Assembly: GCA_019561565.1 (NCBI GenBank)
Contig: JAHEPY010000013.1
Location: forward strand, 1 to 44,568
Reading direction: 5' to 3'
Length of the DNA stretch: 44,568 nucleotides
Source: Methanothermococcus sp. SCGC AD-155-M21
Lineage (GTDB): Archaea > AGJL01 > Methanococci > Methanococcales > Methanococcaceae
How positions within the stretch are numbered: the first letter of the stretch is position 1; each line of letters starts with the position of its first letter. This document shows positions 1 through 44,568 of this stretch, piece after piece. Made by a program: the position numbers and the translations under genes. Below the pieces are notes generated by a model. It saw only the letters and a program-made list of their open reading frames with translations. It was not told the origin of the DNA and did no database searches.

Positions 1-1
1 A

Positions 2-700
2 AAAAATATAGAATTTCGAATAAAGGATTTTGGATTATTCACAGAAAATAGAATAGTGGAATCAAAGGAGTGCATTGTAAAATTTGGAACCTCTGAAATA
101 TTTATGACGGCATTGGATAGGGGAATACTTGAGGCCGTTGTAATAGTAAGTGATTGTGCAGGTACTGTAATTACCAATAATCCCTACTTGGTCCAGGGGT
201 TATGTGGTAGAATATCTGGCATTGTAAAAACCACCCCCATTCCAAAGGTAATAGAAAAAATAGAAAATGCTGGGGGCACCATATTAAATAAAAATACTGG
301 GGAGATTGACCAGTATAGGGGAGTTAAATTGGCATTGGAGTTGGGCTATAAAAGAATAGGAGTAAGTATTGGTAATCTTAAAGATGCCGAAAAAATTAAA
401 AAATTGGAAAATAAGGAAGTATCTATTATTACCTTTGGAGTACATACAACAGGATATAGTTCCTCTGAGGTTAGAAGATATTTAAAATATTTGGATATTA
501 TTACCTGCTGTGCCTCAAAGGGAGTACTTGAAGCTGTAAAAGGGCATATTATGGTTCAAATGGGTAAATCCATACCAATATTTGCCCTCAGTAAAAGGGG
601 AAAGGAATTACTTTTGGAGAGGGCAAAGGAAATTGATGAACCCTTATTAATAGATCTCTCCAAGAATTTACCAAGTATTAATAAAAATTTCCATATATAA
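2..700 (+). CDS. Methanogenesis marker protein 8 (DUF2099), 5' end outside window
   Basis: The reading frame is open from the window edge, so the true start lies upstream. A GTG at 56 is only an internal codon, because the residues before it (IEFRIKDFG around base 8) fit the family. The product matches my memory of the DUF2099 / methanogenesis marker 8 family, a protein found almost only in methanogens and of unresolved biochemical role. Visible features are a glycine- and alanine-rich core (SDCAGTVITNNPYLVQG), a segment GRISGIVKTTPIPKVIE and a cysteine pair (ITCCASKG, near base 510). No signal peptide or membrane segment is seen in the part present. The next gene, argF, is convergent. The family call rests on recall of conserved blocks; no function beyond the marker association is claimed. 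Confidence 0.75.
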   Translation, partial: KNIEFRIKDFGLFTENRIVESKECIVKFGTSEIFMTALDRGILEAVVIVSDCAGTVITNNPYLVQGLCGRISGIVKTTPIPKVIEKIENAGGTILNKNTGEIDQYRGVKLALELGYKRIGVSIGNLKDAEKIKKLENKEVSIITFGVHTTGYSSSEVRRYLKYLDIITCCASKGVLEAVKGHIMVQMGKSIPIFALSKRGKELLLERAKEIDEPLLIDLSKNLPSINKNFHI

Positions 701-775
701 TAACCTATATCTTAGCAAGTGTTATTTTTTTTATTAAATTTCTTTATATTCATCAAATTTTATTTAATTATTTTA

Positions 776-1699
776 TTATTCATAAAATATATATTTAAAT
801 AGGGCCTTTTGAGCATGGAGTCTATTTTCAGCCTCTTCATATACTACAGAGTGATCTCCATCAATTACCTCATCTGTTATTTCCATTCCCCTATTTGCTG
901 GAAGACAGTGCATAACAATTACATCATCCTTTGCATACTCAAGTAATTTTTTATTTATTTGATAGGGGGGAAATACCTTATTAATCTCATCAATGTTTTT
1001 ATCTTTATCACTCATACTTACCCATACGTCAGTATATAATATATCAGCATCCTCTGCTGCCTCCAAAGGATCATTTGTCAATATTAAAGTGCCCTCTCCA
1101 TATTTGTTTATTATTTCAAGACCTTTATTTATAAATAATTCATTAGGCTCATATCCCTTTGGAGTGGCAACATATATGTCCATTCCAAGTAAGGCCCCTC
1201 CTATAATTAGGGAATTGCATACATTGTTTCCATCTCCTAAGTATGATAATTTAAGGCCTTTAAATTTGTTTTTATACTGATATATAGTTAGTAAATCTGC
1301 CAATATTTGGCAGGGATGTGATAAATCACTTAGAGCATTTATCACAGGAACACTTCCATACTTTACCAACTCCTCAAGGGTACTATGGTTTTTTACCCTT
1401 GCAACAATACAATCAACATACTTACTCATTACATTGGCAGTGTCCTTTATACTTTCCTTTTTCCCTAAATGGGTCTCTCCAGTATTTAACATTAAAGAAT
1501 GGCCCCCCAACTCATTTATGGCTATATCAAAACTTACTCTTGTTCTTGTTGATGGACTCTCAAATATTAATGCAATATTCTTATTTTCCAATAGGTTATT
1601 ATACTTATTTTTCTTTCTATTTTTTTTAAAATAAAGGGCGTCATTAATAATATTTTTAATATCTTCCCTCTCCAACTGATACAAAGTCAATAAACTCAT
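776..1699 (-). CDS. argF: Ornithine carbamoyltransferase
   Basis: Transfers the carbamoyl group of carbamoyl phosphate to ornithine to give citrulline, a cytosolic step of arginine synthesis. The 307-residue length is normal. The carbamoyl-phosphate loop STRTR is at residues 50-54, HPCQ at 128-131, and the ornithine-loop motif HCLPANRG begins at 264, so all catalytic signatures are present. The start is fixed by a strong ribosome binding site, AGGTGAT, three bases before the ATG at 1699. The gene stands alone and is convergent with the marker 8 gene. The next enzyme of the pathway, argG, is also in this window (28 kb) but is damaged there, which makes the intact state of argF notable. Confidence 0.95.
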
Positions 1700-1825
1700 A
1701 GCATCACCTAAAATAAAAAATATTTTTAATTTTAAATATAAATATAATTATAAATATAAATTTAATAATTTTTTTTGTAAAATAGTATTAAAATCTCTTT
1801 TTTATGTTTTTATATTTTAATGTTA

Positions 1826-2422
1826 TTAATCTCTCTGTTTCTTATTTTTATCTATGATAGATATATTACCATCACTTAAAACTTTAACCTCATCCTCGCT
1901 TAACTTCTCTTCTTTAACGCCATCTCCAATTAGGGCACTATGTCCAAGGGGATCCTCTATTATAAGTGTGGCAACTTCATTCCCTTCTTTAATATCTTCA
2001 AGTTTTTTTAATATCTCTTCTACCTTCTTTTTTTCCTCTTCTCCCTCTGCCCAGTTCATTAACATATTTAGGGATTCTTCAAGGCGGTTTAATACTCCCT
2101 CAACATTGGAAATATATCCCTGAGAGGATGGTCCAGGTTTTACCTCAAATCCTAACTCTGGTACTCTAATATATCCAGTGGAACTTTTTACAACTCTCTT
2201 ATTTAAATCCTCCTGATTACATATCTTTAAAATAAATCTTTTAGGCTCTTTAACTTCAATGGGTAAAATATCGCTTTTTCTATATTTGCAATTATTACAT
2301 AGCATTGTAGTTTCAATAACCTTACCAAGATAGGGAATATCCAATTGGTTTGTAATTATTTTAAATGTTTTTTTTGATTGGCATATAGGACAATCGATAG
2401 TATTTACTGATTTATTTTCCAT
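1826..2422 (-). CDS. ZPR1-type zinc finger protein, single-domain archaeal form
   Basis: A 198-residue protein with one ZPR1 module. A CPIC pair near residue 16 and a CNNC pair near residue 42 form a four-cysteine zinc finger, followed by the ZPR1 beta domain (region with VKSSTGYIRVPELGFEVKPG). Eukaryotic ZPR1 carries two such modules and helps eEF1A folding; archaeal proteins carry one and their role is unproven. The tail is highly charged, with many Glu and Lys from about residue 110. Start: AAGGTAA lies four bases before the ATG at 2422. It is co-directional with argF, separated by 126 bases of AT-rich DNA, and divergent from egsA. Confidence 0.85.
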   Translation of the reverse strand: MENKSVNTIDCPICQSKKTFKIITNQLDIPYLGKVIETTMLCNNCKYRKSDILPIEVKEPKRFILKICNQEDLNKRVVKSSTGYIRVPELGFEVKPGPSSQGYISNVEGVLNRLEESLNMLMNWAEGEEEKKKVEEILKKLEDIKEGNEVATLIIEDPLGHSALIGDGVKEEKLSEDEVKVLSDGNISIIDKNKKQRD

Positions 2423-2556
2423 TATATTACCTTATTAATCTTATATTTTCTATAAATTTTATTTTTATTTTAATTATTATTTTATTTAGTTTTTAAATTT
2501 TTTAATTATTTTTATTTTATTATATATACTTTTTATATAGTTTTATATATAGAATT

Positions 2557-3597
2557 ATGATATATAAAAAATTAATAAATATAGTGGAAAATATGATAAC
2601 AATACCCAGATATATTACCATAGATAATGGCATAGATGCACTCTATGATATACTTTTAAAACTTAATTTAAAAAATCCCTTAGTTATTGTAGGTAAAAAA
2701 ACTAAAAAATATGCACCTAAATTTGATTATGTGTATTATTCTGATATAAATTTAAAGGATGAAAAAGTTATTAGGGATATTGCTAAAGGATACGACTCCA
2801 TAATAGGCGTTGGAGGGGGAAAATCCATAGATATGGCCAAATATGTTGCATATTCCTCAAAAATACCCTTTATATCAATGCCTACCACAGCATCAAATGA
2901 TGGTATAGCCTCGCCAGTTGTATCTTTAAAACAGCCCTCCAGTATGGTAGATCCTCCTATAGCCATAATTGTGGATATGAATATAATAAAAAAATCCCCC
3001 AACAAACTTCTTAAGGCAGGATTAGGGGATGTAATATCTAACATAACAGCAGTATTGGATTGGAAACTTGCCCACAGAGAGATAGGTGAAGAATACAGCG
3101 AAAGTTCTGCAATATTTTCAAAGACTATAGCCGAGGAATTAATGCATTATATATTAAATAACCCTAGTATTAAAGAGTATCCTGAAAAACTTGTTAAGGC
3201 CCTTATAGGCAGTGGCATCACAATATCCATGGCAAAATCCACAAGGCCTGCCTCTGGAAGCGAGCATCTCTTTTCCCATGCCCTTGATTATTTAAAGATA
3301 AAGTATGAATTAGACACAGGGAGCCTCCATGGAGAGCAATGTGGCGTAGGCTCTATTATTTCCTCATACTTACATCATAGGGAGAACTTCTTAGATAGGG
3401 AATCTATGGATAATATTAAATTATCCTTAAAAAAAGTAGGTGCTCCTACAACTGGAAGGGAATTGGGTTTTGAGGAGGATATACTTATTGAGGCATTAAC
3501 CCTGGCCCATACTATTAGAAATAGATATACAATATTAAGAAAGGGTATTTCCAAGGAGACATCTGAATCAATTTTAAGGGAAACTGGAATAATATAG
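2557..3597 (+). CDS. egsA: sn-Glycerol-1-phosphate dehydrogenase
   Basis: Reduces dihydroxyacetone phosphate to sn-glycerol-1-phosphate with NAD(P)H, giving the glycerol stereochemistry typical of archaeal membrane lipids. The nucleotide-binding GVGGGKSID is at residues 84-92 and PTTASNDG at 109-116. The metal-binding histidines lie in [10 protein letters not shown] and SLHGEQCG. This is the iron-/zinc-dependent alcohol dehydrogenase superfamily layout, and 346 residues is normal. The start is uncertain: a TATA-like stretch at about 2529-2550 sits so close that the ATG at 2557 would be nearly leaderless, while an in-frame ATG at 2593 begins MITIPRY, where related proteins tend to start. The other lipid gene in the window is the geranylgeranyl reductase at 42.4 kb. 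Confidence 0.93.
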
Positions 3598-3762
3598 ATA
3601 AAATAGCATAAAACAATACCTAACAATAATATTAATAATAACAATGAATATTATTAATAACCTACAATATAAATACCTAAGTAAATAAAATAATGAATAA
3701 TACTATTACAAACCAATAATAATTAAAATTAAAATATATCCAAAAAATAAATTGGTGATAAT

Positions 3763-4326
3763 ATGGTAAAGATTGCATGGGGTATCACCGGGTGTGGTGA
3801 TAAAATAGAGGAAGTAGTTCATACAATGATATTTTTAAAAAATGAATATAAATTAGATATTGATATATATACCTCTAAAAGTGGTAAAGCAGTGTTAAAA
3901 TGGTATAGATTATGGGGTTTATTAATGGATGAGTTCTATGATATAAAAGTAGAAATGGATGCCAATGCTCCATTTTTACCTGGGAAATTACAAACTGGAA
4001 AATATGATTTATTCATAATAGCCCCCACAACAGCAAATACTGTGGCAAAGGTATCCCATTGTATAGCCGATACCCTTATTACAAATTCCATTGCTCAGGG
4101 AATTAAGGCAAAGGTACCCACATATATATATCCTCCAGATAATAGATTGGGGGAAATAGAGACAATTATACCCGGGGGGAAGATTTTAAAATTACATATT
4201 AGAAAGGAAGATGTGGAGAATGTTAATAAATTAAGGAAAATGGATGGTATCGAAGTTTTAGATAATGTAGATGAAATTAAAGAGGTAATTATAGACTATA
4301 TTAAGAGGAGTAAACATATATTGTAA
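3763..4326 (+). CDS. afpA: Archaeoflavoprotein AfpA / DmrB-like flavin reductase
   Basis: A 187-residue flavoprotein of the HFCD (PpcDC-like) fold. The N-terminal WGITGCGD and the APTTANTVAKV segment (about residues 87-97) are the FMN-contacting parts of this fold. The family includes archaeoflavoprotein A of Archaeoglobus and the dihydromethanopterin reductase DmrB of Methanosarcina, so it probably moves electrons between a ferredoxin- or flavin-type donor and an acceptor in one-carbon metabolism. Which acceptor it uses cannot be read from the sequence. The start is well placed: GGTGAT three bases before ATG. It precedes sufCB by 100 bases on the same strand, compatible with a link to iron-sulfur or redox work, but the gap suggests a separate promoter. 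Confidence 0.8.
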   Translation: MVKIAWGITGCGDKIEEVVHTMIFLKNEYKLDIDIYTSKSGKAVLKWYRLWGLLMDEFYDIKVEMDANAPFLPGKLQTGKYDLFIIAPTTANTVAKVSHCIADTLITNSIAQGIKAKVPTYIYPPDNRLGEIETIIPGGKILKLHIRKEDVENVNKLRKMDGIEVLDNVDEIKEVIIDYIKRSKHIL

Positions 4327-4426
4327 ATTATATAAAAATAATTAACAATTTTAAATTAATTAACTTAATTAATAATTATTATTTTAATTAAAATTATTTT
4401 TTTATTTAATCTAATAGGGTGAGGTT

Positions 4427-5170
4427 ATGCTAACTATTGAAAATTTATCTGTTAAAGTGGAGGATAAATTACTATTAAAGAATATTAACCTAAATATGGA
4501 TAATGGTGAAGTTCATGTACTCTTTGGTCCAAATGGTGCAGGAAAATCAACATTGATAAATACTATATTGGGCAATCCCAAATATAAGGTTGTAGGGGGA
4601 AGTATTTACTTTAAGGGAAAGGATATAACAGATATGCCCATATATGAAAGGGCAAAACTTGGAATAGGTATATCCTATCAAAGTCCCCCTTCAATACCTG
4701 GCGTAAAGTTAAAGGATCTTTTAAAAATAATCTCAAAGGTAGATTGGGAGAAGATAGAAAAAATGGCTGAAACTTTACATTTTAAAGATTTTCTTAAAAG
4801 GGATGTAAATGTAGGTTTTTCAGGGGGAGAGGTTAAAAGATCTGAATTACTCCAATTATTTGCTCAAAATCCTGAATTTATTATGTTTGATGAGCCTGAC
4901 AGTGGCGTAGATGTGGAGAATGTAAAATTAATAGGAACAATCATAAATGACATCCTCCTTGAAAAAACTAAAAAACCTGCAGATAGAAAAAAATCAGGTT
5001 TAATAATCACTCACATGGGGCATATTTTGAAATTCATAAATGTGGATAGGGCCCATGTATTGTATGATGGTATAATATCCTGTTCAGGGAGTCCTGATGA
5101 GATCCTCAATACAATAATTAAATATGGATATGAGAGGTGTATAGCATGCTATCAAAAGAGAAAACATTGA
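4427..5170 (+). CDS. sufC: Fe-S cluster assembly ATPase SufC
   Basis: Cytosolic ABC-type ATPase that works with SufB/SufD to assemble iron-sulfur clusters. Walker [10 protein letters not shown] is at residues 34-42, the ABC signature reads [10 protein letters not shown], and Walker B plus catalytic glutamate reads IMFDEPDSG. The SufC-specific signature context (GEVKR rather than GQ.QR) supports SufC over a transporter ATPase, as does the absence of any permease gene nearby. 247 residues is normal. RBS GGTGAGG is just upstream of the ATG. The 3' end overlaps the start of sufB by 25 bases, so the two are translationally coupled. This sufCB pair is the minimal Suf system typical of archaea; no sufS, sufE or sufD is in the window. 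Confidence 0.93.
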
Positions 5171-6366
5171 AAATAAAGAAAACTGCTGAAAAATACAGGA
5201 ACGTTCCAGCGCCCCATGGAGAGGATATAGATCTTAATGAATATAAAATAAATAAAAGTGATGTAATTATAGATTCCTTGGAGGATCTTGATAGAGAATA
5301 TAGATCCCAATTGGAAAATATTGGCATAAATGTTAAAGAAGAAAATACCTCAGGATCCTACTTACAAATAAATAATGAGGCAGTGTATTCCCATGTACAG
5401 TCAAAAATTGAAATGATGCCAATTTCTGAGGCCCTTAAAAAGTATGATTTAGATGAGTACTATTGGAACCTTGTTGAAATAAAGGACAAATATTCTGCAC
5501 GGGCTGCATTGGAGTTAACTGAGGGGTTCTTTATAAGGGTACCAAAGGGAGTTAAAGAAACAATACCTCTCCAAACCTGTTTATTGATTGGTAAGGAGCA
5601 CTCCTCTCAAAATGCCCATAACATAATAATAGTTGAAGAGGGAGGGGAATTAAATATAATTACAGGATGTACCACCTCTGCCCATGTAAAGTCTGGATTA
5701 CACATTGGAATATCAGAGTTCTATATTAAAAAGAATGGAAAATTAACCTACACAATGGTACATGATTGGGGGGAAAATGTCCATGTAAGGCCAAGAACTG
5801 GGGTATATATTGAAGAAAATGGGGTATTTATAAATAACTATGTAATAACCACTCCTGTTAAATCTGTACAAAGTTATCCAACTATCTACTGTGAAGGGGA
5901 TAATTCCAAGGCCACACTTCAAACAATAGTCTATGGAAAGGGACAATCTGTAATAGATCTTGGTTCCAAGGTAGTGCTCTCTGGAAAGTATAGTAGTGCT
6001 GACATTATTTCAAGATCCATTGCAGATGATACTTCAGAGATAGTGGCAAGGGGGCTACTGGTAGGAAAGGAGGAAGAGATTAAAGGACATTTAGAATGTA
6101 AGGGCTTAATAATATCAGATGAGTCTCGTCTCTATGCTGTTCCTGAGTTAGATGCAAGGAAGGCCAATATTGATCTTTCCCATGAGGCGGCAGTTGGTAA
6201 AATAGCCGAGGATCAGTTAATATATTTAATGTCAAGGGGATTAACAGAGGATGAAGCAGTATCTCTTATTATTAAAGGATTCTTAAGTATAGATCTATCA
6301 GGACTTCCTCCAAATCTTGCAAAATCTGTTGAAAGAATAATGGACATGACTTTGGATTCAATATAA
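5146..6366 (+). CDS. sufB: Fe-S cluster scaffold SufB/SufD family protein
   Basis: Scaffold partner of SufC. The central part is the right-handed parallel beta-helix of the SufBD family, with repeated short beta strands. The C-terminal part carries the conserved [21 protein letters not shown] segment (written here as residues near 330-350 of about 406) that docks SufC. The open frame extends to a GTG at 5137, but that GTG is part of the ribosome binding site AGAGGTG (5133-5139), six bases before the ATG at 5146, so I place the start there. The gene overlaps sufC by 25 bases. A single SufB-type subunit with SufC is the usual arrangement in methanococci, so this protein probably forms a homodimer in place of SufBD. 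Confidence 0.9.
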
Positions 6367-6496
6367 TAAAAATATAAGAAAATAAAAATAAAGAATTAAT
6401 AAAAAGAACTAATAAAAAAGTAATAATAAATAATAAAAATAAAAAAATTATATATAACAATATAAAATATTTTTTTTAAAATTAATAAAATTAATA

Positions 6497-6889
6497 TTAA
6501 GTATTTTCCTGATACTTTTTTCCTATGGTTTCAACATCCACATTATCCAAATTCACTTTATAGTGAAAACAGGAATAATATCCCTCATGACAGGCCCATC
6601 CCATTTGCTCAACAACAAATAAAAGGGCATCCCCATCGCAATCCATATACATCTCTATTAACTTTTGTACATTGCCACTTTCCTCTCCTTTTTTCCAAAG
6701 TTTGCTCCTACTTGTGGAGTAATAATGCATATACCCTGTTTCAAAGGTTTTTTTCAATGCCTCCCTATCCATAAAGGCTGTCATCAATATATTTTTATTG
6801 GAATCTATGGTTATGGCAATTATTAATTCATTTCCATCAATTTTCCTAAACTTTAAATTTAAACTATCTATAATCTGATCTACATCCAT
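6497..6889 (-). CDS. hisI: Phosphoribosyl-AMP cyclohydrolase
   Basis: Opens the adenine ring of phosphoribosyl-AMP in histidine synthesis. It is the single-function archaeal form of 130 residues; there is no fused HisE pyrophosphohydrolase domain. The metal-binding DCDGDA (around residues 77-82) and the CHEGYYSCF block with the catalytic/zinc cysteines are both present, as is the [10 protein letters not shown] motif. RBS AGGGGA precedes the ATG by four bases. It is convergent with sufB. The region upstream (6890-7233) is not empty: it holds the H/ACA-like RNA described separately. Confidence 0.95.
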
Positions 6890-6954
6890 AGTGTCCCCTT
6901 ATAAATTAAATTAATAAAAAAATATTAAATTAAAAAATAGAAAAAATATTTTAA

Positions 6955-7192
6955 AGAGTTATCTCTCAACATTAACACCATTCCTCATCCTTGGCTTTGC
7001 CACGTCAGATGGCTAACCCATGTTGAGAGGGTATTATAGGATTTTTGCTGTGCCCTGATCATAATATGGGAAAACTCCCTATCACAGGGCTCGCCCAAAA
7101 ATCCATTTAAAAATTATACCTTCAATTTCGAACCCTCTATCATTGCAAGGTTATCCATAGGCTCCATGTGGGTCGGTTTATTGAAGGCATTT
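6955..7192 (-). ncRNA. Three-hairpin H/ACA-type pseudouridylation guide RNA
   Basis: A GC-rich island in AT-rich spacer. Read on the minus strand it forms three consecutive hairpins. Each has a long perfect lower stem followed at once by an AUA triplet, an allowed archaeal form of the ACA box. Hairpin 1: CCTTCAAT (7187-7180) pairs with 7126-7119, then AUA at 7117-7115. Hairpin 2: GGATTTTTG (7104-7096) pairs with 7047-7039, then AUA at 7037-7035. Hairpin 3: CTCTCAACAT (7029-7020) pairs with 6972-6963, then AUA at 6962-6960. Hairpins 2 and 3 have an internal loop (guide pocket) and a short upper stem (CCCTG/CAGGG and CCAT/ATGG) capped by UGA- and GA-rich bases that could form a kink-turn for L7Ae. 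Such RNAs direct rRNA pseudouridylation with Cbf5, Nop10, Gar1 and L7Ae. The ends are estimates. Confidence 0.72.
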
Positions 7193-7209
7193 AATATTAT
7201 AATTAAGAG

Positions 7210-7220
7210 TATATATAAAT
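7210..7220 (-). promoter_or_regulatory. TATA box for the H/ACA-like RNA
   Basis: On the minus strand this reads TTTATATATA, about 25 bases before the first stem of the RNA gene. This is the normal distance between an archaeal TATA box and its start site. It supports independent transcription of the island from the minus strand. Confidence 0.5.
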
Positions 7221-7233
7221 TTTTATTTATTAC

Positions 7234-7806
7234 TTAATCCTTAATATCCACAACAGTTATGTTGAATATTAATGTTTTTCCTGCCATAGGGCTATTAAGA
7301 TCCAATACTACATGGGTATTATTTACCTCCACTATTTTGGCAGGTTGTCCTCTAACATATATATAACTACCAACTACTGGTGTTATATTGGCCTCTATAA
7401 AAGATTCAATTGGTATAGGTATTATTAAATCCTCTCTAACAGGACCATAGGCCTCCTCAGGAGGGATTTTAATCCTTTTATTTTCTCCAATATGCATACC
7501 AAGTACTTCCTTTTCAAATCCCTCTATAAGTTGGCCTGTTCCAACTGTGAAGTTTATGGGTTTATATTCCCTATTGGGATTATATATGCCATTCTCCTCT
7601 GCAACACTTTTAATAGATGTATCAAAAACTGTACCATTCTCAAACATCCCTATGTAGTCTACAGAAACGGTACTTCCATTTTTAACCACAGGGCCACCAT
7701 TGGTACTGGATACACATCCAGATAGGGACACCAATAGTAATAAACTACAGGCAACAAACATATAAGTTAATTTATTTTTAAAGAAAAACATTAATAGTTT
7801 TTTCAT
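7234..7806 (-). CDS. FKBP-type peptidyl-prolyl isomerase, predicted lipoprotein
   Basis: A 190-residue FKBP with an N-terminal lysine-rich start, a hydrophobic segment and a lipobox-like LSGC ending at Cys31, followed by a low-complexity linker. It is therefore probably exported and membrane-anchored. The FKBP fold begins at about residue 44 (VSVDYIGMFENGTVFDTS) and carries the long flap insert seen in SlyD-type and archaeal FKBPs (IKIPPEEAYGPVREDLI, then the insert, then LDLNSPMAGKTL). The expected role is catalysing proline isomerisation or acting as a chaperone outside the membrane. GGTGA precedes the ATG by three bases. The next gene downstream on the chromosome is a paralogue without the leader, so the pair probably arose by duplication and serves two compartments. 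Confidence 0.88.
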   Translation of the reverse strand: MKKLLMFFFKNKLTYMFVACSLLLLVSLSGCVSSTNGGPVVKNGSTVSVDYIGMFENGTVFDTSIKSVAEENGIYNPNREYKPINFTVGTGQLIEGFEKEVLGMHIGENKRIKIPPEEAYGPVREDLIIPIPIESFIEANITPVVGSYIYVRGQPAKIVEVNNTHVVLDLNSPMAGKTLIFNITVVDIKD

Positions 7807-7929
7807 TATTCACCAAATAAAATTTAATTATTTTATAATTATTCATAAATTCCCATAATAAATGGATTAAAAATTAAATAAAAAAAATAATATAATATTA
7901 ATTATTATTTTAATTTATTATTTTATTAA

Positions 7930-8403
7930 TTATTCTTCTGTATTCTCATTCCCTTCTACATCCAATATCTTTATTGTGAATATTAAGTCCTTTCCAGCCA
8001 ATTGATGGTTAAAGTCTAAAATCACTTCATTTTCATTAACCTTAATAATTGTAGCGGGAACTCCCCCTGCAAGTATTACCATTCCCTCTTCAGGTTCAAA
8101 ATCTGCCCCCTCAAATGCTTCCTTTGGAACAGTCTGAATTAATTTTTCATCCCTTTGGCCATATGCCTTTTCTGTAGGGATCTCCACAGTTATTTCATCT
8201 CCTACCTCCTTACCTATAACGGCCTCTTCAAATCCTTCAATAAGTTGCTTTTCACCAACAGTGAATATTAAGGGTTCATAGGGTCTCTCAGGAGTATATA
8301 TATTTTCCTCCTTTGCAGTACTTTCCATTGAAGTATCAAAAACCTCTCCATCTTTTAATTTACCTATGTAATCTACAGTTACTTTATCGCCTTTTTTTAT
8401 CAA
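7930..8403 (-). CDS. FKBP-type peptidyl-prolyl isomerase, cytosolic, SlyD-like
   Basis: A 157-residue FKBP with the same domain order as the neighbouring lipoprotein but no leader. It starts directly with [22 protein letters not shown]. The flap insert ([18 protein letters not shown] and following) and the closing [16 protein letters not shown] are intact. The C-terminus is acidic (EGNENTEE). It should act as a cytosolic foldase or chaperone. The start is a TTG at 8403, chosen because AGTGAT lies just upstream and no in-frame ATG fits the fold. It lies 123 bases from the paralogue, on the same strand and upstream of it, so the two may share a transcript. Confidence 0.9.
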
Positions 8404-8634
8404 AATATCACTCCATTGTTTATATAGATGAAGGTATTTTTTATATTATTTATATCTTTTTATTACTTTAATTTTAAATATTTTTATATTAATTATTTAT
8501 TATAATTTTTTTAATTATTTTATTATTTAATTATTTAAATATATTATTATCTATTTAATTATTTTATATCATTAAAATGTTTTATATTATTTAATCTATA
8601 TTATATTCTATTGAATCCATCTATTAGCACTAAA

Positions 8635-9915
8635 TTAATTTATTAATTTACTATAGGCCTTTTCTGCCATCTCATAGACCCTTTCTTCATTAATATTTAC
8701 AATCTTTCCATTATTTAGAACAACATCTCCATCTATTAAAACAGTATCCACTGTACCATTAAAGGAATAAACTAAGTGGGATTTTATATTTTCATTGGGT
8801 ATTAAATAGGATTTTTTTAGATCTATCAATACAATATCTGCAAGATACCCTTCAGAGAGCATACCAGAATTTAAATTAAGGGCATGGGCTCCATTTAATG
8901 TGGCAAATTTAAATGACCCTTCACCAGGGATAACTGTTGAGTTTAAAGATACTCCCTTATGAATTAAAGAGGTTGTTTTTATTTCCTCAAATAGGTTTAA
9001 ATTATTATTACTGCCGCAGCCATCAGTTCCAAGGGTAATTAAAATATTATTCTCCATAAGTTTTGGAATAGGGGCTATTCCTGAGGCTAATTTTAAATTA
9101 CTAATTGGGTTATGGGATACAGTAATTTTTTTATTTTTTATTATATTTATTTCATTATCTGATAAATGAACACAGTGGGCAGCTATTACATTTACACCAT
9201 CAAAAAACCCAAAGGAATTTAAATATTCAAAGGGTCTCATTCCAGTTTTTTCCTTTATGTTTTTTACTTCATCCAATGTTTCATTCATGTGGATATGTAA
9301 TGGTATGTTGTATTCCATTGCTATTTCATGACTTGCCATTAAAAGTTCCTTTGAGCAAGTATAGGGAGCATGAGGACCAACAACAGGTTTTACCTTAGGA
9401 TTATCTATTTTTTTAATTTTTTTAATAGTTTTTTCAGTGTTCCTAAGTTCTCTTTCCATCTTATCCTTATCAAATAGATCAATCATACCATAGGACAAAT
9501 AGGTCCTAATTCCTGTTTCTAATACTCCCTTTAATATGCCATCAATATGAAAGTACATGTCGTTAAATGTGGTTGTTCCACTTTTAATCATCTCTATAAC
9601 TCCAAGTAATGTGCCAACATATACTATGTCCTTATCTAATTTTGCCTCCATCTTCCAGATATAATTATTTAACCAGTCTGCTAAGGGAATATCATCTGCA
9701 ACCCCTCGAAAGAGAGTCATTGGTATATGGGTATGAGTATTTATAAGTCCTGGGATGGATAGTTTATTTTTACCATCTATTATTTTAACATCTTTTTTAT
9801 TTATTTTTTCTTTATTAATAAGGTCCCTTCCAATTTTTTTTATAACATTATTTTCAATTAATATGTCATAGGTATTATTTTTATTCCATAGTAAAGTTTC
9901 CCTTATAAGTAGCAT
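8635..9915 (-). CDS. dadD: 5'-Deoxyadenosine / MTA / SAH deaminase (amidohydrolase)
   Basis: A metal-dependent amidohydrolase of the ATZ/TRZ type. Metal ligands are visible as THTH with the following MTLFRGVADD, HMNE, HCVH and GTDGCGSNNNL, in the correct order. In methanococci the characterised enzyme deaminates 5'-deoxyadenosine, S-adenosylhomocysteine and methylthioadenosine, feeding radical-SAM by-products back to useful sugars. That substrate preference is family knowledge, not seen here. A TTG at 9927 keeps the frame open, but the sequence there is the ribosome binding site (TTGAGGG), so I start at the ATG at 9915, giving 426 residues. The spacer upstream (9916-10394) holds the RNA at 10187-10257 and otherwise only AT-rich DNA. 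Confidence 0.87.
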   Translation of the reverse strand: MLLIRETLLWNKNNTYDILIENNVIKKIGRDLINKEKINKKDVKIIDGKNKLSIPGLINTHTHIPMTLFRGVADDIPLADWLNNYIWKMEAKLDKDIVYVGTLLGVIEMIKSGTTTFNDMYFHIDGILKGVLETGIRTYLSYGMIDLFDKDKMERELRNTEKTIKKIKKIDNPKVKPVVGPHAPYTCSKELLMASHEIAMEYNIPLHIHMNETLDEVKNIKEKTGMRPFEYLNSFGFFDGVNVIAAHCVHLSDNEINIIKNKKITVSHNPISNLKLASGIAPIPKLMENNILITLGTDGCGSNNNLNLFEEIKTTSLIHKGVSLNSTVIPGEGSFKFATLNGAHALNLNSGMLSEGYLADIVLIDLKKSYLIPNENIKSHLVYSFNGTVDTVLIDGDVVLNNGKIVNINEERVYEMAEKAYSKLIN

Positions 9916-10186
9916 ATTTTCCCTCAATATATTTTCAAATATTTTTAAATGAATTTATAACCAATATAACTTTTAAACATACTCTAATATAAAAATATTT
10001 AATCAAACTATCTATAAAATAAAAACCTTAATTAAAAAAACCCATAAAAAAATAAAATAATATTATTATTAAAAAAAATAAAAATAAAAAAAGATTTTTA
10101 AAACATTAATAAAATAAAAAAATCTAATTATAGCAAAACACATGACATTTTAAACTTATTATGATGTATAGTAATCCTAATACTTA

Positions 10187-10257
10187 AAGGATTTCCTCTG
10201 CACTTCCAATGCTTATGAGTATAGAGGGGGGATAGCGGTAGAGAATTTCTACTTTTT
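10187..10257 (+). ncRNA. Small structured RNA of unknown family, copy A
   Basis: A GC-rich island in the 479-base spacer between dadD and tldD. It is homologous to the element at 30052-30120 (minus strand). Shared blocks in order are AAGGATT, CTGCA, the loop CCAATGCTTAT (CCCAGTGCTTAG in the other copy), AGAGGG and GAATTTCTAMTTTTT. Two stems can be drawn here: CTCT with AGAG outside, and ACTT (10202-10205) with GAGT (10217-10220) inside. In the other copy the inner stem is GCTC with GAGC, a compensatory change, and the outer stem is TTCT with AGAG. The element ends in a T run suited to archaeal termination. A further hairpin, AATCC with GGATT, lies just upstream from about 10173. No open frame is conserved. 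The function is unknown. Confidence 0.6.
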
Positions 10258-10394
10258 GAATATTTATTTTTCTTTATCTCTTAAATGTTTATTTTTTTCT
10301 TATTTTCTTAAGATTTAGATTATTTTAATTTTTATAATTTTTTATTTTTATAGGGATCTATTTTAATATTATTTTTTAAGACAATAAATATACA

Positions 10395-11798
10395 TTAACA
10401 TATAATTGTTTTAGTTCTTACACATCCCCCTCCATCCCCAACAGGAACACTCTGTCCATTTTTACCACAGTATCCAACACTTAATTTAAACTCATTGGTT
10501 ACTCCATCAATATTATGAAGTATATTCATTATCTCCCCACTGAGGCCAGCATCTCTTAAGTGGGTTGTCAATTCTCCATTTTCTATTAAAAAGGCCTCAA
10601 CAGCATTAAACTGGAATAATCCCTTTCCAGTATCAACCTGTCCCCCCCGGGACCCCTTTAAAAAAATACCATTTTTTGTATCCTCCAAAAGTTCCTCAAA
10701 ATCCCAATCCCCAGGTTTTATATAGGTATTGCTCATTCTAACTAAGGGCCTATTTAATCCCTGGGCTCTTGCATTTCCAGTAACTTCCATATTTAGCCTC
10801 CCAGCAGTTTCCCTTGTATGCAAATAACCCTTTAAAACTCCCTTTTCTATTATTGTTGTTTCCTTAGCCTTAACTCCCTCGCTATCATATTTATAATATC
10901 CAAAGGAATCCTTTATTAGAGGATTATCTATTACAGTTACATAATCACTTCCCACTACCTCATTTATTTTATCCTTAAATACACTATCATTTTGTAGAAT
11001 TAGATCAGCCTCAGAGGCATGGCCAACAGCCTCATGAATAAAAACCCCTGTAAGTTCAGGATCTAAAACAACTTTAAACTCTCCTTTAGGACATACCTTA
11101 GCCTTAAGTAATCTTAATGCCCTATTTTTAGTATTTTCTGCCTTTTCATAAAGGGTATTTTTTTCTAAGACTTCAAAACCATCCCCTCCAAGTCTTTCTG
11201 AGGCATACTGTAGATTACTACTGTTATCCTTTGCAACAACTGTCATATTCATAAGTACTTTGGTTATTTCATTTTTTATTAGGGCCCCTTCACTACTGAT
11301 AAATAGGGAATTCCCCAAAACATCAGAATAACCCACTGAGGAACTTGCTATTTTACCATTATTATTTTGAGAATTGTTTTCCATTATGCAATTATGCACC
11401 ATGGTAATATACTCTTTTTTTTCCTCAACACCTATGTCCTTAGGGTTTATTTTTCCATTGGATTTAACATGATCCTTATATGCCCCTATATCCTTTAAAA
11501 TTACAGTTTTTTTAGAATTTTCATTTGATAGTTTGGCAATTTTAAGGGCCCTATTTAAAAGGTTTTTTATTTCCTCATTCTCTATCTTATTGGAATTGGC
11601 ATATCCCCATCCATTTTTATAAAGTACTCTAACTATTACTCCAGTATTCATCCCTGAGGAAATTCCTTCAATACTTCCATCCTTTAGGATTATCTTATTT
11701 GATTCATTAAATAATAACCTAATATCCCAATAAGTACCTATGGAGATTTTTTCAAGTTTTTCTAAATGATATTCTAACTCCATATATCCATTATCCAT
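10395..11798 (-). CDS. tldD: TldD/PmbA family metalloprotease-like protein
   Basis: TldD-like protein of 467 residues. The zinc-site motif HEAVGHASEAD is present, as are the conserved GRGG-like segment (SRGGQVDTGKG) and the C-terminal GYCGKNGQSVPVGDGGG. Bacterial TldD pairs with TldE to degrade or trim peptides; no TldE partner is next to this gene. A longer frame reaches an ATG at 11831, but GGTGAT lies immediately before the ATG at 11798 (spacing four), so I use the shorter start. The gene is divergent from glnA, with a 346-base spacer that carries the glnA control region on its right and only AT-rich repeats of TAATA type on its left. Confidence 0.88.
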   Translation of the reverse strand: MDNGYMELEYHLEKLEKISIGTYWDIRLLFNESNKIILKDGSIEGISSGMNTGVIVRVLYKNGWGYANSNKIENEEIKNLLNRALKIAKLSNENSKKTVILKDIGAYKDHVKSNGKINPKDIGVEEKKEYITMVHNCIMENNSQNNNGKIASSSVGYSDVLGNSLFISSEGALIKNEITKVLMNMTVVAKDNSSNLQYASERLGGDGFEVLEKNTLYEKAENTKNRALRLLKAKVCPKGEFKVVLDPELTGVFIHEAVGHASEADLILQNDSVFKDKINEVVGSDYVTVIDNPLIKDSFGYYKYDSEGVKAKETTIIEKGVLKGYLHTRETAGRLNMEVTGNARAQGLNRPLVRMSNTYIKPGDWDFEELLEDTKNGIFLKGSRGGQVDTGKGLFQFNAVEAFLIENGELTTHLRDAGLSGEIMNILHNIDGVTNEFKLSVGYCGKNGQSVPVGDGGGCVRTKTIIC

Positions 11799-12079
11799 CC
11801 TTATCACCAATTTAAATTTATTTATATCCATATAAAATATTATAAATCTTTAAAATTTAATTTTTATTATATTTTATTACATTATAATAAATTTATTTAA
11901 AATAATTTTATAATATTAAAAAATTTTAAAAAAATAAAATAGGAATAATATAATAATAAATAATATAATATAAAATATAAAATACGTAATAAATAATATT
12001 AATATTGTAATAAATAATATAATAAACATAATATAATAAATAATATAAAAAACAACAAAAATAATGTAAAAATCGTAAG

Positions 12080-12090
12080 TTATATATATT
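12080..12090 (+). promoter_or_regulatory. TATA box of glnA
   Basis: The stretch TTATATATATT lies about 60 bases before the glnA start codon. Transcription would begin near 12108-12112, inside the operator half-site described next. It is the most TATA-like element in the spacer close to the gene. Confidence 0.55.
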
Positions 12091-12097
12091 TGAAATA

Positions 12098-12111
12098 GGA
12101 AAGATACTTCC
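12098..12111 (+). promoter_or_regulatory. NrpR-type nitrogen operator GGAA-N6-TTCC
   Basis: The bases are GGAA, then AGATAC, then TTCC, an exact match to the palindrome bound by the nitrogen repressor NrpR at nif and glnA promoters of Methanococcus maripaludis. It sits just after the TATA box and over the expected start site, so bound repressor would block the polymerase. The expected behaviour is that 2-oxoglutarate under nitrogen limitation releases NrpR and raises glnA expression. Confidence 0.82.
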
Positions 12112-12144
12112 TATAATTGCATATAACTATAAAGAGGTGTTGTT

Positions 12145-13494
12145 ATGGAATCTGTTGAAAAGGCATTGGAATGTATAACAGAAAATGATGTTAAATTTTT
12201 AAGGCTACAATTCGTAGATATAATGGGTATTCCCAAAAATGTAGCATATCCTATAAAATCTGGAGAAAAAGGACTTGAAGAGTTAAGAGAAGTATTAACT
12301 GAGGGATTATACTTTGATGGTTCATCAATTAACGGTTTTGTCTCAATAGATTGCTCTGATATGATATTAAAACCTGATCTATCAACCTTGTCTGTTTTAC
12401 CATGGAGACCTACTGAAAAATCTGTAGCAAGAGTTATTTGTGATATATATACTGCAGAGGGAAAACCATTTGAAGGAGACCCAAGGGGCTGCTTAAAAAG
12501 AATTATGAACTCACTTAAGGAGGATATGAAGGGAGATTACTATGTGGGCCCTGAACCAGAATTCTTTTTAGTAAAACCTAGCCACCATAACCCACATGTG
12601 ATGATCCCTGCTGACGATGGGGAATACTTTGATTTAGAACCTTTAGATGATGCTCCGAATATAAGAAGAGACATAGTATTTGCCTTAGAAAACCTTGGTT
12701 TCCATGTAGAAGCCTCCCACCATGAAGTAGCACCAGGCCAGCACGAGGTAGATTTCAAATTTGATGATGCCTTAAAAACAGCAGACAGTGTAGTTACATT
12801 TAAAACTACAATAAAAATGATAGCAAAGAGATATGGATTTATGGCAACATTTATGCCAAAACCATTCTACGGTATGAATGGTAGCGGTATGCACTGCCAC
12901 CAGAGTATATGGTTAAATGGAGAGCCTACATTCTATGACGAAAATGCTCCCTATCAATTAAGTGATACCTGTTTAAATTATATTGGAGGAATATTGGAAC
13001 ATGCCAAGGCAATTGTGGCAATTACAAATCCAACTGTTAACTCCTACAAAAGACTTGTGCCAGGATATGAGGCTCCTGTAAATATAGCCTGGGCAAACAA
13101 GAACAGAAGTGCAATTATAAGGGTTCCTGCTGCAAGGGGCAAGGGAGCAAGAATTGAATTTAGGGCTCCTGATCCATCATGTAATCCATACTTGGCATTC
13201 GCAGTAATGCTTGCTGCAGGTTTGGATGGTATTAAAAGAAAATTAAGTGCACCTGAGCCTGTTGAGAAAAACATCTTTGCCATGAGTGAAGCTGAGAAAA
13301 AAGAATTAGGAATAGAATCTGTACCATCTAACTTAAAAGAGGCCCTTGATGAGTTGGAGAACAACACAGTTTTAAAGAATGCCCTTGGAACTCATATATT
13401 TGAAAACTTCTTAGAAGCAAAATATAATGAATGGGACAGTTTTAGAACTGCAGTAACTGACTGGGAAACTAAGAAATATTTAAAATTCCTTTAA
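12145..13494 (+). CDS. glnA: Glutamine synthetase, type I
   Basis: Condenses glutamate and ammonia to glutamine with ATP; a cytosolic dodecamer. 449 residues, typical of the GSI-alpha group that lacks the adenylylation insert. Key blocks are all present: YFDGSSINGF, GPEPEFFL, HHEVAPGQHEVDF, MNGSGMHCHQS, NPTVNSYKRLVPGYEAP, NRSAIIRVP and EFRAPDPSCNPYLAF. RBS GAGGTG lies before the ATG with a six-base spacer. The promoter carries an NrpR-type operator, so transcription should follow nitrogen status. A GlnK-type PII protein is encoded at 40.7 kb and could modulate activity, as reported for methanogen GlnK proteins. Codon use is slightly richer in GC than its neighbours, consistent with high expression. 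Confidence 0.98.
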   Translation: MESVEKALECITENDVKFLRLQFVDIMGIPKNVAYPIKSGEKGLEELREVLTEGLYFDGSSINGFVSIDCSDMILKPDLSTLSVLPWRPTEKSVARVICDIYTAEGKPFEGDPRGCLKRIMNSLKEDMKGDYYVGPEPEFFLVKPSHHNPHVMIPADDGEYFDLEPLDDAPNIRRDIVFALENLGFHVEASHHEVAPGQHEVDFKFDDALKTADSVVTFKTTIKMIAKRYGFMATFMPKPFYGMNGSGMHCHQSIWLNGEPTFYDENAPYQLSDTCLNYIGGILEHAKAIVAITNPTVNSYKRLVPGYEAPVNIAWANKNRSAIIRVPAARGKGARIEFRAPDPSCNPYLAFAVMLAAGLDGIKRKLSAPEPVEKNIFAMSEAEKKELGIESVPSNLKEALDELENNTVLKNALGTHIFENFLEAKYNEWDSFRTAVTDWETKKYLKFL

Positions 13495-13707
13495 ATAAAA
13501 CCTTTAAATTAAATTAAATATTTTTATTTTTTTTAATTATTTAATAATATTTTTTATCAATATTATAATATATTTATAAAATTTATCCTTTATTTCTAAG
13601 TTTTAATTTTTCTAATTTTTTAAGTATTAAATAAGTTGCATAAAAATAAATGGTACCCTCAATGAGTTATAAAATAATATAAATTAAAAAAATAAAAAAG
13701 GAACACC

Positions 13708-14809
<1,102 letters not shown>

Positions 14810-15062
14810 GTAATTAAAAATTTATTTTTATTTTTTTACTTTTATCCATATATTCTTTTATTCTTTTTTAGTCTTTTAATATTTTATAATATTTTATTAT
14901 ATTTTTATTCCCTATTTTATTATTTTTATATTATCTATTATTTTTATTTTTAAAATTCCTATAAATGGGCCATTAATATAAATATTTAATTAATTATTAA
15001 ATTTAATTAAAAACCTAAAAAAAATTAAAATTACTTTAACATAATAGATAAGGTGAATTATA

Positions 15063-16073
15063 TTGGCAGAGATAAATATAAAGGAGTTAAAAAGGTATTG
15101 CAATCCATCCTATATCACAGTTAGAAGGGACAAATTAATAATAAACAGTAAGAGATTGGCGAGATTATCTAAGGGAAAAATAAAGGAAATAGAAAAAAAT
15201 TTTGGAATACCATTAATTTATTCAAAGAATTATGAGTTAATTTCCCAAAGTATGGGTAGGTATATTTCAAAGTATGGAATAATAACCCCGAGGGACACAG
15301 TAATAGTTGGATTAAGTGGGGGAAAGGATAGTTTAGCATTACTTCACTTATTAGAACCCTATAGACGTAGATATGGAATAAAAATATATGCCATTACTGT
15401 GGATTTAAATATAGAAAATATTAGACCCTGGAACCCTCAAAATAGCAATATGAAAAGGATAATAGAACATTGTAATGCCTTAAATATTCCCCATAGAATA
15501 ATATCCTTTGATAAAGACATTGTTAAAATGTCAGAATTATTGTCAGATAACTCCACAGGAATTGCCTATTCTCCCTGTTTTTCATGTTCCATAGTTAGGA
15601 GGTACATATTAACAAATTTTGCTAAGGATATAGTGGAAAACATTGAAAAGGATAGCCAAAATAACTCCAATGTAAATAATAAAATAAATGGTAAAGTAAA
15701 AATATGCTTTGGCCATACATTGGAGGATAATTCAGATACAATATTGGCAAATATATTTAAGGGAGATATAATAAAGGCATTGAAACCAGTAAAAAACTTT
15801 AACACCGCCATGTTTGATTTTAAGGAATTTAAACTTAATTTACATGAATGCACCATTATAAGGCCCCTTTTAAGTGTTTCAGAAAAGAACATTGAGAGGG
15901 CCTTAGATGAATGTGGTATTGAGTACTATAGAGATAAGGAGGAATGTCCCTACAGTAGAAACCGAGGGGATAGCATAAGAAGGAAAAGCCATGAAATCCT
16001 TGAAAACCTTGAAAAAGATGTTAAAAATATAAGGGAAATGGTAGTTTCATCTGTTCTAAAATCTATTAAATAA
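15063..16073 (+). CDS. PP-loop ATPase, TtcA/NcsA-like tRNA thiolation family
   Basis: A 336-residue N-type ATP pyrophosphatase. The PP-loop SGGKDS lies near residue 85, and a PCFSC motif (about 170-174) and a GHTLEDNSDT block match the TtcA/TtuA/NcsA (CTU1) superfamily, which adenylates tRNA bases for sulfur transfer. The usual pair of N-terminal CxxC zinc fingers of NcsA is absent; only a single Cys is seen near residue 13. It may therefore be a separate paralogue with another RNA or small-molecule substrate. A 20-residue Asn-rich insertion (around 198-208) sits before KICFGHT. The start is TTG, supported by AAGGTGA seven bases upstream and the lack of a better ATG. Confidence 0.75.
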   Translation: MAEINIKELKRYCNPSYITVRRDKLIINSKRLARLSKGKIKEIEKNFGIPLIYSKNYELISQSMGRYISKYGIITPRDTVIVGLSGGKDSLALLHLLEPYRRRYGIKIYAITVDLNIENIRPWNPQNSNMKRIIEHCNALNIPHRIISFDKDIVKMSELLSDNSTGIAYSPCFSCSIVRRYILTNFAKDIVENIEKDSQNNSNVNNKINGKVKICFGHTLEDNSDTILANIFKGDIIKALKPVKNFNTAMFDFKEFKLNLHECTIIRPLLSVSEKNIERALDECGIEYYRDKEECPYSRNRGDSIRRKSHEILENLEKDVKNIREMVVSSVLKSIK

Positions 16074-16121
16074 TAAATTTATTAAATAGTAAATCTATTA
16101 AATAATTTATAGAAATAATAA

Positions 16122-17000
16122 TTATTTATAGGGAAATTCTCTTATAATACTATTCAACTCCTCTTTATCAATATACTCCTTATCTCCTATCTTAAAAACC
16201 CTATCCTCTATAATCCTTCCAAAGGGTATCATTGGGCATCTATTATCTATTGCTATTTTCACAATCTCCTTTAGGTTTTCTTCATCTGTACTTATTAAAT
16301 AGGTTCCTAAGTATCTTGTAGAGCGAGGATAGGGAATTGCAGTTATCTCAATACCAACCTTTGCCTTTACAATCATTTCAAGTATGTTGCAGAGCCATCC
16401 TCCCCTTGAGGCATCCTTACATGCATTAATTTCAATATCTTCCTTTAAAATTTTTAAAAATGTATCATATTTATTTTTGGCCCTTTGAATTCTATCCCCT
16501 ATATCTCCCTCTACAGGATGGCCCAACATAAATACAACATCTCCAACTTTGGAGCCCCCATCTTTAATTATTTTATCCCCCACTAACTCTCCAAATACTA
16601 CAACACTTATACAGGATTTTAAAGTTTCCTCGGTCTGAGTATTTCCTCCAATAATGGGTATGTTCAAGTTTAAGGATTGTTTTTTTAATCCATCTATTGC
16701 TATTTTAATCTCTTCCTTATTTTGAGCCTGGATGGCATTCATGGCATAGAGTGGTTTTGCACCCATGGCCACAATATCACAGGATGTATGGATAAGGGCA
16801 GTTTTTGAACCTAATTTTAATGGATAGGGGCCCTCCATGTTTATTACATTTCTACCCACCACTACCCCATCATCCCCTGCCCTAATACCACTTATTAAAT
16901 CTTTAACCTTGGAGTCCATGTTCCATAGTTTTTTTCTTGGATAGTTTGACTCCATCATGTGTTCTATGGCATGTTTTATCTCATACTCTATACGCTCCAT
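16122..17000 (-). CDS. AIR synthase-related (PurM/SelD-like) protein
   Basis: A 292-residue ATP-binding protein of the PurM fold. RAGDDGVVVG near the N-terminus and HTSCDIVAMGAKPLYAMNAIQA match the metal- and ATP-binding parts of AIR synthase, selenophosphate synthetase and thiamine phosphate kinase, and DASRGGWLCNILEM lies in the C-terminal half. Methanogens carry several such COG2144-type proteins, one of which is methanogenesis marker 2; I cannot say which member this is, and the substrate is unknown. Two ATGs are possible. The second, at 17000, is six bases after GGGAG and fits better than the one at 17006, which touches it. The gene is convergent with the PP-loop gene. Confidence 0.72.
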   Translation of the reverse strand: MERIEYEIKHAIEHMMESNYPRKKLWNMDSKVKDLISGIRAGDDGVVVGRNVINMEGPYPLKLGSKTALIHTSCDIVAMGAKPLYAMNAIQAQNKEEIKIAIDGLKKQSLNLNIPIIGGNTQTEETLKSCISVVVFGELVGDKIIKDGGSKVGDVVFMLGHPVEGDIGDRIQRAKNKYDTFLKILKEDIEINACKDASRGGWLCNILEMIVKAKVGIEITAIPYPRSTRYLGTYLISTDEENLKEIVKIAIDNRCPMIPFGRIIEDRVFKIGDKEYIDKEELNSIIREFPYK

Positions 17001-17208
17001 AATCATCTCCCTATTTAAATGATTTAGGGTAAAAAATAATATTAAAATAATTAAAATAATAATTATAAAAATAATTAAGATAATAATTAAAATAATAATT
17101 AAAATAAAATAGGTAATATAAAATAGATAATTATTTTTTTATTTAAATTACTTACTTTATAAAGAATCTTTATAATTAAGTATATTATGGTCTCTTGGGG
17201 GTATAAAT

Positions 17209-18000
17209 ATGGTAAATGAAGGAAAAATGGCACCAAATATAATAGATAATAGTCCAGATAGGGAACTATTGAAGGTTATAAAAGATCAACTTAAAAAATC
17301 AAAGAAGGCAAAATTTGCAATAGGATATTTTTTTCTAAGTGGATTTTCCTTAGTTAGGGAAGATTTTCCAGAGAAATTTTCGAAACGTCCTTTTTTAAAA
17401 GTTATAATGGGTAATGAAACAACATACTCAACAAAGGAAGAATTGGTAGAAGGATATAATTTAAGAGAGTTATTTAAACAAAGAATGATAGAGGAATTAC
17501 AAGAAAAAGAACCCACTGAGGAACAGATAAAACAATTAAAAACATTAAGGGATTTCATAGCAAATAATACAATAGATGTAAAACTTTTTGATAAATCAAG
17601 ATTGCATGCAAAATTATATTTGTTTTTAACAGAACCTGAGGAGAGATATGGCTCACCAGGTTTAGCAGTGGTAGGATCCTCTAACTTTACAAGGGAGGGC
17701 CTTGTTAAAAACAAAGAATTAAATATTTTGCTTACTTCAAGAGAGGAAGTTTTGTATTTGGATCAATGGTTTGATAAGTTATGGGAGGAATCTATTGAAT
17801 TTAGGGAAGATTTATTAAAAGTTATAGATATTTCTGGGGTATTACCTGGGAGTCCCTATCCAAAAATTGGTAAGTTAATTGATTCCCAAACTCTATTTAA
17901 ATATTTAGTGTATAGATGGTTTGAAGGGAGGGTATTGAACCTTTTAAAAAAAGGATATTCTCTTAGAATTTCAACTTGTAGGGGCAGTCAATGCTATTGA
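17209..18000 (+). CDS. PLD-nuclease domain part of a frameshifted PLD-SNF2 helicase
   Basis: The N-terminal third of one gene that runs to 20895. It carries a phospholipase-D-type nuclease domain: HAKLYLF with the HxK pair at residues 133 and 135, then GSSNF at 156-160, the usual HKD arrangement. The true sequence departs at the A7 run at 17946-17952. Removing one A makes the frame read KDILLEFQLVGAVNAID and join directly to the helicase frame at 17954. The last 19 residues of this ORF are therefore frameshift product. PLD-SNF2 fusions act as modification-dependent nucleases (SauUSI) or as the cutting arm of ATP-dependent restriction systems; with a methyltransferase next door the second is more likely. 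Confidence 0.8.
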   Translation: MVNEGKMAPNIIDNSPDRELLKVIKDQLKKSKKAKFAIGYFFLSGFSLVREDFPEKFSKRPFLKVIMGNETTYSTKEELVEGYNLRELFKQRMIEELQEKEPTEEQIKQLKTLRDFIANNTIDVKLFDKSRLHAKLYLFLTEPEERYGSPGLAVVGSSNFTREGLVKNKELNILLTSREEVLYLDQWFDKLWEESIEFREDLLKVIDISGVLPGSPYPKIGKLIDSQTLFKYLVYRWFEGRVLNLLKKGYSLRISTCRGSQCY

Positions 18001-18028
18001 TAAAATTAATTTTTATAATGGGGTAATA

Positions 18029-20155
18029 TTGGCGGATTCTGTTGGCCTTGGAAAAAGTTTTATGGCCTCTACAATAATAGAGGAATTTTTAAATAAAAAA
18101 CATCCCACTTGGGTTCCTGAGGGTAAAGATCCCTCTGTTATGATGATACTACCTCCTTCTATAATAAATCAATGGGAGGAGTTGTTAATTTCTTCGCAAT
18201 ATTTTTTAAAGGATAATAAGATAGATATAATAAAAGATTTAAATAATTTTAAAATTTATAATGTATCTGATAAAGAAAATAAATTCCTTGGAAAAATTGC
18301 TTTTTTATCCTTAGGAAAATTTCAAAATTTAAAGGAAGAGGATCTAAAAAAATTTGCTAAAGAATATGATTTTTTTGTAATAGATGAGGCACATAAGTAT
18401 AGAAATAAAAACACAAATAGATGGAAAAATGTTAGAAAATTGCAAAAAAAGGAAGATGGTTTTCCCAATAAATTTTTACTTCTTACAGCGACACCTCTTA
18501 ATAATTCAATTAATGATATTTTCAACCTTATAAGGTTATTTATGGATGATACTTTTGCACCCTTTATAGTTAAAGGTATTCCAATAACAGATCTAATAAA
18601 AAATTATAAGGATTTAAAAAAAGAGTTCCAACAGAGGGATGATGATAAAATAAAAAGGGATTTAAAAAAAGTGGCAACAGAAATAAAGCAAAAGGTACTT
18701 GATGAAATAATGATCCTTAGAACAAGAAAATATATTATGGAACAATTCAAGGATATAAAGGTAAATGGCAAACCACTAGTTTTTAAGGATCCAATACCTT
18801 ACAGTCTTGATTATTCTCCCTTCTATACTGAGGATTATAAATCCCTTATAGAGGCAATTAACAACAATATTAACAAGATTTTATTTGAATATACTAAGGT
18901 TTATGGTACAAGATATGTGATCTTTGAGGAAGAAACCTTAGGTGGGGAAGAGCCAGCAAAAAAATTTATAGAAGTGGCGGATTTATTTAAACTTTTACTT
19001 GGAAAAAGATTGGAAAGTAGTATATTTTCCTTTGAAACTACACTTAGGAGAATTTATGAAAAAGAAAAAATTTTCTATAATACTTTTAAAATGGAAATGG
19101 ATAGAATAAAGAAAAAAGAGGATTTAAAGGGTATAATTGAAAGGGCCATTAAGAGGGCAAAAATAGAGAAAGAACTTGAAGAAGTTAAAAGGGAATATGA
19201 TATTGAAGGAGAAGAGGAAAAAACCTGGTTTGATAGGGTTATAGACTTACTTATTGAATATGGAGAGGAGGCATGGGGGGAGAAAAAACAATATTCAGAT
19301 ATGGATTTATTTAAATTTGGTTTAGAGATAGTTATTCAAAACTTAGAGAATGATTTAAGATATATGGAAGAAATATTTAAAGAATTAGATAAACTTAAAG
19401 AAAAGGAAAATGGGGAAATAAAAATACTTGGTAAATTACCCGCAGATAAAAAAGATATTATTGATCCCTTGATATACCCTCATAAAAATGATCCAAAGTT
19501 TGAAACATTAAAACAAATTATTGGCTCGCCTTCATTTAAATCTGAAAAATTAAAGGATATTCCTTCCCTATATCGTAAAAAAATATTGATTTTTACCCAA
19601 TACAAAGATACTGCCTATTATATCTATCATAATCTCCTAAATTGGATAAAAAAAGAAATTGATCTTCATACATGGCTTAAGGATAAAAATAATAAAATTA
19701 AAATTGGACTTGTAACAGGGGATACTGATATAAATGCTAAGGTTGATTACATTAAAAGATTTTCTCCTGAGGCCAATAATGGTTATGAGGAGGTAAAAAA
19801 ATATGGGGAAATTGATATTTTAATATCAACAGATGCTCTAAGTGAAGGGGTAAATTTACAGGATGCAGATGTTGTCATAAATTATGATTTGCCCTGGAAT
19901 CCAATGGTTATTATTCAGAGGGTAGGAAGGGTTAATAGAATAGGTAATGAAAAGGAAGTTAGTATGATAAACTATATACCTTCAAAAGAGATAGAGGTAA
20001 TTGTTGGCATCCTTGGAAAGTTAAAAGAAAAAATTGACGATATAACTTTAATTGTGGGAAAGGATGTAAAAATACTTTCGCCAGAGGAAGAAATAAATAT
20101 TGAAACATTTGGGGAAAAAATAAGGGATATTTCAAAGCGTACTATAACTATTTAG
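18029..20155 (+). CDS. SNF2-family helicase part of the frameshifted PLD-helicase
   Basis: This frame is really open from 17954, so the start at 18029 is not a true start. It holds the whole SNF2/RapA-like ATPase: Walker A SVGLGKSF just after 18041, DEAH (VIDEAHKY, near 18383), LLTATPLNN (near 18478), STDALSEGVNLQDADVV and the arginine-finger block QRVGRVNRIGN (near 19915). A charged coiled-coil-like insert rich in Lys and Glu lies between the two RecA lobes (about 18900-19480). It would translocate on DNA using ATP to power the PLD nuclease. The frame ends early at 20155; adding one base in the AAA at 20134-20136 continues it as KAYYNYLESYNISEDF into the next frame. Confidence 0.85.
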   Translation: MADSVGLGKSFMASTIIEEFLNKKHPTWVPEGKDPSVMMILPPSIINQWEELLISSQYFLKDNKIDIIKDLNNFKIYNVSDKENKFLGKIAFLSLGKFQNLKEEDLKKFAKEYDFFVIDEAHKYRNKNTNRWKNVRKLQKKEDGFPNKFLLLTATPLNNSINDIFNLIRLFMDDTFAPFIVKGIPITDLIKNYKDLKKEFQQRDDDKIKRDLKKVATEIKQKVLDEIMILRTRKYIMEQFKDIKVNGKPLVFKDPIPYSLDYSPFYTEDYKSLIEAINNNINKILFEYTKVYGTRYVIFEEETLGGEEPAKKFIEVADLFKLLLGKRLESSIFSFETTLRRIYEKEKIFYNTFKMEMDRIKKKEDLKGIIERAIKRAKIEKELEEVKREYDIEGEEEKTWFDRVIDLLIEYGEEAWGEKKQYSDMDLFKFGLEIVIQNLENDLRYMEEIFKELDKLKEKENGEIKILGKLPADKKDIIDPLIYPHKNDPKFETLKQIIGSPSFKSEKLKDIPSLYRKKILIFTQYKDTAYYIYHNLLNWIKKEIDLHTWLKDKNNKIKIGLVTGDTDINAKVDYIKRFSPEANNGYEEVKKYGEIDILISTDALSEGVNLQDADVVINYDLPWNPMVIIQRVGRVNRIGNEKEVSMINYIPSKEIEVIVGILGKLKEKIDDITLIVGKDVKILSPEEEINIETFGEKIRDISKRTITI

Positions 20156-20295
20156 AATCCTATAATATTTCTGAAGATTTTAAGAATTTTATTCCAGAGG
20201 GAATACCAAAAGAGCAACTTGATGAATATAAATTATTAAATATAATTCAATATGAACTTGGATATACTAAGGAGGACTTTGAAGAAATAATAAAA

Positions 20296-20895
20296 ATGGA
20301 TAAAGAACCTTACTATTCATTTATTGATGGCAATAATAAAATTATAAGTATTTATGAATTTTATCGTGGTAATTATAAAATTATGAAAAAAATTATGAGT
20401 ATGGGGGAAAATGGGGAGATAACCTATGAAACGCCACTTGTATTCTTAGATTTAATTAGGCAGAAGGAAAGATCTCCACAAAAAATTGAGAATGCTATTG
20501 AAAACTTAAAAATAGTGAAAGAGGAAGTAAAAAAAATAAGGAAAGAACTTAAAAGGGGTTATAATCAGAAGCAAAAGGGATTTTTATACAATTTATGCAA
20601 TACTCTACTTCCTAAAAGAGGGGAAGTTGGAGATATAAGAAACAAATTTGACACTACTATGATCATACTTCAAACAATTCCCTATTATCTATATTCAAAA
20701 GAGGTAAAACCATTACTTGTTTCAAAGGGGCTGATTGAAGTAAATAGGAATAATAATGATATTAAAATAAAAGATTTTAAAGGAACAATAGAAACTCTCT
20801 TTGAATTTTTTAAAGAAAAGGGGCTTACAAATGTAGAATCTTTAGAAATAAGGGAAAAAAATCTTGGGTGGTATTATGAAATCAAAGATAGATAA
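20296..20895 (+). CDS. C-terminal part of the frameshifted PLD-helicase
   Basis: The third fragment. The frame is open from about 20131, before the listed ATG, and reads in continuity with the helicase once the lesion near 20135 is repaired. It is a lysine- and glutamate-rich helical tail with no motif I recognise; in this family the tail follows the second RecA lobe and may contact the methyltransferase. The last codons (NLGWYYEIKDR) overlap a short ATG reading frame that resembles the start of the methyltransferase gene. With both repairs the full protein from 17209 is about 1230 residues. Confidence 0.7.
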   Translation: MDKEPYYSFIDGNNKIISIYEFYRGNYKIMKKIMSMGENGEITYETPLVFLDLIRQKERSPQKIENAIENLKIVKEEVKKIRKELKRGYNQKQKGFLYNLCNTLLPKRGEVGDIRNKFDTTMIILQTIPYYLYSKEVKPLLVSKGLIEVNRNNNDIKIKDFKGTIETLFEFFKEKGLTNVESLEIREKNLGWYYEIKDR

Positions 20896-20930
20896 AATAA
20901 TAAAAAAAGAACTTAAAATATATGAAAATT
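20839..20930 (+). repeat. First copy of a duplicated helicase-end/methylase-start junction
   Basis: This segment, the end of the helicase gene plus about 50 bases, resembles 21141-21230. Both have AATAAGGGAAAAAAATCTTG, a TATTATG start, and later AAAAAGAACTTAAAA. The second copy is where the intact methyltransferase starts. Local recombination or replacement by a related allele could explain this. Confidence 0.7.
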
Positions 20931-20947
20931 ATAGAAATTATTCATAA
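20876..20947 (+). pseudogene. Remnant of a methyltransferase gene start
   Basis: A 23-codon frame beginning MKSKIDKIIKKELKIYENY resembles the first residues of the intact methyltransferase, MELDIGNIIEKELKRYDND. It starts inside the helicase tail, the usual coupled position for a downstream operon gene, and then stops. A second relic of the same gene appears at 21063-21080: the 18 bases AAGGGAGTATTTACTTAA are identical to codons inside the intact gene near 21624. I read this stretch as decayed pieces of an earlier or displaced copy. Confidence 0.6.
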
Positions 20948-21140
20948 AAACCATTTATACTAAAATAAAATTATAATCTTAAAAATTAATTATAATAAAT
21001 AAAGAAATATTAAAAAAAATAAAATAAATAATAAAATGATAATCTAAGATTTTAAAATATAAAAGGGAGTATTTACTTAATAAGTTTAAATTTATGTATA
21101 ATTATAAAATATCTGATAATAAAATATACTCTTTAGTAGA

Positions 21141-21230
21141 TCTTTAAAAATAAGGGAAAAAAATCTTGGTGTTATTATGGAATTAGATATAGGAAATATT
21201 ATAGAAAAAGAACTTAAAAGGTATGATAAT
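21141..21230 (+). repeat. Second copy of the duplicated junction
   Basis: The partner of 20839-20930. It begins with a non-coding fragment of the helicase end, runs through the ribosome binding site GGTGTT and includes the first codons of the intact methyltransferase. Confidence 0.7.
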
Positions 21231-24200
21231 GATGATAATGAAGAAATTGAAATATCCAATAAAAAATACACTCTTTACGTTGTACCTGAATTGTGTTATG
21301 AACCTATAGGCATATATGAGGGTTTTTTATTTATTAAAACAAAAGATAATAATGAAGTTTCATATTTAAAAAAATATAAGTCTCCTGTTAGTAATTATGC
21401 TCCAAGATTAGCCTTTATACTTTATAAGGATAATGATAACAACTATTTGATAATTAAGGATTATAGAAGAAATAAACCTATTGTAAAAACTCTAAAGAAA
21501 ATTAACAGTGCATTTTTAAAAAAACTTAAAAACGCCATAAAAAACCCAACAGAAGAAAATTTAAGGAAACTTTTTGATAGAACTGATGTTATAGAGGAAT
21601 TTTACATTCTTTATAAGAAGTCAAGGGAGTATTTACTTAAAAATATTAAAGGAATTTCTGAAGAGGAAAAAAGAGAGGAATTTGTTGATAATTTTATGAT
21701 GCAGATGCTTACTTTGTGGTATTTGCAGGAGAGAGAGTTTTTTAACAAGGATAAAAACTATTTTATAACAAAGTTTAGAGATATGTATCAGAAAAAACTT
21801 TCCAACGTATTTAATAATTATTATGAATTTTTAAATTATTTATTTGAGAAAATTAGTGGGTATGAGAATACTCGATATTATGAAGATGAACATACTGGAA
21901 AGGTTGTTGTTATTGGGCCTGCAGTTTTTTTAAATGGGAAGTGTAATGAGGCAATTACAATCCCTGATGAATGTTTCTATAAGGAAGGAATAACAGATAC
22001 TCTTATAGATACTCGTCCTAATAAAGTTGGTGATGAAGTTCCTCTTTTTAATCTCTTTGAAAGTAGGGATTGGACTGAGGGAAATATTGATGAATTTGTA
22101 CTTGGAGCAATTTATGAAAAGTTAATTAACCATATAGATAGGAAAAAGTTAGGTGCTTACTATACTCCTGAGGAGATTACTTCATATATCTGTGAAAATA
22201 CAATAGAATCCTATTTAGTAGATAAAATTAATGAGAAATTTAATAAAGAATTTAAAAATATAGATCATATTATAAATGACAGTAATAAAGAAATAATTTT
22301 ACATCTTTTTAAAGAATTAAAAGAAATAAAAATTCTTGATCCTGCAGTAGGATCTGCCCACTTTCTTGAAAGTGCAATAAATACCCTTTTAGGCATATAT
22401 AAAAAAATATGGCGTAAAGCAAAGGGTAGGGATAAGAAAAAGAAAATTAAAATAAAGGAACTTAATATTACTACAACAGATGAAAAGGGAAATATTGAGA
22501 AAATAAATCTTATTACTATTAAAAATGAGGATGAATTTCAATTATTGGTAAAGTTTTTTATAATCCTCTCAAAGAATATCTATGGGGTGGATATAAACCC
22601 ATCTGCAATAAAGGTGGCAAAGGCAAGATTGTTTTTAACCCTTGCTAAACATTTTAAAGTTGGAAAGGAAAAGGACCTATTTATTAGGTTTCCTAATGTA
22701 CATTTTAATCTTAGAGTGGGGAATTCTCTTATTGGATATGTGGATCTTAAGAAGGAGGAGGGAGGTAATCAAATTAAACTTGATATGTTTTTAGGGGGAG
22801 GAAAAGTAGATCATATTACTGATAAGATAAATGTAGTTAAGGAGTTAAAACCATACCTTGAAAAAATAGCAAAATCCCTTGATATGGAAGGGGATATTTT
22901 AAAGGAAATTGAAGAATTAAATAAAATTCTTTCAAAGAATGAAATTAAATGGGAGGATTTTAAAAGGATTTTAGAGGTAAAGGAAAAATTAATAACTATC
23001 CTTATTGCTTCTTTAAATTCCAAATATGCAATTCCTTTAAATGAATTATTAAGGGATATTACAGAGATTTTTAATCAGAGATTAGATGAAAAATTCGCAG
23101 AGGAGTATAAAATTGATTTAGAAGATTTAAAGAAAATAAAAACCTTCCATTGGATCTTTGAGTTTCCAGAGGTATTTTTAGAGAGGGAAGGGTTTGATGT
23201 TATTGTTGGGAATCCGCCTTACTTGGGAGAGAAAGGAAATAAAGAACTGTTTAATTACATTCAAAAATTAAATCCATCGATATGGGAAGGAAGGTCCAAT
23301 CTTGCTTATTTCTTTGTTATGCAATCTATAAATCTAATTAGAGAAAAGGCTTATCTTTCTTTAATAATTCCAAGGTATTGGATAACGGCCGATTATTCTA
23401 AAAAAATAAGAAAATATATTTTTTCAGAAAATACTTTAATTGAAATTGTTGATTTTGAAGATGTAAATCCATTTCCAGGTAAGCCAGGTACTAATTTTTC
23501 TATAATATTTGTCCAAAAGAAAAAGCCTATAGATTATAAAGGTATGCTCAGAATTAAATATCCTAAAACCAAAACAACGAAAGAATTTAACTATAAAGAG
23601 GTTAGATTAGAGGAAAATAGATTAGCATTTCCAGATGATGTTATAACATATATAGAAAGGGTTTCAACGAAATTGGAAACAATATTTGATGTTAATCAAG
23701 GTATAATTACTGGTGCAGATAGGGAAAATAAATCAAAAAACTCTAAAGGAATTTTTGTATTACAAGAATCAGTAGATGATGAAACCTTACTTCCCATATT
23801 AAAAGATAAAAAAGAAAGGAAATTTTTAAAAAGATGGTTTAAAAATTCTGAAATTAGAAGGTATTATTTAGAATTAGAAGACAGAAAGAAATATTTAATT
23901 TATTTAAACACAGAGATAAAAGAGAGTGAAATTCCAAAGATCATAAGGCATTTATCCAAATATAAAGACAAGTTAATTAATCGAAGAGAGTTTAAAAATG
24001 GAAAAAGAAAATGGTATTTACTTCACAGGAGCCGCGATGAAGATATTTTTATTTCTCCTAAAATAGTATGCCCTCAGAGAAGTAAAATGAATAGTTTTTC
24101 TTTTGTCCCTTTCCCGTTTTATGCCAGTGCCGATGTTTATTTTATCACATCAAAGAGAAATAAACCAATAGAATTAAAACGCCTTTTAATTACTCTAAAT

Positions 24201-24737
24201 TCCCAACTTATATATTACTATCTTAAAAGATCAGGTAAATTGAAAGGAGAACAAATTGAATTATATTATACTCCTACTAAAAATTTACCTATTAAATTAA
24301 TTGATGGTAAAATTTTACATTTAACTGACTACCTCCTCTTCCTCAATGCCACAGAAGAAAGAAGAGAAAAACTAAAAGAAGTAATTGAGTTTTTTAATAA
24401 TCAAATTGCAGATTGTTTAGTTTATGAACTTTACTTCAAAGAAAAATTCTCAGAAGATGGTTTATATCCAGAGCCAAAGGAGTACCTATTGGAAACAATT
24501 TCAAAACTTCTTAAACCAATAAACTATGATAGATGGGGGGAATTGTATTGGAAAAAACAATTAGAAGGAAATATAACAAAAGATGAAGAGAAAGAACTTA
24601 AAAAATTAGAAGAAGAAAATCTAAAAACTATTGAGGAAGTTTATACTTCTATAAAAAATAATTCAGAAGTTAAAAAATGGATTGAAAAAATAAAATCCCA
24701 TGAATGGATTAAAGTAATAGAGGATAAAACAGAATAA
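21177..24737 (+). CDS. Eco57I-like N6-adenine DNA methyltransferase, modification/specificity subunit
   Basis: 1186 residues. The N-terminal 320 residues are of unknown fold with no PD-(D/E)xK site I can see. The methyltransferase core follows: YYTPEEIT at 328, motif I ILDPAVGSAHF around 386-396, GVDINPSAIKVAKARL near 465, and catalytic NPPY at 679-682. The C-terminal part resembles a TaqI/Eco57I target-recognition domain (for example YASADVYFIT and ELYYTPTKNLPIK). Methylation of adenine would protect host DNA, with recognition in the same chain; cutting would come from the PLD-helicase encoded upstream. It is intact, unlike its partner, which is compatible with a surviving solitary methyltransferase. 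GGTGTT precedes the ATG. The composition looks more Lys- and AT-rich than the flanking housekeeping genes, suggesting transfer, but this is only my impression by eye. Confidence 0.88.
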   Translation: MELDIGNIIEKELKRYDNDDNEEIEISNKKYTLYVVPELCYEPIGIYEGFLFIKTKDNNEVSYLKKYKSPVSNYAPRLAFILYKDNDNNYLIIKDYRRNKPIVKTLKKINSAFLKKLKNAIKNPTEENLRKLFDRTDVIEEFYILYKKSREYLLKNIKGISEEEKREEFVDNFMMQMLTLWYLQEREFFNKDKNYFITKFRDMYQKKLSNVFNNYYEFLNYLFEKISGYENTRYYEDEHTGKVVVIGPAVFLNGKCNEAITIPDECFYKEGITDTLIDTRPNKVGDEVPLFNLFESRDWTEGNIDEFVLGAIYEKLINHIDRKKLGAYYTPEEITSYICENTIESYLVDKINEKFNKEFKNIDHIINDSNKEIILHLFKELKEIKILDPAVGSAHFLESAINTLLGIYKKIWRKAKGRDKKKKIKIKELNITTTDEKGNIEKINLITIKNEDEFQLLVKFFIILSKNIYGVDINPSAIKVAKARLFLTLAKHFKVGKEKDLFIRFPNVHFNLRVGNSLIGYVDLKKEEGGNQIKLDMFLGGGKVDHITDKINVVKELKPYLEKIAKSLDMEGDILKEIEELNKILSKNEIKWEDFKRILEVKEKLITILIASLNSKYAIPLNELLRDITEIFNQRLDEKFAEEYKIDLEDLKKIKTFHWIFEFPEVFLEREGFDVIVGNPPYLGEKGNKELFNYIQKLNPSIWEGRSNLAYFFVMQSINLIREKAYLSLIIPRYWITADYSKKIRKYIFSENTLIEIVDFEDVNPFPGKPGTNFSIIFVQKKKPIDYKGMLRIKYPKTKTTKEFNYKEVRLEENRLAFPDDVITYIERVSTKLETIFDVNQGIITGADRENKSKNSKGIFVLQESVDDETLLPILKDKKERKFLKRWFKNSEIRRYYLELEDRKKYLIYLNTEIKESEIPKIIRHLSKYKDKLINRREFKNGKRKWYLLHRSRDEDIFISPKIVCPQRSKMNSFSFVPFPFYASADVYFITSKRNKPIELKRLLITLNSQLIYYYLKRSGKLKGEQIELYYTPTKNLPIKLIDGKILHLTDYLLFLNATEERREKLKEVIEFFNNQIADCLVYELYFKEKFSEDGLYPEPKEYLLETISKLLKPINYDRWGELYWKKQLEGNITKDEEKELKKLEEENLKTIEEVYTSIKNNSEVKKWIEKIKSHEWIKVIEDKTE

Positions 24738-24941
24738 GAAAAACCAAATAAAATAATAAAAGAAAAAATCCTAATTAATATTAATTAAATTTATATTTAA
24801 TTTTAATATTTTTATATCGAATATAAATAACATTTAAGAATAATTATTTTTAATTATATTCTATTTTTTTAAATATTTTTATAAAATATTAATAATATAT
24901 TTTTTATAAATTTTACACTTAAAAATTAAAAAAGTGATACC

Positions 24942-26459
24942 ATGGAATTACATATTGATGAAAAAAAACTTTTAAAGATATTCCAGGATAGTAAAAGAGA
25001 GGAGATGCCTGTTAGTGAATTATCTAAAAATGAACTTATGAACTCAGAAACCAAGGTTATGAGAACAGCCTTATGGTTATCAGGTAAGGAATTAGTGGAT
25101 ATTGTAGAAAAGAAAAAAAAGCATGTTAGATTAAGTAAAAGGGGAGAGGATGCACTAAATAAAGGACTTCCTGAAAGGAGAATATCAAATTACTTAAAGG
25201 AAAGAAATACCAACAGTATATCAATAAAGGATATTGGCAGTATATTGGATAAATCTGAAATAAATCCTGCACTGGGCCATTTAAAAAGAAAGAATATTGC
25301 CAAGATTGAAAAGGGAATTATATATTTTGATAACTTGGATTATAAGGATGAGGAGGAAGAAACCCTTAAAAAAATAAAGACAGATGCCAATATAGAGAAA
25401 TATAATCCTAAGATAATAAACCTATTAAAGAAAAGGGGCCTTATTGAAATTGAGGAAATAACAGATAGATCCATTAAATTAACCAAAAAGGGTAAGGAGT
25501 TTATAAAAAATCCCATAGAAATAAAGGAGGAAATATCCCAATTAACTAGGGAACATATTGTCGATGGAAAATGGAGGGAATACCATATTAGGCCCTATGA
25601 TGTAAGTATTCCCACTGAGGAGGTATATCCTGCAAAGTATCATCCTATGACAAGGGTAATCTATGAGGTAAAGGAGATATTAATAGGTATGGGATTTAAG
25701 GAGGTAAAAAGTCCCATAGTTGAAAGTGAGTTTTGGAATTTTGATGTACTATTTGAACCTCAGGATCATCCTGCAAGGGATATGCAGGACACATTCTTTT
25801 TAAAATATCCCAATAGTGGAGAGGTTCCAAAGGATCTCTTTAAAAAGGTTAAAGATATTCATGAGAGAGGGGTTGTAGATGGAAAAAAAATATCCAAAGG
25901 ATGGAATTATGAATTTAAAAAAGAAATATCTGAAAGAATGGTTTTAAGAACCCATACTACAGTATCCTCAATAAAATATTTAGCATCCCTTTCCAATGAT
26001 GAGAAAAATAAACCTCATAAAGTATTTTGTATAGATAGGGTATTTAGAAATGAATCCATAGATTATAAGCACTTACCTGAGTTTTATCAGTGTGAGGGCA
26101 TAATTATGGATGAAAATGTTAATTTTGATAATCTTATAGGGGTTTTAGTGGAATTTTTAAAGAGATTAGGGTTTGATAAAATTAGAGTAAGGCCTGCCTA
26201 TTTTCCATTTACAGAGCCCTCATTAGAGGCTGAGGTTTATTTGGAGGGAAAAGGATGGCTTGAAATTCTCGGGGCTGGAATGTTTAGGCCTGAGGTTCTT
26301 GAACCATTGAGTATAAAAAAACCAGTTTTGGCCTGGGGTATAGGATTAAGTAGGTTGGCAATGCTTAGATTGGGTTTAATGGATATAAGGGAACTTCATA
26401 AAAATCAATTGACATGGCTTAAAAAAGTAAAGTATGTTAATGAATATAAAAGTGAGTAA
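24942..26459 (+). CDS. pheS: Phenylalanyl-tRNA synthetase alpha subunit
   Basis: The catalytic subunit of the class II heterotetramer that charges tRNA-Phe. The N-terminal 190 residues form winged-helix-like DNA/tRNA-binding repeats of the archaeal/eukaryotic type. The catalytic domain has motif 1 near [14 protein letters not shown], motif 2 (RTHTTVSS and [16 protein letters not shown]) and motif 3 ([14 protein letters not shown]). 505 residues is normal for archaea. RBS AGTGAT lies three bases before the ATG. pheT is not in the window, as is common in methanococci. The TAA stop shares its last A with the ATG of hcgB, so the two genes are probably in one transcript although unrelated in function. 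Confidence 0.96.
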
Positions 26460-27145
26460 TGGAATTTAATAAAGGTTTTTATTGGGAAATTATGGAAATT
26501 AACAATAAAATTGGCAATGGAAATAAAATTGGAAATGATAAGGGAAATAATAACATTGATAATAAAAATAACAATAATAATAACCACAATAATAATAAGA
26601 ACAATAAAAATAATAATAAAGATAATAAAGACAGTATATATATAAATAATAAAAATATTTTTGAAAATAATATATTAAATGCCTATCTTGAATCCTATAA
26701 AGGAATAAGAAAAGGGGATAAAAAAGAGGAAGTGGATTTAATTAAAGAGTATATTCTAAATGCAAAGAACATAGTTATAGCCACTAATAACTTAAAAAAA
26801 TTCCAAATTTTAAAAGACATATTATTGGAGAGAGTTTATAATGATAGTAATAGATCTGAAATAAAAATATTTAAAATAAATATTCCCACTGAGGTTTCAG
26901 ACCTAACAAGAATGCCTGCATTATCCAAGGGGCTTATGGCTGTAGATACCTCCAATGCTGATATTATTATAGCAAGGGGAAGGTTAGGAATTCCTGGCTC
27001 AGGTTCCATGCTGCTTATTATGGATAATAAGGGAAGAATATTAACAGGATATATTTCTCCTCCATCTGTAATCCATAAAAAAAATATTGAGGATAGTGTA
27101 AAGGATGAATTAATAGGGGCCTTAAAAAGAATAGGAGTTATTTAA
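26459..27145 (+). CDS. hcgB: FeGP cofactor guanylyltransferase HcgB with Asn-rich insert
   Basis: DUF3236 family. HcgB transfers GMP from GTP to the pyridinol precursor of the iron-guanylylpyridinol cofactor of [Fe]-hydrogenase (Hmd). The conserved core begins near residue 95 (IVIATNNLKKFQILKD) and includes VSDLTRMPALSKGLMAVDTS and ARGRLGIPGSGSMLL. The protein is longer than I would expect because residues about 15-71 are an Asn/Lys/Asp-rich low-complexity stretch encoded by AAT/AAC-type repeats. No in-frame ATG follows that stretch before the core, so it should be translated. The start overlaps the pheS stop (TAATG). hcgC follows after 12 bases, which supports the identification. Confidence 0.87.
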   Translation: MEFNKGFYWEIMEINNKIGNGNKIGNDKGNNNIDNKNNNNNNHNNNKNNKNNNKDNKDSIYINNKNIFENNILNAYLESYKGIRKGDKKEEVDLIKEYILNAKNIVIATNNLKKFQILKDILLERVYNDSNRSEIKIFKINIPTEVSDLTRMPALSKGLMAVDTSNADIIIARGRLGIPGSGSMLLIMDNKGRILTGYISPPSVIHKKNIEDSVKDELIGALKRIGVI

Positions 27146-27157
27146 TTAGGTGATATT

Positions 27158-27943
27158 ATGAAATGTGGTATAACTGAAACTGTAAAAACCCTAGAATCTA
27201 AAACAAAAATTGTAGATATAATATATCATATTGTAGAGGAAAAGGCAAATGCTGTAAAGTATTTTTTAGAGGGCCAGGAGTTTGAACAGGTTATAATATT
27301 TGGGGCATACTTGTGTGGAAACCATATGGCCCATACCCTTGTAAAGGATGCCAACGAGGTAATATTGGTAGATATATACCCTCATTTAAAGGATATTATA
27401 ACCAACAAAAAAATCACATTTATGGATTATAATACCTTTAACCTATCATTGAGAAATAAGAGATTAAACCCTGATTTAATTATAGATATAACAGGAATAG
27501 GGGGCATATCTCCTGAAGTTATATCCAACTTTGATCCAGAGGTACTTATAGTTGAGAATCCCAAATATACCTATGATATGGATATTTTTGAAATAGATAA
27601 TTCATTGGAAAGGCTAAATGTTGGTAAAAAACGGGGATTACTTAATACCTTCAGATCCTCAAGGGTTTCAAAGACCTCTGGAACCATGACCTTAACAATA
27701 GATACCATCTTAGATTCCTGTAATGAAATAAAGGAGTTAGATGGAGTACTTTATGTTTTGCCCAACTTAAAGTATTATGAGGGTATATTATTCCATAAAA
27801 AGGATGCCAAGGAATTCATGGGCGAGATAAATAACCCTGCAGTATTGGTAAGTTCCTTAGATGATGATATTTATCCAGAAATAGATAATATATTAAAAAG
27901 GAACATAGATAGAATTAAATCCCATGTGGAGAGAATTAGATAA
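27158..27943 (+). CDS. hcgC: SAM-dependent pyridinol C3-methyltransferase HcgC
   Basis: DUF1188 family. HcgC methylates C3 of the pyridinol ring during FeGP cofactor synthesis, using S-adenosylmethionine. The protein has an N-terminal helical part and a Rossmann-type core starting at QVIIFGAYLCGNHMAHTL (about residues 44-61), followed by VILVDIYPHL at the end of a beta strand where the nucleoside would sit. 261 residues fits the family. GGTGAT precedes the ATG by four bases. It is coupled to hcgB. The rest of the hcg genes (A, D, E, F, G) and hmd are not in the window, so this is a split cluster here. Confidence 0.87.
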   Translation: MKCGITETVKTLESKTKIVDIIYHIVEEKANAVKYFLEGQEFEQVIIFGAYLCGNHMAHTLVKDANEVILVDIYPHLKDIITNKKITFMDYNTFNLSLRNKRLNPDLIIDITGIGGISPEVISNFDPEVLIVENPKYTYDMDIFEIDNSLERLNVGKKRGLLNTFRSSRVSKTSGTMTLTIDTILDSCNEIKELDGVLYVLPNLKYYEGILFHKKDAKEFMGEINNPAVLVSSLDDDIYPEIDNILKRNIDRIKSHVERIR

Positions 27944-28046
27944 GATTTAAAATAAAAATAATAAAAATATTAAAATAAAAAATAATTAAAATAATAAAAT
28001 TTTATTCATTCATGGATTTTAAAAATAACTATAACAAGGTGATAAC

Positions 28047-29282
28047 ATGACAAAAGAAAAAATAGCAGTTTTGGCATACTCTGGAGGCTTAGATACAAGT
28101 TGCTGTTTAAAATTATTGGAGGAAGAGTACGGTTATAATGTTGTTACCCTATGTGTGGATGTTAGGAGATAAGGGAGCCTGAGGAGAAGGCTAAAAAATA
28201 TGGCGTCTATAGACACCATACCATAGATGCCAAGGAGGAATTTGCAAAGGAGTATATATTCAGAGCCATAAAGTCAAATGCAGTCTATGAGGGATATCCA
28301 TTATCAACATCCTTGGCAAGGCCATTAATTGCCCTAAAATTAGTTCAATTGGCCAGGGAATTAAATGCCGAGGCTATAGCCCATGGTTGTACAGGAAAGG
28401 GAAATGACCAATTTAGGTTTGAAACCATAATATTGGCAAAGGCACCAGATATGAAGATAATTGCACCTATCAGGGATTTAAATTTAACAAGAAATGAAGA
28501 GATAGAATATGCCAAAAAAACATAACATACCTGTACCTGTAGAAAGTAAAAAATACAGTATAGATGAGAATCTTTGGGGAAGAAGTATTGAAGGAGGTCC
28601 TTTGGAGGATCCAATGTATGAGCCCTCTGAAGAGGTATTTGCATGGACCAAAAATCCAAAGGAATGTGTAGAAGAAGAATATGTGGAAATAGAGTTTGAA
28701 AAGGGAGTGCCTATAAAAATAAATGGGAATAAATTAAATGCCGTTGATATTATAAGGGAATCTAATAAATTAGCAGGAAGAAATGGCGTCGGTAGAATAG
28801 ATATTATTGAAGATAGAATATTGGGCTTAAAATCAAGGGAAAATTATGAATGCCCTGGGGCAGTGATGTTAATTAAGGCACATAAGGCCTTAGAGCAGTT
28901 GGTATTAACAAGAGAGGAATTAAAGTTTAAGGAGTTAGTGGATTCCACCTATGCAGATTTAATTTATAGGGGCCTTTGGCATGAGCCACTAAGGGAGGAT
29001 TTAGATGGATTTATTGATAAAACACAGGAAAGAGTCTGTGGAAAGGTTATTCTAAAATTATATGCAGGTTCCATTAGGGTAGTTGGAAGGGAAAGTCCCT
29101 ATGCACTATACAGTAAGGATCTTGTATCCTTTGAGGATAAGGATATGGATCAGAGGGAAATAGTAGGGATGGTTAAATTCCATGGATTACAGGCAGCACT
29201 TTATGAATCTGAAAAAAAAAAAATAAAAAAAAAAAAAAAAAAATTAAAAAATATTCTACAAATACATAAAAACTCTTCCTAA
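28047..29282 (+). pseudogene. argG: Argininosuccinate synthase, disrupted
   Basis: Joins citrulline and aspartate in arginine synthesis. The start is clear: AAGGTGAT, then ATG, then the PP-loop [10 protein letters not shown]. Three lesions follow. First, after CVDV a short deletion (about 10 bases, or 13 or 16) leaves GTTAGGAGATAA with a stop at 28170-28172; sequence resumes correctly as [13 protein letters not shown] in another frame. Second, the A7 run at 28514-28520 needs to be A6 for [12 protein letters not shown]. Third, the stop after LYESEKK is lost in an A12 run (29212-29223), giving a poly-Lys tail that is not part of the family. All other conserved blocks ([39 protein letters not shown]) are intact. 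This pattern fits either recent decay or consensus error; see findings. Confidence 0.85.
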
Positions 29283-29297
29283 TACCTTGGCATATTC

Positions 29298-29807
29298 TTA
29301 AAAACTCTGGAATATTATTTTTAATATTGTTTTTTTAATAATTAATTTAAGAATCTCTTTTTTTATTCCAATATATTGAACATAGATGTTATTAAGTCTT
29401 TCAGGTTTTGGCAGGGATTTTATTAGGGATATTCTAACTTCATAATCTTTAAAATGTTTTTTTAAGGCATCCTCTATTCTTTGAAAGTTTGGCATCTTTC
29501 TCATTACAACTACAACAGGAATATCTGTTTTATGATATATTTCATAGATATTTGCTATATTGAACCCTCCAAAGGTTATGCCATCTAAGAATATGGCATT
29601 TATTTTTCCTCTATGTTTCCCTTTGGCAATTTCTATAATCTTTTCTGTTGAATCCATTCCATCCCTTGTAATTCTTTTAAAATAGATGCCATCTATTATT
29701 TTATTACCTCTAAAGTAAGTGCCAATTAAAAGTACTTCATTGGTATTTTTATTAAATGGCCCATCATCTATACCTAATACTCCTATCTCATCCTTAATAT
29801 TTATCAT
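29298..29807 (-). CDS. DUF99 (UPF0215) family protein, probable C-terminal frameshift
   Basis: A 169-residue protein of the DUF99 family, related to endonuclease V in fold; the biochemical role is not settled. The N-terminus LGIDDGPF and the IFLDGITFGGFN block are typical acidic positions. RBS AAAGGAGAT is three bases before the ATG. The end looks wrong: the final residues ILKIIFQSF do not fit, but adding one base in the T5 run at 29318-29322 gives NNIPEFLRICQGI, close to the family's usual ending NIPEPLR. It is convergent with argG, its end lying next to the A19 run at 29225-29243. Confidence 0.78.
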   Translation of the reverse strand: MINIKDEIGVLGIDDGPFNKNTNEVLLIGTYFRGNKIIDGIYFKRITRDGMDSTEKIIEIAKGKHRGKINAIFLDGITFGGFNIANIYEIYHKTDIPVVVVMRKMPNFQRIEDALKKHFKDYEVRISLIKSLPKPERLNNIYVQYIGIKKEILKLIIKKTILKIIFQSF

Positions 29808-30051
29808 AATATCTCCTTTAATTAGGTATTATTCATAGTTTTAAATAAAATTATTTATATAAAAATAAATACCTTATTTCTCATTAGGAATTCCTAAAAG
29901 TAATTTATTATTATAAAAATAAAAAATAATATAATTATTTAAAAAAAATAAAAAACTAATAAAAATTTATAATTAAAAATGAAATATAATATAAAAAATG
30001 AAATAATAAAATCTTAAGATTTTAAAGCACTTAAAAAGGGAGTAAAAATAT

Positions 30052-30120
30052 AAAAATTAGAAATTCAATGATTACCCTCTTTAAATGCTCCTAAGCACTG
30101 GGAGAGCATGCAGAATCCTT
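30052..30120 (-). ncRNA. Small structured RNA of unknown family, copy B
   Basis: Lies in the 501-base spacer between DUF99 and gltX and is homologous to the element at 10187-10257. On the minus strand it reads AAGGATT, CTGCA, then stem ATGCTC (30109-30104) pairing with GAGCAT (30090-30085) around the loop with CCCAGTGCTTAG, then AGAGGG and finally GAATTTCTAATTTTT (30066-30052). An outer stem TTCT/AGAG and possibly CCCT/AGGG (30127-30124 with 30076-30073) can also form. TTTATTTATG about 20-30 bases upstream may be the TATA element. The rest of the spacer is AT-rich with nothing I can name. Confidence 0.6.
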
Positions 30121-30308
30121 GACAGGGCTATTATTTAGCATAAATAAATTTTTTAATACTGTATAATTTTATATTAATTTTTTTATTTCCTATATCCCAT
30201 TATTCTTTTTAATTTTTTATTTTTTTAATTTATTTTTAATTAATATTTAAAATTACTTTTATAAGAATTAAGATTTTTTATTAAATATAAATAATTTTCA
30301 AAGGTTAT

Positions 30309-31733
30309 TTACTTATGAGCAAAATAACATGTTATTTCTAAGTTTTTATTACTATTATCTTTATTATCTACTCTTACAAATCCAAATCTTTCAAATTGGA
30401 CGATTTCATCAACATTTACTTTTTTAAAGTCTTTCTCTGTAAATCCTTCATATTTCTTTCCATTAGGACAAATTACCTTGGTCTTTATTGCATCCTTAAC
30501 AGGTATCCAGTGAATAATTTTGCCCCTATTTTCCTTTAATATTTTGAAATCCTCACTATGGTACTTTGCATATATTACATCCCCATCTACATCCTCTACA
30601 ACTATATTGAATAATTCCATTAATCTGTACATTTTTCCAACTTCCAAGTTATCTGAAACATATAAAGTACCATCAAATATAAGTTCCCTTGTACCAAGGT
30701 CTCTATCAGGATGCATTCTTAAATTTAAAGTCCTTAACTCAGCCCCTTCTATATTTAATACCTTAGGATCCCATACAAAAAAGAATCTTTTTGCATCCCT
30801 ATCAATTATATCCTTATTTGCAGCATACAGGTTTTCCCAGGAAAACTTAACATCAGCCTGCTTTATGCCAATATCCATCATTGATTTATATATGGCCTCG
30901 GGCCTTATCCCTCTTCTTTTTAGGGCTCTGAGGGTACCCAATTGAGGATCATCCCATCCATCATAGGTTCCCTTTAATATGCCCTCGTGGATTTTTGAAG
31001 TACTTAATATGGGACCCTCTATCTTTAAAATACCATAATGGATATATTCAGGCATTTTCCATTTAAAATAATCAAATATGTATTTCTGTTTTTCAGTATT
31101 CACAATATGATCCTTACCCCTTAATACATGGCTCATTCCCAGAAGATGATCATCAATAGGTACAGAAAAGTTCATTAAAGGATATACTATGTATTTATCT
31201 CCTGTCCTTGGATGAGGAGTTGTTTCAATTCTAAATATGGGAAAATCCCTTATTGATGGGTTTTTATGTTTTATATCTGTCTTTAATCTAACAACACAGG
31301 TACCCTCTAATTGGTTGTTTAGCATCTTTTCCCATAGTTCCAAGTTTGCCTCTATGGAGTTATCTCTACATTTGCAGGGTATTCCCTTATTTTTAAGTTC
31401 TCTAAATCCCTCAGGATCACATTGGCATAAGTAGGCATTCCCCATTTCAATTAATTTTTTACCATACTTATAATATATTTCCATTCTATCTGATTGTATT
31501 ACAGTATCATCTATTTTTATGCCAAGCCATTCTAAATCCTCCTTTATCATGTCGTAGGCCTCTGGGAGAACCCTCTTTGGATCTGTGTCCTCCAGTCTTA
31601 ATATTAATTTTCCCCCATACTTTTTTACAAAATAATCATTTAAAACCACGGCCCTACTGTGTCCAATATGCAATGGCCCAGAGGGATTTGGCGCAAATCT
31701 CATTACAACCTTATCCCCTACATTTTTTAGCAT
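30309..31733 (-). CDS. gltX: Glutamyl-tRNA synthetase, catalytic and anticodon-binding part
   Basis: A class I synthetase that charges tRNA-Glu (in methanogens also tRNA-Gln, later amidated). The HIGH motif reads HIGH in GPLHIGHSR near residue 20, then [28 protein letters not shown], and the KMSKS-like element STSKIHEG in the archaeal GlxRS form. A C-terminal beta-barrel domain typical of archaeal GluRS/eukaryotic GlnRS follows. At 474 residues it lacks the usual N-terminal region of about 80 residues. That region is present just upstream in another frame (next entry). Translation could restart at this ATG, but no binding site is seen before it. Confidence 0.93.
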
Positions 31734-31989
31734 AAGTTCCTTTTTTTTTCCTTACCTTAACTGTGGATTCAAAATCTGGAGCAATCTCCTCTAACTTTTT
31801 TTGCTGCTCACTTAAGGGCATTGCCCCAACTTCCTTGGATAGTTCCATTGCTATTTTAGATATTTCCTTAGCATTACTCCTTAAATCAGGGTTCTCTGCC
31901 AGTATTTTTCCAATCACTGCCTTTGGATTTGGCTTTCCCTTGTATCTAACAGAGTTTTGAAGTAGGTATTTTAAAATAATATCTCTAAT
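31711..31989 (-). pseudogene. gltX: N-terminal region of glutamyl-tRNA synthetase, out of frame
   Basis: The frame reads IRDIILKYLLQN, then NPKAVIGKILAENPDLR, matching the N-terminal helical region of archaeal GluRS. It goes out of frame at the A9 run (T9 on the plus strand, 31741-31749). With eight A the sequence reads [16 protein letters not shown] straight into the catalytic part, giving about 559 residues, the normal size. No ATG fits the start: GGTGA at about 31994-31998 is followed after four bases by ATT (31989-31987), so initiation at AUU or a base error must be considered. nmd3 ends 50 bases upstream on the same strand. Confidence 0.75.
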
Positions 31990-32039
31990 GTTTTCACCTT
32001 TGTTTTTATGGGTCTTTTTCTTAGATGGTTTATTAAAAT

Positions 32040-33203
32040 CTATTTATTATCTATATTATCTTTATCTTCATCATTCTTATTATTTTTATCATCTTTATTA
32101 TTAAAATCATTAATAATATTTACCACATAATCAACATTATTGTATTTAAATGTCCTTAAAATATCTCCTTCCTTAATATCCTGAAATACATTATCATACT
32201 CATATATCTCATAATTCTCATTATCCATGGCAATTATTGTTTTTGGAGATAGGGATATCACTGTGGCAGTGGAACATTCCTTTTCCTTACTTAATAGTTT
32301 AGTATTCTTTTCTACAACATTCCATTGTAAAGATATTTTTTCCCTTTTACCTGTTAAACCCTCTAAATAAAGTTTATTTTCACTTATGGAAACTACCCTA
32401 TAGGGTTTATTATTATACTCTACAATATCCCCTATCTTATACTCAGGCATTCTAATTACTATGGTTATTCTGTATTGGTTCTTTCCAGTATCCTTTTCAA
32501 CGCCAACTAATTTTGCAGTTTCATTTACTTTGCCCCCATATTTGGATTTTATGGCTGAGACAATGTTCCTTGCCCCTCCCATAGATCCAATTTGATAATC
32601 CAATCCCTCTTTTTGAGGTATAAATTTAGATATAAATGCCATCCTATCCTTTTTTAATCGCTTTTCAACTTCTCCCCTTACAAAATCATCTAACTCCTTT
32701 CTTTCATCCTCAGTAAGGAATCTATTCATGGCCCTAACTTGCACTGTGGCCTCATAGTAATTTGACATATATCTTGAGCATCTTGGACATTGGACCATTG
32801 TTAAATATACTGTAATATCCCGTTCCATGGTTCTCTCAATATCCTCTCCTGGAAGTTTTCCAGTGCCTATTATTTTTACTGGAATCTCTACCCTGGATTT
32901 TTTACCCCCTGGAAGTTGCTTTGGTTCTTGAGGTATTATTTCAACCTCTATATTTTTATGGGCTCTTTTTATGTTATCCTTTGTAGCATAATAGGCTATT
33001 TCATCTAATATATCATATAAATCCCTTCCATTGGGATCCTGCCAGGTTTTTTTTCCTCTCTTATAGGAACCACACATATGGCATACTTCAATCTTTACTT
33101 CATCAGGAATTTGAAATAATGGATTTACTTGGGCATAGCATACCTTACATAGGCCCTCCAATAATTCTCCCTCATATCCACATCTATAGCAAAAGCCTTT
33201 CAT
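32040..33203 (-). CDS. nmd3: NMD3-related ribosomal 50S assembly factor
   Basis: The archaeal homologue of eukaryotic NMD3, which escorts the large subunit. The N-terminus has the zinc-binding pairs CYRCG, CKVCY, CHMCG and, later, CPRC (near residue 140), as in NMD3. A basic central region with RVEIPVKI and an OB/SH3-like C-terminal part ([15 protein letters not shown]) follow. The C-terminus is a low-complexity Asp/Asn/Lys stretch of about 25 residues, like the Asn-rich insert of HcgB. Start: AGGTGA upstream of the ATG at 33203. It is in the same direction as gltX, so this is a translation-related run. Confidence 0.87.
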
Positions 33204-33397
33204 TATATCCTCACCTAATACATTTAAATAATTATAAAAAATAAAAAATAGAAATAATTAAAATTTAATTTAAATAAAAAATAAATTAGAAAAAGAAAAA
33301 CTTAAAAAAGCATTTTACTATTTAATTAAAAAAAATTTAATATAATTAATATAATAAAATATAATTTATAATTTAATAAATTTAATATAATTAACCA

Positions 33398-33814
33398 TTA
33401 AATCAATCTAATGGGCTTCATGGCTCCACAGGCCATACACTTAAGGAAGTGGATCCTGCCCTCTTTAATAATCTTAGTATCTGGTTTTCCACATTCTGGA
33501 CATAATACATATTCTTCCACAAAATTTTTAATTTTACTGTTTATAATATAATTTCCAAACTTACCTTGGAGTAATAATCTCTGGCCCTCAACATCTCCTG
33601 CTGTACCTAACTCCTTCATTACATACTTTGCAAAGAATTGGATATCCCTGTTTATAACCTTTGCAATATCTCTGAAATTTTTTATTACAGTTCTATTACC
33701 CTCTACAAAACTCTCTGCAGGGGGAACTTCAAATCTTACGTCCTTAAATACCTCCTCTGGAAGTTGGCTAATGGCTCTTTTTAATAATAACTCATAGTCA
33801 TATTGATTATCCAT
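33398..33814 (-). CDS. Translation initiation factor aIF2 subunit beta
   Basis: Part of the heterotrimer that brings initiator tRNA to the small subunit. 138 residues with the core alpha-beta domain (FRDIAKVINRD, FAKYVMKELGTAG) and a C-terminal C4 zinc ribbon, CPECGKPDT and CMACGAMKP. GGTGAGAT lies three bases before the ATG at 33814. It is divergent from the rpl15e transcript and upstream of nmd3 on the same strand, with a 194-base AT-rich gap between them. Confidence 0.96.
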   Translation of the reverse strand: MDNQYDYELLLKRAISQLPEEVFKDVRFEVPPAESFVEGNRTVIKNFRDIAKVINRDIQFFAKYVMKELGTAGDVEGQRLLLQGKFGNYIINSKIKNFVEEYVLCPECGKPDTKIIKEGRIHFLKCMACGAMKPIRLI

Positions 33815-33957
33815 AGTATCTCACCAAATAAATAATAAATAGGAATTTATTAAATAATAATTATATTATATTTAAATATTAGTATTGCATTATATAAATT
33901 TATGTTTTTTTACACCCATAATTATTAAATATTTTATTATTGATATAAATATAAACA

Positions 33958-33970
33958 GCATATATAAATA
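33958..33970 (+). promoter_or_regulatory. TATA box before the rpl15e leader RNA
   Basis: GCATATATAAATA lies about 25-30 bases before the structured element that begins at 33995. Transcription starting there would place the first hairpin at the 5' end. Confidence 0.5.
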
Positions 33971-33994
33971 TAACCGTTAAATTAATATACTATG

Positions 33995-34092
33995 TAGGGA
34001 AACCCTATTAGGTATTTTTATACAGTGTGTATCAGAGACGGGCATAAAACCCGTAGGGCATGTGGCCAAGGGCTGAACCCATAAACAGTGAT
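33995..34092 (+). ncRNA. Structured leader or independent RNA upstream of rpl15e
   Basis: A GC-rich island in AT-rich spacer. Perfect hairpins follow one another: TAGGG (33995-33999) with CCCTA (34003-34007); ATACA (34020-34024) with TGTAT (34028-34032); ACGGG (34038-34042) with CCCGT (34050-34054); and a looser GGG...CCC pairing over 34056-34080. It ends about 70 bases before the L15e start, without a strong T run after it, so a leader of the L15e mRNA is as likely as a free RNA. I looked for tRNA, RNase P, SRP and H/ACA features and did not find them. It is unlike the paired elements at 10.2 and 30.1 kb. Confidence 0.5.
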
Positions 34093-34162
34093 TGCAGAGA
34101 TTAAAATAATAAAAAAATTTTTTAGAGAAAAAATAAAGCAAAAAAATGAAAAAGGAGATACT

Positions 34163-34747
34163 ATGAGCATGTATAAGTATGTTAAAGAGGCCTGGAAAAC
34201 TCCAAAAAAAACCTATGTTAAGGAATTGTTATGGTCAAGAATGCAGGAATGGAGAAAGGAGCCTGCAGTTGTAAGGATTGAAAAACCTACAAGAATAGAT
34301 AAAGCCAGAAAATTAGGATATAAGGCAAAACAAGGCATTATTGTAGTTAGAGTTAAGGTTAGAAGGGGAGGGCAGAGAAAACCAAGACCAACAGGTTCCA
34401 AAAAGCCTGCTACCTTAGGGGTAAAGAAGATTACAATGGCTAAATCAATCCAAAGAATAGCCGAAGAGAGAGCCTCAAAGAAATATCCCAATATGGAGGT
34501 ATTAAATTCCTATTGGGTAGGCGAGGATGGAAAGGGAAAATGGTATGAGGTAATATTGGTAGATCCAAATCATCCTTCAATTAAAAAGGATCCAAAGTAT
34601 AATTGGTTATGCAGTGGAACCCATAAGGGTAGGGCATTTAGAGGTCTAACCTCAGCAGGTAAAAAAGGCAGAGGATTAAGAAATAAAGGTAAAGGTGCTG
34701 AAAAAGTAAGGCCAAGTATTAGAGCAAATAAAAAACTGGGAAAGTAA
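34163..34747 (+). CDS. rpl15e: 50S ribosomal protein L15e
   Basis: 194 residues, very basic. It begins [16 protein letters not shown] and ends with the conserved [16 protein letters not shown] region, both diagnostic of eL15. It contacts 23S rRNA. The frame is open upstream to 34088, but that extra stretch is low complexity and has no binding site; AAAGGAGAT three bases before the ATG at 34163 fixes the start. The mRNA would carry the structured leader described above. Confidence 0.97.
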
Positions 34748-35071
34748 GAGATTAATTATTAAATCTTATTATTTTTAATTTTATTTTAGATTATTATTTT
34801 TAATAATACTTAATTATTTTTTTAATGATTATTTTAATTATAAATATTTTTAATGATAATTATTTTTTATTATTAATTTTATTTTCCATCAAATTTCATA
34901 ATCCTAATTTTTTAATATTTATATAGGAGTTTTTTATATTTATATTATGTTCAAATAAAATAATAATGTAAATTGGCAATATTTTTATGTTTTACACTAT
35001 ATTATTAAAAAAATAATAAATTTAAAATATTAATTTAAAATTTTAAAAAATTTTAATTTAAAGGTGTAATT
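34748..35071 (+). other. AT-rich spacer with a probable top6B promoter
   Basis: 324 bases between rpl15e and top6B, almost entirely A and T with long T tracts suited to rpl15e termination. The only promoter-like element I see is ATATTTATATAGG at about 34916-34928, which would give a leader over 100 bases long. There is no open frame, hairpin of note or RNA island. Confidence 0.4.
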
Positions 35072-37045
35072 ATGTCTGAAGATGTTATATTTGATGAATT
35101 TAAAGAACATTCAATTTCTGAGTTTTTTAGGAAAAATAGGCACATGCTTGGATACAGTGGTAAATTAAGAAGTATGACTACAATAATCCACGAATTGGTA
35201 ACAAACTCCCTTGATGCCTGTGAAGAAGGGGAGATATTGCCAGATATTGTTGTTGAAATAAAAAAACTTGGAGCCGACCACTATAGTGTTGTTATTGAAG
35301 ACAATGGACCAGGTATCCCTCCAGAATTTATTCCAAAGGTATTTGGTAAAATGCTCGCTGGTTCAAAGATGCATAGACTTGTCCAATCAAGGGGCCAACA
35401 GGGTATTGGGGCTGCAGGAGTGCTTTTATTTGCCCAAATAACAACAGGAAAGCCTTTAAAAATAACAACATCAACAGGAGATGGAGATATTCATATAATG
35501 GAAATAAAAATGAGTATTGAAAAAAATGAAGGAGATATTATATCTCATAAAATAATAAAGGGCTCTTGGAGAGGTACAAAGGTTGAAGGGGAGTTTAAAG
35601 AAGTTACCTATAGTAGGCGGGAGCAGGGACCCTATGAATATTTAAGGAGAATAAGTTTATCCACCCCTCATGCTGAAATAACCCTTATAGATCCTGAGGA
35701 AACTGTGGTTTTTCATAGAACTGTTGAAGATATTCCAGAAAGGCCTGAAGAGGTAAGACCCCATCCCTATGGCTTAACTCCTGATGAGTTATTATATATT
35801 TCACGAAGAACAGAATCCATAAAAATTTCAAGTATGCTAACAAATGAATTATCAAGAATGACTTTAAAGAGAATTAAAGAACTTAGGGAATACATATTAA
35901 GGGATAAATTATTGGAAAACTATAGGGGCAGTACCTTTTGGGATATAGTAGTTAATTGTTATTTAAACATAAAAATTGAAGATTATATTGGTAAATACGC
36001 CCAGTACTTGGATAAAAAGGAAATTGCGGAAATAAGGGAAATAATAAATACCCTTCCAGATAGTTTATACCAATTAAAAATATATTATTTAAAGTATTTA
36101 ATAATGGATTATTTAATAAATAAAATAGATGATGAAACCTTAAAGGAAATTAAGAAGCATTTTAAAAAGAAACCTGAAAACTTTATAGAATTTGCAGAAA
36201 AGAATTATTTAAATGCAGCAATAATGGAGGATTTTAAGAGAAAACTTAGAAACATCGCCAAGAAACCCAGTGAGTTTGTAGATTCCCTCATAGATATGGG
36301 AATGATATCCAATGAAGAATTGGAAGGATTCAATAAGGAAATAACAGATCTATTAAAGAAGAATCCTAAGAAAATGGGTTGGGGTGATGCAGAGTTAATT
36401 GTAAGGGTACTTCAAGATATGGATTTTATGGCTCCCCCTACAATAGGTTTAAGGCCAATAAGTGAGGAAAATATTGAAAAGTCATTAAAAACCCTTGAAC
36501 CTAACTTTGTAATGACAATTACTAGAAAACCAAAAACATATAAGGGAGGAATACCCTTTGCAGTGGAAGTTGGTTTGGCCTATGGGGGAAATGCTGGAAA
36601 AATATACGATAGTGTAAAAAAAATGGAGATAATGAGATTTGCAAACCATGTGCCATTATTATTTGATACCTCAGGTTGTGGTATAACTAATGCTGTTAAA
36701 AGTGTAAATTGGAGAAGATATGGCCTTAAAAATGAGGAGGATGTTCCATTAACAGTATTTGTAAATTTAATATCTACACATATACCCTATACTTCAGCAG
36801 GAAAACAGGCCATAGCCTGTAGTGCCGAGGAGAATGAAGAGATATTCCATGAAATTAGGCAGGGTTTAATGATATGTGCAAGGGGACTTGAAAAATACCT
36901 CTCTAAGATAAGAAGGGAAAAAGAAGAGGAGCAAAAGAAGAAGTATGTTCTTAAATATGCTGTAATTTTTGCTGAAGGCCTGGCAAATATTACCAATAAA
37001 CCCAAGGAAGAAATTGAAAGTAAAATTATTGAATTGTTAAAATAA
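35072..37045 (+). CDS. top6B: DNA topoisomerase VI subunit B
   Basis: The ATPase subunit of the archaeal type IIB topoisomerase. The GHKL fold is clear: N-box [10 protein letters not shown] (about residues 42-51), DNGPGIP (G1 box, near 82) and [15 protein letters not shown] (G2 box, near 110). A helix-two-turn-helix region and transducer domain follow, and the switch lysine region is [12 protein letters not shown]. 657 residues is on the long side, with a helical insert about 270-400 relative to crenarchaeal proteins, as in other methanogens. GGTGT precedes the ATG. The subunit A gene is not in the window, as in methanococci where the two are unlinked. Confidence 0.95.
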
Positions 37046-37187
37046 AATTTTATTTACATATTAATAATTAATTTTTAATAAAACCAAGTATAATAAAACT
37101 AATATAATAATTATTAAAATATAGTAGTACATTGCAATAAAAAAAATAAAAATAAACAATTAAAAAAATATACCCTCTGGTGGTAAT

Positions 37188-37802
37188 ATGAAAAAGAGCC
37201 TTATAACAACGGCACTTAAATTGAGAGATGCTGGGCTTTCAACTGTGGATATTGCAGAAGAATTAAACATATCAGTAGATACTGCCCTTTATTTAGTATT
37301 AAATGGGGAAAAACTTCTAAAGGAGCCTGAAGAAAAAATTAGCAAAATAGAGAGTAGGACAGACATATTTGTAAATTGGGATAATATCAAAACCTCCTCA
37401 AAGAGATTGAAAAATATTACCTCAATTATGTGTGATATGCTAAATAATATAGATTTTGATGTTATTCTTGGAATATCAACTGGAGGAGTTCCCTTGGCAA
37501 CCCTAATATCAGAGGAATTGGATAAGAATTTTTCCATATATATTCCTAAAAAGCATCTCCATGGAAGTAGTAAAACTGGGTTTGTTGGACATAATTATCA
37601 GGATATGGAAAATAAGAATATAGTTATTGTGGATGATGTAATGACCTCAGGAAATACAATGAGAGAAACTATAAATTATATAAAAAATATTGGAAACCCA
37701 AAGGGGGCCATTGTTGTAATTGATAAAAGTGGAATTGAAGAAATAGATGGTATTCCTATTAAGGCCCTATTTAGAGTGGGAACTGTAGAATTAATTAAAT
37801 AA
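37188..37802 (+). CDS. gfcR: GfcR-like HTH/phosphoribosyltransferase-domain regulator
   Basis: 204 residues. The first 50 form a helix-turn-helix ([28 protein letters not shown]). The rest is a type I phosphoribosyltransferase fold with the PRPP motif [14 protein letters not shown] (around 147-160) and [10 protein letters not shown]. This order is that of the haloarchaeal regulator GfcR and of orotate phosphoribosyltransferase-like proteins from methanogens. It probably senses a phosphoribosyl compound and controls transcription; an enzyme role cannot be excluded. RBS GGTGGT is before the ATG. It is convergent with the CBS gene. Confidence 0.82.
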
Positions 37803-37874
37803 AAAATATTAAAATAAAAAAAATATTAAAGTAAAAAAATATTAAAAAAATAAATTAATTAATTTTTTTATTTT

Positions 37875-39074
37875 TTATTCCAATGTCTTTTTAATGTTCT
37901 TAGGATGTCTTTTTTCCTTATCTACCTCAATCTGTTTTAAAACTGAATCTAATGCATCCTTTAATACCTCTATAAAGTCCCATCTCTGCTTTTCTGAGAT
38001 TAATATCATATCCTCTCCATCCATATCTATTCTTTTAGTGGCTGATAACTTGGGCTTTCCTTCTCCCACATAAAGTTTTCTTGGGGTCTTTACATATACT
38101 TTAACATCATAGTAGGATACATCTCCTCCCTTATCATGTTCCTTTTTTATGGATATTCTTATCCAGTGAATCCTTTTTGAATGCTTAACTATTTTTTTAA
38201 TCTCTGTCATTAATATTCTCTCAGCCAATTCCCTCATGTCCTCGTCAAATTCGCCATGAATCTCCACTTCAATTACAGATTCCCTTCTTAGTTCCATTAT
38301 ATATTTCATTATATCTATTCTTGTAACAATGCCCCTTAATGTACCCTTTTTAACCACTGGCACTCCTCTAATATCATATTTCTCCATGAGTTTAGCCACA
38401 TCGGCAACAGTGGAATCTATTTCTATGGTTATTAGTGGAGTATTCATTATAGTGGATATTGGCTGGGACATTCTTGGAACTTTTTCTCCAACTACCTCTC
38501 CAAGGGTCATTCTTTTTTTAGGTTTATATACCTTTTTTAAAATATCATCCTCAGTAACTATTCCTGTAGGATTGCCCTCTCTATCCAATACTATCAATCT
38601 ACCAATATTGTATTTTCTCATTAAACTCCTGGCCTTACCTATGCTGTCATCTATGCCAATTGTAATTGGGTTCCTTGTCATTGTTTTGGTTATTTTAACC
38701 TCTTTTAATAATTCAGAATTACCTGCTGTTTTCATTATATCGTAATCTGTTACAATACCAACTAACTTTCCATTATCATCCACTATTGGGGCTGCCCTTT
38801 GGCCACTCTCTATTATTTCACATACTGCATCCATTACTGGAGTATTCTGATTTATGCAATGGGGTTTAAACATTAGTGTTTCAACACTTTCATTTACTGA
38901 AGAGGCTAAGAGTAAATCATGCATGGTTACTAAGTATATATCTTCATTGTCCAGAACTATTAAATTGTGAAAGTGGTGTTTTTCCATTATACCTATTGCC
39001 TTGGATATTGTAGCATCAGGGGTAATTGTAAAGGGATCCCTTGTTGCAATCTCCACTACTGGTTTATTTAACAT
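37875..39074 (-). CDS. Four-CBS-domain protein with HPF-like C-terminal domain
   Basis: 399 residues. Four CBS repeats fill about residues 1-270 (typical starts: RDPFTITPDATISKAIGIM, then HCINQNTPVMDAVCEI, then RNPITIGIDDSIGKARSLM, then NTPLITIEIDSTVADVAKLM). CBS pairs usually bind adenine nucleotides. The last 125 residues appear as strand (VIEVEIHGEF), helix (DMRELAERILMTEIKKIVKH), strand (IHWIRISIKK), two further strands and helix (FIEVLKDALDSVLKQIEVDK). This beta-alpha-beta-beta-beta-alpha order is that of the S30AE/HPF ribosome-hibernation fold, so a nucleotide-controlled ribosome-associated factor is a reasonable idea. That part is inference from pattern alone. GGTGAGAT precedes the ATG. 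Confidence 0.85.
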   Translation of the reverse strand: MLNKPVVEIATRDPFTITPDATISKAIGIMEKHHFHNLIVLDNEDIYLVTMHDLLLASSVNESVETLMFKPHCINQNTPVMDAVCEIIESGQRAAPIVDDNGKLVGIVTDYDIMKTAGNSELLKEVKITKTMTRNPITIGIDDSIGKARSLMRKYNIGRLIVLDREGNPTGIVTEDDILKKVYKPKKRMTLGEVVGEKVPRMSQPISTIMNTPLITIEIDSTVADVAKLMEKYDIRGVPVVKKGTLRGIVTRIDIMKYIMELRRESVIEVEIHGEFDEDMRELAERILMTEIKKIVKHSKRIHWIRISIKKEHDKGGDVSYYDVKVYVKTPRKLYVGEGKPKLSATKRIDMDGEDMILISEKQRWDFIEVLKDALDSVLKQIEVDKEKRHPKNIKKTLE

Positions 39075-39359
39075 AATATCTCACCTTTTATATTTTAATG
39101 TAAATTTAATAAAAAAATATAGTCATAGATTAGTATAAAATTATGCTATAAAAGAAATGCCTTAGGATATATTTAAACTTTTTTAATTAAAAAATAAAAA
39201 TCTACAATATAATATATATACTATTAATTACAACTATTACATAAATATAAAAATTAATTAAAAATAAAAATAAATAATAATTAAAATGAAATAATTAAAA
39301 ATATAAAAATAATAAATTAAAAAATAAGTTAAAATTTTAAATTATTTAGAGGGGATATT

Positions 39360-40166
39360 ATGGAATGGTTTTGGTTTATAATTGGGTTACTATCCCTATA
39401 TATAATTATTAAGTCAATAGTAATAATAAACCAGTATGAATCTGGAATTGTATTTAGATTAGGTAAGGTATCAAGATTATTAACACCTGGAATAAATATA
39501 TTAATTCCACTTATAGAAACTCCTGTAATAGTGGATATGAGAACAAAGGTTATTGATATACCCCCACAAGAGATGATTACAAGGGATAATGCTGCAGTTT
39601 CCATAGATGCTGTTGTTTATCATAGGGTTATAGATGTAAAAAGGGCATTGTTGGAAGTTCAAAATTATGAATATGCCATAATAAATCTTGCTCAGACAAC
39701 ACTAAGGGCCATGATAGGTAGTATGGAGTTGGATGAGGTATTAAATAGAAGGGAATATATAAACTCCAAGTTATTGGAAAGCCTTGATATGGATACTGAT
39801 TCTTGGGGAGTAAAGGTTGAAAAGGTAGAACTTAGGGAAATAGAGCCTCCTCAAGATATAAAAAATGCCATGACTCAGCAGATGAAGGCAGAAAGATTAA
39901 AAAGAGCAGCAATACTTGAAGCCGAGGGAGAAAAACAAAGCAAAATATTGAAAGCCGAAGGTATAGCAGAAAGTTTAAGAATAGAGGCTGAAGGACAGGC
40001 CAAGGCTATAAAAATCGTTGCTGATGCAGCCCAACACTACTTTAAAAATGAGGCTCAGTTATATAAAGCCCTTGAGGTAACAAATACTGTATTTAAAGAT
40101 AATACAAAGTATATTATATCTGAAAATATATTGGATGTTGCTAAAAACCTATTGAAAAATAAATAA
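39360..40166 (+). CDS. SPFH/stomatin-like membrane protein
   Basis: 268 residues with one N-terminal membrane segment (about 3-21, [17 protein letters not shown]), then the SPFH domain ([48 protein letters not shown]) and a long Ala/Glu-rich coiled coil (about 175-225, [18 protein letters not shown]). This is the slipin/prohibitin type that forms oligomers on the membrane and often partners NfeD. AGAGGGGAT lies before the ATG. The NfeD-like gene is next door but on the other strand, tail to tail. Confidence 0.93.
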
Positions 40167-40253
40167 ATTTAATAAATATTTTTTTATATTATTTTTTATT
40201 TATTATTTTTTTATTACTAATTGTTATTTAATTATATTATTATTTTTCATTTA

Positions 40254-40673
40254 TTATTGCTTTACCTTTTCTATGATTAAACTTACTCCTTCTATTCCAA
40301 CTATTTTAACCCTGTCCCCTTTTTTTAAAGGTTCATTCCCCTTAACATGCCATTTTTCACTGTCAATAGTAATTAGCCCATAACCCTGTTCATTTAAATC
40401 CTCACTTAGTGTAATAACTCTTCCAATATATCTTTCAGCCCCTATTTTTATGTCTTTGCCAACACTATATACTAAGTAATGCATAAGAACAATGGTTAGT
40501 ATGCCTGATAATATGGCAAAGGGAAATGCCAATGATGGATTATAGGATAGCATTATACCATATATAGTTAGAGATATACCAACTGCTGGAAGATAAAGTC
40601 CAGGGGTAACAGCCTCAAATAATATTAACAATAAACCTATTAATATTAATATACTTCCAGTGTCTATTTCCAT
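40254..40673 (-). CDS. NfeD-like membrane protein, short form
   Basis: 139 residues. Hydrophobic helices cover about residues 7-70 (ILILIGLLLILFEAVTPG, then AVGISLTIYGIML, then ILSGILTIVLMHYLVYSVG). A C-terminal OB-fold domain follows (GRVITLSEDLNEQGYGLITIDSEKWHV, then KKGDRVKIVGIEGVSLIIE). The protease domain of long NfeD is absent. NfeD proteins act with SPFH proteins in membrane organisation. The frame starts at a GTG at 40682, but AGTGAT there is the binding site for the ATG at 40673. It lies 49 bases after glnK on the same strand. Confidence 0.87.
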   Translation of the reverse strand: MEIDTGSILILIGLLLILFEAVTPGLYLPAVGISLTIYGIMLSYNPSLAFPFAILSGILTIVLMHYLVYSVGKDIKIGAERYIGRVITLSEDLNEQGYGLITIDSEKWHVKGNEPLKKGDRVKIVGIEGVSLIIEKVKQ

Positions 40674-40722
40674 TGCCATCACTTTTTTTAATTTTTAAAT
40701 AATTTTAAAAATAAATAAATTA

Positions 40723-41076
<354 letters not shown>

Positions 41077-41149
41077 TTATAGGAATGATAATAATATATA
41101 GTTTAAAAATTTTAACCTTAAATTTAATAAGTACATTTATATAATATAT

Positions 41150-41182
41150 AGTATATAATATTACTTAAGGTAGTATATAATA
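41150..41182 (-). repeat. Direct repeat upstream of glnK
   Basis: The 11 bases AGTATATAATA occur at 41150-41160 and again at 41172-41182, a 22-base period, close to two helical turns. On the minus strand they lie just upstream of TATTATATAAATG (about 41135-41147), the likely glnK TATA box. They could be a binding site or spare TATA elements. The rest of the 348-base spacer to 41410 is AT-rich and holds the promoter of the next gene (TATATAAAATAAATA, about 41371-41386). Confidence 0.4.
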
Positions 41183-41409
41183 CAATTTATTAATAATTCC
41201 AATAATTTAATTTTTTAATAAATTTATATTATTTTATCATTATATTATTTTATTTTTATTATTTTATAATTATTTTAAAAGAAATACGGTATTTTATGTT
41301 CTTAATAACATTATTGTTTATATTATATATTGTTAAGTTAAGTTTAAAATATAATGTTGAACTAATAAAAACTATATAAAATAAATATAAATATAGAATG
41401 GAGATTCCC

Positions 41410-42375
41410 ATGCCTTCTACAGATATATATAATATAATATTATACTCATTTAAAACATCTCTAACCTATACTTTAAAATTATCAATAATTGTATTAGTAT
41501 CCATGTTTATTATGAATTATATAATAAACACAGGAATAATGAAAAGAGTTTCAGAAATAATCCTGCCTATTACAAAGCATTTAAACATTAATACCCTCTC
41601 CATGTCTTCAATATTGACATGTTTATTTAGCCCAACTGTTGGATATTCCATATTGGCAGAGGGCTTAAAAAATAATAAATTAAGTGAAAAAGAGGTAATT
41701 GCTACCTCTCTTGCAAATTCTTTCCCCTCTGTAATATCCCATACCTTTACATTTTTTGTGCCTATTGTAATACCAATATTGGGCTTAACTGGTTTATTAT
41801 TTCTTTTTATTAGATTGGGGGTGGCATTTGCAAAAACTATTATTGGAATGGTATATTTAAATATTATTTCAAAAAGTAATAACCATAATAATAATTCAGA
41901 GGATTTGCAGATAAATAATATGAATACCAATAAAAACTTAAAAAACTCCTTATACAGTACTTTAAAGTTTTCAAAGAGATTAATACCCATAATGTTTATT
42001 ACCATGTTTCTGGTTATGTTTTTATCCAATATGGGAGTATTTAATCACTTAAATAACATAATAACTCCAATAACCAATATTCTTAACTTAAACCCAAATG
42101 TTGGATTGATAGCCTTAACAGAAGTAATAAATGTCCAGGGAGCCATTATTATGGCGGGAGGGCTATTAAATGAAAATATTTTAAATAGTAAGGAGGTATT
42201 AATAGGTCTTGTTATTGGAAATGTAATAACTCTCTCATCAAGGTATGCAAAACACTCTCTACCCCTACATGTTTCATTATTTGGAGTAAAACTTGGAACA
42301 AAAATAGTTATGATAAATTCCATTATTACCCTGTTATTGGATATTCTCATAATAGGAGTTATTCTATTACTGTAA
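41410..42375 (+). CDS. GATE/nucleoside-recognition domain membrane protein
   Basis: 321 residues and about eight hydrophobic helices. The pattern matches the nucleoside recognition (GATE) domain repeated twice: SLTYTLKLSIIVLVSMFIMNY with a conserved CLFSPTVGYSILAEG in the first half, and FSKRLIPIMFITMFLVMFLSNMG with NVQGAIIMAGGL in the second. Related proteins (SpmA/SpmB, YjiH, FeoB-like gate regions) are membrane proteins of unclear substrate. A soluble Asn-rich loop lies between the halves (near base 41880). The frame is open from an ATG at 41398; GGAGAT between that and the next ATG at 41410 makes 41410 the better start. Convergent with the geranylgeranyl reductase gene. Confidence 0.78.
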   Translation: MPSTDIYNIILYSFKTSLTYTLKLSIIVLVSMFIMNYIINTGIMKRVSEIILPITKHLNINTLSMSSILTCLFSPTVGYSILAEGLKNNKLSEKEVIATSLANSFPSVISHTFTFFVPIVIPILGLTGLLFLFIRLGVAFAKTIIGMVYLNIISKSNNHNNNSEDLQINNMNTNKNLKNSLYSTLKFSKRLIPIMFITMFLVMFLSNMGVFNHLNNIITPITNILNLNPNVGLIALTEVINVQGAIIMAGGLLNENILNSKEVLIGLVIGNVITLSSRYAKHSLPLHVSLFGVKLGTKIVMINSIITLLLDILIIGVILLL

Positions 42376-42421
42376 TATTTAAGGATATGATATGGCATGG
42401 CAAATGATTTATTCTTTACTT

Positions 42422-43633
42422 TTAAAATATATTTCCTAAGAACCCCTTAAGTATATCCCTTAAAACCTTTGAAGGGTTGTCCATATCTCCCTTTTTAACT
42501 ATATGTTCAATAAATTCACTGTCTATAACAAACTCCAAAAGTTTATCTATGTTATCATTATTCATTTTTTTTAAAATACTTCTAAATTTAATTCCAAAAT
42601 CAATTTCTCCCCCAATTTCCCTTTTCCATAGGCTTTCATAATTTTTTAAATATTTAAGATCATATTTATCCTCCATCAAATATTCATCTATTATTTTTCC
42701 ACAGATTTTAGCACTTTTTGCTCCATAATACAATCCTCCTCCACTTATGGGTTTTACCTGGCCTGCTGCATCACCAACAAGAAGAAGATTTCCTTTTACA
42801 GTATTTTTTAGATATCCTAAGGGAAGGGCTCCAACTGAGAATTCCACAGGAATAGCGTTTTTTAACATCTGAGAGGCTATTGGATGGTTGTTTATAAAAT
42901 TAATAAGTTTATTGTAGGCATTTGAACTATCACATAACCCAACCCTTGCTCTATCCTTTCCCATAGGGATAATCCATATAAAAAAGTCCCTACAGTAGGA
43001 TTTATCCAAGAATACATAAACAAAGTCATCATCCACATCCACATTAATTAACTCAATCTGGGCTCCTGATAATATCTCCCTATTCATTGGAATACTGGCA
43101 GATCTTCCAATACTGGATTTTACGCCATCAGCCCCAACAATAATCTTGGGATTTACCCTGTAAGTTTCTCCCATATGGTTAATCAATAGAGAGTAGTTAT
43201 TACCTTTACTTTCCTTCAATAAATTATTTAGGTTATTCCATACTCCTCCTTTATTCTTTTTAAAGTTATTTGAGGTTTCGATTAATTTTCCATGGGCCTT
43301 TAATAAAAAATCAACTTTTTTTGAAGTTCTCTTTGCAATATCCTTATCCATAATCTTTCTCTCAAATACATAGGCCCTAATCTCCTCATTTCCAATCTTT
43401 ATATTTTTATTTTTTGAATAAATATATGCCCCCTTAATTTTATTTACCACACCTTGGGGATTTCCTAATTCCTCTACTCCCCTTTTACTTATTAATCCAG
43501 CACATTGCAGGGGAACTCCTATGGTACTGTGCTCTTCAATTATTAATACCTTATGATTCTTTATATGTTCTCCAGTAATGCAACCTGCTGGGCCTCCTCC
43601 AACAACAATAACATCGTATTTTTCAAAATCCAT
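42422..43633 (-). CDS. Geranylgeranyl reductase family flavoprotein
   Basis: 403 residues with an N-terminal FAD Rossmann motif VIVVGGGPAGCITGEH, the family block PLQCAGLISKRGVEELG, and the second FAD motif LLVGDAAGQVKPISGGGLYYG. Such enzymes saturate the isoprenoid chains of archaeal ether lipids (digeranylgeranylglycerophospholipid reductase), probably at the membrane surface with reduced ferredoxin or F420-type donors. Methanogens often carry more than one paralogue, so the exact substrate is open. AGGGAAAT precedes the ATG. No membrane segment is seen. Confidence 0.87.
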   Translation of the reverse strand: MDFEKYDVIVVGGGPAGCITGEHIKNHKVLIIEEHSTIGVPLQCAGLISKRGVEELGNPQGVVNKIKGAYIYSKNKNIKIGNEEIRAYVFERKIMDKDIAKRTSKKVDFLLKAHGKLIETSNNFKKNKGGVWNNLNNLLKESKGNNYSLLINHMGETYRVNPKIIVGADGVKSSIGRSASIPMNREILSGAQIELINVDVDDDFVYVFLDKSYCRDFFIWIIPMGKDRARVGLCDSSNAYNKLINFINNHPIASQMLKNAIPVEFSVGALPLGYLKNTVKGNLLLVGDAAGQVKPISGGGLYYGAKSAKICGKIIDEYLMEDKYDLKYLKNYESLWKREIGGEIDFGIKFRSILKKMNNDNIDKLLEFVIDSEFIEHIVKKGDMDNPSKVLRDILKGFLGNIF

Positions 43634-43777
43634 AATTTCCCTATGGCTAATTTAAATAACATTATAAAAATAATAATATAAAAAAGTTTAAAATTATAAA
43701 AATTTAATATAATCAATAAATTTAATAATTAATAAATATTTAATAAAAAATTTTAATATTAATACTTATTTTTTATT

Positions 43778-44568
43778 TTAATTATCCGCATCATCTTCAT
43801 CATATTTTTTAAGATGCATACCCTCTTTATTTCTATGTATTATCTCCACATGAGGATAGGCTATTTCAACATCCTCCTCCTTATCAATCTTTTCAATTAT
43901 TTTATTTATGATCTTGGTTTTTATGCCGGCCCACTCATAGGCATCCACTAAGTATCTCACCTTTATTTCAACCCCTCTCTCCAAAAAATTCATTCTAATA
44001 ACAGGTTTATCAAAAATTTTAGATTTTGCAAACATTCTTGGTTTATTCTTCCAAATTTCTGCCAACCTTCTCATGGTAGTACCTACAACCTCATCACAGG
44101 CCTCAAAAATTAATTTCTTAGATTTTTCTATATTACTTTCATAGGTAATTGCCACCCGAACATTATCCCATACATACTGGGATCCCTTAGTATAATTGGT
44201 TATGGCATTTGTTAGAATATAGGCATTGGGTATTATTAGATTTCTACCAGTGGGCTCCAATACAACCTCCCTTAAATATATATGCATAGTATCTATTTTA
44301 TAAACATCCCCCATTCCAATATTATTTATGGATATTCTATCGTTGATTTTAAAGGGCCTTGTTATTATTATGTTTATCCATCCCGCAAAATTCATAATTG
44401 GCCTCTGTAATGCAAAGGTCAATGCAGCACCAATAATACCTAAGGACATTACCAAGGATCCAATATTCTTATATAATAATGAAATAGCAATTAATCCAGC
44501 AATAAACCAAGTAATATATTTAAATACTGATGCAAAGATAGGAAAATCCCTTAACTCCCCTTTTTTTT
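43778..44568 (-). CDS. MscS-family mechanosensitive channel, N-terminus outside window
   Basis: The frame stays open to the right edge, so the gene starts beyond it; a TTG at 44455 is not the real start. A hydrophobic helix (YITWFIAGLIAISLLY) is followed by the pore-lining, Gly/Ala-rich helix LGIIGAALTFALQRPIMNFAGW, then the beta domain RPFKINDRISINNIGMGDVYKID and the alpha/beta C-terminal domain with IIPNAYILTNAITNY. These are diagnostic of MscS channels, which release solutes on hypo-osmotic shock. The C-terminus is acidic (EDDADN-like). It is co-directional with geranylgeranyl reductase, separated by 144 AT-rich bases. Confidence 0.92.
   Translation of the reverse strand, partial: KKGELRDFPIFASVFKYITWFIAGLIAISLLYKNIGSLVMSLGIIGAALTFALQRPIMNFAGWINIIITRPFKINDRISINNIGMGDVYKIDTMHIYLREVVLEPTGRNLIIPNAYILTNAITNYTKGSQYVWDNVRVAITYESNIEKSKKLIFEACDEVVGTTMRRLAEIWKNKPRMFAKSKIFDKPVIRMNFLERGVEIKVRYLVDAYEWAGIKTKIINKIIEKIDKEEDVEIAYPHVEIIHRNKEGMHLKKYDEDDADN

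Follow-up and report, generated by a model that had tools for sequence, protein, structure and literature searches.

Does the region at 6955-7192 of the window, the stretch of 44,568 nucleotides analysed here, encode a guide RNA, and if so, on which strand and for which uridines? The region is flanked by two minus-strand genes that were named by reading, hisI (6497-6889) and an FKBP gene (7234-7806). An initial annotation placed a three-hairpin H/ACA RNA at this location without giving a strand, and its coordinates proved to be correct. We find three tandem box H/ACA hairpins, encoded on the minus strand from 7190 to 6959, and consider it very probable that they form one RNA that guides pseudouridylation of U2504, U2554 and U1915 of 23S rRNA. 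Numbers are those of E. coli and were obtained by 23S alignment with E. coli rrlB. The assembly to which the window belongs (G000) consists of 98 contigs and is 55% complete.

Fold and strand of the three hairpins

The lower stems correspond to inverted repeats at 6963-6972/7020-7029 (10 bp, perfect), 7039-7047/7096-7104 (9 bp, perfect) and 7116-7126/7180-7190 (11 bp, 91%, with a perfect core of 8 bp). They are the three tandem stems followed by AUA that had been described initially; the AUA boxes as well as the guide arms named at that time, GGCGAG and CACAG, are all located on the minus strand. Between 6900 and 7250 the minus strand holds three tandem stems of at least 8 bp with an ANA directly or one nucleotide after the stem, and the plus strand holds none. 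Among 1000 dinucleotide shuffles of this 351-base stretch, none produced three such stems, 3 produced two, 96 one and 901 none. Lone hairpins with a stem and an ANA are frequent in the AT-rich window (27 on the plus and 28 on the minus strand, these three included), so that the evidence rests mainly on relatives. Three plus-strand stem matches in a row at 39085-39347 were dropped as low-complexity A/T sequence. Folding of 6930-7210, calculated for the plus strand, gave a z-score of -2.43, with 1 of 200 shuffles equally good; an RNA from the plus strand was rejected, as that strand has no qualifying ANA hairpin and no match to HgcG.

Each of the three hairpins is composed of a lower stem, a pocket, a G.A/K-turn stem and an ANA box (Table 1). 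Several properties agree with those of archaeal box H/ACA RNAs: a hairpin size of about 65-75 nt with a lower stem of about 9 bp, an ANA directly 3' of the hairpin and about 14 nt from the pocket top, a K-turn or K-loop with tandem G.A in the upper stem, and a bipartite pocket that is complementary to rRNA around an unpaired U. The initial annotation credited two hairpins with a pocket and UGA/GA elements; these are present, but the count was too low, since by inspection all three hairpins carry both. The TGA is invariant in the alignments of hairpins 1, 2 and 3 (A1, A2 and A3), and the GA opposite it is kept except for a change to AA in 2 of 15 hairpin 1 rows (A1) and single departures in A2. 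By inspection, hairpin 1 combines a 5-nt 3' guide with a 9-bp lower stem (14 nt) and has a G.A stem of 10 steps, including one mismatch and one bulge; this is the '10/5/9' fold which is termed productive in PMC4652768. The window's own hairpin 2, also by inspection, has a 13-nt ANA spacing and a weak C-stem in its K-turn.

Table 1. Positions of the predicted guide RNA and its elements in the window.
Feature	Position	Strand	Remarks
Whole three-hairpin H/ACA guide RNA	6959..7190	-	order on RNA: hairpin 1, 2, 3; RF00064 match and hairpin models R1-R3
R1-R3 model matches	7115-7190, 7033-7109, 6959-7032	-	own sequence among the model-building sequences
Hairpin 1, predicted target U2504 of 23S rRNA	7115..7190	-	covariation, target scan
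Hairpin 1 5' guide arm AAACCG	7174..7179	-	extends by A7173 on target UCGGUUU
Hairpin 1 3' guide arm UCGAA	7127..7131	-	target pairing
Hairpin 1 ANA box (AUA)	7115..7117	-	14 nt after 3' guide start; AUA in 14/35, ACA in 21/35 rows
Hairpin 2, predicted target U2554 (A-loop) of 23S rRNA	7033..7109	-	covariation, target scan
Hairpin 2 5' guide arm GGGCG	7092..7096	-	first G is also lower-stem top; GGGCG in 30/33, GGGUG in 3/33 rows
Hairpin 2 3' guide arm CAGC	7047..7050	-	last C is also lower-stem top; CAGC in 27, CAGU in 3, UAGU in 3 of 33 rows
Hairpin 2 ANA box (AUA)	7035..7037	-	13 nt after 3' guide start; over all rows 14 nt in 28/33, 13 nt in 5/33
Hairpin 3, predicted target U1915 (helix 69) of 23S rRNA	6959..7032	-	covariation, target scan, Pab40 control
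Hairpin 3 5' guide arm GGGUUA	7014..7019	-	GGGUUA in 32/32 rows
Hairpin 3 3' guide arm GUUA	6973..6976	-	GUUA in 29/32, GUUG in 3/32 rows
Hairpin 3 ANA box (AUA)	6960..6962	-	AUA in 11, ACA in 18, AAA in 3 of 32 rows, all 14 nt after 3' guide start
TATA-like TTTATATATA upstream of hairpin 1	7210..7219	-	putative promoter
Two T6 tracts after hairpin 3	6932..6946	-	possible archaeal terminator

Conservation and covariation

In plain MAFFT alignments the covariation scores were 0.191 for hairpin 1 (shuffled 0.115; 0 of 500 shuffles as high), 0.333 for hairpin 2 (0.204; 0 of 500) and 0.326 for hairpin 3 (0.238; 1 of 500). The tally of pairs altered on both sides is unremarkable in these alignments, as 75, 17 and 32 of 500 shuffles were as high for hairpins 1, 2 and 3, and further pair types are fewer than in the shuffles. 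Alignments fitted to the hairpin models (35, 33 and 32 rows) contain 11, 13 and 15 pairs that change on both sides in hairpins 1, 2 and 3, compared to shuffled means of 5.8, 9.1 and 9.8, and for each hairpin 0 of 500 shuffles reached the observed value; such alignments lean towards the structure, and the shuffle counts ignore relatedness. The pairing thus is kept in close relatives with changes on both sides, where a loss would have spoken against the initial annotation.

The guide arms vary far less than the stems that carry them: arm columns are 0.996, 0.972 and 0.996 identical in hairpins 1, 2 and 3, whereas the lower stems reach 0.753, 0.723 and 0.745. An ANA follows the start of the 3' guide in all 100 hairpin rows, at 14 nt in 95 of them (35/35 for hairpin 1, 28/33 for hairpin 2 and 32/32 for hairpin 3) and at 13 nt in five hairpin 2 rows, which include that of the window. 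The box is AUA in the window and ACA in 21, 19 and 18 rows of hairpins 1, 2 and 3, counting identical rows.

Predicted targets in ribosomal RNA

The pocket arms were scanned against all uridines in the 23S rRNA of seven relatives and in a 1520-base stretch that includes their 16S rRNA (711-948 uridines each). Since the window's own 16S and 23S rRNA genes are missing from the 55%-complete assembly, its guides were run on the rRNA of G005. Energies are given in kcal/mol without initiation and are meaningful only relative to one another. For hairpin 1, U2504 came first with all eight guide sets (-16.4 to -18.4, with the next site at -11.7 to -12.1), and hairpin 2 ranks U2554 first with 6 of 6 (-18.6 to -21.6, next -11.0 to -17.7). 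U1915 is first for hairpin 3 with 7 of 8 sets (-14.4 to -17.8); in G004 it is second by 0.1. Overall, the proposed site is first with 21 of 22 guide sets and second with one, and repeated first ranks are not independent because the target sites are near-identical between relatives and a single random seed was used throughout for the arm shuffles. Shuffled arms were equally good in 1-2 of 300 cases for hairpin 1, in 0-4 of 300 and once 26 of 300 (G016) for hairpin 2, and in 2-49 of 300 for hairpin 3, with the 49 in G004. Every pocket therefore has a top-ranked rRNA target, once as a near-tied second, where the initial annotation would have been in difficulty had no pocket fitted any; together with the pairing conserved in relatives, this supports its assignment to the multi-hairpin archaeal H/ACA RNAs.

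A genome of Thermococcales type, G040, provided a positive control. Pab40 guides modification of position 2588 in P. abyssi, corresponding to 2592 in T. kodakarensis (PMC6138745), and of P. abyssi 2016, corresponding to 1956 in H. volcanii (PMC2584109). In agreement with the reported Psi2592/2588 and Psi2016=1956, the top-ranked uridines for the Pab40-type RNA of G040, a strong HgcG match, were U2496 (position 2592) with arms I and U1915 with arms III. When the window's guides were run on the G040 23S rRNA, hairpin 1 reached only -10.2, hairpin 2 found nothing and hairpin 3 placed U1915 second (-14.4 vs -15.9). With the sister-family genome G023 (23S rRNA only), all three hairpins rank their own sites first. 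Targets in tRNA were considered for 30 of the 35 tRNA places of G005 and rejected: the best values were -13.7 for hairpin 1 (vs -17.3 for U2504), -4.4 for hairpin 2 and -13.9 for hairpin 3 (vs -14.4), the last being excluded only narrowly.

On the A-loop, hairpin 2 forms GCUG-U-U-CGCC(C), with two duplexes, one of 4 bp and one of 5-6 bp. The initial annotation had suggested this loop as a speculative target by partial pairing around U2555; the place stands, but the uridine and the pairing do not, as U2554 is selected with a full duplex. That hairpin 2 guides U2555 instead of U2554, or both, is unlikely. By inspection, the 3' arm as ACAGC could pair over 5 bp with the GCUGU that precedes U2555, but this register leaves two bases of the 5' arm unpaired at the pocket top, and in the scan U2554 was first throughout. 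A known counterpart also points to U2554: the Psi2923 assigned to yeast snR10 is listed right after Um2921 and Gm2922 (PMC8307265), and with Um2921 read as E. coli 2552 (PMC2584109), 2923 becomes 2554.

Guide and target also change together. All guide variants keep standard pairs with the target core (35/35, 33/33 and 32/32 rows for hairpins 1, 2 and 3), the target being assumed for rows without rRNA at hand. Both 23S copies of G025 have UCGGCU where the others have UCGGUU, and its hairpin 1 reads AGCCGA in place of AACCGA; the change in the guide compensates that in the site, because the usual guide would be left with an A.C mismatch. In G031 the guide is changed to GGCCGA with the site unchanged, and pairing is kept only via two G.U pairs. 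The fifth position of the 3' arm of hairpin 1 pairs in 5 of 13 guide/target sets and is mismatched in 8.

Distribution and array architecture

Each hairpin received its own covariance model; those for hairpins 1 and 3 were built from 15 loci of the window's family and that for hairpin 2 from 13. They detect hairpins 1, 2 and 3 in 34, 34 and 35 of the 36 genomes of the order, which we infer to be Methanococcales; without the genomes that supplied the models the counts are 19/21, 21/23 and 20/21. Searches at the level of the phylum comprised the same 36 genomes. The nine named records with the hairpin 1 pattern belong to Methanothermococcus, Methanocaldococcus(-aceae) and one Methanococci MAG. 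G007 (89% complete) gave no match to any of the three models. G012 (99% complete) has no match to hairpin 2 and an unchanged A-loop, which makes it a natural case for testing the role of Psi2554. In G025 the hairpin 1 model has no match, but a divergent hairpin 1 lies just 5' of hairpin 2. Under stricter filters, 33 of 394 archaeal genomes contained hairpin 1, all of them among the 36 of the order, and none of the 358 sampled archaea outside it gave a match; as these filters also missed G025 and G034, weak cousins outside the order could be missed. No match was found in phage records.

The arrangement of the hairpins varies within the order. Of the 22 genomes in the window's family, 20 have all three hairpins side by side, the exceptions being G007 with none and G012 with hairpins 1 and 3 without 2. 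The 14 genomes of the sister family have hairpin 1 next to hairpin 2 (13 according to the models, G025 by eye), with hairpin 3 located elsewhere in the genome; the hairpin 3 match in G033 is weak (E 1.6e-4). The adjacency in one family and the split in the other indicate that fusion or splitting of the array took place within the order.

Some loci deserve a separate description. G009 has one full array and a second copy with hairpins 1 and 3 only (L109, G009:C1:350000-362000), which resembles the stretch in G012 (L110, G012:C1:613500-625500). The shared sequence is about 98.4-98.5% identical (489 bp and 2.2 kb), although the genomes belong to different genera with 23S rRNAs that are 90.6% identical, and it adjoins an ORF resembling a heavy-metal P-type ATPase. 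This looks like an apparent recent transfer of the guide RNA with a metal pump between the two lineages. A partial hairpin 1 copy in G011 (L108, G011:C2:873900-874260; model positions 10-67, 52 bits) has a flank that by eye resembles the G009/G012 copy and is perhaps a remnant of the same transferred stretch. In sister-family loci L003-L009 and L012, the lone hairpin 3 ends 17-27 nt before the ATG of an ORF beginning with MKIYFA, with which it may share a transcript. Weaker second or third hairpin 3 matches (E 2e-7 to 8e-4) occur elsewhere in G023, G024, G027, G028, G029, G032 and G034 and may be further H/ACA RNAs.

Genomic context, mechanism and alternative readings

Of 35 loci, 34 have a TATA-like word at a distance of 17-50 nt before hairpin 1. 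The words were selected post hoc, and 184 of 5000 random 34-nt stretches taken from the window contain one of them as well. Judged from flanks of about 0.6-1.5 kb, hisI adjoins the RNA in 2 of 24 loci (the window genome and its close relative G002) and the window's FKBP gene in 1 of 24 (the window genome). The changing neighbours, the TATA-like box and the T tracts together argue for an independent gene. In the window the FKBP-like ORF is one of two in tandem on the minus strand (7234-7806 and 7930-8403; 190 and 157 aa), which are 47% identical over 150 residues.

In the mechanism that we infer, the transcript would come from the minus strand and would probably start at a promoter of its own. 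Cbf5, Nop10 and Gar1 would bind each hairpin at the lower stem, pocket and ANA box, and L7Ae would bind it at the K-turn, as is known for archaeal H/ACA particles (PMC7991803, PMC3608112), so that one RNA could give up to three catalytic units. The pocket arms would capture 23S rRNA and offer one uridine to Cbf5 for isomerisation: U2504 in hairpin 1, U2554 in hairpin 2 and U1915 in hairpin 3. Of the 36 genomes of the order, 34 have a Nop10 gene; none was found in the window's own 55%-complete assembly. The available parts of a transcriptome paper on M. thermolithotrophicus (PMC9765008) mention neither pseudouridine nor snoRNA, and PMC5199042 contains none of the terms looked for.

A position between two minus-strand genes, with T tracts after the last hairpin, would also suit a cis element such as a hisI leader, a terminator or a group of mobile palindromic repeats. 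We regard this as highly improbable, since the RNA persists where hisI and FKBP are not adjacent and its arms are near-invariant and match rRNA. Somewhat less remote, but still very doubtful, is a role as a folding aid, in which the RNA would bind rRNA and leave it unmodified. A precedent is snR30, an H/ACA RNA that does not direct rRNA pseudouridylation (PMC7601244), whereas the hairpins described here all retain the pocket, ANA box, spacing and K-turn.

The relation to HgcG, the Thermococcales three-hairpin H/ACA sRNA also called Pab40 or Pf7 (RF00064), requires closer comparison. HgcG is the sole credible Rfam match: it covers 6955-7244 on the minus strand with 45.9 bits (E 1.9e-11), but it does not reach the gathering score of 77 and leaves the middle of the model unaligned. 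Nowhere in the window does an Rfam family attain its gathering score, and other matches (rli60, RsaOG and others; E 1.7-9.5) were taken as chance. Among 61 genomes the HgcG model has matches in 33 and exceeds its cut-off in two, neither of which is from the order. Both RNAs consist of three tandem H/ACA hairpins, and the third hairpin aims at U1915 in each, hairpin 3 having the same arms (GGGUUA/GUUA) as Pab40 hairpin III, which are directed to U1915 (P. abyssi 2016). The first hairpin of the Pab40 type also addresses the peptidyl-transferase region, at U2496, but hairpin 1 ranks U2504 first, 8 nt further on, and its arms (AAACCG/UCGAA) differ from those in the Pab40-type RNA of G040 (GCGAGG/GCGA). 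Hairpin 2 ranks U2554 in the A-loop first; for the second hairpin of HgcG/Pab40 the target is U1932 in P. abyssi, the control runs having covered arms I and III. The separate location of hairpins 1-2 and hairpin 3 in the sister family is a further difference. It is very unlikely that the RNA is simply the order's own copy of HgcG/Pab40 with its three targets unchanged, and we favour a guide RNA for U2504, U2554 and U1915.

Comparison with known guide RNAs and enzymes

Three-hairpin H/ACA RNAs are already known, and so therefore is this kind of RNA; the function predicted for hairpin 3, as a U1915 guide, is the known function of Pab40 hairpin III. In M. jannaschii, a motif related to Pab40.3/Af4.3 was described for the equivalent of U1915 (L2015 in that work; PMC4652768), as for hairpin 3. 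The passage on it in that paper names only this motif and not hairpins 1 and 2, and the hairpin 3 loci of the sister family (f2) would fit it. In the open-licence PMC papers searched we found no description of hairpin 1 and 2 RNAs and no archaeal report of pseudouridine at U2504 or U2554 or of a guided Psi2504. In T. kodakarensis the mapped region 2588-2612 has pseudouridines at 2589, 2592 and 2607 only (PMC6138745); position 2600, which aligns with E. coli 2504 if the numbering equals that of G040, would accordingly carry none. The portion of the yeast table available from PMC8307265 has no pseudouridine at 2873, the counterpart of U2504 by a presumed offset of 369.

The predictions comprise three named pseudouridines in methanogen 23S rRNA, and the hairpin models annotate RNAs below the Rfam threshold in all genomes of the order searched. 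It is likely that this order makes the bacterial RluC-type Psi2504 of the peptidyl-transferase centre by means of an RNA guide instead of a protein, that the same RNA also holds the guides to the A-loop and to helix 69, which could allow a single particle to modify tRNA-contact sites of the large subunit together, and that assembly or splitting of the array occurred within the order. For hairpin 2, the counterpart by target site is yeast snR10, which makes Psi2923 in the 25S A-loop (table in PMC8307265; the text there gives 2919): hairpin 2 would address the same A-loop uridine, also as an H/ACA RNA, snR10 being a eukaryotic snoRNA. For hairpin 1, the counterpart is E. coli RluC, which makes Psi955, Psi2504 and Psi2580 (PMC7600485). 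The product predicted for hairpin 1 is the same, Psi2504, but RluC is a stand-alone protein and hairpin 1 would act through RNA guidance, which would be a case of convergence. If this is true, U2504 is modified by a protein in bacteria and with an RNA in these archaea, and the role of the modification becomes comparable between the domains.
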